From positions 1-64,000 of the forward strand of contig JAHEJX010000214.1 in the NCBI GenBank assembly GCA_024638645.1: a DNA stretch of 64,000 nt, in the 5' to 3' direction. The notes beneath the pieces were generated by a model. That model had not been told where the DNA came from. It did not search any database and saw nothing but the letters and a program-made list of their open reading frames with translations. Positions 1 to 64,000 of the stretch are shown here, one piece after another (within the stretch, counting starts at the first letter, position 1; each line of letters begins with the position of its first letter). The position numbers and the translations under genes are program-made. Source of the DNA: Actinomycetes bacterium (GTDB taxonomy: Bacteria > Actinomycetota > Acidimicrobiia > Spongiisociales > UBA5794).

Positions 1-77
1 CCGCCCTCATCTCGGTGGTCGATGCCGCCACCGCGGCAGGTGCCGCTCGAGTTTCGGTTCAGGTGACCGCGCAATGA
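1..77 (+). CDS. 3' end of an unidentified gene (partial)
   Basis: Frame 3 is open from the window edge and ends in TGA at 75-77, giving the tail ALISVVDAATAAGAARVSVQ plus four residues. The stop overlaps the ATG of the next gene (ATGA), which is typical of translationally coupled operon genes and is the main reason to accept it. About 24 codons are visible, too few to name a family. The other two frames read as low-complexity shadow sequence. Confidence 0.55.
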   Translation, partial: ALISVVDAATAAGAARVSVQVTAQ

Positions 78-439
78 ACGGAGGAGACCACCCCCTGCTC
101 GAGGCGCTCAGACCGGTCGCAGACGTCGTCGGTGGAGAGATCGTCTCGGTCGACGAGATGGCAAACGGCGATGTGCCCTTGGTTTGGAAAGGCGAGACGA
201 TCGCAGGCTTTCGGATCGCCCCCATGCAAACGGCACTGGACCGACTGGTGAGCAGCGTCGAGCACGAGTTGGGCTCCGAACTCGCCAATCTCGATCGGGT
301 TCAGAAGCAGGTTGCCGTCCGACTTCTCGACGAGAAGGGCGCCTTCCTGCTGCGCAAGTCAATCGAGGACGTCGCGGACTTGATGGGCGTAAGCCGCATC
401 ACCGTCTACAACTACCTCAATACGATCCGGGCTAGCTGA
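74..439 (+). CDS. HTH_22 (YheO-like) DNA-binding transcriptional regulator
   Basis: A 121-residue protein whose last 55 residues match the HTH_22 helix-turn-helix found at the C-terminus of YheO-type regulators: a KGAFLLRKSIEDVADLMGVS-like stretch followed by RITVYNYL. The N-terminal part resembles a truncated PAS-like YheO sensor half, shorter than the roughly 220 residues usual for YheO. The start overlaps the stop of the preceding gene (ATGA), so it is the distal gene of a plus-strand operon that enters from the left. Its stop overlaps that of the convergent permease gene by 8 bases. Its position beside a purine transport and oxidation cassette makes it a candidate regulator of that cassette; this is inference from position only. 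Confidence 0.75.
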   Translation: MNGGDHPLLEALRPVADVVGGEIVSVDEMANGDVPLVWKGETIAGFRIAPMQTALDRLVSSVEHELGSELANLDRVQKQVAVRLLDEKGAFLLRKSIEDVADLMGVSRITVYNYLNTIRAS

Positions 440-1409
440 CCTCGAACCTGGTGCCGATGGCAGTTGGTGGATCGCTCCGCAGAATCGACCGCAGCCAGGG
501 GTATCGGTCGAGCCAATCGAGCAGGGTCTTCCAGTTGACGACCACCAGTGCCAGGATCATCGCCGGGAACGGAATCGATGGGAGCACCTGCGAGAACGTG
601 GGGAACTCCGGCTGCAGGTTGAGGGCAAAAGCCTGCAGCGCGCCGAAAAGCAACACGCCGAATGCGGCTCGTAGCGGGTGCCAGCCACCGAAGATCACGA
701 TGGCGAGCACAATCCACCCGAAGTTGAGAGTGGGGCGGTCCGACCAGCCCACTTTGACGTCGAGGGTGAATGCGGCTCCACCGACGCCGATGAGGGCGCC
801 GCCAATGGCTGTGTACAGGTAGCGCAATTTGTTAACCGGGATCCCGCGAGAATGAGCCGCCTCTGGCCGTTCCCCCACTCCTTGCAGGGCCAGTCCAGCT
901 CTTGTCCGATAGATGAACCAGTAGGTCACCAGCACCGTGACCATGGACAGATACACGATCAGGTTGTGAGAGAACAGCACCGGGCCGAAGAACGGAATTG
1001 AGCTCAACGCTGGGATATCCCACGCCGGCACCGCAACGGGCTGGCGGCCGACATAACCACTGCCGAGGAACCGGCTCAACGCAGTGCAAAGTGCAAAAAG
1101 CACAAAACCGATCGCCACCTGGTTGAGGCTCAGTTTGATGTTCCCGAAGGCAACCACCAAGGCCGCTGCGACCCCCACGGCAGCCGCAGCCGGGAATCCA
1201 ATCCAGACATTGCCCGTGTGAAACGCAGCCACGAAGCCGGCGAGCGCGGCCAGCATCATCGAACCGTCTACGGACAGGTTTATGACCCCAGCCTTCTCGC
1301 TGATCGTCTCACCCATGGTGGCGAACAGCAGCCCGGAAGCGCCCGCCACGATGGAGGCGATCGTGGCCGTGTCGAACATCTCGCCGAGGGCAGTCAAGAA
1401 CCCGCTCAT
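432..1409 (-). CDS. BMP-type nucleoside/sugar ABC transporter permease (NupQ/YufQ-like)
   Basis: A 325-residue polytopic inner-membrane protein of the BPD_transp_2 family, with about eight to ten hydrophobic segments. The family hallmark is visible early in the protein (GETISEKAGVINLSVDGSMM). It is the second permease of a heteromeric importer. Its ATG overlaps the stop of the upstream permease by 4 bases (ATGA on the minus strand), so it is the last gene of the importer operon. With a BMP lipoprotein and a double ATPase in the same operon, the expected substrate is a nucleoside or purine; relatives such as B. subtilis NupNOPQ carry guanosine. The length is normal for the family. Confidence 0.9.
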   Translation of the reverse strand: MSGFLTALGEMFDTATIASIVAGASGLLFATMGETISEKAGVINLSVDGSMMLAALAGFVAAFHTGNVWIGFPAAAAVGVAAALVVAFGNIKLSLNQVAIGFVLFALCTALSRFLGSGYVGRQPVAVPAWDIPALSSIPFFGPVLFSHNLIVYLSMVTVLVTYWFIYRTRAGLALQGVGERPEAAHSRGIPVNKLRYLYTAIGGALIGVGGAAFTLDVKVGWSDRPTLNFGWIVLAIVIFGGWHPLRAAFGVLLFGALQAFALNLQPEFPTFSQVLPSIPFPAMILALVVVNWKTLLDWLDRYPWLRSILRSDPPTAIGTRFEVS

Positions 1410-2482
1410 GTAGCTGCATCCTGTGCCGCCGAATCGGCAGCGTCGGCATGCTTACGCGCTCGGTACGCCGCCCAGCCCAGCCCCAACATCGCGGACAGAA
1501 CGAGGGTGCCCTGGAGCACACCGCCGAGCGTGGAGCTCAAGTCGAGACGCAGGTCGAGCTGAGAAGCGCCGACCGCAATCATGGCGAAGAAGAACGAAAT
1601 GGGAATCACCCAGAACGCCCGGAACCGGGCAAGCAGCACCACGAGGATCGCCAGGAACCCGTAGTTCCCCGAGATGGCAGGAATCAGCTTGAAGTGGAAG
1701 CCGGTCGCCTGCGAGGTTCCCGCAATGCCGGCCAACGCTCCGCAGATCATGAAGGCGCCGAGCAGGAACCGGTTGGTCGGGATGCCCATCAGAAAGGCGC
1801 TGGGTCGATTGGCGCCGACTGCCTTGAGCTTGAGCCCGTAGAGCGTTCCTCGGAACAGGATCCACACGCCCCCAATGGCCGCCAGAGTGATCACGATTGC
1901 CAGCGGCGACAACCTTGTGCCGCCAAACGAAGGCAACAGGGCGGCGTCCGGGAATATGTCGGTGCCGCTGGTGGACGCAACTCCGGACCGGCTCCACGGC
2001 CCAATGATCAGATACGTCGTAATCGACACGGCCACGAAGTCGAGCCCGAGGCCGCCAAATATCTCATTGACCCCACCCACTGTCCGCAGCACGCCGACCA
2101 ACAGCCCCCACAGCATCCCACCAATGGCACCCGCCACGATCGTGAGAAACACCAGGAGCGGCCGCGGAGCCGAAATCGTCCGGGCGGCCCAGGAGGCGGC
2201 GATCGCTCCCACGATGATCTGACCCTCGATGCCGATGTTCCACATCCCGGCGTTGAACGTCACAATCAACCCTGCGGAGGCGAGGGCGATCGGCACCCAC
2301 ACCATCACCGTATCCCCGATCTTGGATGCGGTGCCAGCCTCGAACGGTGGCCACCCGATCGAGCCCTCGATGATGAACCGGATCGGATCCCACGGATTGG
2401 TGCCGGCGAGGAACAGCAACGCAACGGTCGAGACGACAACAACTGCGATCGGCAGCAGCAGGTTCTGCACCCTGGCGCTCAT
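1406..2482 (-). CDS. BMP-type nucleoside/sugar ABC transporter permease (NupP/YufP-like)
   Basis: A 358-residue permease partner of the preceding entry. It has an N-terminal membrane segment and the family motif NAGMWNIGIEGQIIVGAIAA about a quarter of the way in, followed by several further transmembrane helices. It overlaps both neighbours by 4 bases (2479-2482 and 1406-1409), which indicates tight translational coupling of ATPase, permease 1 and permease 2. It sits in the cytoplasmic membrane and forms the translocation pore with the other permease. Exact substrate cannot be read from the sequence; purine or nucleoside is inferred from the operon family and the neighbouring deaminase and dehydrogenase. 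Confidence 0.9.
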   Translation of the reverse strand: MSARVQNLLLPIAVVVVSTVALLFLAGTNPWDPIRFIIEGSIGWPPFEAGTASKIGDTVMVWVPIALASAGLIVTFNAGMWNIGIEGQIIVGAIAASWAARTISAPRPLLVFLTIVAGAIGGMLWGLLVGVLRTVGGVNEIFGGLGLDFVAVSITTYLIIGPWSRSGVASTSGTDIFPDAALLPSFGGTRLSPLAIVITLAAIGGVWILFRGTLYGLKLKAVGANRPSAFLMGIPTNRFLLGAFMICGALAGIAGTSQATGFHFKLIPAISGNYGFLAILVVLLARFRAFWVIPISFFFAMIAVGASQLDLRLDLSSTLGGVLQGTLVLSAMLGLGWAAYRARKHADAADSAAQDAAT

Positions 2483-3957
2483 GCAGCCCCCGAGTCCACC
2501 GAGCGGCCTCCGATGAGGAGCCCAATCTCGTCGACGTTGGTTGCCTTGGCGTCCAGCTCTCCGATTATCCGGCCGGAGAAGAACACAAGGATGCGATCGC
2601 TATAGCGCAACAATTCGTCGAGGTCGGCCGAGGCGAACACGATGGACGTACCGACTTCGCGGCGCGCCAGCAGTTGTTCCCACACCCAGTCGGCAGACTC
2701 GATGTCGAGCCCTCGCGTCGGATGCTCCATCAGCAACACATTCAGCCGCGGTGGGAGCATTGCGAGCAATAGCCGCTGTTGGTTGCCGCCCGAGAGTGAC
2801 TCCGCGGTCGACGCCTCTGTGCCTTTGATGGTGAAGTGATCCACCTGCGCTTCGGCTCTTTTCTTCGCCTTCCCCCAATCGACAAAGAACCCTCGATCCT
2901 CGCCTGCCAACACGAAATGCTCTGTGATGGTCAGGCCTTCAATCAGGCCCTCCTCGAGCCGCCCTGCGGGCAGGTACTTAACGTCGGCAGCAAGGAAGTC
3001 CCTGTAGTTCTTTCCGGTCAGATCCGTGCCAGCGATTTGAACGGATCCGGACCGGGGGTTGCGCATCCCGGAGCAGATCCGCAGGAACGCGTCCTGACCG
3101 CTGCCTTCCATCCCGGCCAACCCGACGACTTCGCCAGCGCGCACTTCGAGCGATACCGGCTCTTCACTGAGCATTCCCGAGGCGGTGCGGATGTCGCTGA
3201 GTTTGAGCTGGGCGGCACCGTGGTCGACGGCGGGCCTGTCCTTTACTTCGACCGCTTGGCCGAACATCATCTTCACGAGTTGCTCCGGCGGCACCGGCAT
3301 TTCGGCTTCGCCGACCACCTTGCCCCGCGTCATCACCGTGACTCGCTCACACAGGTCGGCCACCTCTTCGAGTTTGTGCGAAACGAAGATGACGCTCATA
3401 CCTTCTGTAGCGAGGGCCTTGAGGGTGACGAACAATTTGGACCGCTGATCCGCCGAGATACCGGTCGTTGGCTCGTCGAGGATCAGCACCCTGGCTCCCA
3501 GCCACAGCAACCGGACGATTTCAAGTTGCTGCCGCTCCCCGACCGTCAGTAGACGAGCGGGCGACGCTGGGTCGATGTTGAAGCCGTAACGGTCGCACAG
3601 CTCGGCAAACTCCTGTGCCGCCTTCTTCCGGTCGAGGCGAGATCCCCCGGGGCTACCAAGCACGAAGTTGTCGATTACGTTGAAAGGAAGGAAGACGAGC
3701 GGGTCCTGGTGGAGCATGCCGATGCCGGCCGCAATTGCGTCGTCAGGCGACGCCAGCTTGATGGACTTGCCATCGAGGACCACTTCGCCCGAGTCTGCAG
3801 AGTGAAACCCGGACAGCACCTTCATAAGTGTCGACTTGCCGGCCCCGTTCTCTCCAAGCAGTCCATGAAGCGTGCCCTCGGCAACAGTGAGAGAAATCCC
3901 GTCGTTGGCGCGAACGGGCCCGTAGTGCTTGTGAATATCCCGCAGCTCCAGGCTCAT
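2479..3957 (-). CDS. BMP-type ABC transporter ATP-binding protein with two ABC domains (NupO/YufO-like)
   Basis: A 492-residue tandem ATPase. The N-terminal domain (about 1-235) has a full Walker A (GENGAGKST), a signature LTVGERQQ and Walker B VLILDEPTTG. The C-terminal domain (about 255-490) keeps a good signature (LSGGNQQR), but its Walker A is degenerate (GMEGSGQDAF) and its Walker B reads LLMEHPTRG. One active and one degenerate site is normal in sugar/nucleoside importers of this type. It energises the two downstream permeases. It is separated from the binding-protein gene by about 107 bases containing a terminator hairpin, so its expression is probably lower than that of the lipoprotein. 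Confidence 0.92.
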   Translation of the reverse strand: MSLELRDIHKHYGPVRANDGISLTVAEGTLHGLLGENGAGKSTLMKVLSGFHSADSGEVVLDGKSIKLASPDDAIAAGIGMLHQDPLVFLPFNVIDNFVLGSPGGSRLDRKKAAQEFAELCDRYGFNIDPASPARLLTVGERQQLEIVRLLWLGARVLILDEPTTGISADQRSKLFVTLKALATEGMSVIFVSHKLEEVADLCERVTVMTRGKVVGEAEMPVPPEQLVKMMFGQAVEVKDRPAVDHGAAQLKLSDIRTASGMLSEEPVSLEVRAGEVVGLAGMEGSGQDAFLRICSGMRNPRSGSVQIAGTDLTGKNYRDFLAADVKYLPAGRLEEGLIEGLTITEHFVLAGEDRGFFVDWGKAKKRAEAQVDHFTIKGTEASTAESLSGGNQQRLLLAMLPPRLNVLLMEHPTRGLDIESADWVWEQLLARREVGTSIVFASADLDELLRYSDRILVFFSGRIIGELDAKATNVDEIGLLIGGRSVDSGAA

Positions 3958-3999
3958 GGGCGGCAGGCTAGGGAATTGTTCAGTCCAGTGCCGGACGGC

Positions 4000-4033
4000 A
4001 AAAAGGAGCGGCGCCCCTGCCGGGACGCCGCTC
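4000..4033 (-). terminator. Rho-independent terminator/attenuator between lipoprotein and ATPase genes
   Basis: Read on the minus strand, the 8-base stem GAGCGGCG...CGCCGCTC, extended by three more inner pairs, is followed by CTTTTT (plus-strand AAAAA at 4000-4004). It lies just after the BMP lipoprotein stop and before the ATPase start, the classic place for partial termination that keeps binding protein in excess over transporter. Confidence 0.75.
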
Positions 4034-4064
4034 TATCTCTCGATTGTGTTTGGTAATTGGCTCC

Positions 4065-5285
4065 CTAGCCGAGATCACAGACTCCGTTGATGCCCTCGAG
4101 GCACTGATCTGAGTACCAGATCTGGAACTCGCTGGCTGTCTCCCCGGCGCCGAGGAAGGGCGTGCCGTCCTGCCAATTCAGCGGTCCGGTGTACAGGTTG
4201 ATCGTTCCATCGCCGAGACCGGCAATGAAAGTGTCAAGGTTGGCCGCAGCGTCGGCGCTGAGCCCGTTGCCCTTGATGAAGCCGACAACGCTCGAGTCGA
4301 GGTCGTTGATGTCAGCCCAATCCGGCGCGATCCACTGCCACTCCGCCTCGAAGTCACCGTCGATCACCGACTGAGCAATGTCGAGGTAGGCGGGCCCCCA
4401 GTTGAAGTAGGGAACACCGAGGCAGATGTCCGGCGCCTCCTGGCACGCATCGACGAAGTCGTATGGAATCGCCCAAAGCTGCTCGCCGGCGTCGGCGCGC
4501 TGACCGCTGCGGACAAGGGCCTGTGTCGTGTCGATGCCTGACAGCACAACGTCGGCGCCACCGTCGATGAAGTCGTTGACGACCTGCGTTGCGTCGAGCG
4601 TCACACCGGGGATCTCAAACCAGAAACCGATGTAGGTCACATCAAAGGTCAGGTCGGCCGGGTTACCGCCACGGAAGTTCTCCCAGCAGTACTGGGCTCC
4701 CAGGTATGCGGAGTTCACCAGGCGACGAGTCTCGTCGTTGGTTAGCGGCCCGAGGTAACCAAGTTGGCCGGTCTGCGTCTCGAGCGCCGCGGCACAGCCG
4801 GCAATCATCTTGCCGAAGGTCATCTGACCCCAAAGGTTGCCGAGATTCGAAAGATCGGATCGGTAGTCCTTGCCGTCCTCCCATGCGCTGTCGCCAGAAA
4901 CCCAGATCATTGGAACGTCGGGGTTCTGCTCTGCGGCCGCAAAGGCACCATCGCGCATGTCATCCGAGTTGAAGACGATGAGATCGGCGCCTTGGGAGAT
5001 CATGTCAGCAGCCACACCCTCTGGCGTGAGGCCCGGATTGTCGGCAGGATTGATGAAGTCAAGGCTGATCAACGCCTCCTCGGGCAGACCGAGCTGCTCG
5101 ATTGCGTATTGGGCACCTTCGAAGTGAGCCTGGCTGTAGCCCTGATCGAACTCAGGACCAACCAACAGGATTCCGAATTGGAAATCCTCGACGGCGGTGC
5201 CGCCGTCGTCGCTACATGCCGAGGCGAGCAACGCGAACGCCGCCAGCAGCGTGAGCGTCGAAAGCCAGTGGTTTCTCGATTTCAT
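4065..5285 (-). CDS. BMP family substrate-binding lipoprotein (nucleoside/purine importer)
   Basis: A 406-residue exported lipoprotein. The signal peptide ends in the lipobox LLASAC, so Cys24 is the predicted lipidated residue. The mature part has the two-lobed BMP fold, with the opening FQFGILLVGPEFDQGYSQAH and later DLIVFNSDDMRDGAF. BMP proteins of this type bind nucleosides or purines outside the cell and feed an ABC permease. A strong ribosome site (AGGAGG) lies 8 bases before the ATG. It is the first gene of the minus-strand importer operon and diverges from the deaminase/dehydrogenase operon, which supports a shared purine role. Confidence 0.9.
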   Translation of the reverse strand: MKSRNHWLSTLTLLAAFALLASACSDDGGTAVEDFQFGILLVGPEFDQGYSQAHFEGAQYAIEQLGLPEEALISLDFINPADNPGLTPEGVAADMISQGADLIVFNSDDMRDGAFAAAEQNPDVPMIWVSGDSAWEDGKDYRSDLSNLGNLWGQMTFGKMIAGCAAALETQTGQLGYLGPLTNDETRRLVNSAYLGAQYCWENFRGGNPADLTFDVTYIGFWFEIPGVTLDATQVVNDFIDGGADVVLSGIDTTQALVRSGQRADAGEQLWAIPYDFVDACQEAPDICLGVPYFNWGPAYLDIAQSVIDGDFEAEWQWIAPDWADINDLDSSVVGFIKGNGLSADAAANLDTFIAGLGDGTINLYTGPLNWQDGTPFLGAGETASEFQIWYSDQCLEGINGVCDLG

Positions 5286-5482
5286 TGACCAAATCCTCCT
5301 AGATAAGCCCGATCGTGACCAATGCGCGCCTGGTGGGCGATTGCGAGCACTCTGCTCGGCGTCGCACCATGGGTGAGAGATTCTCCCTGATAGACATCGC
5401 GATAATGGCCGTCTCGGGGCTACGGTTCAACTCGACGAACGGGGTCGAACAGCAAGAGATCCATATGCGAGGATCGGGGAAG
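5286..5482. promoter_or_regulatory. Divergent promoter region between purine importer and deaminase/dehydrogenase operons
   Basis: About 200 bases separate the two divergent starts and must hold both promoters. AGGAGG serves the lipoprotein gene; GGATCGGGGA serves the deaminase ATG at 5483. I saw no clear purine-riboswitch core or strong palindrome. The open frame upstream of 5483 (to 5315) has poor coding character and is treated as non-coding. Confidence 0.5.
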
Positions 5483-6076
5483 ATGACTCATCCGCTCACA
5501 GCGTCGATCGCCCTGCCGGATTGGTGGGGCGAAGCCGTCCCCGACGATCTGATCCTGACCACCTCTGAGGCACAGATGGAGTTCGCAATCGGCCTCGCCG
5601 AGCGCAACGTCGCCGCGGATACCGGCGGGCCGTTTGGCGCCGCCATCTTCCGAGAGGAGGGCACGCTGATTGCGGCAGGCGTCAACCGGGTCGTGGCATC
5701 GTCGATGGCGATCGCCCATGCCGAGATGGTGGCGTTCGCCATGGCCGGTTGCGCCATTGGGCACCACGACATCGCCAGTGTCGGGCGAACGACTCTGGTT
5801 GCTACGACCGAGCCATGCGCGATGTGCCTCGGTGCGGTTGGCTGGTCAGGCGTCACATCATTGGTGTGCGGCGCCCGCGACGAGGATGCCCGATCCGTCG
5901 GTTTCGACGAGGGTCCCAAGCCGAGCCACTGGGTCAGCGATCTCGAGGCTGTTGGAATCCGGGTTGAAACAGACGTCCTGCGGGATCGAGCCGCCCAAGT
6001 CCTCGTTCATTACGTGGAGAGCGGCGGGATCATCTACAACGGTCGAGCTGCACTTGGAGAGTCCCCAGATGCATGA
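5483..6076 (+). CDS. Zinc-dependent nucleobase/nucleoside deaminase (guanine deaminase-like)
   Basis: A cytidine-deaminase-fold hydrolase of about 197 residues that removes an amino group from a purine or pyrimidine base. The zinc site is complete: HAE in IAHAEMVAF (catalytic Glu) and PCAMC in TTEPCAMCLGAV. N-terminal TGGPFGAAIF is typical of guanine deaminase/TadA relatives. ATG 5483 is preferred over 5315 and 5465 because GGGGA lies just upstream and the domain begins soon after. Its last 8 bases overlap the next ATG. The dehydrogenase subunits that follow suggest guanine to xanthine to urate; the substrate is inferred, and a cytosine or tRNA role is less likely in this context. Confidence 0.85.
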   Translation: MTHPLTASIALPDWWGEAVPDDLILTTSEAQMEFAIGLAERNVAADTGGPFGAAIFREEGTLIAAGVNRVVASSMAIAHAEMVAFAMAGCAIGHHDIASVGRTTLVATTEPCAMCLGAVGWSGVTSLVCGARDEDARSVGFDEGPKPSHWVSDLEAVGIRVETDVLRDRAAQVLVHYVESGGIIYNGRAALGESPDA

Positions 6077-7508
6077 AGTGCAGCGGTCCGCCCACCGCGC
6101 GGCTCGGTACGAACGGCCCAACGACCTCGCAGAGGCCTTGGAACTCCTCGCTGAACATGGTGAGGAGGCCCGGGTGCTTGCCGGCGGAACGGACCTGCTC
6201 CTAGAGATGCAGCGACGAGTCCGCACCGGCTTCAGCGTGCTCGTCGACATCACCGGCATCGTCGGCCTCAACACGATCGAGTCCCCAGATGGCACGATCC
6301 ACATCGGCCCGCTTGTGACTCATGCCCAGGCCGTTGCTTCACCTCTCATCGTGGAGAGGGCTCTCCCCCTCGCCCAGGCATGCTGGGAGGTGGGCTCGCC
6401 GCAACTGCGCAACCGCTCAACAATCGCCGGCAACCTGGTGACCGCAAGCCCTGCCAACGACACGATCAGCGCGCTGTGGGCTTTGGACGCCACAGTCGAG
6501 CTTTCTTCGATGCGGGGCACGCGCCAGGTCGGATTGCGTGACTTCTACACCGGCGTGCGACGCACGGTGATGGAGGCCGACGAACTGCTGACCAAGATCT
6601 CGTGCCAGGCGATCCCCGAAAGCGGCGACGGGATATTCGTGAAACTCGGATTACGCAGGGCACAGGCGATCTCGGTCGTGCATGCTGCCATCGTCATCGA
6701 CCGCGACGAACACGGCGACGTGATGAGAGCGAACATCGCCCTCGGCAGTGTTGCGCCGACCATCGTCTCCGCTGCCGATGCCGAGGCTGCCCTGATCGGC
6801 GAACCGCTGTCTGACGCCTCGATCAGCGCGGCGGCATCCGCAGCTGCTGCAGCAGTTACTCCCATCGACGACCTGAGAGCGACTGCCTCCTACAGGTCCG
6901 ACACCGTCGAAATCCTCGTGGCACGTGGGTTGGCTGTCATCGCCGCTGGTGCTGCTCGTTCCCAATGGCCGAAACTTCCCGTTCTGTTGGGCCCGGCACA
7001 GGGCCTCCTGGCCGGCGGAGGCGCAGTGGAGACGCTGCAAGCCGGCGACACGATCGCCATGCGAGTGAACGGCGACTCGATCGCAGGCGACACCACGCCA
7101 GACGAGACCTTGCTCGACTGGCTGCGCAACCAGGGCCTGACCGGCTCAAAGGAAGGCTGCGCAGAGGGTGAGTGTGGCGCCTGCACCGTGTGGCTCGACG
7201 GTGCCGCCGTCATGTCGTGCCTCGTCGCCGCTCCGGCGGCTGCCGGCTCAAACATCGTGACGATCGAAGGACTGGCCCCCAATCCAGACGAGTTGCACCC
7301 TCTGCAGCACGAATTCATCGAGCACGGCGCAGTGCAATGCGGTTTTTGCATTCCAGGAATCCTGATGGCGGCGGGTCGCCTGCTCGAAGACGTCGGGTCC
7401 CCCACCCGCGACGATGTGGCGCGGGCCCTATCGGGCAACCTGTGCCGGTGCACCGGGTACTACAAGATCGTCGATGCCGTCATGGATGCGGCCGGAGCGG
7501 ACCAGTGA
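6069..7508 (+). CDS. Xanthine dehydrogenase-type FAD subunit fused to 2Fe-2S subunit
   Basis: A 479-residue fusion of two subunits of a molybdenum hydroxylase. Residues about 1-290 are the CoxM/XdhB-like FAD domain (RVLAGGTDLLLEMQ; LRNRSTIAGNLVTASPAND). Residues about 325-475 are the CoxS-like ferredoxin part, with a plant-type 2Fe-2S site (CAEGECGACTVW) and the second cluster site (QCGFCIPG, NLCRCTGYYKI). All eight cysteines are present. The order FAD then Fe-S is the reverse of common fused XDH proteins. The true start is ATG 6069, overlapping the deaminase by 8 bases; the longer track ORF from 5670 runs through the deaminase in another frame. It passes electrons from the molybdenum subunit to FAD and an acceptor. 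Confidence 0.88.
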   Translation: MHEVQRSAHRAARYERPNDLAEALELLAEHGEEARVLAGGTDLLLEMQRRVRTGFSVLVDITGIVGLNTIESPDGTIHIGPLVTHAQAVASPLIVERALPLAQACWEVGSPQLRNRSTIAGNLVTASPANDTISALWALDATVELSSMRGTRQVGLRDFYTGVRRTVMEADELLTKISCQAIPESGDGIFVKLGLRRAQAISVVHAAIVIDRDEHGDVMRANIALGSVAPTIVSAADAEAALIGEPLSDASISAAASAAAAAVTPIDDLRATASYRSDTVEILVARGLAVIAAGAARSQWPKLPVLLGPAQGLLAGGGAVETLQAGDTIAMRVNGDSIAGDTTPDETLLDWLRNQGLTGSKEGCAEGECGACTVWLDGAAVMSCLVAAPAAAGSNIVTIEGLAPNPDELHPLQHEFIEHGAVQCGFCIPGILMAAGRLLEDVGSPTRDDVARALSGNLCRCTGYYKIVDAVMDAAGADQ

Positions 7509-9736
7509 CGATAGGGACAGAACACAATCGGGTCGATGCTCGTGACAAAGTCACGGGGGAAACGCCTTATCCAGACGACCTCCGTGGTGACAACGCTTTG
7601 TACGGAAAGGTGGTCTTTTCGGGTCAACCTCATGCCCGGATGATCTCGATGGACACCGCCGAGGCCAAAGCCGACCCCCAAGTCCTCGCTGTCTTCACGG
7701 CCGCAGACGTCCCCGTCAACGAATACGGCCTGACCATGTTTGATCAGCCGGTGCTAGTTGGCCTCAACACCACAGGGCGGGCAGATGTGGCAGCGGACAT
7801 CAGCCGCTGGGAAGCTGATCAGATTGCTTTCGTCGTAGCCGAATCCCCACAAGCTGCTGAGCGCGGCGCCGCCGCGATCAAAGTGGAGTGGGAGCAGCTT
7901 CCGATCGTCCGCAACATCGACGAAGCCCTGACCGGCCGACAGATCCTTCATCCGGAGCAAGGCGAATCCAACGCTTACTACACGTTCCGCATCCGCAAGG
8001 GTGACATGGATGCCGGCTGGAAGGCGGCCGATATCGTCATCGAAGGCACATACGCGGTTCCGCACCAAGAACACGCCTACCTCCAGCCTGAGGCAGGTGT
8101 CGGGTACATCGACGCGGAAGGCCGCGTCACTGTGAAGGTCGGCGGGCAATGGACTTACGAGGAGCTCGGGCAGATAACCCACGCTCTCGATCTACCTGAA
8201 GAGAAGGTCCGCGTCGTCTACGCGGCAACCGGCGGCGCCTTCGGTGGACGCGAGGACATGTCGATCCAGATCGTGCTCGCACTTGCCGCCTGGAAGCTCA
8301 GCCAGGCCGGCGAAACTCGCCCGATCCACACCACGTGGTCGCGGGAAGAGAGCGTCGTCGGCCACCACAAGCGGCACCGGGGACGAATCCAAACCAAATG
8401 GGGCGCCACGAAAGAGGGACGGATCACTGCCGTCGAGGCGCTCGGGTATCTCGATGCCGGCGCTTACAACTACACGTCGAACAAGGTCCTCGGCAACATG
8501 CACCTGACCGTCGCGGGGCCATACGACATCCCGAACGCCCACATCGACAGCCATGCGGTCTACACAAACACTGTGCCCGGAGGGGCTTTTCGCGGGTTCG
8601 GAGCACCGCAGGGAGCCTTTGTAGCGGAGTCGCAGATGAACAAACTCGCCGCAGCCCTCGACAAGGATCCGGTCGAGCTTCGCCTCATCAACTGCTTGCG
8701 GGAAGGCGACCACGGCATCACCCAGGCAGAGATGCCGCGCGGTGTCAGCCTTCCTGAAGTCATCGAAGGCTGTCGTGACCGCTCGGAGTGGGGAGCGCCT
8801 CCGCTCGTCGGTGAGCTGAAGGCGTTTGAGTCGCTGCCGCCGGCCGTAGACCGCATCCGCCGCGGGCGTGGTTTCGCCTGCGCCTACAAGAACATAGGGT
8901 TCTCCTTCGGTTTCCCGGAACGCTGCGACGCCCGGATAGAGCTGCACGGCGACGACTCAGTCGATCGTGTCGTTCTCGCGCACGGGGCTGCGGAAGTCGG
9001 GCAGGGCTCCCACACCGCGCTCACGCAGATGGCAGCCGAGGCAACAGGCGTTGAGGTCGACCAGGTCGAGGGTGTCTTCGCCGACACCGCAACATCGGGA
9101 GACTCGGGCTCGGTCAGCGCATCCCGCATGACCTGGATGGCCGGCAACGCCATTCTCGGTGCCGCCGAGGAGGCCGAAAAGGCATGGCTCGAAGGAGACC
9201 GCCCCGCCGTAGGCGAGTTCCGCTTCGTCCCGCCGCCGACCGAGATGCTCGATCCGCAGACAGGCGTCGGGCAGCCCAACTTCGCGTACGGATACGTGGC
9301 CGAAGCCGTCGATGTCGCCGTCGACATTGACACCGGCCACGTCCACGTTGGCCGGGTGGTCTGCGCAACCGACGTCGGACGCGCCATCAATCCCAATCTG
9401 ATCGAGGGTCAAGTCGAGGGCGCCGTCGTCCAGGCACACGGCTACACACTGAGCGAGAACTTGCACGTGGAAGATGGCCACATCCTCAACCCGCGCTATA
9501 GCGGATACCTCATTCCAGGGATCTTGGATATCCCGGACGAGGTTGATTCGCAGATTCTGGAGTTCGCAGACCCGCGAGGCCCGTTCGGAGTCCGCGGCAT
9601 GGCTGAGATGCCATTCATCCCATACGCACCTGCCGTGGTAGCCGCGCTCCACAACGCCACCGGCGTATGGTTCGACGAGTTTCCGCTCACTCCGAACCGA
9701 GTTCTTGCCGGGCTGAAGGCTGCCGGAGTGACGTGA
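7505..9736 (+). CDS. Xanthine dehydrogenase-type molybdopterin-binding subunit (CoxL/XdhA-like)
   Basis: A 743-residue catalytic subunit that hydroxylates a purine or other aromatic heterocycle at the molybdenum cofactor. Family motifs run in order: GGAFGGRED, GGAFRGFGAPQGAF, GAAEVGQGSHTALTQ, and the C-terminal GPFGVRGMAEMP, whose Glu is the expected base. The start is GTG 7505, sharing GTGA with the FAD/Fe-S gene stop; the track start at 7172 lies inside that gene. There is no twin-arginine signal, so it is cytoplasmic. Xanthine is a reasonable substrate from the operon context, but CO-dehydrogenase-like or nicotinate-type relatives cannot be excluded by motif alone. No maturation genes (xdhC) are adjacent. 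Confidence 0.88.
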   Translation: MTIGTEHNRVDARDKVTGETPYPDDLRGDNALYGKVVFSGQPHARMISMDTAEAKADPQVLAVFTAADVPVNEYGLTMFDQPVLVGLNTTGRADVAADISRWEADQIAFVVAESPQAAERGAAAIKVEWEQLPIVRNIDEALTGRQILHPEQGESNAYYTFRIRKGDMDAGWKAADIVIEGTYAVPHQEHAYLQPEAGVGYIDAEGRVTVKVGGQWTYEELGQITHALDLPEEKVRVVYAATGGAFGGREDMSIQIVLALAAWKLSQAGETRPIHTTWSREESVVGHHKRHRGRIQTKWGATKEGRITAVEALGYLDAGAYNYTSNKVLGNMHLTVAGPYDIPNAHIDSHAVYTNTVPGGAFRGFGAPQGAFVAESQMNKLAAALDKDPVELRLINCLREGDHGITQAEMPRGVSLPEVIEGCRDRSEWGAPPLVGELKAFESLPPAVDRIRRGRGFACAYKNIGFSFGFPERCDARIELHGDDSVDRVVLAHGAAEVGQGSHTALTQMAAEATGVEVDQVEGVFADTATSGDSGSVSASRMTWMAGNAILGAAEEAEKAWLEGDRPAVGEFRFVPPPTEMLDPQTGVGQPNFAYGYVAEAVDVAVDIDTGHVHVGRVVCATDVGRAINPNLIEGQVEGAVVQAHGYTLSENLHVEDGHILNPRYSGYLIPGILDIPDEVDSQILEFADPRGPFGVRGMAEMPFIPYAPAVVAALHNATGVWFDEFPLTPNRVLAGLKAAGVT

Positions 9737-9883
9737 TCGTCGGACCAAACGACACAACGTCTCGGGTCCTGGACGATCCGACAGCATGAGTGCGGCTGCG
9801 ATCGAGTCGCGGTGATGTTCGAGGGCTCCATCGCCGACACGCCAACAGATCGGAGATGTTGGCCGATCTCGTTGGTCAGCCGG

Positions 9884-10411
9884 CTACTCGACGTCGTCGA
9901 ACGAGAAATCCGGATCCCACTCAGGTTGTGGGTGGCGCCTGCGATCGGCCAGTCTGCGACCGCCGAGCACTAGACCTACGAGGACGATCGTGGCGATCAC
10001 CCACTCCCATGGAAGATCCGCATCCTGGGCGGGCGCAGCTCCCGGTACTCGAGCGGATTCGGGCCGCAGGTCTGCTAGCTCGTCGCTCCAGCGAATCGTC
10101 GCTGAGCAGCGGGGATCGGCCAATGGAGATGGGCTACTCGTCGGAAATAGCAGGTAACGGGCGCCCTCGGTATATGCCCGGCCCGCCTCGGGAACGACCT
10201 CGATATCGCGAGGAAGGTCGGGTCCGCGCCAGATCTCTTCGATTTCGATCTGCGCCGTGGTCCCGTCCCAGGACTGCACGGTCCCAACCAAAACGATGGA
10301 GGCGAAGCGGACACGTTCGGTCGCGATCTGGGGGGATGTGCAATCAGTGTCAGCCTGCTCAGTCCCACCGCACGCTACGACAAGTAGCAACCCCGTCAGA
10401 AGGATCCGCAT
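9884..10411 (-). CDS. Small lipoprotein with C-terminal membrane segment, unknown function
   Basis: A 175-residue protein. The start MRILLTGLLLVVACGG gives a lipobox with the Cys at about residue 14; the longer track start adds an unlikely arginine-rich stretch. The mature part contains IVLVGTVQSWDGTTAQIEIE and then WRG, a pattern seen in actinobacterial secreted proteins with an OB/netrin-like beta barrel. A single hydrophobic helix with a basic stop-transfer stretch lies near the C-terminus. It is convergent with the dehydrogenase gene. No function is assigned. Confidence 0.65.
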   Translation of the reverse strand: MRILLTGLLLVVACGGTEQADTDCTSPQIATERVRFASIVLVGTVQSWDGTTAQIEIEEIWRGPDLPRDIEVVPEAGRAYTEGARYLLFPTSSPSPLADPRCSATIRWSDELADLRPESARVPGAAPAQDADLPWEWVIATIVLVGLVLGGRRLADRRRHPQPEWDPDFSFDDVE

Positions 10412-10526
10412 GCTCACATAAGGCAAACTACCCGGACGCGTCGGAGGTTCCCCGGGAACCACAGCGAGTGGTCGCAGCGTCACAGCCATGAACGACCAAG
10501 ACGACCGCTAACAAAGGACCTCCCTC

Positions 10527-12599
10527 ATGCGTCGCATGACTCTCGCCTTCACAGCGCTGCTGCTGGTGCTCACCGCCTGTTCCTCCACCTCAGCACCGGC
10601 GACCACTACAAGTGGTGGTGCCATCGTTGGCGGCGGCGGCCTGTCCGGAGGTGGCGCCACGGCCGGAGCTGTCCATCTCGTAAAAGGTGCGCTTGTCCGA
10701 TTCCAGGCTTGTGAGGATTTCCTCGCCCACGTCAAGGCGGAGGCTATCGAGCGAGTCGGGCCGTACGGACTCGACTGGTACGGCGGTTGGCCTATCGCAT
10801 TTGGTCGGCTCGACGCTTTGGCCTTCCCCACTGCTGTTCCTGAGGCCGCCGTCGATGATTCGGCGTCCGGCGGAAACGGCCAGAACTATTCGACGACGAA
10901 CAACCAGGAAGTTGGCGTCGACGAAGCAGACATCGTCAAGACTGACGGGCGACGCATCGTCACCCTCACCAACAACACTCTCTCCGTGATCGACGTGTCC
11001 GGCGACGACCCCGCTCTCCTCGGCACCCTTACGCTCAGGCCCGAAATGGCTGTGCGGGACCTCTTCCTCTACGAGGACAAGGTGGTCTTGATGGGCACCA
11101 CGTGGGGCGTCGTGGACGGCTTCGATCGGCCCGTGAGCGGTGCAGCGGAGGCCGTCAGCGATAGCATCGGAATCGTCGCGCCTGAGTACTACGGCTCGCC
11201 GATCGTCACCCTGACCGAAGTCGACATCTCAGACGACCCCGTCATCACTCGCCGGCTTCAGATCGACGGCACGTACCTGAGTTCACGCATGATCGACGGA
11301 GTAGCTCGGATCGTCGTCACCGCGGGTCCCAACGGATTTGTGTGGGCGTATCCAGAAGGCAACGGGCTGCGCGCCGAACGCGAAGCAGTGGAAGCCAACA
11401 AGAAGATCATCGAAGAGTCCACCATCGCAAACTGGGTCCCGTACTACGTGCTCACCGATCGCGGCGGCAACGTGATCAGCGAAGGCGCAGCGATCGAGTG
11501 CGACCGAGCTCATCACCCGGTTGAGTTCGGTGGATTCAACACGCTGAACATCCTCGCCGTTGATCTCGACAAGGGCCTCGATATCGTCGACGCCACCTCG
11601 GTGCTGGCAACCGGCGAAACCGTCTACTCCTCAACCAAGTCAATGTATGTGTCAACCAATGCGTGGCTCGACCCGAGGATCTTTGCTGAGGATCGTTGGG
11701 AGGACGCCCAAGCCCTGATCAACGAGACGCGCACGCAGATTCATCAGTTCGACATCAGCGGCAATACAACCGATTACGTCGCCACCGGCTCGGTACGCGG
11801 CTACCTACTGAACCAATTCGCCATGTCGGAGCACAACGGCGACCTTCGTGTCGCTTCAACCACTTCACCCAACTGGTGGGGCGGTCGAGCTGCGCGGCAA
11901 GAGTCCTTGGTCAGCGTGCTCCGCCCTAATAAAGGCGAACTAGAGGTGATCGGCCAGTTGGACGGCCTCGGCAAGGACGAGAGGATCTACTCGGTGCGTT
12001 TCCTCGGAGACGTTGCCTATCTCGTCACATTCCGCCAGGTTGACCCGCTCTTCACGATTGACCTCAGCGACCCATCGCAACCTGAGTTGCGCGGTGAGTT
12101 GAAGATCCCCGGCTACTCGTCCTACCTTCACCCGCTTGCCGATGGAATCGTCCTCGGCATCGGACAGGACGCCACGGAAGATGGCCGCGTCATTGGGAGC
12201 CAGGTCTCACTCTTCGACGTGAACGACCTCGACAATCCGATCCGGATCGCCAAGCTGAGATTGGGCAGAGATACCAACTCGGTCGCCGAATACGATCACA
12301 AGGCATTCCTCCAGTGGGGTGACACAATCATCGTGCCGCTGACGGCCCACGGCTGGAATAACGAGAAGCAGAGCTTCTTCACGGGTGCGGTGGCCATCGA
12401 CACAACCGACGGAGAGCTGAGCGAGATCACTCGCCTCGTGCACCCGGATGGAGACAATTGGGAGTGGGGTTGGAATGCCGCGATCCTGCGCTCGCTTGTC
12501 GTTGGTGACAACCTGTACACCGTTTCGAACACCGGGATCATGAAGAGCAGCCTCGACGACTTCGACACCGTCGACTTCCTCGAATTCAGCGTCGGCTGA
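10527..12599 (+). CDS. Secreted beta-propeller domain lipoprotein
   Basis: A 690-residue lipoprotein (lipobox LVLTACSS, Cys18) with a Gly-rich linker and then the widespread Beta_propel (PF09826-type) domain. The hallmark NQEVGVDEADIVKTDG is present at about residues 128-143, followed by repeated blades such as LSVIDVSGDDPALLGTL. It is exported and tethered outside the membrane. Proteins of this family are of unknown biochemical role and are thought to bind partners or cell-surface ligands. The ribosome site AAAGGA lies 9-10 bases upstream. It is not in an obvious operon; the gene to its left diverges and the TetR gene follows 136 bases later. Confidence 0.85.
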   Translation: MRRMTLAFTALLLVLTACSSTSAPATTTSGGAIVGGGGLSGGGATAGAVHLVKGALVRFQACEDFLAHVKAEAIERVGPYGLDWYGGWPIAFGRLDALAFPTAVPEAAVDDSASGGNGQNYSTTNNQEVGVDEADIVKTDGRRIVTLTNNTLSVIDVSGDDPALLGTLTLRPEMAVRDLFLYEDKVVLMGTTWGVVDGFDRPVSGAAEAVSDSIGIVAPEYYGSPIVTLTEVDISDDPVITRRLQIDGTYLSSRMIDGVARIVVTAGPNGFVWAYPEGNGLRAEREAVEANKKIIEESTIANWVPYYVLTDRGGNVISEGAAIECDRAHHPVEFGGFNTLNILAVDLDKGLDIVDATSVLATGETVYSSTKSMYVSTNAWLDPRIFAEDRWEDAQALINETRTQIHQFDISGNTTDYVATGSVRGYLLNQFAMSEHNGDLRVASTTSPNWWGGRAARQESLVSVLRPNKGELEVIGQLDGLGKDERIYSVRFLGDVAYLVTFRQVDPLFTIDLSDPSQPELRGELKIPGYSSYLHPLADGIVLGIGQDATEDGRVIGSQVSLFDVNDLDNPIRIAKLRLGRDTNSVAEYDHKAFLQWGDTIIVPLTAHGWNNEKQSFFTGAVAIDTTDGELSEITRLVHPDGDNWEWGWNAAILRSLVVGDNLYTVSNTGIMKSSLDDFDTVDFLEFSVG

Positions 12600-12735
12600 G
12601 ACATGTGGCTTGCCGAGTGCAATGTTCCGCCGTGGCCGGATCGATCGGATCTCGATTTCACAAAACCGGCCCGTCACTTGGGGTTTTGGCTCAGATCGAC
12701 CAGTATCTGCCCGCGCTGATCCCGGGGGTCTACTC

Positions 12736-13368
12736 GTGCCACGCCAAGGGCTGAATCGCCGCAAGGTGCTCGAAGCCGCTCTACATGTTGTCGATACGGA
12801 AGGTCTCGACGATCTAACGATGCGCCGGCTGGGCCAGCAGCTCGGCGTTGAAGCTCCATCGCTCTACAAACATGTGAACGGGAAGGCCGACATCCTCGAC
12901 GGCATCATCGACCTCGTCTACGAGGAGATCGACCTCGGAGAAGCGCAGGGTACGTTCCGCGATCGGGTCCGCACGTATGCCGGGTCTTTTCGCCAAGCCT
13001 TGCTCCGACACCCCAACGTGGTCCAGCTTCTCGCGATGCGCCCAGTCACAGGGGCGACGACGATCGAGCTCGTCGAAACCGCGCTCGAAGAGCTGACCAA
13101 TCTCGGATTCGATCCACAAGAAGGTCGCCGCTTTCTCAACGTGACAGTCAACTTCATCATCGGCCACACGCTCTCACAGGTTGGCGAACAGCGAGCTTCA
13201 TTCGAAGAGGTCATGGCAGTCCGCCGCCAGTTCGATCCAGTCGAGTATCCGAACTTTGCGAATAGCCTGGCCACAGCGCCGGTCGATCACGACGGGGAAT
13301 TCGAACTCGGGATAGATCTGATTGTCGACGGCATCGAGAGAAACGTCGCCTCGCTCGCTCAGGCCTGA
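12736..13368 (+). CDS. TetR/AcrR family transcriptional regulator
   Basis: A 210-residue repressor-type protein. The N-terminal helix-turn-helix reads LDDLTMRRLGQQLGVEAPSL followed by YKHVNGK, the standard TetR DNA-reading module. The C-terminal half resembles the TetR_C ligand-binding domain of tetracycline-repressor-like members. GTG 12736 is chosen because GGGGG lies about 10 bases upstream and the HTH begins about 20 residues later; the track start at 12610 adds unlikely sequence. The stop overlaps that of the convergent Nudix gene by 10 bases. The regulated gene is unknown; the beta-propeller gene upstream is one possibility. Confidence 0.85.
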   Translation: MPRQGLNRRKVLEAALHVVDTEGLDDLTMRRLGQQLGVEAPSLYKHVNGKADILDGIIDLVYEEIDLGEAQGTFRDRVRTYAGSFRQALLRHPNVVQLLAMRPVTGATTIELVETALEELTNLGFDPQEGRRFLNVTVNFIIGHTLSQVGEQRASFEEVMAVRRQFDPVEYPNFANSLATAPVDHDGEFELGIDLIVDGIERNVASLAQA

Positions 13369-13802
13369 GCTGAGAACATGTCGAGGGCCCGCGTCACCAG
13401 CTCGACGGTCGGCACCGTGGTGGTCTCGGCTAGCGGCATCCAACGTGATTCACTGACGCTGCCGTCCGTTTCGGTCACCACCGGTTGTCCTGCGGCGTCT
13501 ACGTGATAGATGATGCGGATTGCGTGGAAACTGACTAGGCGGCCGTTGCGACGGCGCTCGAGACGTAATGAGTCGATGCCCAGCAACGAAAGCACCTCTC
13601 CGCTCAGCCCAGTCTCCTCATAGAGCTCACGATGCATCGCTACTTCCGGGTGTTCGCCCCAGTCGATGCCGCCACCCGGAAGAGTCCACGAACCTGCTCC
13701 CGGATAGCCCGCCGCAATGCGGGCAAGGAGAATCTGGTCGTCTTTGATGACCAACCCGTACGCCGATACCCGCTGTCTCTTGTCGGTCAATTCGTCTGCC
13801 AT
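13359..13802 (-). CDS. Nudix hydrolase
   Basis: A 147-residue cytoplasmic pyrophosphohydrolase. The Nudix box is complete: GGGIDWGEHPEVAMHREL then YEETGL, with the REXXEE glutamates that bind Mg2+. Such enzymes cleave nucleoside-diphosphate-linked compounds; the substrate cannot be read from sequence. ATG 13802 (MADELTDKR) is preferred over the track start at 13931, as the extra residues have no domain character. It is convergent with the TetR gene and diverges from the patatin gene. Confidence 0.88.
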   Translation of the reverse strand: MADELTDKRQRVSAYGLVIKDDQILLARIAAGYPGAGSWTLPGGGIDWGEHPEVAMHRELYEETGLSGEVLSLLGIDSLRLERRRNGRLVSFHAIRIIYHVDAAGQPVVTETDGSVSESRWMPLAETTTVPTVELVTRALDMFSAQA

Positions 13803-13915
13803 CGTCCAGGTTCCCCAAGTGGACGAACCATAAGGTTGTTCATTCTCCTCGCCCAAACGACCGATAGACCACATGGCGGAACATCGCGGGTGCCGCCGAG
13901 CGTTCAAAGAGGTAT

Positions 13916-14809
13916 ATGGACAATCCAGCATTCGGAGTATTCGAGGGGGGAGGCATCAAAGGTATTGCCCTGGCGGGTGCGGCCGCGGCCGTGCTCGATT
14001 CCGGATATCGGTTTGAGCGAGTTGCCGGCACCTCAGCGGGAGCCTTGGCTGCGTCGCTGATTGCCGCTGACTACACAGCCGACGAAATGAGACGGCAGGT
14101 CGCCAAGATCGATTGGCCGTCGCTTCTCGACGGTGTGCCCGGCATCAAGATCCCGATCTTCGGCAAACACATCGCATTTCTCCGCGGTGGCGGTCTCTAC
14201 CACGGCGCTGCGTTGCAACGCACTTGGGGAAGACTCCTTGCGGAAAAGGGCGTTCACACGTTCGGTGACCTGCCCGCCGGCAAGCTTCGTATCGTGACGG
14301 TCGACCTCACCCACGAGCGCGGAGTCGTCCTCCCCGACGGGCTCGAGGAATACGGCATTGATGCCAGCAAGTTCCCAATCGCTCGGGCGGTCCGCATGTC
14401 TTCCGCCGTGCCGTTCGTGTTCAAGCCGGTGGAACTCCAGAATCGATTCACAGGCGACCTCAGCTTGATGGCGGACGGCGCCCTCGGCTCGAAGTTTCCG
14501 GTCGAATTGGTCGACCAGCGCAGCGAAACCCCGGTGTTTGGATTCCGTCCAGTCGATACTGATGACGTGCATCGCCATAATGACATTCGGGGTCCGGCCA
14601 GCCTGGCAGGCGCTGTAATGACGACTGGCATGTCGGCGCGCGAGACACTTCCGCGCGGCAGGTTCGAGTCGGTTCTCCAGATTCTCGTGCCGTCGCGCCG
14701 CGATTCGCTCGACTTCAATCTCAGCCGTCGCGAAGCCCTCGAGATGTTTGACGAGGGTTACGAAACCGGTTTCCGCTTCCTCGCCGAATCAGAGTTGATT
14801 GCCACCTGA
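13916..14809 (+). CDS. Patatin-like phospholipase
   Basis: A 297-residue lipid acyl hydrolase with the Ser-Asp dyad. The oxyanion-hole motif GGGIKG lies at residues about 11-16, the nucleophile elbow GTSAG at about 41-45, and the catalytic Asp in MADGALG at about residue 184. No signal peptide or membrane segment is seen, so it is cytosolic or membrane-associated. The start has AGAGG close upstream. The downstream sigma-factor ORF may overlap its end by 11 bases, so the two may be co-transcribed. Confidence 0.88.
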   Translation: MDNPAFGVFEGGGIKGIALAGAAAAVLDSGYRFERVAGTSAGALAASLIAADYTADEMRRQVAKIDWPSLLDGVPGIKIPIFGKHIAFLRGGGLYHGAALQRTWGRLLAEKGVHTFGDLPAGKLRIVTVDLTHERGVVLPDGLEEYGIDASKFPIARAVRMSSAVPFVFKPVELQNRFTGDLSLMADGALGSKFPVELVDQRSETPVFGFRPVDTDDVHRHNDIRGPASLAGAVMTTGMSARETLPRGRFESVLQILVPSRRDSLDFNLSRREALEMFDEGYETGFRFLAESELIAT

Positions 14810-15389
14810 ACTTGATTCTCCCGACCGACATACCGAGATAGATCCCGTGAAAGCAATTGGCCAGGATTTTCCACAGGTGCTCGCCGCCGCCCAGGAGGGA
14901 GCGGAATGGGCCTGGTCGCAGCTGTATCACAGCGTCGCCAACCAGCTTGCCGGTTACGCACGAGCCAAAGGTGCTCCTGAGCCGGAAGATGTCGTCGGAG
15001 AGGTCTTCCACGACGTTGCTCGCAACATCAACTCGTTTGCCGGCTCTGAGAGCAAGTTTCGTTCGTGGGTCTTCGGTATCGCTCACAATCGGCTGATCGA
15101 CCAGTGGCGCAAGCGGAGCCGACGCCGAAACGAGCCCGAGCCGACTCACGTCACCGTGGAGTCCGCCGAGGCGGCGGCGATCGGGAAGGCGATGGATGGA
15201 CCGGCGTTCCAAGCTCTGGAGACACTCACAGAACAGCAGCAGACCGTGCTGATGCTCAGGACCATCGCCGACCTGTCGGTCGACGAAGTGGCATCGGCGC
15301 TGGATATGAAGCCGAATGCGGTGAAAGCGACACAGCACAGAGCCGTCAAGCAGCTCCGGAAAAACCTCACCAAACCCGTAACCAAATGA
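14799..15389 (+). CDS. ECF-type RNA polymerase sigma factor
   Basis: A 196-residue sigma-70 family protein with regions 2 and 4 only. Region 2 reads ARAKGAPEPEDVVGEVFHDV and then SWVFGIAHNRLIDQWRKR; region 4 reads LSVDEVASALDMKPNAVKAT with QHRAVKQLR, the -35-reading helix-turn-helix. The start may be TTG 14799 or GTG 14847; neither has a strong ribosome site and region 2 would survive either way. Its stop is shared with the next gene (ATGA), which is the expected arrangement of a sigma factor and its membrane-bound anti-sigma partner. Confidence 0.88.
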   Translation: MPPELDSPDRHTEIDPVKAIGQDFPQVLAAAQEGAEWAWSQLYHSVANQLAGYARAKGAPEPEDVVGEVFHDVARNINSFAGSESKFRSWVFGIAHNRLIDQWRKRSRRRNEPEPTHVTVESAEAAAIGKAMDGPAFQALETLTEQQQTVLMLRTIADLSVDEVASALDMKPNAVKATQHRAVKQLRKNLTKPVTK

Positions 15390-16018
15390 CGCGCTTCAAC
15401 GGTTACCGCAGCGAGATGGAATTGCCGAACTTCGACCCGCATCAGATCGACGCAGCACTTGGCTCCGATGCCGGGACGCCTCCCGGGATGGAAGCCATCG
15501 CGTCGTGGGCCGAGTCACTGCGCGCTGAAGCGAGTGCTTCTGTTGCGCAGGCAACTGCCACGGCTCACATATCATCCATAGCAGCAGTTGCAGCCGCCGC
15601 CCCATCTGCGGCAGCGCCTGTAGCAGCAGCTCCTTCCCGACTCGAGCGCATCAAGCGCCGCCTTGTCCTCTCCGGTCTGTTTTCGGGGATATTCGCCAAG
15701 GTGTTTGCGGCATCGATTGCAGTTGCCACCGTGACCGGCGGCGTGGCGGCCACAGGGACCTTGCCCGACCCGGTGCAGGATCCGATCGCCAACGTCTACA
15801 ACACGTTCGGTTTCGACTTCCCGACTTCGGACGATTCCGAAGACGAGGACGCCAACGACGACTCGGAGAACGTAGACGACGTCGACGAGCCGACAACCAC
15901 AGTCCCTGTGGACGACCCCGATGACTCAGACGACGAATCAGACGACGAAGACAGCGACGAATCAGACGACGAAGAAGACGGTTCCAGCCGTGGCGATGAC
16001 GACCAAGACGACGACTAG
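15386..16018 (+). CDS. Putative anti-sigma factor: single-pass membrane protein with very acidic tail (RsdA-like layout)
   Basis: A 210-residue protein whose ATG overlaps the sigma-factor stop (ATGA). A short cytoplasmic N-terminus (about 1-70, Ala-rich) could bind sigma; a membrane helix lies at about 105-125 (SGIFAKVFAASIAVATVTGG); and the external tail is almost pure Asp/Glu/Ser (runs of DD, SDDE). The track ORF starting at 15065 runs through the sigma gene in another frame. Layout resembles mycobacterial RsdA, but no zinc-binding ZAS motif (HxxxCxxC) is present, so anti-sigma function rests on coupling and topology. Confidence 0.7.
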   Translation: MTRFNGYRSEMELPNFDPHQIDAALGSDAGTPPGMEAIASWAESLRAEASASVAQATATAHISSIAAVAAAAPSAAAPVAAAPSRLERIKRRLVLSGLFSGIFAKVFAASIAVATVTGGVAATGTLPDPVQDPIANVYNTFGFDFPTSDDSEDEDANDDSENVDDVDEPTTTVPVDDPDDSDDESDDEDSDESDDEEDGSSRGDDDQDDD

Positions 16019-16059
16019 ATCGCGTAGACGAACACACGTATAGGACGAGAGGACGAGGA

Positions 16060-16203
16060 ATGACTTTGAGGCTTGGCGCTGCACCATCTGTGCGTCAGTC
16101 GGGACCCCGGAAATACAACATTCCTGGGTTACGGATAAGCATGCGGTCGATTCGACCCGCCGTACTAGCAAAGCCGACGAAGACAGCCAACAAGTCTGTC
16201 TAA
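16060..16203 (+). CDS. Small basic protein, 47 residues, unknown
   Basis: An ORF below the track cut-off starts at ATG 16060 with AGAGGACGAGGA just upstream and encodes a peptide rich in Arg/Lys (MTLRLGAAPSVRQSGPRKYN...). It follows the putative anti-sigma gene by 41 bases and ends 23 bases before a strong terminator, so it would be the last gene of the sigma operon. Coding status is uncertain because the ORF is short and no family is recognised. Confidence 0.4.
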   Translation: MTLRLGAAPSVRQSGPRKYNIPGLRISMRSIRPAVLAKPTKTANKSV

Positions 16204-16226
16204 CGACAACCAGATCCTCACGTAAA

Positions 16227-16259
16227 CGAAGCGGCCCCGCCACCCCGGGGGCCGCTTCG
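16227..16259 (+). terminator. Terminator hairpin of the sigma factor operon
   Basis: A perfect 12-base stem, CGAAGCGGCCCC pairing with GGGGCCGCTTCG, with a 9-base loop. It is followed by GCTGTGTTT, a weak U-tract. It separates the sigma operon from the heliorhodopsin gene. Confidence 0.7.
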
Positions 16260-16266
16260 CTGTGTT

Positions 16267-16391
16267 TCGGGCAAGTGAGCACTTGCCCGAGTCTCTACGC
16301 AACGCTGAATGCGTTGCGTAGAGGACCGGCCCTACGGCCGGGCTTACATCCGAAATCGCGCATGTCACCGTGGATTCGCGGAGCGAATCCA
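16267..16391. repeat. Array of four further palindromes upstream of heliorhodopsin
   Basis: After the terminator come four more hairpins in tandem: 16267-16290 (TCGGGCAAGT / ACTTGCCCGA, 10 bp), 16293-16323 (CTCTACGCAACGC / GCGTTGCGTAGAG, 13 bp, perfect), 16326-16341 (CCGGCC / GGCCGG) and 16371-16391 (TGGATTCGC / GCGAATCCA, 9 bp). None has a T-run. They may be REP-like elements, a structured leader or protein-binding sites. The rest of 16204-16452 has no convincing gene. Confidence 0.7.
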
Positions 16392-16452
16392 TACGGCGTG
16401 AGGGGCGAAGGATCGTCCCCCTTCCGATCCCCCTCGACTGTTGGGTCGGCTT

Positions 16453-17271
16453 ATGGGCCAACAAGACGACGTCATCCGTGGCGATGCGCAGCCTCGGATA
16501 GTGGCTGTGACTACTTCAATTGACTCAAAGACAAGTTTCAGGCTGCGCCGGTTCAACCTATTCATGGGTGCGTTGCACCTGTTGCAGGGCGCTGCGGTGC
16601 TGGCGCTCACCAATGACTTCGCCCTTCCCGTTACAGCGACGTTTCTCGAGAACGCTCCTGGGATCGAGCCGCCGACGATCGATGTTCTGTTCGACGTCTC
16701 AATCGGCTGGGGCGTTGCCATCTTCCTGTTCATGTCTGCGGCCGCCCACTTCATAATCGCCAGCCCCGGCGTGTTCCCTTGGTACATCGCCAACCTCGAG
16801 AAGCGCCGCAACTACGCCCGCTGGATCGAGTACGCCTTCAGCTCTTCCGTGATGATCGTCCTAATCGCAATGCTGACCGGCATCTCGACGATTGACGCGC
16901 TGATCGGCCTATCTGGCGTCAACGCTGCGATGATCCTCTTCGGTCTTCTCATGGAGAAGTATGAAGATCCCGGCAAGCCAAGCTGGCTTTCTTTCAACTT
17001 CGGCAGCTTCGCGGGCGCCATCCCATGGGTTGTGATCGGGATATACATCTGGTCGCCAGGCAATCCCGGATCCCCTCCCGCATTCGTCTACGCGATCTTT
17101 GTGACGTTGTTCATCTTCTTCAATACGTTCGCCGTCAACATGGTGCTGCAGTACCGCCAGATCGGTAAGTGGAGCAGCTATGTATACGGTGAGCGCGCCT
17201 ACATCTTCCTATCGCTCTTTGCCAAGAGTGCGCTCGCGTGGCAGGTCTTCGGCGGAACATTGGCGACGTGA
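16453..17271 (+). CDS. Heliorhodopsin
   Basis: A seven-helix retinal protein of the heliorhodopsin family, distinct from type-1 proton pumps. It resembles the founding protein 48C12 throughout. Lys258 in the last helix (SLFAKSALAWQVF) is the Schiff-base lysine; Glu126 in YARWIEYAFSSSVM is the expected counterion; His42 (LHLLQ) and His99 (AAHFI) match the conserved internal histidines. Spacings to 48C12 residues 23, 80, 107 and 241 agree within two residues. The start is uncertain: ATG 16453 is listed, but GTG 16507 would give the family's usual 254 residues. Heliorhodopsins do not pump well and are proposed light sensors or enzyme regulators. No carotenoid cleavage gene for retinal synthesis is adjacent. 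Confidence 0.96.
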   Translation: MGQQDDVIRGDAQPRIVAVTTSIDSKTSFRLRRFNLFMGALHLLQGAAVLALTNDFALPVTATFLENAPGIEPPTIDVLFDVSIGWGVAIFLFMSAAAHFIIASPGVFPWYIANLEKRRNYARWIEYAFSSSVMIVLIAMLTGISTIDALIGLSGVNAAMILFGLLMEKYEDPGKPSWLSFNFGSFAGAIPWVVIGIYIWSPGNPGSPPAFVYAIFVTLFIFFNTFAVNMVLQYRQIGKWSSYVYGERAYIFLSLFAKSALAWQVFGGTLAT

Positions 17272-17323
17272 GCATCAAGTATTGGTATTAGGTATCGGCG
17301 GCGCTCCTCAGCCGATCGGAAAC

Positions 17324-17725
17324 CTAGCCCCAGGGGTTGTATGAGCCGAAGCTCCAGATGTTGCCCTCGTGGTCCTTCAGTGCGTAAGCGGCGCCCCCGT
17401 AGTCCTGCTCCTCTGGCTCCATGATGATGTTGGCTCCGAACGAGCGCGCCTTTTCGGCATGGGCGTATGGATCGTCGACAACGATGTAGATCGCGCCGGT
17501 ACCGGTCGGATCTCGGCCGTCGTCGTCTGCAGCTCGCTGATACTCGCTGTCTTGGATGCTGGAGAGCATGACCATCCCGCTTCCGTGTCGCAGCTGAGCA
17601 TGTTCGATGGCACCGCCCGTCCCGTCGACGACGAGCGTTGCCTCGAAGCCGAGGACATTCTGCAGATATTCGATGCCAGCCTGCGCATCGCGATAACGCA
17701 ACGTCGGAATGACCGTGGACGACAT
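17324..17725 (-). CDS. VOC (glyoxalase/bleomycin resistance) superfamily protein
   Basis: A 133-residue two-module beta-alpha-beta-beta-beta protein. It opens with VIPTLRYRDAQAGIEYLQNV, includes the PhnB/glyoxalase-like AIYIVVDDPYAHAEKARSFG and ends with ALKDHEGNIWSFGSY, typical of the VOC family. Metal ligands of true glyoxalase are only partly evident, so catalytic role is unknown. The ribosome site GGGAGGG is near the ATG. It is convergent with heliorhodopsin (52-base gap), and the 180-residue ORF in the other minus frame is its shadow. Confidence 0.85.
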   Translation of the reverse strand: MSSTVIPTLRYRDAQAGIEYLQNVLGFEATLVVDGTGGAIEHAQLRHGSGMVMLSSIQDSEYQRAADDDGRDPTGTGAIYIVVDDPYAHAEKARSFGANIIMEPEEQDYGGAAYALKDHEGNIWSFGSYNPWG

Positions 17726-17761
17726 CTCGCCCTCCCCTCACTCGTGGTCAGCGAACAGTAC

Positions 17762-18910
17762 TTATGCGGAGGCGTACGCGTCGCCGGCCAGTCGAGCGCG
17801 TTCCACCTCGTCCATACGCCAGGTGCGATTGCCCCGCCATATCACGTACGACGTAGCACCAAGCGGCACCGGGAGCACGTAGGTGATCGCCCGGAACAGC
17901 AGGATCGCCGCGACTACTTTGGCCGAAGTCGCATCATCCATGCCGATAGTCATGACGGCTGCATAACCCAGCTCGACAACGCCGACTCCTCCTGGGGTCA
18001 CAGGCAGCGCGGACACCAGGCGTACGAAGGCGAAAGCAGCAAGCGCCTCGATCCAGGTGAGGTCATCCTGGCCGATCCCCACGTTGCGCAACGCAACCAG
18101 CAAGACGATGTAGAGCGATAGGTGGCTCAGCAGCGAGGCCAACGTCAACGAAAGCCAGCGGTGCCGCAGCAAGCCAATGGTATCTCTGCGAAATGACACC
18201 GCTCGCTGCGCCCAGCTACCCAGCGGCGGCTTGCGGGCAAGACGACGGGCTCGATCCACCAGACGCCCAAAGAATCTCCCGACCCGCTCGGCAGCCTGTT
18301 CGCTACGGAGTACCAATCCAAATCCGACGATCGATCCAATGAGCACGGCAACGCCGATTGTGGCGGCGATGACTCTCGCAACGGTGGCTCCGCCCTCCAA
18401 CGCCAGAAGGGCAAGTGCCACTACCGGCATGCCCAGCTTCACGAAGTTGTTCCATATGCCGGTCACCACCGCCGAGCGGGTGATCGAGCTGAGACGGAAA
18501 CCCCAGGAGCGAAGCATGGCGACCGTCACCCCGACTCCGATGGCGCCGCCTCCCGGCAGCGTGTTGGAAACGGCAGTTGAAGCCTGGTTCACGACTGCAG
18601 CTTCTCTCAGCCGGAGCCCGGGGAGCGCGGCCACCAGCACGAACCAGTAGGTCACGAGATTCCAAACGCCCACGACAAACAACCCGAACAGCTCGAGACC
18701 GGTCATGGCGCTGATCGTGTCCCAGACATCGCCGTAACTGGCGATCCGGGGCATCACACCAACGAAGATCCCGACGACCACAACGGTGGAGATGAAGCTC
18801 TGAAGGATGCGCTTACCTGTGACGAGGCGTTCCTTCTCTCCGGCGTCGAGAGCATCTACCTCGTCCGGGACCACGCTGCTTACAGTCACGTCGGTCCCCT
18901 TATCTTCCAT
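17762..18910 (-). CDS. Flippase-like UPF0104 / LPG-synthase TM-region membrane protein
   Basis: A 382-residue integral membrane protein with about eight helices, matching the MprF flippase-half family (UPF0104). Family features include NTLPGGGAIGVGVTVAML in the middle and SALPVTPGGVGVVELGYAAV near the C-terminus. ATG 18910 is chosen because GGGAG lies 5-9 bases upstream; the track start at 18976 lacks one. These proteins translocate lipids or are of unknown function; no lysyl-transferase domain is attached. It diverges from two PAP2 phosphatase genes, which suggests a shared role in lipid or lipid-phosphate handling. Confidence 0.85.
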   Translation of the reverse strand: MEDKGTDVTVSSVVPDEVDALDAGEKERLVTGKRILQSFISTVVVVGIFVGVMPRIASYGDVWDTISAMTGLELFGLFVVGVWNLVTYWFVLVAALPGLRLREAAVVNQASTAVSNTLPGGGAIGVGVTVAMLRSWGFRLSSITRSAVVTGIWNNFVKLGMPVVALALLALEGGATVARVIAATIGVAVLIGSIVGFGLVLRSEQAAERVGRFFGRLVDRARRLARKPPLGSWAQRAVSFRRDTIGLLRHRWLSLTLASLLSHLSLYIVLLVALRNVGIGQDDLTWIEALAAFAFVRLVSALPVTPGGVGVVELGYAAVMTIGMDDATSAKVVAAILLFRAITYVLPVPLGATSYVIWRGNRTWRMDEVERARLAGDAYASA

Positions 18911-19057
18911 CGGCTCCCAGGCTACAGATGCGGACGCCCCATCGCCCAGCATCGCTACGCGCACAGCTGGATTCACGTTGGGATGCGGTCGGGAACGCGC
19001 CGTTCGGCCCTGGCGGACGCCGAATAAGGGCGCGATGTTGTCAGTTGGAGGTCAATC

Positions 19058-19708
19058 GTGCGCCACGTTGCGTCAGATTTCCGGCGCCGACCGGTCGATG
19101 CCCTACTGGTGTTGATGGGATTGGCGCTGGCTGGCGCAAGTGCAGGATTAGCTCTGGGCTCAATGCCGAGGTGGGAGCACGATTTGTTCAGGGCTCTCAA
19201 CAACCTGTCGCACCGCTTCGAACTGGCGACGTGGCCGTTGCAGCAACTCGGCATGGCGCTGGCCATCCCTGTCGGCGCCTTCTGGCTCGCTCGCCTGTCC
19301 GGGTCGTGGCGAAGCCCGGCTGCGCTGGTGGCTACTTCAGCAGCCATCGGGTGGGGCGGCGCCAATGTGGTGCGAGAGATTGTCGAGCGGGGCCGGCCCC
19401 CTTCTTTCCTCGCAGGCGTTCAGCTTGGCTACGACGTCCCAGATGCCGGGCCTGCCTTTCCTTCGGGCCATGCCATCGTGGTGTGGGTGTTGATCGTCGT
19501 GCTGGCCCCCTACCTGCGTGGCCCGGTGGTGGCCGCACTATGTGTGCTTGCGCTCGGTGTGATGGCATGTCGGGTGTATGTCGGGGCCCACCTGCCGCTT
19601 GATGTGATCGGTGGAGCCGGGTTTGGGTTGGCTGTCGGCGGGCTCAGCAACCTCATTGGGGGAATAACTCATTCAAGCCGTGTTGAATTGAAGGTAAGAG
19701 ATGGTTGA
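19058..19708 (+). CDS. PAP2-family lipid phosphatase 1
   Basis: A 216-residue polytopic membrane phosphatase. All three acid-phosphatase motifs are present: REIVERGRP (C1, with Arg in place of the usual Lys), PSGH (C2) and CRVYVGAHLPLD (C3, with Cys for the usual Ser before Arg). It probably dephosphorylates phosphatidic acid or undecaprenyl pyrophosphate on the outer face of the membrane. The start is GTG 19058 with GGAGGT 6 bases before it. It overlaps the next PAP2 gene by 8 bases, so the pair is co-expressed. Confidence 0.85.
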   Translation: MRHVASDFRRRPVDALLVLMGLALAGASAGLALGSMPRWEHDLFRALNNLSHRFELATWPLQQLGMALAIPVGAFWLARLSGSWRSPAALVATSAAIGWGGANVVREIVERGRPPSFLAGVQLGYDVPDAGPAFPSGHAIVVWVLIVVLAPYLRGPVVAALCVLALGVMACRVYVGAHLPLDVIGGAGFGLAVGGLSNLIGGITHSSRVELKVRDG

Positions 19709-20426
19709 TTCAACGGTCAGGGAAGAACATCAGGGCCTGAGCCACATCCTCGTGGACGACCACGAGTGGGCTTGGCGATTCGCGCTCGGACTATGGGCCG
19801 TGGCGGGATTTCTGTTCGTCCTCATGACAATTACGCCGATCCGCGACGTGATCTTTGCGATGGACGACTGGATCTACGAGACCACCTATCCGGTGAAGAT
19901 CGGGGTCGTCACCGGCCTCGCCTGGTTTCTCAACTTCATCGGCGGTGGCTTGTTCGCCTGGCCGTTCCGAACGGTCATCGCGCTGATCCTCGCAGCGAAG
20001 AAGCGGTGGGAAGCCTTCTACGCATGGCTCCTTGCCCTCGCCCTCAGCGAGCCGTTCATCTGGCTGCTGAAAAACCTGTACGGTCGGGAGCGGCCACCGG
20101 AGGCGCTGGTTGAGGCCACATCCGGCTCATTCCCTTCGGGCCATGCCATTGGCGGAGCCGTAATGGCGGTCGGCCTTGTTGTGGCGTTTGTCCCGGCAGG
20201 ACCCGAGCGGCGGAATCTCGAGATCGTTGCGGCTGGTTTCGCTTTTGTCATGGGTGGAAGTCGGATGTACTTGGGCGCTCACTACCTCACGGATGTGATA
20301 TCGGGGGTGGCCTTCGGTGCGGCAGCGGCTATCGGAGCCGCAGTGATCGTTCATCGCTCCTTCCTGCGGCGCTTCATCAAGGAGCGTGAAGTGGCCTACC
20401 GAGTGCTACAAGCCAGGAAGAGCTAG
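19701..20426 (+). CDS. PAP2-family lipid phosphatase 2
   Basis: A 241-residue membrane phosphatase, paralogous in fold to the preceding gene, with intact motifs KNLYGRERP, PSGHAIGG and SRMYLGAHYLTD. Predicted topology is six helices with the active site outside. Two tandem PAP2 genes with an 8-base overlap may have different lipid-phosphate substrates. Its stop shares CTAG with the convergent lipoprotein gene. Confidence 0.88.
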   Translation: MVDSTVREEHQGLSHILVDDHEWAWRFALGLWAVAGFLFVLMTITPIRDVIFAMDDWIYETTYPVKIGVVTGLAWFLNFIGGGLFAWPFRTVIALILAAKKRWEAFYAWLLALALSEPFIWLLKNLYGRERPPEALVEATSGSFPSGHAIGGAVMAVGLVVAFVPAGPERRNLEIVAAGFAFVMGGSRMYLGAHYLTDVISGVAFGAAAAIGAAVIVHRSFLRRFIKEREVAYRVLQARKS

Positions 20427-21253
20427 CGATTCGCCCGGTCGGTTCTCTCCCGGAGTTCAAAGGCCGGATAGAAGCCGAGGTTTTCTTCAGCGGCGATCGG
20501 AGCCGCGTCTGCCATACGCTTCTCCGCGTTGAAGACATAGGTGATGCAACCGCCTTCGAACCTGAAAAACCAATTGCCCTCGTAGACCGGGCTTGGGGCG
20601 AGGTCCTCGATCTGATCCAGCGCTTCTGCGGGTGTGATCCTGGAGAAGTTCTGGCCGCCGACCGTACGGAGCTCGACCGTCAATTCCGCCGCGTCGAGCT
20701 CGTCTATGAACCACACGAAGTCTGACCGCATCGCGGCCGCAGCCAATCGTGTCGAGATGTCTGCAGCGGTGTCGTCGTCGAGATCCAACCTCACGGGCCG
20801 CTCGTCGAGCTCCACCGCTTGCCATAGGTCGATCAACCCAATTGCGTAGCTCAGCTGTTGCGCACTCGCTGGAACGACGGCGACCGTGATCAGCGACGGG
20901 ATATGTGTGACGTCCTCGTAACGCTCGACGTCTGGAACGCCGCTGTCCCGCCGAATGGCGTCTCCGACGTCGCACGACTCGGTGACGATTGCGGCTAGGA
21001 AGGTATCGGTTCCCTCGACGATGGCGATGCCTGCTCGGCCGGACTCCGCTTCGAATTCGACGTGGTCCCATCCGGGATCGATGGTCACAAAGCACGGCGT
21101 GTAGCGAGCGGTCGGCACGGATTGTGCCGCAAGGATGTTTGCCGCCGTGGGAACTCGAACGTGGGGCTCGCAGCTTTGCTCACCCAAGCCAAGTCGGCTG
21201 CACGCCGAAAGAAGGACCAGCAGCGACATCACAGCGGCGGCTATCTGCTTCAC
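20423..21253 (-). CDS. Lipoprotein of unknown function, coupled to PAP2-kinase gene
   Basis: A 276-residue exported protein with lipobox SLLVLLSACSRLG. GTG 21253 overlaps the stop of the PAP2-kinase gene (GTGA), so it is translationally coupled to it; the track start at 21352 lies inside that gene. The mature sequence (cysteines near the start, EFEAESGRAGIAIVEGTDTF, later FRFEGGCITYVFN) matches no family I know. Coupling to a lipid-phosphatase/kinase fusion hints at an extracytoplasmic accessory or sensor role; this is inference. Confidence 0.75.
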   Translation of the reverse strand: MKQIAAAVMSLLVLLSACSRLGLGEQSCEPHVRVPTAANILAAQSVPTARYTPCFVTIDPGWDHVEFEAESGRAGIAIVEGTDTFLAAIVTESCDVGDAIRRDSGVPDVERYEDVTHIPSLITVAVVPASAQQLSYAIGLIDLWQAVELDERPVRLDLDDDTAADISTRLAAAAMRSDFVWFIDELDAAELTVELRTVGGQNFSRITPAEALDQIEDLAPSPVYEGNWFFRFEGGCITYVFNAEKRMADAAPIAAEENLGFYPAFELRERTDRANR

Positions 21254-23130
21254 AACACCCCCGTCCCTCTGATCTCCGAGTAGATCTGGAACACGACTAC
21301 GCCCACGATGGACGCGGCAATGGCGGTCCGGAAGATCCGCTGCGAACTCCACCGCTGGATGGCGATCGCTTCCCGGAATGGCGTGATGTCCTGGAATTCC
21401 TCGACGATGTCGATTCCCGTTTGGCGCTTGTGCTCGGCGAGCAGTGTTCGCGTCTGCGCGGGGATCGTGACGCTGCGGGTGGCGGCAAATGCCTCTGCGA
21501 TGTCTGTCGGAGCAAAGTGAAGAAGCGCTCGCTCATAGACCGCCTCCACGTCCGACTTCAGAGCTAGGAGAAGCATCATGTTGGCGAGGTCGACGGCCTG
21601 GCGCCACGGGCTGGGACGGATCATGCCGAAGGCAACGTCGATCAGCACCAGTTTGCCGTGATGCACCATCACGTTGGAAGGCTTTATGTCTCGATGGGCG
21701 AGCCCGTTGTCCCACATCAGGCGTATCGCCCGCAAAGCATCGTCCATCATCCGTTCTGTGACCTTCGCTGCAGTTATCTCCGCGGCGTCATGTAGGAACT
21801 CGTTGACCAGGAGGTATTCACGCTCTGGGGTGATCTCAACGACCGCAATCGGTCGGGCAGTCGGCACTCCACAGCCGACCATCACTCTCTGGATGTAGTC
21901 CTCGTATTCGACGAACCTCCTGACGCTCGTGAAACGAACCTCGTCCTCGAGTGCCCCGTAGAGGATCGACCGGCCAATCTTGTACCACCGGTCCGAGTTG
22001 AGATGGGTCTGGCTGTAGAGCTTGGCAAAGAGATACGTGTCGCCTGTGCCGTCGGTGCCGGCAACCCTGATACGCAGCGGGGTCGAACCTCCAGACTCCT
22101 CGAGATTGAATGGCTCCACGTCGATCACTTCAACACCGATCTGCTCTTGGACTGCCCGACGAATCGCCACCCCTCGGCTCCCCGACACGTCGAGATGGGC
22201 CTTCACACCCGTGCTCCACGTGACGGGGAAGATTGAGTTCGGGGCGAACCATCTGAACAGCACAAACGCCACAGCTGGAGCGAACAGCGTCGATACGAAC
22301 CCGTCAGTCGGGTGATCGATACCCAAGTACATTCGCGAAATCGCTGCAACGCCCACGATGACGCCGGCGCTCCACATGGCGATCGCCCGCCACTTGCCTT
22401 TCGCGACCAAAGATAGGGACATCGCCATGGCAGTAACCGAGAGCGACGCAATCGGGGCCGAAGGGTGAGACGGCCCGTCCCAAGTTCCGAGAATCTCGAC
22501 GGTCGGGCGGATACGCCCGATTGAGTCCTGCAGCTGCTCGATCGAGATTTCAACAACTGCGATTGCGAAGAGCACTGCGAAGAAGTGGCGCCACCGTCTG
22601 ACTACGGCCAAGGCAACGAGAGAGCCGATCCGGAGGAAGCGGATAACTCCCTCTGAGGTGAACCAGTTGAAGAACTTGGCCGTCGATATCCCGGCTTCGG
22701 TACGGAGGTCGACCATCCAATCAAGGATGGTCAGATCCCTTTGCGTCCACCACGACGTCGTGGCGGGTGCGGCGAACAGGCTCAGCCACACGAGGATCAT
22801 CAGCAATCCGGCCCCCAGCCACGCCCGTCCACCAAAGCTGAGCTCACGCGGCAGTGGGGCCTTTTCACCCGATGGCCGACGCCGCCGGCCCGTGATGAGA
22901 ACACCCGCGATCCGCAGCTCGCGCCGCTCCCCCAACACGGCCAACTCGGGCGCAACCGGAAGCGTCGGGCCCATCAGCTGTGGAGGCATGTCGGATGCGG
23001 CCGCGTACGGTTCCGGCGCCTGCTCCTGTTGCTCGGCTTGCTCAGAGGTCCGTTCCACGTTCCTCCATCCAACCCCGTCCAAGATCAGGCTATAGCAGCC
23101 TGCAAGCGGGCGATACGGCACAAAGGCCAT
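21250..23130 (-). CDS. Fusion of degenerate PAP2 membrane domain with protein-kinase-like domain
   Basis: A 626-residue protein. After a basic cytoplasmic N-terminus (1-100) comes a PAP2-like six-helix domain (about 105-300). Its C1 motif reads QDSIGRIRP (Lys changed to Gln) and its C2 reads PSAPIAS instead of PSGH, so the general-acid His is missing, while C3 is kept (SRMYLGIDHPTD). Residues about 340-560 form a kinase-like domain with a candidate Lys (FAKLYSQ), HRDIKPSNV and metal-binding Asp (LIDVAFG). A final helix lies near 600. So the kinase looks active and the phosphatase does not. The start may be lower, at GTG 23055. It is coupled to the lipoprotein gene. Confidence 0.82.
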   Translation of the reverse strand: MAFVPYRPLAGCYSLILDGVGWRNVERTSEQAEQQEQAPEPYAAASDMPPQLMGPTLPVAPELAVLGERRELRIAGVLITGRRRRPSGEKAPLPRELSFGGRAWLGAGLLMILVWLSLFAAPATTSWWTQRDLTILDWMVDLRTEAGISTAKFFNWFTSEGVIRFLRIGSLVALAVVRRWRHFFAVLFAIAVVEISIEQLQDSIGRIRPTVEILGTWDGPSHPSAPIASLSVTAMAMSLSLVAKGKWRAIAMWSAGVIVGVAAISRMYLGIDHPTDGFVSTLFAPAVAFVLFRWFAPNSIFPVTWSTGVKAHLDVSGSRGVAIRRAVQEQIGVEVIDVEPFNLEESGGSTPLRIRVAGTDGTGDTYLFAKLYSQTHLNSDRWYKIGRSILYGALEDEVRFTSVRRFVEYEDYIQRVMVGCGVPTARPIAVVEITPEREYLLVNEFLHDAAEITAAKVTERMMDDALRAIRLMWDNGLAHRDIKPSNVMVHHGKLVLIDVAFGMIRPSPWRQAVDLANMMLLLALKSDVEAVYERALLHFAPTDIAEAFAATRSVTIPAQTRTLLAEHKRQTGIDIVEEFQDITPFREAIAIQRWSSQRIFRTAIAASIVGVVVFQIYSEIRGTGVL

Positions 23131-23235
23131 TTCGTCCCGATCTGCTCCCCCTCCCCCGGCTGCGCCGCGTACACCCCCAGAATCGACCCACGATGGAGGG
23201 ATACGCAGCTCGAGCGGGCTCGTTTGCGAGGACGC

Positions 23236-24459
23236 CTAGGCCTCGCTCATCGGGACCCAGGGGCCGTCGAACTCGAAAACCTTCTCACCTTCGATGTATG
23301 TGGCGATTACCGGATTGCGAGCGTCCCATGGATCGGCCTCAAAAACGACGAAATCGGCGTCTTTGCCGACCTGCAGCGACCCGACTCGATTTTCAACGCC
23401 GAGGATCTTGGCCGGGTTGATCGTGATCGTCTCCAGAGCAAGATGCTGTGGCAGGCCGTCGCGTATCGAAACGATCGCCATATCCCTGAGGTGTTGAACC
23501 GGGTCTACTGGGGCGTCGGTCATCACCGCGACCGTTGCCCCGGCGGCGACCATGAGACCGGCGGAAGCGGAGGTCCTATGCCGGGTCTCTCGCTTGCCCC
23601 GGGCCGCTCCGACCGGGCCGATCGCCAGCATGATTCCCCGCGATACGATTTCCTCTGGGATCTTGAAGGCCTCTGTGGCGTGGTCGAGCACAAGCCGATA
23701 CCCGAATTCCTCCGACAGTCGAATCGCAGTCCGGATGTCGTCGAGCCGGTGGGCGTGATTGCGGATCGGGATCTCGCCATCGAGCACCCGCACCAGCACC
23801 TCCTTGCTCAGGTCCCGCTTCGGCGGGCGGAGCGGTTTGCGCTTCTCCTCCGGCTTAGCCGCTTCCGCGACCAACTGCGCCTCGTAATGCTCCCAATCCA
23901 GCTTGTATTCCTGAGCCGCTACGAAAGCCTCGCGAGCGACATAGGCGTTGCCCATTCGCGTCGTAGGCGCCCGCTTCAACCGCTCCCCCACTCGTTTGGG
24001 GTTCTCACCAAGGGCCATCTTCACGCCCGCCGGCTCCTTGATGACCATCTCGTCGGCCACCAGCCCTGCGGTCTTACAAGCTGCCACTTGGCCACCAATG
24101 ACATTGCCAGAACCGTGCGTGATGCCCAGCAGGGTTATGCCGGCTCGCCTGGCATCGGCGAAGGCCTGATCGGCTGGATGGATCGCGTCGAGGACTCGGA
24201 CATGCGGCGTGACCTTCTCAGCCATCTCGTTGACGTCGTGGTCGTTCCAGTCTCCAGTGGAGGCAACTCCGGCATGCGAGTGACAGTCGATCATTCCGGG
24301 CCAGACGACACCGCCCTCCAGATCGACGACATCGGCGTCGCCCGTTGCGATGTCGGCGCCGACGGCGGTGATCTTGCCGGCCTCGACGATGAGGGCGCCA
24401 CTCTCGAGCGCCGGCCCGGCTGCCGTGTGGATTGTCGCGTTTGTGTATGCAGTTGCCAT
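23236..24459 (-). CDS. Imidazolonepropionase-like amidohydrolase
   Basis: A 407-residue metal-dependent hydrolase of the amidohydrolase superfamily. The metal-binding motif is HSHAG in GMIDCHSHAG (about residue 58), further candidate ligands are in IRNHAHRLDD and LVLDHATEA, and the catalytic Asp is in VMTDAPVDP. The C-terminal beta sandwich ends with VGKDADFVVFEADPWD, typical of the family. No signal peptide is seen. Substrate is unknown; relatives cleave cyclic amides, dipeptides or hydantoins. The gene lies 105 bases after the PAP2-kinase start and faces the same way. Confidence 0.87.
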   Translation of the reverse strand: MATAYTNATIHTAAGPALESGALIVEAGKITAVGADIATGDADVVDLEGGVVWPGMIDCHSHAGVASTGDWNDHDVNEMAEKVTPHVRVLDAIHPADQAFADARRAGITLLGITHGSGNVIGGQVAACKTAGLVADEMVIKEPAGVKMALGENPKRVGERLKRAPTTRMGNAYVAREAFVAAQEYKLDWEHYEAQLVAEAAKPEEKRKPLRPPKRDLSKEVLVRVLDGEIPIRNHAHRLDDIRTAIRLSEEFGYRLVLDHATEAFKIPEEIVSRGIMLAIGPVGAARGKRETRHRTSASAGLMVAAGATVAVMTDAPVDPVQHLRDMAIVSIRDGLPQHLALETITINPAKILGVENRVGSLQVGKDADFVVFEADPWDARNPVIATYIEGEKVFEFDGPWVPMSEA

Positions 24460-24483
24460 GAAGCCGACGCTAGCGTCATCGTC

Positions 24484-24861
24484 TCAACCATCAGAGAAGT
24501 CGTAGATGACCCCAATCACTGAATCCGGTTCGATGAGGGCTTGAACGAATGAGTCCGGATCCGTAGACGAGCCGTCGACGACTCGAATCGGGCCCTCGAT
24601 CATCACATACCGCTCTACTTGAACCCCTGACTCGTAGCGCTCGTGATGGATCAGCGCCGTGGCCCGACCCGTCGCCAAGAATGCCTTGGTGTGACGCCGA
24701 CTCGGCTTGGTCGAGAATCGGATCTTGCCGTCCGACCATCGGAAACTGAGTGGCACGGTCAGCGGACCCTTGCCGGGCCTGGCCACTGCCAGGATCATCG
24801 TGCCCTTGTGGTCCGAGCCGTCCAGGAACTCGTCGATCTCGTTGCTTTTCATCCGGGCCAC
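24484..24861 (-). CDS. PPOX-class (pyridoxamine 5'-phosphate oxidase-fold) protein, probable flavin/F420 binder
   Basis: A 125-residue split-barrel protein: MILAVARPGKGPLTVPLSFR followed by GKIRFSTKPSRRHTKAF and later YVMIEGPIRVVD, the pattern of small actinobacterial FMN- or F420-binding PPOX proteins. It probably acts as a cytoplasmic reductase or binding protein. It overlaps a same-strand ORF (24491-24868) that is a frame-shifted shadow. It diverges from the aminotransferase gene. Confidence 0.82.
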   Translation of the reverse strand: MARMKSNEIDEFLDGSDHKGTMILAVARPGKGPLTVPLSFRWSDGKIRFSTKPSRRHTKAFLATGRATALIHHERYESGVQVERYVMIEGPIRVVDGSSTDPDSFVQALIEPDSVIGVIYDFSDG

Positions 24862-24921
24862 TGCTCATCCTCCTTGACCTAAGTATGCGCGGGCGGCGGA
24901 GCCGAGATCTACCCTGAACTC

Positions 24922-26073
24922 ATGGGTATAGCGGATCGGCTCGAGCGGTTTGGGGAAACCATCTTTACGACTATCACCGCGCTGGCCAACAAGCACGAGG
25001 CAATCAACCTTGGCCAGGGGTTTCCCAACTTCGACGGGCCGCAATTCGTGAAGGATGCCGCCGAACGCGCAATGCGCGAGGGAGCCAACCAGTACCCCCG
25101 ATCGTTCGGCGTTTCCGAGCTCGTCCACGCCATTGCCAAACGATTTAACGCGGACACCGGGCTCGACGTCGACGCTATGACCCAGGTAACCGTCACTTCA
25201 GGCTGCACAGAGGCTCTGGCTGCCAGTTTCCTGGGTCTGATCGAGCCAGGCGATGAGGTTGTGTTGATCGAGCCGACCTACGACGCCTACCTCCCCGACG
25301 CTTCGATGGCGGGGGCGATCCCGAAGTTCGTGACGCTACGCGCACCCGACTTCCGGCTCGACCCGGACGCGCTGCGTCAGGCATTCTCGCCCAAGACCCG
25401 GGCCATCGTGGTCAACACGCCCCATAACCCGACTGGGCGCGTTTTCGACAGCGAAGAACTACAGGCGATTGCCGACCTGTGTCACGAGTTCGATGCCATC
25501 GCGATCACGGACGAGGTGTACGAGCACATGGTGTACGAAGGGAAACACGTCTCGCTGGCATCGCTCGATGGTATGTGGGACCGCACTGTGACCCTCTCTT
25601 CGCTTGGGAAGTCCTTCTCGCTCACGGGATGGAAGGTCGGCTGGGCGATCGCCCCTGAACATCTGACCGCAGGAGTTCGCGCCGCCCACCAGTTCCTGAC
25701 ATTTACCACCGCCTCTCCCCTGCAATACGGCGCCGCGGCAGCTTTGCACGCACCGAACTCCTATTACGTGAACCTCGCCACCGATTACAAGGTGAAGCGG
25801 GATCTGCTCGCCGGCGGTCTTGGCGCAATCGGTTTCAAGGTGTCCATGCCGCAGGGGACGTATTTCATGCTGGCCGACCACACCCGGTTTGGCTTCGACA
25901 ACGACATCGAATTTGTCAAACATCTCATCGAGACGGCCGGTGTCGCCGCCATCCCGCCGTCGGCGTTCTATCACCGGCCCGAAGATGGAGCCTCTCTGGT
26001 GCGTTTCGCCTTCTGCAAGGACGAAGAGACCCTTCGTGCCGCCATCGAACGGCTCGCTGCCCTCGATGCGTGA
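24922..26073 (+). CDS. Class I/II PLP-dependent aminotransferase (kynurenine/methionine aminotransferase-like)
   Basis: A 383-residue fold-type I aminotransferase. The opening AINLGQGFPNFDGPQFVKDA is characteristic of the KAT/YbdL/glutamine-transaminase-K group. The substrate-carboxylate motif is NTPHNPTGRVF and the PLP lysine is in SLGKSFSLTGWKVGWA. Length is full. It transfers an amino group between an amino acid (Met, Kyn or Gln types are possible) and a 2-oxo acid. The last 8 bases overlap the start of the F420-type reductase gene, so the two are co-translated. Confidence 0.9.
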   Translation: MGIADRLERFGETIFTTITALANKHEAINLGQGFPNFDGPQFVKDAAERAMREGANQYPRSFGVSELVHAIAKRFNADTGLDVDAMTQVTVTSGCTEALAASFLGLIEPGDEVVLIEPTYDAYLPDASMAGAIPKFVTLRAPDFRLDPDALRQAFSPKTRAIVVNTPHNPTGRVFDSEELQAIADLCHEFDAIAITDEVYEHMVYEGKHVSLASLDGMWDRTVTLSSLGKSFSLTGWKVGWAIAPEHLTAGVRAAHQFLTFTTASPLQYGAAAALHAPNSYYVNLATDYKVKRDLLAGGLGAIGFKVSMPQGTYFMLADHTRFGFDNDIEFVKHLIETAGVAAIPPSAFYHRPEDGASLVRFAFCKDEETLRAAIERLAALDA

Positions 26074-26503
26074 CGGCACCGCCAAGTGGCTGTCTGCCAC
26101 CCACAGCCAGCTCTATCGTGCCAGCGGTGGCCGCCTCGGCAAGCGGCTCGTGGACAACGACATTCTGCTGCTGACCACCACCGGGCGGCGCAGCGCAAGG
26201 GACCACACAGTCCCGCTCCTCTATCTGCGTGACGGTCGGGACGTCGTGATTGTCGCGTCATGGGGTGGAAGGGATTACCCGCCGGACTGGTACGTCAACG
26301 CGATCGCGCACCCGCGGGTTGGGGTCCAAATCGAGTCCGAGCGATGGATCGGTTCCGCAGTTGAGCTGGATGAGCCGGAACGCAGCGAGTGGTGGAGGCA
26401 AGCCGTGGCCGCCTATGACGGATACAGCAAGTATCAGAGCCGCACCAAACGGGTGATTCCCATTTTGCGAATCACACCGGTTCGTTGCGATCGCACCTCG
26501 TGA
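26066..26503 (+). CDS. Deazaflavin (F420)-dependent nitroreductase family protein
   Basis: A 145-residue Ddn-like split-barrel protein: YRASGGRLGKRL, LLLTTTGRRSARDHTVPLLY and DWYVNAIAHPRVGV are the family's signature blocks. Such enzymes use reduced F420 to reduce quinones or nitro compounds. ATG 26066 overlaps the aminotransferase stop (ATGCGTGA); the track start at 25820 lies inside that gene. It is convergent with a lipoprotein gene. Its presence implies that the organism makes or obtains F420. Confidence 0.88.
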   Translation: MRDGTAKWLSATHSQLYRASGGRLGKRLVDNDILLLTTTGRRSARDHTVPLLYLRDGRDVVIVASWGGRDYPPDWYVNAIAHPRVGVQIESERWIGSAVELDEPERSEWWRQAVAAYDGYSKYQSRTKRVIPILRITPVRCDRTS

Positions 26504-26543
26504 GGTTCTCGTTCGTCGGCAGCGCCGGATTCCGAGTGCGCGC

Positions 26544-27983
26544 CTACGGGATGTATTGCTGCACGATCTGGTGGATGTAGCTCTCGCCGTCGACCATGAA
26601 CCAGAACGGCGTGAACGCTGAAGCAGCGCCGTACCAGCGGCCGTCATCGCTCGTTTCGATGATCCGGATGAACTCAGAGATCGGCACCGTCACCGATTCG
26701 AGGGGGCCGCTTGTGGCGTCGATGAGTCGGACGGTCGTGAAGTCATCGACCGGGATGACCCGCAGCCGGGGATTGTCGTTGCGGATGTAGTAGTCGTTAT
26801 CGACGAATTCGTCGGGGCCGATCACACCGTCCTCTCGCGCTGCGGTCGTCGCCTCGTCGCCGCTGAACCACTGTGCGTAATCCGTCTCGATTGCCACGCC
26901 GCCGGCTTCCGTACGTACGATGCTCGTGATGTAGCCGAAGGTCTGCTCGACTTCTGGCACGTAGCTCACTTGGATTTCCTCAGCGCGCCTGGTGCCGTTC
27001 GGAGCCTCACCAACAACCTCGATCAGGCCGGTTGGCGGAACGCCAACAGTCAGCTCCCACCAGTTGTCTGTGACCGTGAGCGAGGCGCGACCGATCGAGA
27101 TCGTCGTACCGGCGACCGCCCATCCAAAGAGAGTCACCTCAGGCTCGTTGACCACCATGCCGTCGAAGACATGGCTCACCTTGGTGTCGATGGCAAAGGC
27201 AGGCACTTCGGCGAGGAAGCCCTCAACCGGCACCCAGCCGTCCAGGTTCTGCATCATGATCGACGTGTCGTCGCCGGCGCCGGTGTCGGAGACGATGGTC
27301 ACCGTGCCGGTGAAGAGACCGTTCTCCACCATGCCGAGCGGGTTGGCCACCGTGGCAGGCGGCAAGTACCAAGCTGTGCCCCAGTCGCAATCCTCGCGAG
27401 CACAGAGCTCGAGTTCTTGGGCTACGAAGGCACGGTTGAGATCGGTCATCATCTCGCCGTACTGACCGTACGCTTTGTTCGCCGACTCCCACAGCGAGTT
27501 CGAGATTTCGAAGGCTTGGCCGGTCGGCCAGAAGGCCGGCACGGATTGCGTTCCGCTTGGTCTGCCGTACTGCTGCATGGCCACGAGTGTCGGTATCGAC
27601 CAAGGATCACCGGATGCCAGGCTGGCGAACACGACCTCAAGCACCTCAGGCGAGCCAACCTCGACGAAGTGCGGCAGGTTGAACGCGGGTCGCGGTCCCG
27701 TCACCTCCAGAGCCGCTTGAAGCGTGCGTGCATCGCCGGTTGCGGGGTCGAAGCCGAAGATCAGCTGATAGGCCTCCTGCTGGGTCAACGGACCGGCCGT
27801 TGTCGGTGGTGCAGTAACGGGCGGAAGCGTTGTCGTCGGCGCGACGGTTGCTGTAGTGGTGACCGTGATGACCGGTTCGATCGTGCTGACAGTCGTCGTG
27901 GAGTCTGCGGTGGATGAACAGGCGGCGACCAGGACCGTGAGCGTCGCGGCCGCCGTTGCGGTGCGGAAGCTCTGTGTTCTCAT
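26544..27983 (-). CDS. Large lipoprotein with Ig-like segment, unknown function
   Basis: A 479-residue exported protein; MRTQSFRTATAAATLTVLVA leads into the lipobox VAACSS. A Thr/Pro-rich linker (about 20-60) follows. The middle has a predicted beta-sandwich stretch (ISIGRASLTVTDNWWELTVG) like a bacterial Ig-like module, and the C-terminal part carries YAQWFSGDEATTAAREDG then YYIRNDNPRLRVIPV, a pattern I have seen in uncharacterised actinobacterial lipoproteins. No catalytic motif is evident. Start 27983 is chosen over 28013 because the signal peptide begins there. Confidence 0.72.
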   Translation of the reverse strand: MRTQSFRTATAAATLTVLVAACSSTADSTTTVSTIEPVITVTTTATVAPTTTLPPVTAPPTTAGPLTQQEAYQLIFGFDPATGDARTLQAALEVTGPRPAFNLPHFVEVGSPEVLEVVFASLASGDPWSIPTLVAMQQYGRPSGTQSVPAFWPTGQAFEISNSLWESANKAYGQYGEMMTDLNRAFVAQELELCAREDCDWGTAWYLPPATVANPLGMVENGLFTGTVTIVSDTGAGDDTSIMMQNLDGWVPVEGFLAEVPAFAIDTKVSHVFDGMVVNEPEVTLFGWAVAGTTISIGRASLTVTDNWWELTVGVPPTGLIEVVGEAPNGTRRAEEIQVSYVPEVEQTFGYITSIVRTEAGGVAIETDYAQWFSGDEATTAAREDGVIGPDEFVDNDYYIRNDNPRLRVIPVDDFTTVRLIDATSGPLESVTVPISEFIRIIETSDDGRWYGAASAFTPFWFMVDGESYIHQIVQQYIP

Positions 27984-28074
27984 GGTTCCAGCGTCGCCTT
28001 GGCGCGAAGTCACTGCCAGAGGCTTTGGACCGCTGCGGCAGGTAATCCGAGACTGCTTCTTTCATGGCGTTGAG

Positions 28075-28309
28075 ATGCAAACCCCGACCGCGCCGACCGC
28101 CGATACGCGGCGCCTGGTAATCCGGTACGCGATCATCGCCGCGATGGCTGGGCGGCCCGTATGTCGAACAACCGTGGTGGATCTGGCTGGAACATAGCCA
28201 GGCGACACAACGCGAACTGCTGGTGACAGGTTGGCAGTTCGGTTTCGCGACATGTGCCGTCGCATTCGTGCTCGCCACCAGGCCAAACCGTCGCAGGCTC
28301 TCCGACTAG
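28075..28309 (+). pseudogene. Probable small two-helix membrane protein interrupted by a +1 frameshift
   Basis: ATG 28075 opens MQTPTAPTADTRRLVIRYAI then IAAM. Near 28145 the reading must skip one base, in or near GGCTGGGCGG, to continue as GGPYVEQPWWIWLEHSQATQ... with a second helix GWQFGFATCAVAFVLA and a basic end RPNRRRLSD. The final TAG shares CTAG with the convergent aldo/keto reductase stop, an arrangement also used at 20423-20426. The joined product would be about 72 residues. It may be a broken gene, a sequencing indel or chance; this is the main content of the 28014-28305 gap. Confidence 0.4.
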
Positions 28310-29274
28310 TTCCAGTCAAGCATGGAGCGGCGGGTCCAATACTCCGCCGACGGCTCGGCGAGGTGAGCCAGATCCGGCACTTCGATCTCGAAGGCCGCCG
28401 CGTTGTCCCGCAGCTGATCCTCCGTCGCCGCACCGCTCAACACCACGTCTGCCCACGGCTGCGCCAGCACTGCCGCCAGGGCGGCGGCGTCCCGCGGGAC
28501 GTCGTGGATGGCATGCTGAAGCGACATTGCCGCCCGTGACTCTGCATGCGTAAGCCGGCCGTTTGCCATGGCCTCCTTGACAATCACACCAAGCCCGGCT
28601 TCGTGAGCCTCAGCCAGAGCGCTGCCGGCCGAGGGTTCCAGGACATTCCACGTTGCCTGAACCGTGCCAAACAACAAAGAGCCGCCAACTTCCACCTCGA
28701 GCGCATGGCGGATGGTGTCCGCCTGATCGGGACCGCTTGTCGTGAGGCCGATGGTCAATCCCTGATCGCGCAGCTCTCCGAGCCTCAACAGCACATCGGC
28801 GTTGTGCAAGACACCGCTGTCCTCGGTCGCTGAGTGGATCTGGTAAATGTCCAGGTTGTCGTGCAGCAGCTGAAGAGACTCATGAATCTGCCGATCGAGC
28901 GTTTCGATGTCGTGACTCTTCACCTCGTGAACCGCGGCATCGGCTTCCCAGTCCGCCACGTAGGTGTATCCCCACTTGGAAGCGACCACTACATCGTGAA
29001 GTGTGCCCTCCTGGCCATCGATCCACGATGCGAGGAACTCCTCCGCCTTGCCGTATGAGCGGGCTACGTCGAAGTAGCGGACTCCATATTCCAATGCGAG
29101 GTCGAGGATGTGGTGGGTGTGCAGGGAGAGGCCGGCGACATCACGGTGGCCGGCGAGGTCCGAGTGGTGGCCAATGTTGATGTAAGCGGGTCGCCCCAAC
29201 GCTGCCAGACCCAAGCCGAGCCGTGACACCACGAGCCGGGTCTTGCCGAGCTGACGCATAGGGAGTTGCCTCAT
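28306..29274 (-). CDS. Aldo/keto reductase
   Basis: A 322-residue NADPH-dependent oxidoreductase with a TIM barrel. The catalytic tetrad is visible: Asp and Tyr in YFDVARSYGKAEE, Lys in VVASKWGYTY and His in IYQIHSATED. The opening MRQLGKTRLVVSRLGLG is typical; the true start may be the sixth-residue Met. The substrate is unknown. It lies 40 bases downstream of the membrane-anchored hydrolase gene on the same strand. Confidence 0.9.
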   Translation of the reverse strand: MRQLPMRQLGKTRLVVSRLGLGLAALGRPAYINIGHHSDLAGHRDVAGLSLHTHHILDLALEYGVRYFDVARSYGKAEEFLASWIDGQEGTLHDVVVASKWGYTYVADWEADAAVHEVKSHDIETLDRQIHESLQLLHDNLDIYQIHSATEDSGVLHNADVLLRLGELRDQGLTIGLTTSGPDQADTIRHALEVEVGGSLLFGTVQATWNVLEPSAGSALAEAHEAGLGVIVKEAMANGRLTHAESRAAMSLQHAIHDVPRDAAALAAVLAQPWADVVLSGAATEDQLRDNAAAFEIEVPDLAHLAEPSAEYWTRRSMLDWN

Positions 29275-29314
29275 ATCCCCAGGCTAGGGAAGTTGAACCG
29301 CCGTTGGCAGGGTC

Positions 29315-30205
29315 CTATGGCAGCACTTGAAGAGCCTTGCGCTCCAGGAAGTCGTGCACGATGCCTGTGTACACGTCCGTGCGCAGCTCGTAAGCGTGGA
29401 GGTGGACGCCATCGGCCTCCAAGACGTGACGTTCGATGGCAAGGTTCGCTTCGGCGATCCGTTCACTGTGGTCGACCGGAACATCTTCGTCGCCCAGCGT
29501 GTGCATCAGCAGGATCGGAGTTGCCTTGCCCACGACCGCATCGGCCGGATCGACCTTGCCGACCTCGAAGTTGGCTCGAAGCTCGATTAGCAGGAACGCC
29601 AGTGGCCGCACCAACGGCTCGGCAATGCCGAGGCTGTCCTTTGCCGCATACGACACGATGGCTGCCATTGAGCGATAGGGCGAGTCGGCCACTATGAACG
29701 CAAGGTCGTCGCGCTGGTCGAGGACTTCGAGTGCCGTCGCAGCTCCATAAGATATTCCGTGAAGCCCGATCTGGCTCGGCGGAAGGGCCGTGCGATCCAT
29801 CAGCCACCCAATCGCCGCGTTGGCATCGTCTGCCTCGTAGAAGCCGTATGTCCGATGCGCCGGTGTGCTCCTTCCGTGATCACGCTGGTCGAACGCGAAG
29901 AGCGAACATCCCAGGTCCCAGTAGAGGGGCGCGTAGCGGAGCACGCTTGCCCGATCGTCGTCGATGCCGTGGACCAGGACGACACCACAATCGCCATTCG
30001 CCGGATTGGCATAGAAGCTTGCATCGAGTTCGATCTCGCCCTGCGTCAGCGTGACCGGCTCCGGCGCCACGCCGGCGACCAGCGGTGGTTCAGCGCTCTT
30101 GACAAGCCCGGACATTGCTCCTGATGAATACACCCAAGCGACTGCGATGTATGTCACCACCAGTACCAGGCCGAACCACGGAGCCAGGCGGCGAGTCCAT
30201 TTCAT
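29315..30205 (-). CDS. Membrane-anchored alpha/beta hydrolase
   Basis: A 296-residue hydrolase with one N-terminal membrane helix (WFGLVLVVTYIAVAWVY) and the active domain outside. The oxyanion region is VVLVHGIDDD, the nucleophile elbow GISYGAA, the acid in HTLGDEDVPVDHS and the candidate His in GIVHDFLE. It resembles YqkD/YfhR-type esterases of unknown substrate. Start 30205 (MKWTRR) is preferred over 30241 because positive residues then directly precede the helix. Confidence 0.82.
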   Translation of the reverse strand: MKWTRRLAPWFGLVLVVTYIAVAWVYSSGAMSGLVKSAEPPLVAGVAPEPVTLTQGEIELDASFYANPANGDCGVVLVHGIDDDRASVLRYAPLYWDLGCSLFAFDQRDHGRSTPAHRTYGFYEADDANAAIGWLMDRTALPPSQIGLHGISYGAATALEVLDQRDDLAFIVADSPYRSMAAIVSYAAKDSLGIAEPLVRPLAFLLIELRANFEVGKVDPADAVVGKATPILLMHTLGDEDVPVDHSERIAEANLAIERHVLEADGVHLHAYELRTDVYTGIVHDFLERKALQVLP

Positions 30206-30280
30206 ATCGCAAACATACGAAATCGGCGGACGCCTGCCCATGGGGGAAATCCCCTGAATCGGTCGGGATAACCGCCCTAG

Positions 30281-30604
30281 CTAGTCCAGCGACCTGAAGC
30301 ACACTACGTCGCGGTCGCCGGCCTGCAGCATGTCGGCATCCGGAAGGAGAGTTGGACCGTCGCAATCAGCGGCCAACAACGTCACCGTCAGAGGGTCAGA
30401 ATCGGCCGATTCTCGGATCCACACCACTCTGAAGATGCCATCTGTATCGACGGTGTCACAGTCCACCGTCACCAGCCGCTCGGTTGCGGCTGAACTACCG
30501 GTTCCAACGATGTCCACGCAATCGCCGGGTTGTAGCTCGACGGGGCCGGTCGTGCACGCCGTTATCAATAGCGCAACAGGAACGACGCTGCGGAAGCGCC
30601 TCAT
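30281..30604 (-). CDS. Small lipoprotein with septum-formation/LppU-like Cys pattern
   Basis: A 107-residue exported protein with lipobox ALLITACTTG. The mature part starts LQPGDCVDIVG and has LVTVDCDTV, the GDC...VDC spacing seen in actinobacterial LppU/septum-formation-like domains, plus a last Cys in VVCFRSLD. Function is unknown. Its ATG overlaps the upstream zinc-ribbon gene stop by 4 bases. Confidence 0.7.
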   Translation of the reverse strand: MRRFRSVVPVALLITACTTGPVELQPGDCVDIVGTGSSAATERLVTVDCDTVDTDGIFRVVWIRESADSDPLTVTLLAADCDGPTLLPDADMLQAGDRDVVCFRSLD

Positions 30605-31023
30605 TCGGTCGATGGTGGTTCAGGCGCCCGTGGCGGCGGGATGTCCGCCGGAGGAAACCTTGGCGAAGGAGCCGCTTGCGGGGGTGGCGCCGGGTTGCCG
30701 AGAGCGGCGGCGAAGTCGTGATCGCAGACTTGGCACTTGGTGGTGCCCTTCGTGACGTCGCTGCCGCACGCAGGGCATTGCCGGGTTGTCGATCGCGGTT
30801 GAGTGATGATCCAGATCGTACCGAGCACGATCGTCCCGATGACGAGCCACCCGATAGCAGCCCGAAAGCCCACTCGGGCATTCCAGCGGCAACCCAGCTC
30901 GTCGAAGCCACCGGTGCCAACACACGCCTGATCTGCCGCGGCATAGCTAAGTGCGGCGATCAGCGTGATGAAGATCCAGGTGATGATCACCCACGTCAGG
31001 ATGCGGCGGCGCGGTCGTGCCAT
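30601..31023 (-). CDS. Membrane protein with C-terminal zinc ribbon
   Basis: A 140-residue protein with two membrane helices (about 9-30 and 54-74) and a rubredoxin-like zinc ribbon CPACGSDVTKGTTKCQVC at about 83-100, then a Pro-rich cytoplasmic tail. It is coupled to the small lipoprotein gene (ATGA overlap) and diverges from the cyclase gene with 55 bases between starts. Function is unknown; two-TM zinc-ribbon proteins often pair with an exported partner. Confidence 0.75.
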   Translation of the reverse strand: MARPRRRILTWVIITWIFITLIAALSYAAADQACVGTGGFDELGCRWNARVGFRAAIGWLVIGTIVLGTIWIITQPRSTTRQCPACGSDVTKGTTKCQVCDHDFAAALGNPAPPPQAAPSPRFPPADIPPPRAPEPPSTE

Positions 31024-31078
31024 GTGCCGACGTTACATCCGATCCCGGCCAAGCCCGATCAATAGAATCCGTAGGCAA

Positions 31079-33652
31079 ATGAGCAAAGCACTGCCGTCGG
31101 GAACCGTGACTCTTCTCTTCACAGACATCGAAGGAAGCAGTCGGCTGTGGGATGAGCATCGCACTGACATGGCCGCAGCGTTGACACGCCACAACGAGCT
31201 TCTGCGGCTGGCTATCGAGGCAGCTGCAGGCGCAGTGGTGAAGGACAAGGGCGACGGTTTCTTCGCGGTGTTCCACACCGCCACTGATGCACTCCAGGCT
31301 GCCGTGGCAGCACAGCGAGCCATTCGGGCAACGCACTGGCCTGAGTCCACTGGCGCGCTCAAAGTCCGCATGGCAGTACACACGGGTTCAGTGACTCCGG
31401 AGGGCGGGGACTATCGCGGACCAGCCGTCAACCGAGTCGCCAGGCTCGAAGGACTCGGCCACGGTGGCCAGATCCTGGTGTCTGAATCGACGAAGGCTCT
31501 CGTCGAAGATCTCATGCCTGCTGATGCCAATCTCGAGGATCTCGGATCGCACCTGCTGCGAGGAATGTCGCGTCCTGAGAGGGTGTACCAGCTCGTAGCT
31601 CCAGACCTTCCGGCCGTATTTCCGGCACTGCGCACCGATATCGGTGGCGGGGTCGAGCTACCGACTTATCCGACCTCATTCGTAGGGAGGGCGAATGAAA
31701 TGGAGGCAATTGACTCGCTTCTCGCCAGTGGCGAAACACGGCTGGTGACGCTCCTCGGCCCCGGCGGCATCGGAAAGACGCGACTCGCAGTCGAAACTGC
31801 AAGGGTCGCAGGCTCCACGCTGCGGGGCCGCGCCTACTTCGCAGACCTCGCTCCCCTGTCCAACCCATCTGATGTCGGACTCGCAATCGCCGAGGCCGTC
31901 GGCGCCCACACAGAAGGATCGGCGAGCCCAGTGGCACTGGCTGCTTCCCGCATCACCGAGCCGACGCTTGTAGTCCTTGACAACTTCGAGCATGTCACAG
32001 ATGCGGCCGTGACCGTGGCCGAGTTGCTGGATGCGACAAGTGAGCTGCGGCTGCTCGCAACCAGTAGGACACCGCTCAACGTTCGAGGTGAGCGCATCTT
32101 CCATATCGAGCCGCTCAGCTCGGCAAACGGCGACGGATCAACGCCTCCGGCTTTGGCCCTTCTCTACGAACGCGCCGCCAGCTTCGGAGTGACGATTGCC
32201 GACGAAGGGCCGGACAGGGAATCGGCGCTGGCGATCACGAAGCGTCTAGACGGGTTGCCACTCGCAATCGAGCTGGTCGCGGCCAGAACGCGCATCGTCG
32301 GCATCGCCGAACTGGCCGAGTTGCTCGACGAATCTCTCGACGCGCTGGGTGCCGGCTCCGCCGACATGCCGGATCGACAGCGAACGATCCGGTCGACGAT
32401 CGAGTGGAGCCTCCAAGGGCTGACCCAGCAGCAACGAGCACTGTTTGCCCACGCCTCGATATTCCCCGAAGGGTCGACGTTGGCACAGCTCGGAGCCATA
32501 GAACCTGAGGTTTCCAAGACGGAACTACTCGAGAGCATCACGGCTCTTGTCGACAATTCGCTGATCAACGTGGTCACGGAGCAGCCGGGCGCTACCCGGT
32601 ACCGACAATTGGTCGTGCTGCGCGACTACGGCCGTAAACGCCTCGTCGCTGAAGGCACTTACGACGAAACCATGAGCCGGCTCGTCGATTACTACGTCGA
32701 TGCTGCACCGGCGCTGAGTAGGCGGCTACAGCAATCAGATGAAGTCCACAGGGAGCTAGCGCCGGATCACGCGAATTTGCTCGCGGCCATGGACTGGAGC
32801 ATTGCAGGAGGCAGGGTCAGCGAAATGGTCGACGTGACCTGCTCACTGTGGGTGTATTGGTTCAATGGCGACCTTGCGCGGAGCGGCTGGGAATGGTTGG
32901 AGGCTGTGAGGCCGCACTTGCAATCGGCCAAGGTCGAGTGGCTGACTGGCTTCCTGGCCCTGCAATCTGGTGATGCGGAAACCGCCATCCTCAAGCTGAC
33001 CGCAGCAAAGGAGATGTTCGTGGCGGCGGGAGATGATGAGTGGTCGGCTCGGGCGGGCGCGTTCATGTCATTCCTCGCGGAGGATCCTGTTGAAGGCGGG
33101 GCGTGGGCAAGCGAGGCGGTTGAATTCTTCTCCGATGGAGAGCCGGGAGTCGACCTCTTTCTGGCACGATTGATGCAGTCGTCGTTCTACTTCAGGACTG
33201 GCGACCTTGATACCGCCATCGACATTCGACGCAGTCTTCTCGAATGGGGCCAGAACCTCTTCTTCAGCACCATGATCGCCTGGGGACACTGGAATCTCGG
33301 TCTCGCGTTACTCGCTGCCGGACAAGTGGAGGAAGCTCGAGAGCACAACGACGCTGCAGTCGGAACCATGCTCCAAGAGGGGTACCAGGAAGGCGTTGCT
33401 TCGGCGGCTGACATCGAGGCAGCAATCCGGCTGCGCAGCGACGACTATGAATCCGGGCTGCGGATCCTCGGCGGCGCAGATCGCGTTTGGGACACGATCG
33501 GCGCCGTCCGTTGGCCTGAGGCAGGCTTGTTGGTCGAGCAAGCACTTGCGGAGGTCAGTGACAGAATCGGCGCAGATGCAGCCTCCGAGAAGATCGCTGC
33601 CGGCCACGACCTCACACTCGAACAGCTGGCCGCTCTAGCCCTCGATCACTAG
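31079..33652 (+). CDS. Class III adenylate/guanylate cyclase fused to STAND ATPase and TPR-like region
   Basis: An 857-residue signalling protein. Residues 1-175 form a nucleotide cyclase catalytic domain (LLFTDIEGSSRLWDEH with the first metal Asp; KDKGDGFFAVF with the second; RMAVHTGSV). Residues about 195-480 form a STAND/NB-ARC ATPase with P-loop GPGGIGKTRL, Walker B LVVLDNFEHV and sensor LLATSRTPL. The rest is helical and TPR-like. ATG 31079 directly precedes the cyclase domain; the track start at 30965 overlaps the divergent gene. It probably makes cAMP under control of ligand or partner binding. No DNA-binding HTH is seen at the C-terminus, unlike LuxR-type relatives. Confidence 0.92.
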   Translation: MSKALPSGTVTLLFTDIEGSSRLWDEHRTDMAAALTRHNELLRLAIEAAAGAVVKDKGDGFFAVFHTATDALQAAVAAQRAIRATHWPESTGALKVRMAVHTGSVTPEGGDYRGPAVNRVARLEGLGHGGQILVSESTKALVEDLMPADANLEDLGSHLLRGMSRPERVYQLVAPDLPAVFPALRTDIGGGVELPTYPTSFVGRANEMEAIDSLLASGETRLVTLLGPGGIGKTRLAVETARVAGSTLRGRAYFADLAPLSNPSDVGLAIAEAVGAHTEGSASPVALAASRITEPTLVVLDNFEHVTDAAVTVAELLDATSELRLLATSRTPLNVRGERIFHIEPLSSANGDGSTPPALALLYERAASFGVTIADEGPDRESALAITKRLDGLPLAIELVAARTRIVGIAELAELLDESLDALGAGSADMPDRQRTIRSTIEWSLQGLTQQQRALFAHASIFPEGSTLAQLGAIEPEVSKTELLESITALVDNSLINVVTEQPGATRYRQLVVLRDYGRKRLVAEGTYDETMSRLVDYYVDAAPALSRRLQQSDEVHRELAPDHANLLAAMDWSIAGGRVSEMVDVTCSLWVYWFNGDLARSGWEWLEAVRPHLQSAKVEWLTGFLALQSGDAETAILKLTAAKEMFVAAGDDEWSARAGAFMSFLAEDPVEGGAWASEAVEFFSDGEPGVDLFLARLMQSSFYFRTGDLDTAIDIRRSLLEWGQNLFFSTMIAWGHWNLGLALLAAGQVEEAREHNDAAVGTMLQEGYQEGVASAADIEAAIRLRSDDYESGLRILGGADRVWDTIGAVRWPEAGLLVEQALAEVSDRIGADAASEKIAAGHDLTLEQLAALALDH

Positions 33653-33736
33653 CGACGCGTGGGGCCGCCCGCTGGGGCGCGGCGCGGAATTGTTGGTCCA
33701 CCCGCAGGGGGACAGACCGGCGCTGATGGTCAAGAG

Positions 33737-33770
33737 GGGCGGTGTCTACAGGCGCGAGAACACACCGCCC
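33737..33770 (+). terminator. Hairpin after the cyclase gene
   Basis: GGGCGGTGT pairs with ACACCGCCC over a 16-base loop, 84 bases after the cyclase stop. No T-run follows, so termination is only a suggestion. The rest of 33653-33851 shows no gene. Confidence 0.4.
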
Positions 33771-33851
33771 GCGCTTCCCGACAACCCCAAACCATTCGTG
33801 CCCGCGGGCTGGGTGTTCACCCTATGAGAGAACCAACGCCAGAATGCCCCT

Positions 33852-34838
33852 ATGACATCAACTATGCGTGCCGTGGTTCTCGACGGGCCGGGCCCGCCCG
33901 AGGCGCTGCAAATTCGGGAGCTCCCGATCCCGCAGCCTGGCGCCGGCGAGGTGCTCATACGGGTCCGGGCCTTCGGGCTCAACCGATCCGAACTGCACAC
34001 TCGGCTCGGTCTGGCGGGCTACGGCGTGACGTTTCCTCGCGTCCTGGGCATCGAAGCTGCCGGGGAGGTCGTCAAGGCTCCCACCGGAGAGTTCGAGCCG
34101 GGCCGGCAGGTGGTGGCAATGATGGGCGGCATGGGCCGCAGGATCGACGGAGGCTATGCCGAGTACACGGTGGTGCCGGCAAGGCAGTGTGTGCCGTTTG
34201 AGTCAGATCTCGATTGGGCGACTATCGGCGCTGTACCGCAGATGTTGCAGACCGCCTACGGCTCGTTGACGGTGGGCATGGACGCCGAGCCGAGCGAGAC
34301 GATCCTCATCCGCGGTGGCACGTCATCGGTCGGGATGGCAACAGCGATCCTCGCCAAGAAACGCGATATGACGGTCATCTCGACAACTCGCAGTGACGAT
34401 AAATCGGCGGCACTGGAAAGCATCGGCGTTGACTACGTGGTCATCGACGATGGGGACATCGTCGACAAGGTGCGAGCGATCGTGCCGGAAGGTGTGGCAG
34501 GGGCATTGGAGCTCGTCGGTACCCCGACGTTGCGAGACACGTTGCGCTGCACCCGAGTTGGCGGCGTTGTCTGCTTCACGGGGATGCTGTCGAACGTGTG
34601 GACCGTTGATGACTTCTACCCCATCGAGTTCATCCCAACGGGCGTAAGGCTCACGGCATACGGCGGCGACGCCAGCGATCTGCCACGGCCGGTGCTCCAG
34701 GGTTTCCTCGACGACGTCGCGGCCGGCAGGATCGAGGTACCGATCCACAAGGTCTACAAGCTGGACGAGATCGTGGAAGCGCACACCGAGATGGAGGCCA
34801 ACCGGGCCACCGGCAAGCTCGTGGTGGTCACCGGGTGA
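33852..34838 (+). CDS. Zinc-independent quinone oxidoreductase (MDR superfamily)
   Basis: A 328-residue NADPH-dependent reductase of the quinone reductase branch. The N-terminal GroES-like fold includes FGLNRSELHTRLG, where zinc-binding Cys residues of alcohol dehydrogenases are absent, and the Rossmann motif is LIRGGTSSVGMA. It probably reduces quinones or enones in the cytoplasm. Its GTGA stop overlap couples it to the downstream membrane protein. Confidence 0.88.
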   Translation: MTSTMRAVVLDGPGPPEALQIRELPIPQPGAGEVLIRVRAFGLNRSELHTRLGLAGYGVTFPRVLGIEAAGEVVKAPTGEFEPGRQVVAMMGGMGRRIDGGYAEYTVVPARQCVPFESDLDWATIGAVPQMLQTAYGSLTVGMDAEPSETILIRGGTSSVGMATAILAKKRDMTVISTTRSDDKSAALESIGVDYVVIDDGDIVDKVRAIVPEGVAGALELVGTPTLRDTLRCTRVGGVVCFTGMLSNVWTVDDFYPIEFIPTGVRLTAYGGDASDLPRPVLQGFLDDVAAGRIEVPIHKVYKLDEIVEAHTEMEANRATGKLVVVTG

Positions 34839-35299
34839 CTGCGCCGCGGTCGCGGATGGGGCCGAATCGGCAGATCGACGTGACGATCCGGCCTTCGACA
34901 GGCGCGCTGTTTCTGGTCATCGTGTTCGGGTCCATTGTGCTGCCGGCGGCAGCATTTCTTGCATTCGTGTACCGAATTGGGACGAACGAGGATGTCGTTG
35001 CTGTAGCCACCGTCTTCATTCTTCTCTGGATCTTCGCGGCTGGGGTGAGACAACGCGCCGGGGCCCGCGGTTCACTTCGAGTGATGACCGCAAAGGTTGT
35101 CGTCGGAACAGCCGCGTGGGTGGGATTGAGCCTGATCGGGGCCAAGCTCGTGCAGGATGCATACCCGGGCCCTGACTACGACACCTTGAGCGAACCGCAT
35201 CTCGTGTTCTATTCAGGGCTGTCGGTACTCACATTCGTGATCATGGCCCTGCTCTTGGGGTCAGTCCGCGCCGCGGCGCACCGCCTCCGAGCTCGCTGA
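34835..35299 (+). CDS. Small integral membrane protein, unknown
   Basis: A 154-residue protein with four predicted helices (about 25-48, 55-72, 87-105 and 125-143). The start GTG overlaps the stop of the quinone reductase gene (GTGA). No family is recognised and no motif is evident. The end is convergent with the DtxR-type gene, with a double hairpin between. Confidence 0.7.
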   Translation: MTAPRSRMGPNRQIDVTIRPSTGALFLVIVFGSIVLPAAAFLAFVYRIGTNEDVVAVATVFILLWIFAAGVRQRAGARGSLRVMTAKVVVGTAAWVGLSLIGAKLVQDAYPGPDYDTLSEPHLVFYSGLSVLTFVIMALLLGSVRAAAHRLRAR

Positions 35300-35351
35300 T
35301 TGCGATGCGGGCCGTTAGTGCCACAGATTCACTCCAGAATCCCCTCTGCTG

Positions 35352-35386
35352 ACTGCCTTCGGAGGGCAGTTCCCCCTGCGGGGGAA
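35352..35386. terminator. Two adjacent hairpins between convergent genes
   Basis: ACTGCCTT pairs with AGGGCAGT (one G-T pair, loop CGG), directly followed by a perfect TTCCCCC-TGC-GGGGGAA hairpin at 35370-35386. They lie between the membrane protein and the DtxR-type regulator stops, and together can end transcription from both sides. Confidence 0.65.
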
Positions 35387-35400
35387 CCAACACGAACCCG

Positions 35401-36060
35401 CTACGAGGACAGGGCGACGAACAGGCGCTCTGCAGCGTGGGCGCCGACGCCGACCGGATCGCCGTTGACCTTGATCGTCAGTGCCCCGTGCGGGTCCTTC
35501 GCCACCAGCTCAACCTGGGCGTCTGGACGCAGGTCGGCCTCGTCGAGGTAACGCATCATCTCGGCGTCGAGCTCCAGCTCTTCCGAAATGCGCTCGAGCC
35601 GTAGCTTCTCGCCCTGTGCCATCTCGGACATCGGCTTCATCTTCGGGGGCTTGTAGCCGGCGCCGGGGATGGGGTTGCCGTGAGGGCAGGTCTTGGGGTC
35701 TTCCATGACGGCCCACATAGCGGCTTCGACGTCGTCAGAGATCGTCGTTTCCCAGACCTCGGCCTCGGCGTGGACCTTGGCCCACGGCAGCTTCAGCACC
35801 TCGGATAGAAACCGTTCGGCGAGGCGATGCCGCCGCACGACGACGGCAGCCAGGTGTTTGCCCTCGTCCGTGAGCCGAATCTCGCCCTCGAGGGTCACCA
35901 ACCCCTCGGCGGCCATGCGGTGCACCATCTCTGACACACTGGCCCGCGACACGCCCAACCAGTCGGCGATTCTTGCCTGGATGACCGGGATGCCTTCCTC
36001 TTCGATCTCCCAGATCGCCTCGACGTATTCGCGATATCGCACGGAGTAGGTCGTGTCCAC
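35401..36060 (-). CDS. DtxR/MntR-family metal-dependent transcriptional regulator
   Basis: A 219-residue regulator. The N-terminal winged helix reads RIADWLGVSRASVSEMVHRM; then come the metal-binding/dimer region with LAAVVVRRHRLAERFLSEVL and the CPHGNPIP loop that carries the Cys and His ligands, and a C-terminal FeoA/SH3-like domain. GTG 36060 (or TTG 36063) is preferred because the track start at 36162 adds unrelated sequence containing the operator repeat. It probably binds Fe2+ or Mn2+ and represses the divergent FbpCAB operon. The ribosome site is weak. Confidence 0.9.
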   Translation of the reverse strand: MDTTYSVRYREYVEAIWEIEEEGIPVIQARIADWLGVSRASVSEMVHRMAAEGLVTLEGEIRLTDEGKHLAAVVVRRHRLAERFLSEVLKLPWAKVHAEAEVWETTISDDVEAAMWAVMEDPKTCPHGNPIPGAGYKPPKMKPMSEMAQGEKLRLERISEELELDAEMMRYLDEADLRPDAQVELVAKDPHGALTIKVNGDPVGVGAHAAERLFVALSS

Positions 36061-36092
36061 CAACGGAACTGTAGCCCTGCCTCGAAGGCAGT

Positions 36093-36137
36093 CGATTGTG
36101 CTTATTCTCCGGTTATAGGCCGAATTAAGCACAATCG
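36093..36137. promoter_or_regulatory. 12-bp inverted repeat in the divergent dtxR/fbp promoter region
   Basis: CGATTGTGCTTA (36093-36104) and TAAGCACAATCG (36126-36137) are perfect inverted copies whose centres lie 33 bases apart, about three helical turns. The arms sit between the regulator and the iron-transporter genes and are likely operator sites. The sequence is not the classic TTAGGTTAGCCTAA iron box. Confidence 0.6.
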
Positions 36138-36193
36138 TCTGGCTTTCTCGGCCTTCCCGCACCGTTCAGGCCGGGGTTAACCTGTTAGGGCAG

Positions 36194-37246
36194 ATGAACA
36201 GCGCTACTTCACCGACCCGAACATATGTGGCGATCGAGGGCGTCTCCAAGGCGTTCGACGGTATCGTCGCCGTCGACAACGTCGACCTCGGTGTCGAGCG
36301 CGGGCAAACGCTGGCGCTGTTGGGCCCGAGTGGCTGCGGCAAAACGACTTTGCTGCGGATGATCGCCGGGCTCGAGACTCCAGACAGCGGCACGATCACA
36401 ATCGGTGACCGGCTCGTTTTTGGCGGCGGTACCGACGTGCGGCCGCAGAAGCGTGACGTCGGCATGGTGTTCCAGACGGGCGCCCTCTTCCCGCACATGA
36501 CCGTCGGCGAGAACATCGCGTACGGCCTCGGCAAAAACCCAGACATCGCGCGCGTCGAGCGAGCATTGGCGCTGGTCGACTTGGACGGATTCGCGGCGCG
36601 CTCCGTTTCCACTCTTTCTGGCGGGCAGCAGCAGCGCGTTGCCCTGGCCAGAGCGCTCGCACCCGAACCCGACATGATCCTGCTGGACGAGCCGCTCGGC
36701 GCCCTCGACGCAGAGTTGCGAGTCAGGCTGCGCTCGGAGGTAGCCGCACTCCTCCATCGCCTCGACATCACGACGATCTTCGTGACGCACGACCAGGAGG
36801 AAGCTTTCGTCGTCGGCGACACGGCAGCGGTCATGCGGCACGGCAGGATCCTCCAGATCGGTACCCCAGAGGAGATCTACCAGCAGCCGGTTGACGCTTG
36901 GGTGGCTCGCTTCGTCGGCGACGCCAATCTCGTTCTCGCCGAAGCCGGCGGAACCGTCGCCCAGACTCAATTCGGCGCGATTCCGCTGGCGAAACCCCAC
37001 CACGGTGCATGCATGGTCGTGGTCCGACCCGAGTTCCTCCACCTCACGGAAGGCACCACGGCGCGAATAGTGGGCATAGAGTTTTACGGCCACGACACCT
37101 CGTACATACTTGCGCTGAATGGTGATCGAATCACGGTACGCGGGTTGGCAGACCCACGATTCAGCCAGGGGGCCTTCGTGGATGTGAGCTACGAAGGCCC
37201 GCCGGCCGCCGCATTCGCGGATTCACCACTCGTTGCCAGCCGCTAG
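36194..37246 (+). CDS. fbpC: Ferric iron ABC transporter ATP-binding protein
   Basis: A 350-residue importer ATPase. Walker A is GPSGCGKTTLL, the signature LSGGQQQRVALARAL and Walker B MILLDEPLGALD; the C-terminal TOBE/regulatory part follows residue 240. The iron type (FbpC) is assigned from the adjacent Fbp-like binding protein and fused permease. It is the first gene of a three-gene operon and diverges from a DtxR-type regulator, consistent with repression by metal. GGTTAACC and GTTAGGG lie just before the start. Confidence 0.88.
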   Translation: MNSATSPTRTYVAIEGVSKAFDGIVAVDNVDLGVERGQTLALLGPSGCGKTTLLRMIAGLETPDSGTITIGDRLVFGGGTDVRPQKRDVGMVFQTGALFPHMTVGENIAYGLGKNPDIARVERALALVDLDGFAARSVSTLSGGQQQRVALARALAPEPDMILLDEPLGALDAELRVRLRSEVAALLHRLDITTIFVTHDQEEAFVVGDTAAVMRHGRILQIGTPEEIYQQPVDAWVARFVGDANLVLAEAGGTVAQTQFGAIPLAKPHHGACMVVVRPEFLHLTEGTTARIVGIEFYGHDTSYILALNGDRITVRGLADPRFSQGAFVDVSYEGPPAAAFADSPLVASR

Positions 37247-37260
37247 CCCAAAACTGTTCG

Positions 37261-37274
37261 TTAGGGTTCCCTGA
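37261..37274. promoter_or_regulatory. Candidate iron box between fbpC and fbpA
   Basis: TTAGGGTTCCCTGA is a 14-base near-perfect palindrome resembling DtxR/IdeR/MntR boxes (TTAGG...CCTAA). It lies 95 bases before the binding-protein start and could control an internal promoter. Only one position breaks the symmetry. Confidence 0.5.
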
Positions 37275-37355
37275 CAAAACGTCTCTGGCCTCCTTTACGA
37301 GTTGGCAGCGACCAGTTACCGTTTCGGCCGCAACCCGGTCAAAGGAGTCCACAAG

Positions 37356-38357
37356 ATGCGTTTACGGATCTTCGCCGCACTCGCCGCACTCGCCCTGCTG
37401 AGCGCCGCGTGCGGCGGCTCGTCCGATTCCGTCACGGTGTACTCCGGCCGCACCGAAAACCTGATCCAGCCGATCCTGGACCAGTTCACTGAGGAAACCG
37501 GTATCGCCGTCGAAGTCCGCTACGGCGGCTCGACCGACTTGGCGCTCCTGATCGACGAGGAGGGCGACCGCACCCCAGCTGACGTATTCATCTCACAGAG
37601 CCCAGGCGCCATCGGGTTCCTCGCAGGCAAGGGCCACTTGCAGCCGATCGCCGGCGACACTCTCGACCTCGTGGATGCCCAGTTCCGCAATGCTGCCGGG
37701 TTGTGGGTCGGCATGAGCGGGCGGGTGCGAGTGATCGTCTACAACAAGGATCTGGTCGACCCGGCAACACTTCCCTCCTCAGTGTTCGATCTCACGCAAG
37801 ACCAATACAAGGGCCAGGTCGCGATTGCCCCGGCCAACGGATCTTTTCAAGACTTCGTTACCGCCATGCGCGAGATACACGGCGACGATGTCACGGCAGA
37901 CTGGCTGGCCGGGATGGCCGCCAACGATGCGCAGGCATATTCCAACAACAGCTCGATCGTCCAGGCCGTGGGCCGGGGCGAGATTCCGATGGGCCTGGTC
38001 AACCACTACTACAACTTCCGCCTGACGACGGAAGAGCCGTCGTTGGCCTCGGAGAACTTCTACCTGCCCGCCGGCGATATTGGGTCGCTGGTGATCGTCA
38101 CCGGCATCGGCATTCTCGAAGCTTCGGACAACACAGATTCGGCCAATCGCCTCATCGAGTGGATGCTCGGCGAGTCTGCGCAGACGTTCTTCAGCCAGGA
38201 GACGCTCGAGTACCCGCTGGCCGCCGATGTGGCCGCGTCCGATCGACTTCCGGTGCTGGAGACAATCGGGCTGACGACTTACGATTTCGATCAACTCGGG
38301 GGCGGGCTGGAGCGCACTAAGGAGCTGATCGATGCAAGTGGCCTCGAGGCTCCCTGA
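37356..38357 (+). CDS. fbpA: Ferric iron ABC transporter substrate-binding lipoprotein
   Basis: A 333-residue exported lipoprotein (lipobox ALLSAACGG). The mature chain has the FbpA/SfuA-type layout: VTVYSGRTENLIQPILDQF at the start and paired Tyr iron ligands expected in the hinge region near NHYYNFRL. It captures Fe3+ outside the membrane. ATG 37356 has AAAGGAG 9-10 bases upstream, so the track start at 37302 is rejected. It overlaps the permease gene by 26 bases. Confidence 0.9.
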   Translation: MRLRIFAALAALALLSAACGGSSDSVTVYSGRTENLIQPILDQFTEETGIAVEVRYGGSTDLALLIDEEGDRTPADVFISQSPGAIGFLAGKGHLQPIAGDTLDLVDAQFRNAAGLWVGMSGRVRVIVYNKDLVDPATLPSSVFDLTQDQYKGQVAIAPANGSFQDFVTAMREIHGDDVTADWLAGMAANDAQAYSNNSSIVQAVGRGEIPMGLVNHYYNFRLTTEEPSLASENFYLPAGDIGSLVIVTGIGILEASDNTDSANRLIEWMLGESAQTFFSQETLEYPLAADVAASDRLPVLETIGLTTYDFDQLGGGLERTKELIDASGLEAP

Positions 38358-39924
38358 TCCGAAGCTAGAACAGCAACCCAAACTCGGCCTCGGCCCGATC
38401 CTCGCCGGCGTCGTCGGCCTGCTGTTCCTCTTTCCGGCCGTCTACCTCGCATTCGGGACCATCGACCTCGGCGGCGACGTGTGGTCGACCGTGACCAGCC
38501 GGCGCACGCTCGTCCCCCTGCGCAACTCGATCGCGGTAGCCGTGGCGGTGACTGCCCTTGCCGGAACCGCCGGGACACTGGCTGCCTGGGCGGTATCCCG
38601 CACCGATATCCCGGGGCGACGACTGCTGAAGACGGTGCTGCCGTTACCCCTTGTCATCCCCTCGTTCGTTGGGGCGTCCGCATACCTGGCTGCGTTCGGG
38701 CCTGGAGGCCTGGTGACCTGGATTCCGCGGCCGAGTGGGTTCTGGGGTTCGACGATCCTGCTGAGCCTGCTCACCTACCCCTACGTCTACCTACCGGTGC
38801 TGGCTCGACTCACAACCACGTCTGCGTCGCTCGAAGAGGCCGCCCGCATGCTCGACGGCAATTTCGTCAACACCGCACGCAACGTGGTGTGGCCCCAGAT
38901 TCGCAGCACCGCCAACGCAGGCATGCTGCTCGTGTTCCTGTACGTGCTCAGCGACTTTGGCGCTGTGTCACTAATGCGGTACGACACGATCACACGCGCC
39001 ATCTTCTCTTCACGATTGTTCGATCGGGCCGCGTCACTGACCCTGGGCCTCGTCTTGGCGATCCTGGCTTTGATCGTCGCAGGGATCGGGCGCCGCACTC
39101 CGCCGCCGAGCCACGCTTCAGCTGGTGCCGCTGGACGCCAGCCCACGTATACGCTGGGCCGGTGGCGGCTTGCAACGTTCAGCGCGGTGTGGGCGCTGGT
39201 CGGAGCCGGGTTCGTCGTGCCGATCCTCGTGTTCTTGACCTGGGTGCTGCGAGGCTCGACGACCGTGGGCGTGGGCTACTCCGGCTTAGGCGATGACGTC
39301 GCATTCCTCGCGAGCCCGCTCTTGAACTCGACGGTCGCATCGGTCGTGGCGGCCGTCGTTGCCGTATTCGTCGTATTGCCGGTGGCATACGTTGCCGGGC
39401 GGCGCCGCCACTGGATCGGTTCTTGGGCGGCGACAACGGTTTCGTCGGTGTTTGCGCTTCCCGGCCTGGTTGTGGCGCTGGCCATCGTCTTCTGGGCTCT
39501 GCAGGCGCCCGGCCCGCTGGCGAGCTTGTACCAGTCGTTCCCTTTGTTGATCCTGGCCTACGTGCTGCATTTCGGAGCGCAGTCCCTCACCTCGTCTCAG
39601 GTGGCGGTCGCTTCGCTTCCCAAGGTGTTCGACGAGGCCGCGATGACGCTCGGGGCGGACGCAGCCAGGCGGTTCCGCACGATCGAGTTGCCTTTGATAC
39701 TGCCCGCAGTGCTGGCCGGCGGCGGCCTGGTGATGTTGTCGACCCTCAAGGAGCTTCCGGCCACCCTGCTGCTCGCCCCTATCGGATTCCAAACGCTCGC
39801 CACCCAGATCTGGGGCGCAGCCGAGGATGGGTTCTTCGCCGAAGTCGGAATCACCAGCCTCGTATTGATCGCACTGAGCTGGGCCCTGACTTGGCTACTG
39901 GTGCTTCGCAACCAGAAGGGTTAG
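38332..39924 (+). CDS. fbpB: Ferric iron ABC transporter permease, two fused permease halves
   Basis: A 530-residue inner-membrane permease with about twelve helices. Each half carries a BPD_transp_1-type EAA loop: SLEEAARMLDGNFVNTARNV in the first and FDEAAMTLGADAARRFRTIE in the second. The fused arrangement is normal for FbpB/ThiP-type iron permeases. It overlaps fbpA by 26 bases, so translation is probably coupled. No gene follows it closely; the next starts 189 bases later with its own ribosome site. Confidence 0.9.
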   Translation: MQVASRLPDPKLEQQPKLGLGPILAGVVGLLFLFPAVYLAFGTIDLGGDVWSTVTSRRTLVPLRNSIAVAVAVTALAGTAGTLAAWAVSRTDIPGRRLLKTVLPLPLVIPSFVGASAYLAAFGPGGLVTWIPRPSGFWGSTILLSLLTYPYVYLPVLARLTTTSASLEEAARMLDGNFVNTARNVVWPQIRSTANAGMLLVFLYVLSDFGAVSLMRYDTITRAIFSSRLFDRAASLTLGLVLAILALIVAGIGRRTPPPSHASAGAAGRQPTYTLGRWRLATFSAVWALVGAGFVVPILVFLTWVLRGSTTVGVGYSGLGDDVAFLASPLLNSTVASVVAAVVAVFVVLPVAYVAGRRRHWIGSWAATTVSSVFALPGLVVALAIVFWALQAPGPLASLYQSFPLLILAYVLHFGAQSLTSSQVAVASLPKVFDEAAMTLGADAARRFRTIELPLILPAVLAGGGLVMLSTLKELPATLLLAPIGFQTLATQIWGAAEDGFFAEVGITSLVLIALSWALTWLLVLRNQKG

Positions 39925-40113
39925 ATAGCAAGTCTTCCCACCTGCGGTCGGCGAACGGGCTCGGCGGGACAACGACATATCGAATCTTCTCGCCTCGAGC
40001 GTCCCGTTCACATCGTGGAAGTTTCCCTCTCGCGGTGTCGCTTCTCTCAGCAAGGCATCACATGGAAGCACTACTCTCCGTGAGCGGTTGTCGCGAGGGC
40101 TGGAGGAACCCAA

Positions 40114-41445
40114 ATGAAGCGTCTTGGGATCATGAGTGCGGTGTTCATGCTCGCAATTGTCGGAATAACGCCGGCGAGTGTGGCCGGAGCCGGCGGTGGG
40201 CCGCCCCCGGATTACTTCGTGGACGAGGAAGCCCTTCCGTTCGACGCCCTTGCCGGAGCCACCGCTTATTGGGGAGTCCACAAGGGCGCCGGCTACCGCA
40301 TCGAAGTACCTGACAACTGGAACGGCGACCTCGTCATGTGGGCCCATGGCTTCCGCGGGACGGGTCTGGAGCTCACCGTCGACAACCATCCACTGCGCTC
40401 GCTGTTGATCCCGCTGGGTTACGCCTGGGCTTCGTCGAGCTACAGCCGCAATGACTACGACATTTCGGTCGGCGTCAAGGACACCCATGCTCTGGCGAAA
40501 CGCTTCAACGGCATCGTCGCTCAGCCCGACAAGGTGTACATCACCGGGGTCTCGATGGGCGGCCACATCACAGCCGTCTCGCTCGAGCAGTACAACACCT
40601 ATGACGGAGCTATCGCCGCATGCGGCGTAGTGGGTGATCACGAGCTGTTCGACTATTTCACCGACTTCAGCCTTGCCGGTCAGCAGCTGGGGACGGGCTC
40701 GTCGACCTTCCCAGTCGATCCAGCGCAGTACATCGGTGTCACGGTTCCCACCATCAAGGCAAATCTGGAATTGGTGCCCAACACCTTCCCGTTCACGCTC
40801 AATAGCACCGGCAAGGCTTTCAAGCAGTTGGTCGAGCTCCAGTCGGGTGGAGATCGACCCAACTTCGACGAGGCGTTCGCGTTCTGGAATTCGATCGACG
40901 GCAACACCGGTCCGGGGAATTTCCTGTTCGAGTTCGGCGCGGGAGATGGCACTCTCCCCCGCGCGCCGGGCGTCGCAGTCGACAACTCCGACACCGTGTA
41001 TCAACTCGATCTCGACCCAACGCTTTCGCCGGCTGAGCAGGCTCTCAACGACGATATCTTCAGGGTGAGCGCCGACCCGCAGACCCGGCGGCCCCAGGGC
41101 CTCGCCCAGGTGCCGACAATCACGGGCGACATCTCTGTGCCGGTGATCACCCTGCACAACCTGGGTGACCTGTTCGTACCGGTGCACAACGAAGTCGTCT
41201 ACGGCGAGCGCGTTGCTGCTCAGGGCAACAGCGACCTCCTGGTGCAGCGGGCAATCCGCGGTGTGCTGCACTGCGACTTCACGCCTGAGGAGTTCGGCAC
41301 GGCATTCATCGACCTGGTGACGTGGGTGGAGGCAGGCGTCAAGCCCGATGGGGATGACTTCCTCGACCCGGCTGCCGTTGCCGATCCGCTGTTCGGCTGC
41401 ACATTCACAGACGGGTTCCACTTCCTGGGGACACCCTGCCCCTAG
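40114..41445 (+). CDS. Secreted alpha/beta-hydrolase-like protein
   Basis: A 443-residue exported protein with a signal peptide ending near SVAGAGG. The hydrolase core begins at about residue 60: MWAHGFRGTG as oxyanion region and the nucleophile elbow GVSMGGH (Ser at about 149). A late HNLGDLFVPVHNE may supply the Asp, and VLHCDF the His. Cysteines at the end may form a disulfide. Likely an extracellular esterase or peptidase-like enzyme (tannase/prolyl-peptidase relatives possible). TGGAGGAAC lies just before the ATG. It is followed by a strong terminator. Confidence 0.8.
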   Translation: MKRLGIMSAVFMLAIVGITPASVAGAGGGPPPDYFVDEEALPFDALAGATAYWGVHKGAGYRIEVPDNWNGDLVMWAHGFRGTGLELTVDNHPLRSLLIPLGYAWASSSYSRNDYDISVGVKDTHALAKRFNGIVAQPDKVYITGVSMGGHITAVSLEQYNTYDGAIAACGVVGDHELFDYFTDFSLAGQQLGTGSSTFPVDPAQYIGVTVPTIKANLELVPNTFPFTLNSTGKAFKQLVELQSGGDRPNFDEAFAFWNSIDGNTGPGNFLFEFGAGDGTLPRAPGVAVDNSDTVYQLDLDPTLSPAEQALNDDIFRVSADPQTRRPQGLAQVPTITGDISVPVITLHNLGDLFVPVHNEVVYGERVAAQGNSDLLVQRAIRGVLHCDFTPEEFGTAFIDLVTWVEAGVKPDGDDFLDPAAVADPLFGCTFTDGFHFLGTPCP

Positions 41446-41466
41446 GACGCCGGGCTAGCGACACTT

Positions 41467-41492
41467 GTGAGGGCCGGCTTGCCGGCCCTCAC
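41467..41492 (+). terminator. Strong hairpin after the secreted hydrolase gene
   Basis: GTGAGGGCCGGC pairs perfectly with GCCGGCCCTCAC over a TT centre (12 bp), 21 bases after the stop. It is followed by TTCGTT, only a weak U-tract. Confidence 0.65.
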
Positions 41493-41527
41493 TTCGTTGG
41501 AGCCTCCGGACACTGGCGCCGGCCGCA

Positions 41528-41570
41528 GTTTGCGAAGCAAACCTAGGGACGGGCCGGCGTGTGCCGGCCC
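41528..41570. repeat. Two more palindromes before the MFS gene
   Basis: GTTTGC-GAA-GCAAAC (41528-41542) and GGGCCGGC-GTGT-GCCGGCCC (41551-41570) follow the terminator in tandem. The second repeats the GGGCCGGC core of that terminator. This recalls the palindrome array before heliorhodopsin. Confidence 0.6.
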
Positions 41571-41591
41571 TCGTATACCCTGCGGTCTCGA

Positions 41592-42863
41592 ATGACAGAC
41601 ACCTCGCTCAAGAGCTTCGGCCAACGTCAGCTGACTGCCCTGCTCGCCATGCTGATGGCTCTTGGAGCTCTCGGCATCGATCTGATGCTGCCGGTGTTCG
41701 ACGAGATCCGGGAACATTTCGGCCTGGCGCCCGACGCCACCGACGTCGCCCAAATCGTCACTGTGTACTTCTTCGGAATGGCGGCGGCGCAGATCCTCTA
41801 CGGCCCCATCGCCGATCGTTACGGCCGCAAGCCGGCTGCCTTCCTCGGTCTGTCCATCTACGCGGTCGGCGCAGTCGGCAGTGCGCTGGCTCCGACCCTT
41901 CCCGCTCTGCTCGGAGCTCGGTTCGTAATGGGCATCGGCGCCGCGGGCGGACGCGTCGTCGCGGTCGCCGTGGTGCGCGACGTGTATGCGGGCGAACGCA
42001 TGGCCAGGGCGATGTCCTTCATCATGGCCGTGTTCGTCAGCGTGCCTATCTTTGCTCCGCTCCTCGGCGCCGCAATCGCCGCGGTGGCGCCCTGGCAGTG
42101 GCTCTTCTGGGCGTGTGCCATCTACGCAGCGGTCATTGCGGTCTGGACCATCCGGCTGCCGGAGACGCTGCGCGAGGAGAACAGGCGGCCCTTGCGTTTG
42201 CGGCCCGTCGTCGATGCAGCACGTGAAGTCCTCAGCCATCGCAGCGCGGTCGGCTACACGTTGGCGATGACATTCCTCTTCGGCGCCTTCACTTCGTACC
42301 TCGCCAGCTCGGAGCTCATCATTGGCGAGATCTATGGTCGGCCGACGCTGTTCCCATTCATATTCGGTGGCGTAGCCACGACGATGGGCATCGGCATGCT
42401 GACGAACGCTCGCGTTGTTGCGAGCCTCGGCGTGGCCCGGACGATCCGGGGCGCCATCATCGGTTACACGGTGTTGGCGTTCATCTTCCTTGGAATCACC
42501 CTAGCGACAGGCGGAAAACCGCCGTTCTGGCTGGCCATCGGCGGCATCAGCGCCATCCTCATCATGCACTCGACGATGATCCCGAACATCAACACTGCCG
42601 CAATGCAATCGCTCGGCCATATCGCTGGGATGGCGGCTGCGGTAGTCGGCACCGTGTCGCTGGCGGGGGGCGCCGCGCTTGGCTCGATCATCGATCGCAG
42701 CCTCGGCGACACGATCACTCCTTTCGTCGTCGGATTCGTGGTTTACGGCTTGATCGCGGCGGGGTGGGTCGCGTGGGCGGAACGGTGGGACAGTCATGTG
42801 AGCGGACGCGCAGTGCCCTCTGTTTCTTCTGTGCACGCCACGCTTGATGGTGACGCCGACTGA
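41592..42863 (+). CDS. MFS drug resistance transporter (Bcr/CflA family)
   Basis: A 423-residue, twelve-helix proton antiporter. MLMALGALGIDLMLPVFDEI at the start and the motif-A region GPIADRYGRKPAAFLG between helices 2 and 3 are typical of Bcr/CflA drug exporters. The start is ATG 41592 rather than 41559, which overlaps the palindromes; no clear ribosome site is seen, so translation may be leaderless or weak. It probably exports small hydrophobic compounds. It is convergent with the metal ATPase gene. Confidence 0.88.
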   Translation: MTDTSLKSFGQRQLTALLAMLMALGALGIDLMLPVFDEIREHFGLAPDATDVAQIVTVYFFGMAAAQILYGPIADRYGRKPAAFLGLSIYAVGAVGSALAPTLPALLGARFVMGIGAAGGRVVAVAVVRDVYAGERMARAMSFIMAVFVSVPIFAPLLGAAIAAVAPWQWLFWACAIYAAVIAVWTIRLPETLREENRRPLRLRPVVDAAREVLSHRSAVGYTLAMTFLFGAFTSYLASSELIIGEIYGRPTLFPFIFGGVATTMGIGMLTNARVVASLGVARTIRGAIIGYTVLAFIFLGITLATGGKPPFWLAIGGISAILIMHSTMIPNINTAAMQSLGHIAGMAAAVVGTVSLAGGAALGSIIDRSLGDTITPFVVGFVVYGLIAAGWVAWAERWDSHVSGRAVPSVSSVHATLDGDAD

Positions 42864-42928
42864 TCACCACGACGTCTAGGCACTCGAGCGGGGGATGCGC
42901 GGCAGGCCGCGACTCCGCTTCGGGTCGT

Positions 42929-45253
42929 CTAAGGGTCAGTCAGCAGCGCCTCGGCGTAGGTCTCATCAAGTGAGGCGTACAGCTCCTCCTCCTGTTCAAA
43001 GTGGAGCCGCAGCACGGCATGCAGCCCATACAGGAGGCGATGAAGGTCGCGCAGATCGGCCGGCTCCGGGCCGGATGGATGCAGGTCGGCGACGACACGA
43101 TCGAACGAGTCGATGAGGTGGAAGATCTCGCGATGCGAGCGGCTCATGGCCGCAAGGGGGTCCTCACCGTCGAGGCTGGCGGCGATCTCCGGGTAGATCT
43201 GCTGTTCGTCCGCTCGCTCGTGGGGCAGGATGACGTCGCTGAGGAAGCTGCGCATCGCCTTGAGTTCGGCTCCCGCCGCGGCCGGTTCGAGGCTCAGCAA
43301 GCGGTCGGCCGTATCGCGAATAGCGTCCAGGCGTGGCATGAGCTGGTCATGCTCGGCACGCAGCTTGCGGGACAGCTCGGGAGACAATGTCGGTCGGCGA
43401 TCGCCGCCTTGTCCGTCACCGAGGGCTCGAAGTGCGTTGCCGATGGCAACAATGTCGATGAGCTCCTGGGTTATGGCCCCGAGGATCGGAGCCAGCAGCC
43501 CGACTGCGGCGAAACCCATGGCGCCTAGCGACAGCCCCATTCCGATGACAACGCTCTGGAGAGCGATGCGACGCGACCGCTTGGCGATGTGGATGCCGTC
43601 GAGGACCCGGTGCAACCTGTCCACCATGATGACGACGTCCGCCGCCTCAGAGGAGGCACCGGCACCGCGAGCACCCATCGCCACGCCCACGTGAGCTGCG
43701 GCCAGCGCCGGAGCGTCGTTGATGCCGTCACCGACCATGACGGTTACGCCCTCCTCGGTGAACTGGCGCACTGCATCCACTTTTTCGGCCGGGGTGCATT
43801 CGGCGAGGACCTGATCGATCCCGATAGCAAGACCGACAGACTGGGCGACGACCGGGTGATCGCCGGTTGCCATCACAATCCGGGCCACACCGGCGCGGCG
43901 CAGCCCGCGGATCGCACGGGCCGCATCCGGCCGGATGACATCGTCAAACATGGCCGCGCCCACAATGTCGTCGTCAACGGCTACGAAAACCGTCATCGGC
44001 GCCAACCGGCCCATACGTCGCCGGAACTCTGATACCGCAGCCGACTCCGGACGACTCTCCAGAAGCCAATTGGCGTTGCCCACGCTGACTCGGTGGCCGG
44101 CAACGATGCCGGATATCCCGCCGCCTGGTGTTTCAACGACGTCGACCGGAAGTTCGAGGTCGAGGCCCCGGTCCTGGGCGGTCCTGACGATGGCGCGGGC
44201 GAGCACATGGCTCGAGGCCTGATCGGCTGAGGCCGCCAGGCGAAGGACCTCGGTTTCATCGAATCCGGGTGTGAAGGCCGTCACCGTGCGGAGGCTTGGT
44301 TCGCCGGCGGTAACGGTGCCGGTCTTGTCGAAGACCAGTACCTCGGCTCGCGCCAACGTCTCGAGTGGGCCACCACCACGGAAGATGATGCCGCGTCGCG
44401 CCCCGCGTGAAACGCCGGACACGATGGCGATGGGCACGGCCAGCAATAGCGGGCAAGGAGTTGCCACGACCAGCACGGCCAGCGCTCGAACCGGATCCCC
44501 AGACACAGCCCAGGCCAGGCCGGCGAGGCCAAGCGTCAGCGGCACGAACCAGCCCGCCCAGCGATCGGCCAGCCGCACCACGGGAGCCCGCGACTCCTGC
44601 GCGCTGCGCACCAGCCTGACGATTCCCTCGTACGTACTGGCGGCGGCCGTAGCCACCGCCTGGATCTCGAACGTAGCGGCGGCATTGACGGCGCCGCTAC
44701 TGACCAAATCTCCAGCCGGCCGCTCCACGGGCAATGGCTCCCCGGTGAGTGCCGATTCGTCCAGCACTGCGGGCCCGTCGAGCACGACGCCGTCTACCGG
44801 GACCACTTCCCCGGCCTTCACCATCAGCCGGTTACCGACCTCGACCGCGTCGATGGCGACGGTCACGACATCGTCGCCGAGGATCCGGTGAGCTATTCGG
44901 GGTGCCCTCTCCAGCAGTGCTGTGAGCTCGCGTTCGGCGCGACCAGAGGCGTATTCGTCGAGGAACTGGCCCGTCGCCAGCATGAGTCCGACGATCGCCG
45001 CTGTAAGGATTTCACCGAGGGTCAGAGCTCCGCCGATGGCCAACAGCGCAATCACGTCGATGCCGGGCCGACCCCGCCGCAGCTCTTGAATGATTCCGAC
45101 GACCAGTTGGCTGAGCGGAATGACGGCGGCGACGACGAATGCGGCGTCAGCCGGCCCGTCGGACCCCGCCAGCCAGAGGACACCACCGGCTAGAAGGGCA
45201 ACCACCGAGCCGATAAGGACTGCGAGTGATCTTCTTTTCATCGGGATTCTCAT
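42929..45253 (-). CDS. P1B-type metal ATPase with C-terminal hemerythrin domain (P1B-5-like)
   Basis: A 774-residue heavy-metal exporter. There is no N-terminal metal-binding domain; six core helices surround the actuator (ESALTGEPLP), the metal site VVATPCPLL (TPC type), the phosphorylation site DKTGTV and the hinge VMVGDGINDAP. Residues about 630-770 form a hemerythrin domain with HDQLMP, LPHERADEQQIYPE, RSHREIF, LYGLHAV and LHFEQEEE supplying di-iron ligands. This fusion is known in P1B-5 ATPases (for example rhizobial Nia and an Acidothermus protein) linked to Ni/Fe transport. ATG 45253 is used; ATG 45241 is possible. The shared motif GAGGCAAAGGAC lies upstream. Confidence 0.92.
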   Translation of the reverse strand: MRIPMKRRSLAVLIGSVVALLAGGVLWLAGSDGPADAAFVVAAVIPLSQLVVGIIQELRRGRPGIDVIALLAIGGALTLGEILTAAIVGLMLATGQFLDEYASGRAERELTALLERAPRIAHRILGDDVVTVAIDAVEVGNRLMVKAGEVVPVDGVVLDGPAVLDESALTGEPLPVERPAGDLVSSGAVNAAATFEIQAVATAAASTYEGIVRLVRSAQESRAPVVRLADRWAGWFVPLTLGLAGLAWAVSGDPVRALAVLVVATPCPLLLAVPIAIVSGVSRGARRGIIFRGGGPLETLARAEVLVFDKTGTVTAGEPSLRTVTAFTPGFDETEVLRLAASADQASSHVLARAIVRTAQDRGLDLELPVDVVETPGGGISGIVAGHRVSVGNANWLLESRPESAAVSEFRRRMGRLAPMTVFVAVDDDIVGAAMFDDVIRPDAARAIRGLRRAGVARIVMATGDHPVVAQSVGLAIGIDQVLAECTPAEKVDAVRQFTEEGVTVMVGDGINDAPALAAAHVGVAMGARGAGASSEAADVVIMVDRLHRVLDGIHIAKRSRRIALQSVVIGMGLSLGAMGFAAVGLLAPILGAITQELIDIVAIGNALRALGDGQGGDRRPTLSPELSRKLRAEHDQLMPRLDAIRDTADRLLSLEPAAAGAELKAMRSFLSDVILPHERADEQQIYPEIAASLDGEDPLAAMSRSHREIFHLIDSFDRVVADLHPSGPEPADLRDLHRLLYGLHAVLRLHFEQEEELYASLDETYAEALLTDP

Positions 45254-45345
45254 CCTCGGCCCGTCCCGGCCGGTTCCTCAGGGCGCAATGTCGCGGATGG
45301 TCATCGGCCATCACTTCGAAAATAGGACACGTGTCGTATGGCCAT

Positions 45346-45360
45346 GTAGAGGCAAAGGAC
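45346..45360 (-). promoter_or_regulatory. Shared motif copy 1 (upstream of metal ATPase)
   Basis: The plus-strand sequence GTAGAGGCAAAGGAC (minus GTCCTTTGCCTCTAC) lies 93 bases before the ATPase start. It is identical over 15 bases to the copy before the ABC ATPase gene, and over 12 to the one before the methyltransferase gene. Probable activator or sigma-factor site. Confidence 0.6.
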
Positions 45361-45407
45361 TGTGACGCAGGCCGCCTAGACATGGCCGCTTCCCGCCCGA
45401 GCGCGCC

Positions 45408-46439
45408 TTACCGATCCAACCTCACTCGATGATGACTTGTGCCGAGGAGCTCGCTGCCTTCGAAACCGAAGAACTCGGAGCTGGCCATGAAGAAGATCCG
45501 CCAGCGTTGGATCCATAGCTTCGTGGCGTCGCCATAGACAGGCCGCAGTGCCGCCTCGACCGCCCGTCGGTTCTTGTCGAGATTCGCCAGCCAGGCGTCG
45601 AGCGTCTTGCGGTAGTGACTGCCGTCGATCCACCAAGTCTGCTCGAGCTGGTGCGGCTCGATCAAGCGATGGAACAGATGGTGTGACGGCATGACGCCAC
45701 CCGCAAAGAAATGGCGTGCCATCCAGTCGCCGGGACCGCGGTCCTCGAACTCCCACCAGTGTTCGACGTGGGAGAAGACATGGACGAACAGCGGGGCGTT
45801 TGGCGTCGTGATCTCGGTCAGGCGGTCGAGCAACGCCGGATGGTTGCGAACGTGCTCCATTGACTCGATCGACACAACGGCGTCGAACTCGCCTGCGACA
45901 TCAAGGCTGTTCACGTCGGCTCGGTGGTGGGTGACATTGGTGAGGCCCTTACCGGCAGCTCGTTTGCGAATGAAGTCGCCCTGCGATTCCGAATTGGAGA
46001 CCGCAACCACATCGGCACCGGGGAACCGTTCGCCGAGGTAGAGCGACATCGAGCCCCATCCGCAGCCAAGGTCGAGCACCCGCATGCCGTCCTCGATGCC
46101 CGCTCGCTCGGCGCTGAGGGCGAGCATGGCCTCTTCGGCGTCGGCAAGGTCTGTGGTGTCGTCTTCCCAGAGGCACGAGGAGTACTTGAGATGGGGTCCG
46201 AGGACGACCTCGAAGAACTCGGCCGGCACCTCGTAATGCTGTTCGTTGGCCTGCTCGGGAGCGAGCGCGATTGGGCCCGCATGCCAGCGGCGCAACACCG
46301 CGGCCCGCTCGGCGGCCGGCATGCCGGCCTCCTCCTTGAGGCGCTGCCGCACGACGTAGCGGCAGCCCTGCCGCAGGATGTGGTCCGGCAGGCCACGCTC
46401 TGCAGCGGCAATGGCGAGTTTGGACAGCTGATCTCGCAT
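45408..46439 (-). CDS. Cyclopropane-fatty-acid-synthase-like SAM methyltransferase (coclaurine N-methyltransferase-like)
   Basis: A 343-residue methyltransferase. The family block HYEVPAEFFEVVLGPHLKYS is followed by the SAM site VLDLGCGWGSMSLYLGERF and FDAVVSIESMEHV. The C-terminus (RWRIFFMASSEFFGFEGSEL) is typical of CFA-type enzymes that methylate lipids or amines. Start 46439 is chosen because the domain begins shortly after; the track ORF to 46844 is mostly low-complexity shadow and overlaps the ABC permease gene. Ribosome site is weak. Substrate is uncertain: unsaturated phospholipid acyl chain or small amine. Confidence 0.88.
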   Translation of the reverse strand: MRDQLSKLAIAAAERGLPDHILRQGCRYVVRQRLKEEAGMPAAERAAVLRRWHAGPIALAPEQANEQHYEVPAEFFEVVLGPHLKYSSCLWEDDTTDLADAEEAMLALSAERAGIEDGMRVLDLGCGWGSMSLYLGERFPGADVVAVSNSESQGDFIRKRAAGKGLTNVTHHRADVNSLDVAGEFDAVVSIESMEHVRNHPALLDRLTEITTPNAPLFVHVFSHVEHWWEFEDRGPGDWMARHFFAGGVMPSHHLFHRLIEPHQLEQTWWIDGSHYRKTLDAWLANLDKNRRAVEAALRPVYGDATKLWIQRWRIFFMASSEFFGFEGSELLGTSHHRVRLDR

Positions 46440-46495
46440 ACATAGAAGGTAACGGTGCGGCGGGCCTAGACGGATGACGGGCGGAAGCGGCACCC

Positions 46496-46510
46496 GCTGA
46501 GGCAAAGGAC
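46496..46510 (-). promoter_or_regulatory. Shared motif copy 2 (upstream of methyltransferase)
   Basis: GCTGAGGCAAAGGAC lies 57 bases before the methyltransferase start and shares the 12-base core GAGGCAAAGGAC with the other two copies. The remainder of 46440-46657 holds no gene. Confidence 0.55.
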
Positions 46511-46657
46511 GAGGCGAGCAAGAGCCAGAGCAGCCAACCGCGAAGCCGAAGCCCAAGGCCTCAGTATCTGAGTCCGAGGCCGAGTCGACCTCTGCAAAGA
46601 AGTAGGCGGCGACAGCCGGCTCCGGGTGGCGGCGGAACAGGGAGACGAATGTTCCGT

Positions 46658-49081
46658 CTACTCCACGAGGCGCAGCGTGCCGGGGACGTCCATCCGCCGC
46701 ATTCGGCGCACCGTCAGCAACGGGGCGGCGGCTACCACGAGGATGCCCATTGCAGCCACGATGGCCACGGTCTGCGGGTTGACGACGACCAATAACCCGA
46801 AGTCGGGCAATGTCTCCGTCAGCAGCCGCTGCGTCATCCACCACACCATGGCGAAGCCGCCGGCTAGCCCGACGAGCGTGGCGGCGATCCCGAGGACCAA
46901 GCTCTCCGTTGAGGCCAGCCGCAGCGCCTTTCGCACTTTGACGCCGAAGGCGAACATGGTGGCGTGCTCTCTGGCCCGGGCCTCGAGATTGATCGCAGCA
47001 GTGTTGAAGGCAATCAACAGCGCCAGGAACAGGATCGCAACGATCATCACCCGCAGTACACCAAGAATCTGATCGAACGCGTCGCGCACCGCATCCGTGA
47101 CAGCAGTGACCGACTGCACCGAGGTGACGGCGCCCAGGGGGAATAGCTCTTGCTGCACTTGCGCCGTCGCCGATCCCGTCTCTGGCAGCACATTGAGGGC
47201 ATTGGTGATGCCGGTCATGTTCAACATGCCCGCCTGGCCGAGGTCCATATAGACGATGCTGCGCAGCGGCGATGGGTGCGTGCCCAAGACCGGCAGCCGG
47301 CTCTCCACAAACCGATAAGAGAGTCCGTCGCGCAGAGGGTGGCGGAGCGTGACCGTGTCGCCGACGCTCAGGTTGAGGTCGGTTGCAGCCTTGTCGGCAA
47401 GCAACACGCCGGCCTGTTCCGTCAACTCACCAGAGGAGACTGTCGGGCTCCACATGCCATTGCGCATGTCGGCCAGCTCGATGAACACCTCGAACTCGGT
47501 TGCCGCGCTGGCCACGGATCCCCCCACACGCAGCGTTGGCTCGACCACGTCAACCGACTCCGCCGCCTGGACCGCGACCACCTGGGGTGCAGTGACCGGG
47601 TAGAACGTATCGAGAGATACCGCGACCCGATCGGGTGCGCTTCCAACAGACTCGCGTTCCGCCGTATCGACAGCTTCAAAGACAGAGTCCATGATGCCGA
47701 GGAATCCCATCAGCACGGTCAACGAGGCGGCGATCCCGAGGACCGTGAGCGCGGTGCGCCGGCGAGCCCTTCGCAGGTTGCGGAACGGGAGCACGGAGAA
47801 GGTGTTGCGCACACGCCTGGCCTTGCCGCCCCGCAGCCCGACGGCAGTCAGATGCATCGGCTTGATAGCTTCGATCGGCGCTACCCGCACTGCGCGCCAC
47901 ACCGGGATTGCGCTGGCCAGGAACGGAATGAAGAACCCGATCGCTGCGACTCTCATGAAAACTGCCACCGGGAAAGCTGTCTCCCAGGTTGGCAGCGGAA
48001 TCAGGGAGGTGAAGACCGTGGCCATCGCGTTGCCGATGAAGACCCCGAACATGACCCCGAACAGCACGCCGAGCACCGCGATCTGGGCGCTCACCAGCAG
48101 CGGGCGGATCGCCAGAAGGCGTGGGCTCACGCCGAGCGCCATGCCGACGCCGATCTCCCTGCGCTGCTGTTCGGCAAGCCGGTGGATCAGGTTGAAGGCG
48201 GCCCCGACGGCGCCGCCGATCAAAAGGAAGGCGAGCGCATTGAACATTGCCTGGTCCTGGTCGACGTCCGTCGTCAGCGCGGTGTACGAGAGGTTGTCGT
48301 CGCGGGTAAAGACGGTGGATCCGAATGGCTGCTCGGCGAGGGCAGCTTCGAGCTCGGTCTTGACCGCGTCCCTGTCCGCGCCCGGCACCAGTGTCAGCAC
48401 GAGGTTGTTCACTTGCCCGGGCAGGGCGGCGAGCTCCTGGGCCGTGGCGAGCGTCGTGAACAAGCCGGCGAACGTAGCTTCTGACATGAACATCTCGCCT
48501 TCGGGGGCCACGGTGAAGTACTCCGGCGTGGTGGCTTGGCCGACGAAGTCAACGCTGCGGCCGCCGCTCACCTCGATCGTCCCGGTTGGTGCAATGTCGT
48601 AGAAGGTGGCGAACGTGCGTTCCAGCATTACGGCCGGAGCGCCGGAGTCGGCCTCGTTCAGTAGCCGCCCGCTGAACGCGTGGTACGAGTTGACGTGCGG
48701 TCCGCCCTGCGAGAAGTCAGAGCCGACGATTGCACCGCGCACCAGAACGGTCTGGGCGTCGGTCGAGGCGTCTACCTGGGTGGGTGCGACCAGCCGCTCC
48801 TCCGAGGCTGCCACCGATGCCGCCGCTGGGAAGCTCGCCACCACGGCCTGGAGTGTTCCTTGGTCGACGGTGCTGCCGGACGCAGTGTCGATGCGAAGGT
48901 CGTACATGGCCAGTTCGGCGTAGCTGGCGTCGTAGGAGACGGTGCGCCACTCAGTCGTCGAGGTAAGCCCGGCGTAACCGCCTGTGCCGATGGCGATAAC
49001 GATGGCGATGGCAGTCACTTTGGGCCAGTGGGCTCGCAGATCGCGCCACGACCATTTGAGGAGAAGTCGTGAAGTCTTCAT
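46658..49081 (-). CDS. FtsX/MacB-type ABC transporter permease with two FtsX domains
   Basis: An 807-residue membrane protein. An N-terminal helix (VTAIAIVIAIGTGGYAGL) and a large external domain are followed by three helices with the FtsX motif QQRREIGVGMALGVSPRLLA; the pattern then repeats, with a second external domain and the C-terminal FtsX helices. Such proteins use an external domain for mechanotransmission, lipoprotein extraction or peptide export rather than import. It lies 9 bases after the ATPase gene with AGGGG as ribosome site, forming a two-gene operon. Confidence 0.88.
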   Translation of the reverse strand: MKTSRLLLKWSWRDLRAHWPKVTAIAIVIAIGTGGYAGLTSTTEWRTVSYDASYAELAMYDLRIDTASGSTVDQGTLQAVVASFPAAASVAASEERLVAPTQVDASTDAQTVLVRGAIVGSDFSQGGPHVNSYHAFSGRLLNEADSGAPAVMLERTFATFYDIAPTGTIEVSGGRSVDFVGQATTPEYFTVAPEGEMFMSEATFAGLFTTLATAQELAALPGQVNNLVLTLVPGADRDAVKTELEAALAEQPFGSTVFTRDDNLSYTALTTDVDQDQAMFNALAFLLIGGAVGAAFNLIHRLAEQQRREIGVGMALGVSPRLLAIRPLLVSAQIAVLGVLFGVMFGVFIGNAMATVFTSLIPLPTWETAFPVAVFMRVAAIGFFIPFLASAIPVWRAVRVAPIEAIKPMHLTAVGLRGGKARRVRNTFSVLPFRNLRRARRRTALTVLGIAASLTVLMGFLGIMDSVFEAVDTAERESVGSAPDRVAVSLDTFYPVTAPQVVAVQAAESVDVVEPTLRVGGSVASAATEFEVFIELADMRNGMWSPTVSSGELTEQAGVLLADKAATDLNLSVGDTVTLRHPLRDGLSYRFVESRLPVLGTHPSPLRSIVYMDLGQAGMLNMTGITNALNVLPETGSATAQVQQELFPLGAVTSVQSVTAVTDAVRDAFDQILGVLRVMIVAILFLALLIAFNTAAINLEARAREHATMFAFGVKVRKALRLASTESLVLGIAATLVGLAGGFAMVWWMTQRLLTETLPDFGLLVVVNPQTVAIVAAMGILVVAAAPLLTVRRMRRMDVPGTLRLVE

Positions 49082-49090
49082 TGCATCCCC

Positions 49091-49789
49091 TCACCAGTGC
49101 AGGTCTGCGACTGCGGCCTTACCGCCGACGGGCGGCCCGTCGCTGACGATGCGCCCGTTCGACAACTCGACCACTCGGTCGGCCATGCGGGAGATCTCTC
49201 GATTGTGGGTCACTACCAGCACTGCCCGCCCGGCTGCCGCTTGATCCTGAAGCAGCTCGAGGATCTGCACGCCTGTGCGGAAGTCGAGTTCGCCGGTGGG
49301 CTCGTCGCACAGCAGGATCGGGTTCTTCGTGGCTAGGGCCCGAGCAATGGCGACGCGCTGTTGCTCGCCTCCGGACAGCTCGTGCGGGAAGCGATCCATC
49401 TTGTCAGCAAGACCGACGCTTGCCATCACCTCGCTGGCGTCAGCGTCTGAGCCGGCTGCGTCGGCGCCGAATTGGACGTTCTCGGCCGCAGTCAGGCCGG
49501 GAAACAGGTTGAAAGACTGAAATATGAAGCAGACCGTGCGCGCCCGGAAGTCGAACAGCTCGCGCCGCGAGGCACGGGTGATATCGACGCCATTGACTCG
49601 CACGAGCCCATCGCTCGCGGTGTCGAGCGCCCCGACGACGTTGAGGAGGGTCGTCTTGCCGCTGCCGGACGGTCCGAGTACTACGACGAACTCGCCCCGG
49701 TCGACGAGCAGTTCGATGTCGTCGAGGGCGGTGACGGCGAGCGGTCCTTCTCCGTAGCGCTTGGCGACATCCTTCATCTCGATCAGCAT
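49091..49789 (-). CDS. ABC transporter ATP-binding protein (LolD/MacB type)
   Basis: A 232-residue ATPase with Walker [12 protein letters not shown], signature [15 protein letters not shown] and Walker [13 protein letters not shown], the TGELD form being typical of LolD/MacB/FtsE ATPases. It drives the downstream FtsX-type permease. The ribosome site GGGGGCGAG precedes the ATG. A copy of the shared motif lies 109 bases upstream. Confidence 0.92.
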
Positions 49790-49897
49790 CTCGCCCCCTT
49801 CTTCAGGAATTGCCGGGGGGCCGAAGACCGGGACCGTCGCCTCGGACCAGGGTCCGACGGCCCACAGCTCGAATCTATGCCGGCGCCACGAAGTGCT

Positions 49898-49912
49898 GTA
49901 GAGGCAAAGGAC
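49898..49912 (-). promoter_or_regulatory. Shared motif copy 3 (upstream of ABC ATPase)
   Basis: GTAGAGGCAAAGGAC, identical to copy 1 over all 15 bases, lies 109 bases before the LolD-type start. On the minus strand a TA-rich stretch (CATAGATT) follows about 20 bases later, as TATTTT does after copy 1, which would place the motif near or above -35. Confidence 0.6.
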
Positions 49913-50024
49913 CGGTTGTCAGCGGGCGGCCCCGGTTTTCAGCCGAGCGGTGGCGCCGTCTGGCACAGACGAAGGGCAGTCCAGCTTTGGTGACTAGCGT
50001 CGTCCTGCATCTAAAGGAGGATCA

Positions 50025-50354
50025 GTGTTTTTAGTGAGACGTGTCTGGGAGACCAAGGCGGGCGAGGCGCGGCTGGCTGCTTCGCTGGTGGCGGCCATGG
50101 GCGAGGAATACGAGTCGGTCGGCAAGCGGACGCCGTCGCGGGTGTACTTCAACAACGGCACAGTGCCCGGTGACCGCAACCGGGTCTACATGGAGTGGAC
50201 CGAGGACGTCATCGACAGCACCTATCGCAAAGACATTGTCGAGAGCCCACAACACGCCCGCGACCTCTACGCCAAGCTGCGCGAGCTGACGGTTGACAAC
50301 TGGATCGAGTTCTACGAGCTGATGACGCCGGAGAAGATGCTCGAAGCAGAGTGA
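50025..50354 (+). CDS. Conserved small protein, unknown function
   Basis: A 109-residue soluble protein. Start GTG 50025 has an excellent ribosome site (AAAGGAGG). The sequence FLVRRVWETKAGEARLAASL with RVYFNNGTVPGDRNRVYMEW suggests a ferredoxin-like dimeric alpha/beta barrel (NIPSNAP/Dabb type), but the match is by layout only. It diverges from the ABC operon, so promoters for both lie in 49790-50024. Confidence 0.75.
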   Translation: MFLVRRVWETKAGEARLAASLVAAMGEEYESVGKRTPSRVYFNNGTVPGDRNRVYMEWTEDVIDSTYRKDIVESPQHARDLYAKLRELTVDNWIEFYELMTPEKMLEAE

Positions 50355-50576
50355 GGCGGCAGCCGCCGCCATGGGGCGTCGGCCGCATGCAGGTTTGGCC
50401 GCAAGAGGCGCAGATTCGGACAGAACGACCCGACGTTGCAGAGCGCGAGTATCGCCACGAAAACGCGCGAAAACATTCCTTCGGATCGGTCACCAAAAGG
50501 TGAGGGGATCGGTACGTTTACGCGATTCCCGGGGATTTCGGCAGTGACCGGCCCCGCCTAAAAACAGGAGAAACGC

Positions 50577-52112
50577 ATGCGGCGTCGGTTCGTAATGCTC
50601 TCTGTCCTTGCCCTGGTGCTCTCGCTCACGCCCGTCGTGGCCGCAGGCGCCTCCGTCAACTCGTGTGACACACGGGTCAACAACACTTACAAGAAGCTTC
50701 TCGAGTGTGTCACGCTCGACGGCGCTCGTGAACACCAGGCGGCATTCCAAACAATTGCGGACGCCAACGGCGGCATCCGCACATCGGGTACTCCCGGCTA
50801 CGACGATTCGGTCGCCTACGTGGTCGAAAAATTGAACGCAGCCGGCCTCAACGTCATGGTGCAGCCATTCGATTTCCAGACGTTCATCACGTTGAGCCCA
50901 ACGGTGCTCGAGCAAGTCGCTCCGCCACCGGTCGGTCCGGTCGTCAACAGGACCATGTCGTACTCGGGAAGTGGTGACGTCACCGCGGCCGTGAGCACGG
51001 TCAGCCCCATAACGGGCTGCAACGCCGGTGACTTTGCCGGGTTCCCCTCCGGCAACATCGCCCTCATCAGCCGCGGAGCGTGCACGTTTGCGCTCAAGGC
51101 AACCAACGCTTACAACGCAGGTGCGGCTGCCGTGATCATCTACAACAACATCCCGGGCCAGCTCAACGGCACGCTAGGTAACAGCTTCACGCTGAACATC
51201 GGCGTCACCGGCGTTACTCAGGACGTCGGTCAGCAGCTGGCGGCGACGCCGGGCCTGGTGATGCGCCTCAAGACCGAAACGTTCCGCGGTGTCGCCACCA
51301 CGTACAACGTGATCGCAGAGACGCCGTGGGGCAACCCGAACAACGTCGTGATGGTCGGTGCCCACCTCGACTCAGTCAATGCCGGCCCCGGCATCCAGGA
51401 CAATGGCTCCGGTTCCGCAGCCATCCTCGAGGTGGCCGAGAACATGGCCAAGACGAAGGGCGTCAACAAAGTGCGCTTCGCCTGGTGGGGCGCAGAAGAG
51501 TCAGGCCTGGTCGGCTCGACCTTCTACGTCAACAACCTGAGCCAAGCCCAGCAAGACAAGATCGCGCTCTACCTGAACTTCGACATGATCGGCTCGCCGA
51601 ACCACGTGTTCTTCGTTTACGACGGCGATGACTCGGATGCCGTGGGCGCCGGCCCCGGTCCGGCTGGATCCGCGCAGATCGAGAAACTGTTCGAGACCTA
51701 CTACGCCAACACCAACAACTCGTGGAAGGGCACCGATTTCTCAGGCCGTTCCGACTACGGACCGTTCATTGCGGTGGGTATCCCATCGGGCGGTCTGTTC
51801 ACGGGAGCTGAGGGGATCAAGACTGATGCGGAGGCCGCGATCTGGGGCGGCACCGCAGGCGACCAGTACGACCCGTGCTACCACCTGGCGTGCGACACCT
51901 ACGACAACATCAACTTGAGCGCGTTCGACACCAACACGGATGCCGTGGCGTTCTCAACGCTGACGTACGCCTTCTCGACCTATCCGGTCAACGGAGTGCC
52001 CGGCAAGCACGTACCAGGGGCACCGTCGGGCGGGTCAGGCAACGGCAGCGCTGCCGGATATCCCGGTGGCGATTCGAGCGGGCTCCACGACGACGAGCCA
52101 GTAGCGGAGTAG
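50577..52112 (+). CDS. Secreted M28-family aminopeptidase with PA domain
   Basis: A 511-residue exported zinc peptidase. The signal peptide ends near VVAAGASV. A PA insertion (about 120-230) contains GFPSGNIALISRGACTFALK. The M28 metal site runs VGAHLDSVNAGPGIQDNGSG (His, Asp), WWGAEESGLVGS (catalytic and ligand Glu), NFDMIGSPN (Asp) and HLACDTYDN (His). It removes N-terminal residues from peptides outside the cell, like Streptomyces aminopeptidase S. The ribosome site is AGGAGA. A Gly/Ser-rich tail follows the domain. Confidence 0.92.
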   Translation: MRRRFVMLSVLALVLSLTPVVAAGASVNSCDTRVNNTYKKLLECVTLDGAREHQAAFQTIADANGGIRTSGTPGYDDSVAYVVEKLNAAGLNVMVQPFDFQTFITLSPTVLEQVAPPPVGPVVNRTMSYSGSGDVTAAVSTVSPITGCNAGDFAGFPSGNIALISRGACTFALKATNAYNAGAAAVIIYNNIPGQLNGTLGNSFTLNIGVTGVTQDVGQQLAATPGLVMRLKTETFRGVATTYNVIAETPWGNPNNVVMVGAHLDSVNAGPGIQDNGSGSAAILEVAENMAKTKGVNKVRFAWWGAEESGLVGSTFYVNNLSQAQQDKIALYLNFDMIGSPNHVFFVYDGDDSDAVGAGPGPAGSAQIEKLFETYYANTNNSWKGTDFSGRSDYGPFIAVGIPSGGLFTGAEGIKTDAEAAIWGGTAGDQYDPCYHLACDTYDNINLSAFDTNTDAVAFSTLTYAFSTYPVNGVPGKHVPGAPSGGSGNGSAAGYPGGDSSGLHDDEPVAE

Positions 52113-52136
52113 ATCGCCCGCACCATGAAGATGACA

Positions 52137-52165
52137 GCGAGGGGGCGCCGATGGCGCCCCCTCGC
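52137..52165 (+). terminator. Terminator after the M28 peptidase gene
   Basis: A perfect 13-base stem, GCGAGGGGGCGCC with GGCGCCCCCTCGC, and a GAT loop, 24 bases after the stop. It is followed by TTCGCG rather than a T-run. Confidence 0.7.
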
Positions 52166-52440
52166 TTCGCGAGAAAAGTCGCAGTTTCGGCAATCGGGAG
52201 CATGGGTAGGGCCACTATTCTCTGGCGCAGTCTTCTACGGCAGCGTTTGATTGAGTTGGAGCCGGATGCGGCTCGCGGGCTGAGCAGCCCGCACCGAAAC
52301 GCAGGAATCCCTGCACTCGCCGAAGAGGCGCCCGTGGGCACCGTGTGGTGTCGAGTTTGCGGCGTTGATGCGGGTGTGAACCCGAGCGCTGGCTGCCACC
52401 CCGGCACAGAGCCTCTTCGCTTCGCACACTGGAGCATGCC
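52166..52440. other. Gene-free stretch with one palindrome
   Basis: No convincing gene is seen. A perfect hairpin GCGGGCT-GAGC-AGCCCGC lies at 52275-52292. Its GAGC loop matches that of the palindrome at 16267-16290. The open frames crossing this stretch lack starts or coding character. Confidence 0.45.
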
Positions 52441-53028
52441 ATGACTCTTTGGCACTTCTTCTCGGCCGACTCATCGAAGGCGCTGCGGTTCGAGATCAGC
52501 AGGTGGATCCTGTGTTCCGAAGCGCCGGATAGGTGCCCGCCCGACGCCATGGCTGAGGGCGTTTTCGCCGGCGACGACGTGACCGTTCGGGATGTCCCGC
52601 TGGACGATGCGTTGACTGTCGTGTTCTGGCCTCTCGCCAATCCCTTTGCGGGTTTCGAAGAGAATGTCGCGCTCGTCGGTTCCGGAACCGGTCTCGGCGA
52701 GCTCCTCACATCCGGGATCGATCCGGCGCTGCGCACGTGGGTGCTCGACCCGTACGAAGCCGGTGTACCGATCGAGGAGATCATCTCAACGGTCACCGCG
52801 CTCGGGCGCGAGTTCGAAGACTTCCCGTTCGGGGAGGATCCGGTGACGACCACCATCTGCTACCGGGCGCCGGAAGACACATGGCTGCTGGCGAACCCGG
52901 TTTGGCTGACGCATCCCGACGACCCGTGGCCGCCCGGCTACAACGGTCTATACGACTGGTGGACGACGCTGGAGATTCGAGACGGATCCCCGATCCTCTA
53001 CCTGCACGCCAACCTCGTCGCCGGTTGA
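52441..53028 (+). CDS. Hypothetical protein
   Basis: A 195-residue acidic, soluble protein, Trp-rich and Pro-rich at the C-terminus (HPDDPWPPGYNGLYDWW). CTGGAG precedes the ATG. Codon use matches the neighbours, and the competing minus-strand ORF (52215-52856) is Ser/Arg-rich shadow. No family or motif is recognised. It is convergent with the DUF5808 gene. Confidence 0.6.
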   Translation: MTLWHFFSADSSKALRFEISRWILCSEAPDRCPPDAMAEGVFAGDDVTVRDVPLDDALTVVFWPLANPFAGFEENVALVGSGTGLGELLTSGIDPALRTWVLDPYEAGVPIEEIISTVTALGREFEDFPFGEDPVTTTICYRAPEDTWLLANPVWLTHPDDPWPPGYNGLYDWWTTLEIRDGSPILYLHANLVAG

Positions 53029-53056
53029 CGTCGAGCGGGGTCGGCCGGCTGGCGAG

Positions 53057-53383
53057 CTAGCCGGCGGCGGTTGCCTTCGCCAGTCTGCCGTCGGACTTCT
53101 TCACGCGCGCCACAGCGCCCCCCACGTTGACTCCCCAGCCGACGCCGAACAGCCGCGGCGTGAAGACCGGGCCCTCGGGGTTCCACACCGTTTCCTTGAA
53201 CCGTTGCATCGTCGGCTTGCGGAAGTCGTACGGCACGACCTTGAGCACGACGCCGTGCCAGGTTCGATCTGCCTTCGGAGTCCTCAACTCCTTGACCACA
53301 GCCGCGATGGCGAGCGCCACTAGAACGAGTTTGATCAAGTCTCGAAGCTTGGACCGTTTGCGGCCCTTTTCCTCAGAGTTCAT
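53057..53383 (-). CDS. DUF5808 domain protein
   Basis: A 108-residue protein with one N-terminal helix (LIKLVLVALAIAAVVKEL) and the DUF5808 block RTWHGVVLKVVPYDFRKPT followed by WNPEGPVFTPRLFGVGWGVN. This small domain is common in Actinobacteria and has no known function. ATG 53383 is preceded by GGAG; the track start at 53500 is rejected. It diverges from nrdJ. Confidence 0.82.
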   Translation of the reverse strand: MNSEEKGRKRSKLRDLIKLVLVALAIAAVVKELRTPKADRTWHGVVLKVVPYDFRKPTMQRFKETVWNPEGPVFTPRLFGVGWGVNVGGAVARVKKSDGRLAKATAAG

Positions 53384-53716
53384 TCGTGCTCCATTCGTGA
53401 TCTGCCGCCATTCTCGTCCACCTGCCCACACTATGGGAGGGGCGATCGGCCCCGATCTTTTCCCTCCCGGCGCAGCAATCCGCGAAATCTCCGCTCCCAT
53501 CGCGAAAACTTCCCACGCCGTCGGCTTGCCCCCGTCCCGGCGCCGCGGGCATACTCGCGCTCGCTTCCCCTTCTTCCCCCACTTCCCGCTTGTGGGTCGC
53601 GTTCGCCCGAAATCTGTCGCGCGCGACCCTCAGAATGGACACCTCGCGCGATTTGGCGCGCGGCGCAATGGCGAAAACGGAGCAAAAACACTGAGGCACA
53701 AGCGGTTTTCAGATGG

Positions 53717-53746
53717 TTGACAGCATTACACGCGTGTAATTACACT
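53717..53746 (+). promoter_or_regulatory. Candidate nrdJ promoter with palindrome in the spacer
   Basis: TTGACA (53717-53722) and TACACT (53741-53746) are 18 bases apart and resemble -35 and -10 elements. The perfect 16-base palindrome ATTACACGCGTGTAAT (53725-53740) fills the spacer, and TTACAC-N-CGTGT occurs again 14 bases on (53741 region). This is a classic repressor position. The rest of 53501-53716 shows no gene. Confidence 0.6.
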
Positions 53747-53760
53747 CGTGTGTCCGTCCG

Positions 53761-53802
53761 CAACATCTTGGGTCTATAGCGCTTCCCCACCACAAGATGT
53801 TG
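53761..53802 (+). promoter_or_regulatory. Paired NrdR-like boxes in the nrdJ leader
   Basis: CAACATCTTG (53761-53770) and its inverse CAAGATGTTG (53793-53802) are spaced 32 bases start to start, three helical turns. Paired, in-phase boxes are the known mode of the NrdR repressor of ribonucleotide reductase genes. The exact consensus was not checked. Confidence 0.55.
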
Positions 53803-53976
53803 TAGGTGTGGAGAAAGATGTGGATAAGTCGAAGAGCCGGTGGCTCGAGACATCACGGGCTTCGAAGTCCGAGACGATTCAGACGCTGGGGGGCAGCGGT
53901 CTGAGTTACCACAGAATCCTCTCACCAGACCGGGACGAAAAGAAGAGACAGGCCGGAGAGCATTAGGAGAGGGCCA

Positions 53977-56900
53977 GTGGCAACGAGAGTCGAAGAGAGC
54001 AACGCCGAAGATCTCACAGCGGCGAAGAGCGGGACGGGCAAGGGTCTCGTCATTGAGCGTCGCTTCACGAAGGATGGGCAGAGCCCCTACGACACGGTGG
54101 AATGGTCGTTCAGGGATTCGCGCATCACGAACCCGGACGGCAGCATCGTCTTCGAGATGCTCGGTGCCGAGATTCCGTCTGGCTGGTCCCAGGTGGCAGC
54201 CGACATCATGGTGTCGAAGTACTTCCGCAAGGCAGGCGTCCCCCAGTTCGACGAGAAGGGCAAGCCGATCCTCGACGAGGACGGCAACCAAGTCACCGGC
54301 TCCGAGACTTCAGCCCGCCAAGTCATCGGCCGCCTCGCCGAGACGTGGCGCCACTGGGGCGAAGAGCACGGCTACTTCGCCGATGAGCAGTCAGCCCAGA
54401 TCTTCGAAGACGAGCTTGCTTACATGCTCGTGCATCAGATGGCCGCCCCCAACTCGCCACAGTGGTTCAACACCGGCCTGGCCAACAACTACGGCATCAC
54501 CGGAACCGCCGAGGGCTTCTGGTACGTGGATCCCGAGACCGAGGAAATGGTCGCCTCTCCCGACTCATACACCCGTCCGGCTCCCCACGCTTGTTTCATC
54601 CAGGCAGTCGACGACGACCTCGTCAACGAGGGCGGCATCATGGACCTGTGGGTTCGTGAGGCTCGCCTCTTCAAGTTCGGCTCAGGCACCGGCACCAACT
54701 TCAGCCACATCCGTGCCGAGGGTGAGCGCCTGTCGGGCGGGGGCAAGTCGTCCGGCCTGATGTCATTCCTCAAGGTCGGCGACCGGGCTGCCGGCGCCAT
54801 CAAGTCGGGCGGCACGACCCGCCGCGCCGCCAAGATGGTCATCCTCGACATCGACCACCCCGACGTCGAAGCCTTCATCAACTGGAAGGCCGAAGAGGAG
54901 AACAAGGTCCGTGCCCTGATCGCGGCGGGTTACCCGAGCGACTTCAACGGCGAGGCCTACATGACGGTCTCCGGCCAGAACTCGAACAACTCGGTGCGCC
55001 TCTCCAACGAATTCGTCGAAGCTGTGCTCCATGACGCCGAATGGGACTTGACCGCCCGCACCGACGGCTCAGTCATGAAGACGGTGCGAGCTCGCAACTT
55101 ATGGCATCAGATCGCCGATGCCGCCTGGCAGTGCGCCGATCCGGGAGTTCAGTTCGACACCACGATCCAGGAGTGGCACACCTCCCCCGCCGGCGGCAAG
55201 ATCCGCGCCACCAACCCGTGCTCCGAATACGTGTTCCTCGACAACACTGCCTGCAACCTCGCCAGCTTGAACCTGGTGAAGTTCTACGACGAGACGACCG
55301 GCGACGTGGATCTCGAGGCATACCGCCACGCCATCCGGCTGTGGACGATCGTCCTCGAAATCTCGGTGACGATGGCGCATTTCCCTTCGGCTGAGATCGC
55401 CCAGGGCAGCTACGACTACCGCACCCTCGGCCTTGGCTACGCCAACCTCGGCTCCCTGCTGATGCAGATGGGTATCCCATACGACAGCGACGAGGGCCGC
55501 GGCATCGCCGGGGCAATGACCGCGATCCTCACCGGCTACTCGTATGCCGCCTCCAGTGAAATGGCTGAGGCGCTCGGCCCGTTCCCCAAGTATTACGAGA
55601 ACGCCGACTCGATGCTGCGGGTGATGCGTAACCATCGCCGCGCTTCGTACAACGCGCCGGACGACGAGTTCGACGGAGTGTCCACCCATGTCATGGGAGT
55701 GAACCCGGATGTCACCCCGAACGACATGGTCCATGAGGCCCAGAACGCCTGGAACATTGCAGTGAAGATGGGAGAGGAGTACGGCTACCGCAACGCCCAG
55801 GCGACGGTGCTGGCCCCAACAGGCACCATCGGCCTGCTGATGGACTGCGACACGACGGGCGTCGAGCCGGATTTTGCGCTGGTGAAGTTCAAGAAGCTGG
55901 CCGGTGGCGGTTACTTCAAAATCGCTAACCAGTCCATCGAGCCGGCCCTGCGCAACCTCGGCTACGACGCAATCGAGATCGAGCAGATCATCGACTACGT
56001 CATCGGCACGATGAAGTTGCACCGGGCCCCGCACATCAATACCTCGAGCCTGATTGCCAAAGGCTTCACCGTCCAGGAAATCGACAAGATCGAGGCTCTG
56101 CTGCCGGGTGTGTTCGAACTCGGCTTTGCGTTCAACCAGTGGACGCTCGGCGAGGAGACGATGCAGCGCCTCGGCTTCACTCCGCAGCAGTACAACTCCC
56201 CGGGCTTCGACATGCTGCGTGAGCTCGGCTACTCGGCGCAGGATGTTCAGGAGGCCAACGACTACGTGTGCGGCCGCCAGACCATCGAAGGTGCGCCGGG
56301 CCTGCGCGACGAGCACCTCCCGGTTTTCGATTGCGCCAACCGCAACGGCAAGTACGGCGAACGTTTCATCCACCACACCGGCCACATCAAGATGATGGCG
56401 GCAGCTCAGCCGTTCATCTCTGGTGCCATCTCGAAGACGATCAACATGCCGAACGAGGTATCGATCGAGGACATCGAGGAGAGCTACCGGATGAGCTGGG
56501 AGCTCGGCCTCAAGGCAATGGCCCTGTACCGGGATGGAAGTAAGGCTTCGCAGCCGCTGAGCGCTAAGTCAGACGACGGCGTCTCAGACGAGGCGGAAGA
56601 AGCTCTCGAGGATGCCCTCGCCCAGGAGATCGGCTTGGTGTCGACCAACCATGCCACGATCCACGGTGGCATGTTCCAGCCGGGCATCTCCCCCACCGAG
56701 GCATATGCAGACCTTCCTCGCCCCCGCTTCCTGCTCCCCGGCCGTCGCGGCGGCTACACGCAGGAGGCAAGAGTCGGCGGCCACAAGTTGTTCCTGCGCA
56801 CCGGCGAATACGAGGACGGCACCCTCGGCGAGGTCTTCATCGATCTGGCCAAAGAAGGCGCCACCCTGCGCGGCATTCTGAGCTGCTTCGCGATTGCAGT

Positions 56901-57477
56901 GTCCAAGGGCCTGCAGTACGGCGTTCCGCTGGAAGAGTTCGTCGACACGTTCACGTTCCAGACGTTCGAGCCGAGAGGCATGGTGGAGGGTCACCCCAAC
57001 ATCAAGATGTCGAACTCGATCGTGGACTATGTGTTCAGGGCGTTGGGTGTCGAATACCTGCACCGCGACGAGCTGGCCCAGGTCCCACCGGAGCGCACCG
57101 GCCTCCCCGAGCCCGCCAAGGGCGTCGCGGTCGACGCCGGCTATCAGCCCGAGCTGGTCGAAGCAGTCATGGAAGATGACATCGACGCCCAGGCGAAGGC
57201 AGCAGCGTTCGTGGACAAGGTCGTGGACCTGCGTGACGAAGACACCCCGACGGTGCACGCCAACGGGACTCCGGCGACGGTTCCGGTGGCTCTGTCCGAC
57301 GGACCAGGCACGATGGCGGCGAAGTCAGCCACAGGCGTGCAGACGGCAGCGATCCAGGCAGTGTTGGCGGACAAGATGGGCGATGCCCCCCTGTGCGACA
57401 CCTGCGGACACATCACCGTGCGGAACGGCAGCTGCTACCGATGCCTGAACTGCGGTGACTCGAAGGGTTGTAGCTGA
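53977..57477 (+). CDS. nrdJ: Adenosylcobalamin-dependent (class II) ribonucleotide reductase
   Basis: A 1166-residue enzyme making deoxyribonucleotides with B12. The active-site region has NSPQWFNTGLANNYGI, the Cys pair positions around TNPCSEYVFLDNTACNL and APTGTIGLLMDCDTTG. A TSCPD-type domain lies at about 905-1020 (GGYTQEARVGGHKLFLRTGE; LRGILSCFAIAVSKG). The C-terminus is a Cys-rich swinging tail with zinc-ribbon look (CDTCGHI...CYRCLNCGDSKGCS) that takes electrons from thioredoxin. GTG 53977 has AGGAGAGG upstream. Length is typical for the large NrdJ subgroup. Being oxygen-independent, it serves aerobic or anaerobic growth when B12 is available. Confidence 0.97.
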   Translation: MATRVEESNAEDLTAAKSGTGKGLVIERRFTKDGQSPYDTVEWSFRDSRITNPDGSIVFEMLGAEIPSGWSQVAADIMVSKYFRKAGVPQFDEKGKPILDEDGNQVTGSETSARQVIGRLAETWRHWGEEHGYFADEQSAQIFEDELAYMLVHQMAAPNSPQWFNTGLANNYGITGTAEGFWYVDPETEEMVASPDSYTRPAPHACFIQAVDDDLVNEGGIMDLWVREARLFKFGSGTGTNFSHIRAEGERLSGGGKSSGLMSFLKVGDRAAGAIKSGGTTRRAAKMVILDIDHPDVEAFINWKAEEENKVRALIAAGYPSDFNGEAYMTVSGQNSNNSVRLSNEFVEAVLHDAEWDLTARTDGSVMKTVRARNLWHQIADAAWQCADPGVQFDTTIQEWHTSPAGGKIRATNPCSEYVFLDNTACNLASLNLVKFYDETTGDVDLEAYRHAIRLWTIVLEISVTMAHFPSAEIAQGSYDYRTLGLGYANLGSLLMQMGIPYDSDEGRGIAGAMTAILTGYSYAASSEMAEALGPFPKYYENADSMLRVMRNHRRASYNAPDDEFDGVSTHVMGVNPDVTPNDMVHEAQNAWNIAVKMGEEYGYRNAQATVLAPTGTIGLLMDCDTTGVEPDFALVKFKKLAGGGYFKIANQSIEPALRNLGYDAIEIEQIIDYVIGTMKLHRAPHINTSSLIAKGFTVQEIDKIEALLPGVFELGFAFNQWTLGEETMQRLGFTPQQYNSPGFDMLRELGYSAQDVQEANDYVCGRQTIEGAPGLRDEHLPVFDCANRNGKYGERFIHHTGHIKMMAAAQPFISGAISKTINMPNEVSIEDIEESYRMSWELGLKAMALYRDGSKASQPLSAKSDDGVSDEAEEALEDALAQEIGLVSTNHATIHGGMFQPGISPTEAYADLPRPRFLLPGRRGGYTQEARVGGHKLFLRTGEYEDGTLGEVFIDLAKEGATLRGILSCFAIAVSKGLQYGVPLEEFVDTFTFQTFEPRGMVEGHPNIKMSNSIVDYVFRALGVEYLHRDELAQVPPERTGLPEPAKGVAVDAGYQPELVEAVMEDDIDAQAKAAAFVDKVVDLRDEDTPTVHANGTPATVPVALSDGPGTMAAKSATGVQTAAIQAVLADKMGDAPLCDTCGHITVRNGSCYRCLNCGDSKGCS

Positions 57478-57732
57478 GACGGGCGCTGCATCCGACTCAG
57501 CCGCCTCAACGCGGAGATCACCTTGCGCCATGCGTTCGTAGTTGTGCGGAGATCCGCGTAACAACGTCCGCCATCGCGATGGAGAGAATCAACTCGTCGC
57601 GGATAGGGCTGCCCGCTCTCCCCCGTGAACCTGCTCGGCAGCAGCTGAATCGTGTAGCGGGATCTCTTGAGGACAGTGTGCTTGGAGAACAGCCAATACA
57701 TCGACGAATTCTGCCCGGTAGCGTCAGGCGCA

Positions 57733-60700
57733 ATGCAGTTCGGCATTCTTGGGCCATTGCTGGTCACGACTGGGGGCGACTCGATCGACCTGCCGTCGGC
57801 CAAACAGAGGACGCTTCTGGCGATTCTCCTGATTCACGCGAACGAAGTCATCTCCGTCGACCGGCTGACTGACCTCCTGTGGGAGAACGACCTGCCGGAG
57901 GATCCAGCCAACGCCTTGCGGTTCCACGTCTCGAAGTTGCGGGACAGTCTGCAGATCCGAGAAGCGATCGCGACGGAGGCGCCGGGGTATGTCTTGCATG
58001 TCGAGGCGACTCATCTGGACACCTTGCGCTTCGACGAACTGGCGGCCAACGCACGAGAGCTCGCTCCGCATGATGTGGATCAAGCGCTAACGATGATGAA
58101 CGAAGCGCTGGGCCTATGGCGCGGACCGGTCTTGGCCGAGTTCGAGTACTCGCTCTTCGCGCGGGAAACGGCGCTCCACTACAACGAGAAGCGAATCTCA
58201 CTTCTTGAAGATCGCATCGCGATCGAAGTCGAGAGTGGTCGCGGGGCCAATGCCATCGGCGAGTTGGAAGGCCTCGCAGCTGAGCATCCCTTCCGAGAAC
58301 GAATCGCCTGCCTGCTCATGCTCGCCTTGTACCGATCCGGGCGTCAGGCAGAGGCGCTGCGGGCTTGCGGTCGGCTGCGAAGCCGCCTCGTCGAGGAGCT
58401 CGGCATCGACCCCAGCGAATCAACCCAGCTGCTCGAACAACGCATCCTGGATCAAGACCCGACGCTCCTAGAGGGATTGGAGCCCGCAAGGCTCACCCCG
58501 CTCGGCAAGGCTGTCCGGGACTTCGAGATCGGCAATCGTATTGGAGAAGGCCGGTTCGGAATCGTCTACCGAGGGCGACAGACGACGGTTGGCAGGGACG
58601 TTGCGCTCAAAGCGATCCGCCCTGAGTACGCCAACGATCCAGAGTTCCTGCGGCGATTCGAAGCGGAGGCGCAGCTGGTCGCACGACTCGAGCATCCTCA
58701 CATCGTGCCGCTCTACAACTACTGGCGCGAGCTCGACACGGCGTATCTGGCGATGCGCCTGCTCCGGGGTGGGAGCCTTCGCGAATCGCTGCACCTCGGC
58801 CCGTGGCGAGGTGACCGGCTCGGGGCGCTGATTGAACAGATTGCTGCAGCGGCCAATGCGGCGCATCGTCAGGGAGTCATCCACCGCGACATCAAGCCAG
58901 CCAACATCCTTCTCGACGAGGACGGCAACGGATACTTGTCCGATTTCGGAATCGCAAAGTTCATCGACGCCGGCCAGGCCTTAACCCGAACCGGTGGGGC
59001 CCCGATCACTCCCGCCTACATGGCTCCGGAATTGCTTGACGGATCAGGGAACGTGGGACCCGCCTCGGATATCTATTCGCTGGCAATCGTGGCCCATGAA
59101 GCCCTCACAGGAGCGCACCCATACGTCACAGACTCTGTTTCCGCCATGATCAAGCACCAGCTCCACGAACCCCTGCCGCAGATAGCGAACGAGTCTGCGG
59201 CGACTGCGGTTCTGGCTAGAGCCGCTTCGAAAGACCCGTCCGAACGGCATCCCGACATTCGAAGTTTCGCCCGAGAATTGAGCGAAGCCCTCGATCCAAC
59301 CAGCTCAGTTGACGTCTTGATCCGAACCGAACAGCCCGAGATTGATGAGCAACCGATGACACTCTCCGATTTCATTTCGGCGGAGGCGCCGTTTGGCCCA
59401 ATCGCTATGGACGAGATTTCGTCGCCTGCCATTTACCGACAGCTGTACGACAGCGACAACCGGATCTATGAGGAGATCAACCAGCGCAACCCCTCCTTCA
59501 TCGTGGGGCGCCGCGGCGCCGGGAAGACTGCGCTCATGCGCGCACCGCTGCTCGATCCGGGCAACCTGCTGATCGAGTTCCAGTCAGCCGAGCTGTTTGC
59601 CCACGTGCTGCGCTGTGTCGATTCCATGGAGGCGAGCGGGGGGCGCATCTTCGCCAACCAGATAGCCGATCTGTGGGACGGCGTTGTATGGACCGGGTTG
59701 TGCCTGGGGACCCTTCGTTCGATAGACGGGTCGGCTGCGTCTCAGCACGACCTCCGCGTGGTGCAGCGGTTCGTGGCAGGCCACGGCGACATAAACACAA
59801 TGACAATCGACGGTATCGCCGCCCGCCACTGCCGGAAGGTCTCCGACGGGTCAGCAACCACTGCGGAGACTACGGGAGCGCTCGATGTGTCCTCGGGCGG
59901 AGTCGATATCCGAACAGCAAGGGTGTCCTGCTCGAAACTGCTACGGGATGCTGAGCTCAAACCGATCGTTCTCATCGACACTATGGAGGACCTGCACAAC
60001 GAGGTTCACACCCTGGCGCGAGTGCTGGCAGGCCTCTTCACGCTGATAGGCCGCACCGACCGCTCGCCGAATCGTGAGATCCAGTTCCGCTTCTGCTACC
60101 CGTCTGAGCTGTGGAGCAAACTCGCCGAGTTCGCAGCCAACCCACTCAAAGATGCTGAGAACAACATCAAGCTGTTCTGGCACGCTCGGGAGCTAATCAG
60201 AATCGCCGGGCATCGCCTCTCGCTCTATCTCGACATGAACAGCCCCGCCGTGCTTGACGAACTGTTCGGCCGCCGCGGGTACGACAAGACGTCCTATGAA
60301 GATGCGCGAGCCGTACTCGAACGGGTCCTGCCGGTAGGTGTAGAGAACTCATTCGGTGTGGAGGAGGCGACACTGGCATATGCGCTGCGGCACACACAGT
60401 TGCTACCACGCCACCTCCTCCGGATCCTCAACGGGGTGATGCGGCGCAGCAGAGAGCTCGAGGACGAGCCGCTCACCGTGTCACCTGCCGCTGTGACCGA
60501 TGGCGTACGACGCGTGGAAGAGCTTCTCGTCACAGAGATCTTCACCGCCTACTCCGCGGTCCACCCCAGCGCTCGTGAGGTGTGCAGGCGAGTCATTCCA
60601 GACCTTGCGCTGGCCTTCACTGACGGCAACCTACACAAGGTGTTCAACCAGGCCGGGATTCGCAAGGCAACGGGACTCCAGTACTTCGACTTCAAGGAGA

Positions 60701-60921
60701 TGCTGTTGGAAATCGGGTGCGTTGGCAGAGTCATCGGGCACACCGATCGATACGTCGAAGGCGAGTTCGACTACACCCTGCCGACACCCCTCTTCCCAGG
60801 CGCGGATGACGAGCTGTGCCTTCATCCCTTGTTCTCAAGAGTGTTCCGCGCTCGCATTGATGAGGGCGCTATGCCTGTCTACCCATATGGTGCCGACCCG
60901 CAGCATCAACCCACTTGGTGA
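57733..60921 (+). CDS. SARP/BTAD regulator fused to Ser/Thr kinase and Sll1717-like P-loop ATPase
   Basis: A 1062-residue three-part protein. Residues 1-95 are a winged helix of SARP type (QFGILGPLLV; LTDLLWENDLP; NALRFHVSKLRDSL). Residues about 100-245 are the BTAD helical repeat (FRERIACLLMLALYRSGRQA). Residues about 262-520 are a full protein kinase: GEGRFGIVYRG, VALKAIRP, HRDIKPANI (383), DFGIAKF (403) and MAPELLD. From about 570 comes an ATPase with FIVGRRGAGKTALM (590) and Walker B PIVLIDTMEDLH (742). ATG 57733 starts the winged helix directly. No membrane helix is present. Its targets and trigger are unknown. A terminator follows. Confidence 0.9.
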   Translation: MQFGILGPLLVTTGGDSIDLPSAKQRTLLAILLIHANEVISVDRLTDLLWENDLPEDPANALRFHVSKLRDSLQIREAIATEAPGYVLHVEATHLDTLRFDELAANARELAPHDVDQALTMMNEALGLWRGPVLAEFEYSLFARETALHYNEKRISLLEDRIAIEVESGRGANAIGELEGLAAEHPFRERIACLLMLALYRSGRQAEALRACGRLRSRLVEELGIDPSESTQLLEQRILDQDPTLLEGLEPARLTPLGKAVRDFEIGNRIGEGRFGIVYRGRQTTVGRDVALKAIRPEYANDPEFLRRFEAEAQLVARLEHPHIVPLYNYWRELDTAYLAMRLLRGGSLRESLHLGPWRGDRLGALIEQIAAAANAAHRQGVIHRDIKPANILLDEDGNGYLSDFGIAKFIDAGQALTRTGGAPITPAYMAPELLDGSGNVGPASDIYSLAIVAHEALTGAHPYVTDSVSAMIKHQLHEPLPQIANESAATAVLARAASKDPSERHPDIRSFARELSEALDPTSSVDVLIRTEQPEIDEQPMTLSDFISAEAPFGPIAMDEISSPAIYRQLYDSDNRIYEEINQRNPSFIVGRRGAGKTALMRAPLLDPGNLLIEFQSAELFAHVLRCVDSMEASGGRIFANQIADLWDGVVWTGLCLGTLRSIDGSAASQHDLRVVQRFVAGHGDINTMTIDGIAARHCRKVSDGSATTAETTGALDVSSGGVDIRTARVSCSKLLRDAELKPIVLIDTMEDLHNEVHTLARVLAGLFTLIGRTDRSPNREIQFRFCYPSELWSKLAEFAANPLKDAENNIKLFWHARELIRIAGHRLSLYLDMNSPAVLDELFGRRGYDKTSYEDARAVLERVLPVGVENSFGVEEATLAYALRHTQLLPRHLLRILNGVMRRSRELEDEPLTVSPAAVTDGVRRVEELLVTEIFTAYSAVHPSAREVCRRVIPDLALAFTDGNLHKVFNQAGIRKATGLQYFDFKEMLLEIGCVGRVIGHTDRYVEGEFDYTLPTPLFPGADDELCLHPLFSRVFRARIDEGAMPVYPYGADPQHQPTW

Positions 60922-60928
60922 CGCGGAG

Positions 60929-60955
60929 GGGCCGCACCGTTAACCGGTGCGGCCC
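60929..60955 (+). terminator. Terminator after the SARP-kinase gene
   Basis: GGGCCGCACCG pairs with CGGTGCGGCCC (11 bp) over a TTAAC loop, 8 bases after the stop and followed by TTCAT. Confidence 0.75.
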
Positions 60956-60985
60956 TTCATAGCGCCCGAGGTGCGAAAGGGATAT

Positions 60986-61636
60986 CTACTCCGTGGCAAT
61001 TTCGAAGGCCTGTGACAGACTCTCGTCATCATTTGGTGTAGTCCGGCTCGGGCGCACATTTCCGTCCTGGAGACCCCAGGCCAGCACGTCTGCGAAGTGC
61101 TCGCCGCCAGCGTGAGCCCACTCTTCGTGGGTCCAGGAGTCGAGGCCACGTGCTGCCAAGAAGGCCTCACGAGTCTCGTCATCCAGCGACTGCACGTCCC
61201 ACACATGGGCCAGCTCATGCAGCAGTGTGAAGACCGTTCCGCAGTTGTAGACCACGTAGCTTCCGTTGCCGAAGGCCAGGTAACCGGCCCGAGTCCGGCC
61301 GTCGGCCGAGGTGCAGCGATCGCCGTCGCTGAAGTAGCGAACCTCGACCTCGGTCAGCTCGAGGCCATACTCGGCAAAGCGAGCGACCGCGAACCGCACG
61401 TCTGCGACCTGCGCCTCAGTGTCGGCGAAAACGACGACACCGTAGACGTGCTCCACGTACTTGGCGCCAGCAAAGCCGGACCGTGCGCCGTCTCGATGGC
61501 TGCTATCGGCGGACTTGGCTGCCTTGACGGCCTGGTCGACGCCGCTGTCGACGACAGTCACGTCTGTACCGGACACTGCCGTCACCACGAAGGCGACGGC
61601 CAAAGCCACTGTTCGAATGTTGCGTGCATAAGTCAT
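60986..61636 (-). CDS. Secreted HExxH putative metallopeptidase
   Basis: A 216-residue protein with an N-terminal signal-like helix (TVALAVAFVVTAVSG). The zinc motif HELAH is in VFTLLHELAHVWDVQSL; a downstream Glu/His-rich segment (WTHEEWAHAGGEHFADVLAW) could give the third ligand, as in other small gluzincin-like proteins. Two Cys (DRCTSADG, VYNCGTV) may form a disulfide outside the cell. Substrate is unknown. An inverted repeat overlaps the first codons. It is convergent with the SARP-kinase gene. Confidence 0.72.
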   Translation of the reverse strand: MTYARNIRTVALAVAFVVTAVSGTDVTVVDSGVDQAVKAAKSADSSHRDGARSGFAGAKYVEHVYGVVVFADTEAQVADVRFAVARFAEYGLELTEVEVRYFSDGDRCTSADGRTRAGYLAFGNGSYVVYNCGTVFTLLHELAHVWDVQSLDDETREAFLAARGLDSWTHEEWAHAGGEHFADVLAWGLQDGNVRPSRTTPNDDESLSQAFEIATE

Positions 61637-61643
61637 GCACGCA
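61621..61643. promoter_or_regulatory. Inverted repeat over the start of the HExxH gene
   Basis: TGCGTGCAT and ATGCACGCA (9 bp, perfect) flank AAGTC and cover the start codon on the minus strand (CAT at 61634-61636). It could fold in the mRNA and hide the start, or bind a repressor. Confidence 0.5.
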
Positions 61644-61689
61644 AACTCCGCTTCGGGCCTTAGCGGGCAGTTTGTGCTCGCTTAGGTGA

Positions 61690-61905
61690 GCCCGACACCG
61701 GGCTAAGGCAGCCGGGAACACGGTCGCTCGCTGGCGAGTCACCGCAGTCGAACCGGGCACCTCGGTGGACTGGGACCTCATCGAGGGTCCTTACGTCGGT
61801 ACGGGCGGCTACCGGCTCGAGGACCTAGGCGAGAGCACTCGTTTCACGCCGCGCGTGCAGCCACGGCCTGCGACTTTCGGACACAATCAGTACCCTCAGG
61901 AATAG
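61690..61905 (+). pseudogene. Remnant of an SRPBCC (START-like) family gene
   Basis: A 71-codon open stretch without an ATG/GTG/TTG start in place encodes WRVTAVEPGTSVDWDLIEGP followed by GTGGYRLEDLGESTRFTPRV and stops at TAG 61903-61905. The block matches the C-terminal half of SRPBCC/polyketide-cyclase-like proteins, including the beta-strand pairs. The N-terminal half is missing, so this is a decayed gene. It explains most of the 61637-61947 gap. Confidence 0.55.
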
Positions 61906-61947
61906 CTCTCGGAGACTCACTTCGGGGAATGGTGGAGGGGAGGACCC

Positions 61948-63567
61948 ATGAGGTCCCGGATCGCACTTGCGCTCGTCCTACTTCTGTCCGTCGCAACGCC
62001 GGCAACTGCAAAGCAGGAGCCGAAGCCGTTACACGCCAACGAGGGGATCAAGGTGGCGCGCGCTGCGCCCACTAACAGCCTCAACGGGATCTACGTGTCT
62101 CCGTACGACGGGAACGTCTACGTCGCCAGCGTGGGTGGTGACGAGATCACGGTGCACGACCCAAGGTCGGGCAGGTTGCTCGACCGCCTCGGGCCGGAGC
62201 GGGGCGTTCACGGTCCAGACGACGTCTTCATCACCGACGACGGCACGATCTACTGGACTGAGATTCTCACCGGCCACGTCGGGATGCTGAAGCCCGACGG
62301 CACGTTCACGCGTCAGTTCGTGGGACCGGGTGTGAACCCGATCACCATGAACGATGAAGGCCGCCTGTTCGTGAATCGATTGTTCCTCGGTCAAGGCCTA
62401 TGGGAGCTCGATGCAGATCTGGTGGATCCGCCGGTGGAGATCCACCCCGACCTGATGATCAACTCGTTCGACTTCGGCCCCGATGGCTACCTGTATGCCC
62501 CCTCGTTCTTCACTGGCGAGGTCCTGAGGATCGACGTCGACTCTGCGATCCCCGTCTCATTCGATGTCGTGGCCAACGTCGGTGGCGTCTCGTCTGCTGT
62601 GAAGTTCAACTCGCTGGGTGAGGCATACGCCGTCAACATCGGCGAAGGGAAGGTCGTGAAGCTCGACCTCTCCGGCGCAAACGATCACGACCTCGTGCTC
62701 GACGTCGAGGGCACAATCGACAACATCGCTTTCAATACGGACGACGTTCTCTTCGTCGCGGTCGGCGCTGACAATGAGATCATCCGAATCAGGCCCAACG
62801 GTCATACACGGACCATCACCCGGCGCGGCCTCGGGCTACCCGGCGACGTCGCGGTGTCCCCTGACGGGACAGTGTGGGTTACCGAGCTGTTCGCCATGAA
62901 CGGCTTCACCCGCGGCAAAACGCCGACGACGTCGTTCTACGACCGGTTCTTGCCACCAGGTGCCGGGTTCGCCGGAGCTACGACGGTTGTTGCCGACGGC
63001 GACAACCTGATTCTCTCGAGCGGCTTCGCCAATGCGGTGCAGGTGTTCGATCCGGAGACGGGTGCGGTGTCATTGGACATCCGGACGCTTGGCGGTGTCA
63101 CCAACGCCATCCGCCACGACGGCGACATCGTCGCCGCCCAGATCGCACTCGGCAACGTGGTGAACGCCGAGGATCCGACCGAGGTCCTCGTCGATGGGCT
63201 GTTTGTCCCGCTAGGGCTGGCAACGGACGGTGACACCCTCTACGTCGGCGACTGGGCGTCGGGCATCGTGTGGGCCGTCGGTGACGGCGGCGTTGCGCCG
63301 CTGACGTTCGGGCTGTCTTTCCCCGAAGGAATGGTCGTCGACGGTGACCGCCTGCTGGTGGTCGAAACCGGAGCCCAGCAGGTGACGGCGGTCGACCTGG
63401 CCACAGGCGCCCAGTCGGCCGTGATCATCGGCCTCGACTACTCGGACCGCAACCCGGAAGGGTTCTTCCCCTTCGGAATCATGTCCGGCGTCGACGTCAC
63501 CGACCGCTGGATCTACGTATCCGACGACGGCGTGAACCAAGTGTTCAAGTTCCGCAAACGCAAGTAG
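61948..63567 (+). CDS. Secreted NHL/SMP-30-like beta-propeller protein
   Basis: A 539-residue exported protein with signal peptide ending at TPATA before KQEP. Repeated blades such as GIYVSPYDGNVYVASVGGDE, DVFITDDGTIYWTEI and DVAVSPDGTVWVTELFAMNG have the SMP-30/gluconolactonase and NHL pattern; about eleven such stretches suggest two propellers. It may bind or hydrolyse sugar lactones or serve as a scaffold; no catalytic residue can be named with confidence. GGAGGGGAGGA precedes the ATG. Confidence 0.82.
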   Translation: MRSRIALALVLLLSVATPATAKQEPKPLHANEGIKVARAAPTNSLNGIYVSPYDGNVYVASVGGDEITVHDPRSGRLLDRLGPERGVHGPDDVFITDDGTIYWTEILTGHVGMLKPDGTFTRQFVGPGVNPITMNDEGRLFVNRLFLGQGLWELDADLVDPPVEIHPDLMINSFDFGPDGYLYAPSFFTGEVLRIDVDSAIPVSFDVVANVGGVSSAVKFNSLGEAYAVNIGEGKVVKLDLSGANDHDLVLDVEGTIDNIAFNTDDVLFVAVGADNEIIRIRPNGHTRTITRRGLGLPGDVAVSPDGTVWVTELFAMNGFTRGKTPTTSFYDRFLPPGAGFAGATTVVADGDNLILSSGFANAVQVFDPETGAVSLDIRTLGGVTNAIRHDGDIVAAQIALGNVVNAEDPTEVLVDGLFVPLGLATDGDTLYVGDWASGIVWAVGDGGVAPLTFGLSFPEGMVVDGDRLLVVETGAQQVTAVDLATGAQSAVIIGLDYSDRNPEGFFPFGIMSGVDVTDRWIYVSDDGVNQVFKFRKRK

Positions 63568-63582
63568 AGGCACTGACCGAAT

Positions 63583-63608
63583 GTGGGCGCTCCTCAGGGA
63601 GCGCCCAC
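63583..63608. terminator. Terminator between convergent genes
   Basis: GTGGGCGCTCC pairs perfectly with GGAGCGCCCAC over TCAG. It lies 15 bases after the propeller gene stop and before the end of the cNMP-binding gene, so it can act for both. Confidence 0.7.
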
Positions 63609-63669
63609 TGCGCACACGCGCCACCGGCCGACAGCCCTTCCCGAGGAACCGGTTGCACCTCAGCTTCTG

Positions 63670-64000
63670 CTACCCAAGCAGCGGCGTCGATTTCGACTCG
63701 CGCTCTCGACGGTGGCCCGCTGCGACGTCGTGCAGCACGGATTCTTGGATGTCGACTCCGCGTGCCGACGCCACCCTTGCCGGCGTCACTGCGCGCAGGG
63801 TGGACGTGCGGACCCCTCCTTCTACGAGAGAGCGCTCCCCCAGGATCGACCCTGGTCCGACTTCCGCGATGACTTCACCGTCGACGGCGACGGAGAGCAA
63901 GCCGTCGAGGAGAAGGTACAACTCAGTCCCTGGCTCGCCTTGCTCGACTAGCGCTTCCCCGGCTGACAGGCTGAGGATCTTGGGCTTCTTGCCCCCTCGC
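63670..64000 (-). CDS. Cyclic-nucleotide-binding (Crp/Fnr-type) domain protein, cut by the window edge
   Basis: The minus strand is open to the right edge and reads ILSLSAGEALVEQGEPGTEL, YLLLDGLLSVAVDG and GSILGERSLVEGGVRTSTLR, the beta-roll and phosphate-binding cassette (GERSLV...R.STLRA) of a cNMP-binding domain. The track's Met at 63921 is an internal TTG. The C-terminus ends soon after the domain with no helix-turn-helix, so it is not a normal Crp regulator; it may be the tail of a longer cNMP-regulated enzyme or transporter. The 5' part lies outside the window. Confidence 0.85.
   Translation of the reverse strand, partial: RGGKKPKILSLSAGEALVEQGEPGTELYLLLDGLLSVAVDGEVIAEVGPGSILGERSLVEGGVRTSTLRAVTPARVASARGVDIQESVLHDVAAGHRRERESKSTPLLG

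Follow-up and report, generated by a model that had tools for sequence, protein, structure and literature searches.

A heliorhodopsin gene at a site that is empty in three congeneric genomes of the actinobacterial lineage UBA5794

Several heliorhodopsins (HeRs) have been reported to bind and regulate a partner protein: glutamine synthetase for AbHeR (PMC9529153), photolyase for TfHeR (PMC9769723) and an ABC transporter for OcHeR (PMC11109279). The function of HeRs is still argued from their neighbour genes. We analyzed a HeR gene within a 64,000-nucleotide stretch of DNA, hereafter the window, from an actinobacterium of the UBA5794 lineage (Acidimicrobiia; contig JAHEJX010000214.1), whose locus offers a clean comparison with congeneric genomes in which the site is empty.

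The gene lies on the forward strand at 16507..17271 when read from its favored GTG start, and encodes 254 residues with seven predicted transmembrane helices. Read from ATG 16453, the position from which residues are numbered here, the open frame spans 272 residues and ends with a stop codon at 17269-17271. Heliorhodopsin (PF18761) is the sole Pfam family matched by the protein (333.7 bits, cut-off 26.7, E 7e-100), with residues 31-270 covering profile positions 1-242 of 242, and the NCBIfam HeR equivalog NF038020 scores 329 bits against a cut-off of 100. The type-1 rhodopsin family PF01036 matched neither this protein nor any other in its genome. An initial annotation had proposed an end-to-end alignment with HeR 48C12; this holds for residues 30-270 (phmmer, E 6e-73; 128 of 241 aligned residues identical, about 53%) but not for the first 29 residues counted from ATG 16453. 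Matches to TaHeR structures were also obtained with phmmer. In the 48C12 alignment, H23, H80, E107, S237 and K241 of that protein correspond to H42, H99, E126, S254 and K258, so that the SxxxK motif of helix 7 is present (S254-K258) and the codon of the Schiff-base Lys258 falls at 17224-17226. Every column conserved in 93% or more of 60 HeRs is intact. Altogether, this confirms that the gene encodes a heliorhodopsin, a further member of a known family. Besides ATG 16453, TTG 16441 is an in-frame alternative start. GTG 16507 leaves 11 residues ahead of the RLRRFN motif, close to the 10 found in the closest relative (L087, MNQTDSTTTSRLRRFN), and this N-terminal length favors it as the more likely true start over ATG 16453.

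The AlphaFold2 model of the protein (pLDDT 94.5) matches the seven-helix fold of solved HeRs. Foldseek aligned it to 48C12 (6su3) with a TM score of 0.93 and to TaHeR with 0.87-0.88, against about 0.5-0.7 for type-1 rhodopsins. A grouping with type-1 rhodopsins, which the initial annotation had put forward as the contrary outcome, thus did not occur in either Pfam or Foldseek. With segments set by hand, the N-terminus and assigned cytoplasmic loops carry 11 lysine and arginine residues, and the assigned outer loops and C-terminus carry none; this distribution is compatible with, and favors, the inverted topology with a cytoplasmic N-terminus. Sequence, profile and predicted fold, together with the charge distribution, therefore bear out the view of the protein as a HeR with all conserved residues.

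We further investigated how such a protein might obtain its chromophore. The genome carries one HeR copy and no type-1 rhodopsin; across the comparison set of 149 genomes (its own and 148 relatives), HeR matches occur in 59 (58 above cut-off, some of them fragments) and type-1 rhodopsins in 14. Blh (PF15461) was found in none of the 149, with a search that is able to detect it, since 13 of 247 genomes from the wider phylum were positive. The presence of HeR in 59 genomes of a group without detectable Blh sharpens the question of where the retinal comes from. In the genome itself, which is 84.7% complete in 215 contigs, we found neither PF18916 nor a lycopene cyclase above cut-off, PF05834 giving a 36-position match below it. 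Of the genome checks proposed at the outset, the one for lycopene cyclase was negative in this sense, and the one for a carotenoid oxygenase recovered a single RPE65-family protein, which scores 105 bits against the NCBIfam carotenoid-dioxygenase equivalog, well under its cut-off of 675. Retinal and a functional rhodopsin have been reported from an actinobacterium without known retinal genes (PMC7734400), so HeR function without Blh is possible. We infer that retinal is scavenged or made via an unrecognised route. Alternatively, a missing chromophore pathway could mean that the HeR is perhaps not in its holo form in the cell.

Taken further, the gene might be functionless here, a recent acquisition that never gets retinal and is heading for loss. 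The lack of Blh in all 149 genomes, the lack of a lycopene cyclase over cut-off in this one and the isolated location of the gene agree with such a fate. We nevertheless consider it unlikely, given that all strongly conserved residues are intact, that HeR is present in 59 of the 149 genomes of the group, that a working rhodopsin is reported from an actinobacterium that lacks known retinal genes, and that a carotenoid oxygenase of the RPE65 family is encoded in the same genome.

The neighbors of the gene agree with the initial annotation; Pfam gives TetR, Nudix, patatin and ECF sigma genes on the left and a VOC/glyoxalase gene on the right. On the forward strand, a patatin-like phospholipase gene (13916..14809; PF01734) is followed by an ECF sigma factor gene (14799..15389; PF04542, PF08281, TIGR02937) and by a gene for a putative anti-sigma-like protein with an acidic tail (15386..16018). 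The latter matched no Pfam or NCBIfam family, owes its putative role to its position behind the ECF gene, and has homologues of 47-56% identity in same-genus genomes. A basic micro-ORF of 47 residues (MTLRLGAAP...; 16060..16203, forward), of constant length across the four genomes of the genus (counterparts in L120, L121 and L123), closes the ECF operon, at whose end stands a terminator-like hairpin with a 12-bp stem (16227..16259, forward) that is likewise conserved in the genus. This terminator and a multi-hairpin repeat lie between the operon and HeR, and no consensus sigma-70 promoter was found upstream of HeR in 15900-17500. Downstream, the VOC/glyoxalase-superfamily gene (17324..17725, reverse; PF00903) is convergent with HeR and is followed by a gene for an LPG_synthase_TM (flippase-like) membrane protein (17762..18976, reverse; PF03706). 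Further along the reverse strand, 21250-23130 encodes a 626-residue protein in which a PAP2 phosphatase-like membrane part is fused with a protein-kinase/RIO-like one.

Searching the relatives with the patatin, ECF, VOC and LPG-synthase proteins joined as one query recovered the flanking block in all three congeners. G002 keeps the order patatin, ECF, putative anti-sigma, micro-ORF, terminator and VOC, with no HeR at the site. G003 has the junction of micro-ORF, terminator and VOC on one contig, with patatin and ECF on a separate one, and in G001 the LPG-synthase gene comes directly after the terminator. The terminator-to-VOC gap measures tens of bases in G002 and G003 versus about 1,060 in the window, and none of the three congeners has the segment at about 16264-17323 at this site. 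G002 and G003 carry HeR at other positions, and the search of the 149-genome set did not find it in G001. Since the block is intact without HeR in the rest of the genus, the gene probably arrived after the block had formed. These sequence comparisons are most simply explained by a gain in the window lineage, the alternative history being one ancestral insertion followed by losses in the three congeners.

The empty sites bear directly on a partnership with the adjoining operon, in which light would release the sigma factor and thereby switch on a light-responsive regulon. HeR adjoins the ECF/putative anti-sigma operon on the same strand, in five relatives ECF sigma genes of another type are found a few genes from HeR at most, and regulators of the Sigma70 type have been reported close to HeR in UBA5794 genomes (PMC12008989). 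However, the operon, complete with its terminator and micro-ORF, is retained in G001, G002 and G003 without HeR at the site, the 12-bp-stem terminator and the hairpin block separate the two units, and the ECF gene of the window stands beside no other HeR, its sole match near one being weak (27% identity) and 4.9 kb off, in L044. Lowered by the empty sites, this partnership appears very unlikely to us. The neighbor genes had been put forward as key evidence for HeR function; with the left block existing without HeR in 3/3 other genomes of the genus, and thus no HeR at the site in close relatives, the view that they speak to its role at this locus is not supported.

Other HeR loci in the group gave a similar picture. 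Comparing the genes at 4-28 kb of the window with 66 fetched HeR loci by tblastn revealed no immediate neighbor in common, and the few hits were weak (27-34% identity) and mostly kilobases off; the synteny comparison suggested at first thus returned none of the tested neighbors beside another fetched HeR. A same-strand neighbor within 50 bp on either side is present in only 17 of 57 HeR loci, and the downstream gene is convergent in 34 of the 57. Within six genes of HeR, SDR/DUF2867 proteins and ABC ATPases recur in nine loci each, ECF sigma factors and DUF427 in five each, and photolyase and DUF1295 in four each, counts that are descriptive and do not measure enrichment. Genes in these loci were called with a crude greedy caller with a GC bias, which missed HeR in 11 loci, where its position was then forced. 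The recurrent families agree with groups named in earlier work (PMC11109279, PMC8612252, PMC12008989). Because some relatives keep recurrent HeR neighbors, gene context can inform in other lineages. Within this order, neighbors can be accidental, as shown by the same flanks without HeR and by close HeRs at unrelated sites, and synteny arguments are best confined to lineages with a conserved locus.

In the HeR tree, from which five sequences are absent as their extracted starts ran into an upstream stop, the window HeR forms its own branch. Holding it with the HeRs of the G002/G003 type and two g11 sisters cost 54 log units (p-AU 0.0004, a somewhat optimistic value as the two g11 sequences were picked after inspection of the tree), and a tree holding it with the other g11 type fitted no worse than the unconstrained one (p-AU 0.535). 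Flanks of 4 kb had nothing in common between G002 and G003, with their closely related HeRs, nor among four genus-g9 loci, nor within g5 or g32. Synteny is kept at the HeR loci of g11 type A, g22, g36, g58 and g65; not every HeR has relocated. The window HeR therefore behaves as a relocating single gene, in a group where HeR relocation is frequent and not constant. G029 carries two HeR genes (C99:4526-5242 and C59:19703-20422; L039 and L072) in separate clades, which suggests two old HeR types in this actinobacterial family.

We moderately favor the reading of the protein as a retinal-binding light sensor with a trans-acting partner, gained at this site after the flanking block and supplied with retinal by scavenging or by an unrecognised route. 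By analogy with described HeRs, retinal would be bound at Lys258, with Glu126 as counterion, in an inverted seven-helix membrane protein, and light absorption would change the conformation of the HeR. Its positively charged cytoplasmic loops could then touch a soluble or membrane partner in a light-dependent manner, as reported for other HeRs. No neighbor is conserved with HeR, which is a lone gene preceded by a terminator and opposed by a convergent gene, so its partner probably maps to another part of the genome. Proton transport driven or gated by light, the activity reported for a HeR from a giant virus, is scarcely credible here, the protein being about 53% identical to the bacterial 48C12 and a 2021 survey stating that ion pumping was by then undemonstrated for HeRs (PMC8612252).

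The repeat directly 5' of HeR (16264..16433, forward) is a separate lead. It consists of perfect hairpins (fold z -8.0), and its core at 16264-16369 scores 92 bits with model R1. A tRNA or known RNA at this position was discarded, as the window contains no tRNA gene and Rfam gave no match in 15900-17500 at E up to 1; in the loci of other copies, Rfam returned three sub-threshold hits at chance level. A DNA search found similar stretches in G002 and in the tRNA array of the same genome. Such an array (L137, G000:C154:9000-17000) packs 22 same-strand tRNA genes into 8 kb, with element copies in the spacers. Eight copies were aligned and modeled, with compensatory changes in 12 of 22 pairs. Of 60 genomes searched (E <= 0.01), 11 gave matches to model R1, with 20 in G000, 8 in G001, 35 in G002, 27 in G003, 22 in G020, 11 in G004 and 7 in G013, with fewer matches in G029, G005, G014 and G072; these are match counts, some of which are overlapping opposite-strand hits at one place. 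Further copies lie in L138, L139, L140, L141, L142, L173 and other loci, within a few genera of the family. An alignment of 41 matches, fitted to R1 and including the eight rows that trained it, pairs in 93.4% of cells. Changes on both sides affect 151 cells, as against 42 after shuffling, and the signal is lost in slid controls. Helix 1 has hardly any G-U pairs, a hint that the DNA form or both strands may be important.

Most copies begin with GTTTCG or ATTTCG, and in several the preceding TAG is the stop codon of a gene. In 17 of 36 copies, drawn from fetched loci and not a random sample, a frame open for 100 codons or more ends in a stop codon that begins 0-9 bases ahead of the element, whereas random positions in those loci give 0.9 on average; the window copy itself follows the ECF operon terminator instead of a stop codon. 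GTAG-type REPs also start at or next to stop codons (PMC3733652). Like REP/BIME sequences, the element is made of interspersed palindromic hairpins, mostly intergenic, with stop-codon-adjacent starts and sometimes in opposed pairs (for instance, G002:C57 15126+/15394-), some of them between convergent genes. Unlike them, it is about 170 bases long with 3-5 hairpins against 20-40 bp, starts with GTTTCG in place of a GTAG or CGTC tag, and resides in genomes without the Y1 (RAYT) transposase. The Y1 family PF01797 was found in a single genome of the 60, G012, and is missing from all those rich in the element, five control genomes being positive; a RAYT-driven REP is thus not supported. Integron attC sites are one long imperfect hairpin, and that reading was set aside for a block of several short ones. 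Nor do HeR and the element appear to travel together, as no other listed R1 copy is close to a HeR, the nearest lying about 5 kb away (G029:C59). Our literature search found nothing on an Acidimicrobiia REP family or on the link of the element to stop codons. Tentatively, we regard the covarying element, so often right behind stop codons, as an undescribed family, restricted to a few genera, that favors gene 3' ends within a few bases of the stop and might act as nucleic acid, in termination, mRNA end protection or DNA structure, at sites that may host single genes that come and go, such as HeR.

Compared with 48C12 and other Actinomycetota HeRs, the window HeR shares 53% identity over 241 residues with 48C12, the Schiff-base lysine, the glutamate counterion, both histidines and SxxxK, together with a predicted fold at TM 0.93 to 48C12 and a charge pattern that favors a cytoplasmic N-terminus; it differs from them in lying on another branch of the tree and in having neither glutamine synthetase nor a known operon partner beside it. 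With AbHeR and glutamine synthetase, TfHeR and photolyase, and OcHeR and OmrDE, the likeness lies in the family and in several basic residues of the predicted cytoplasmic loops, whereas the window HeR has no partner in the same operon and is set between an upstream terminator and a downstream convergent gene.
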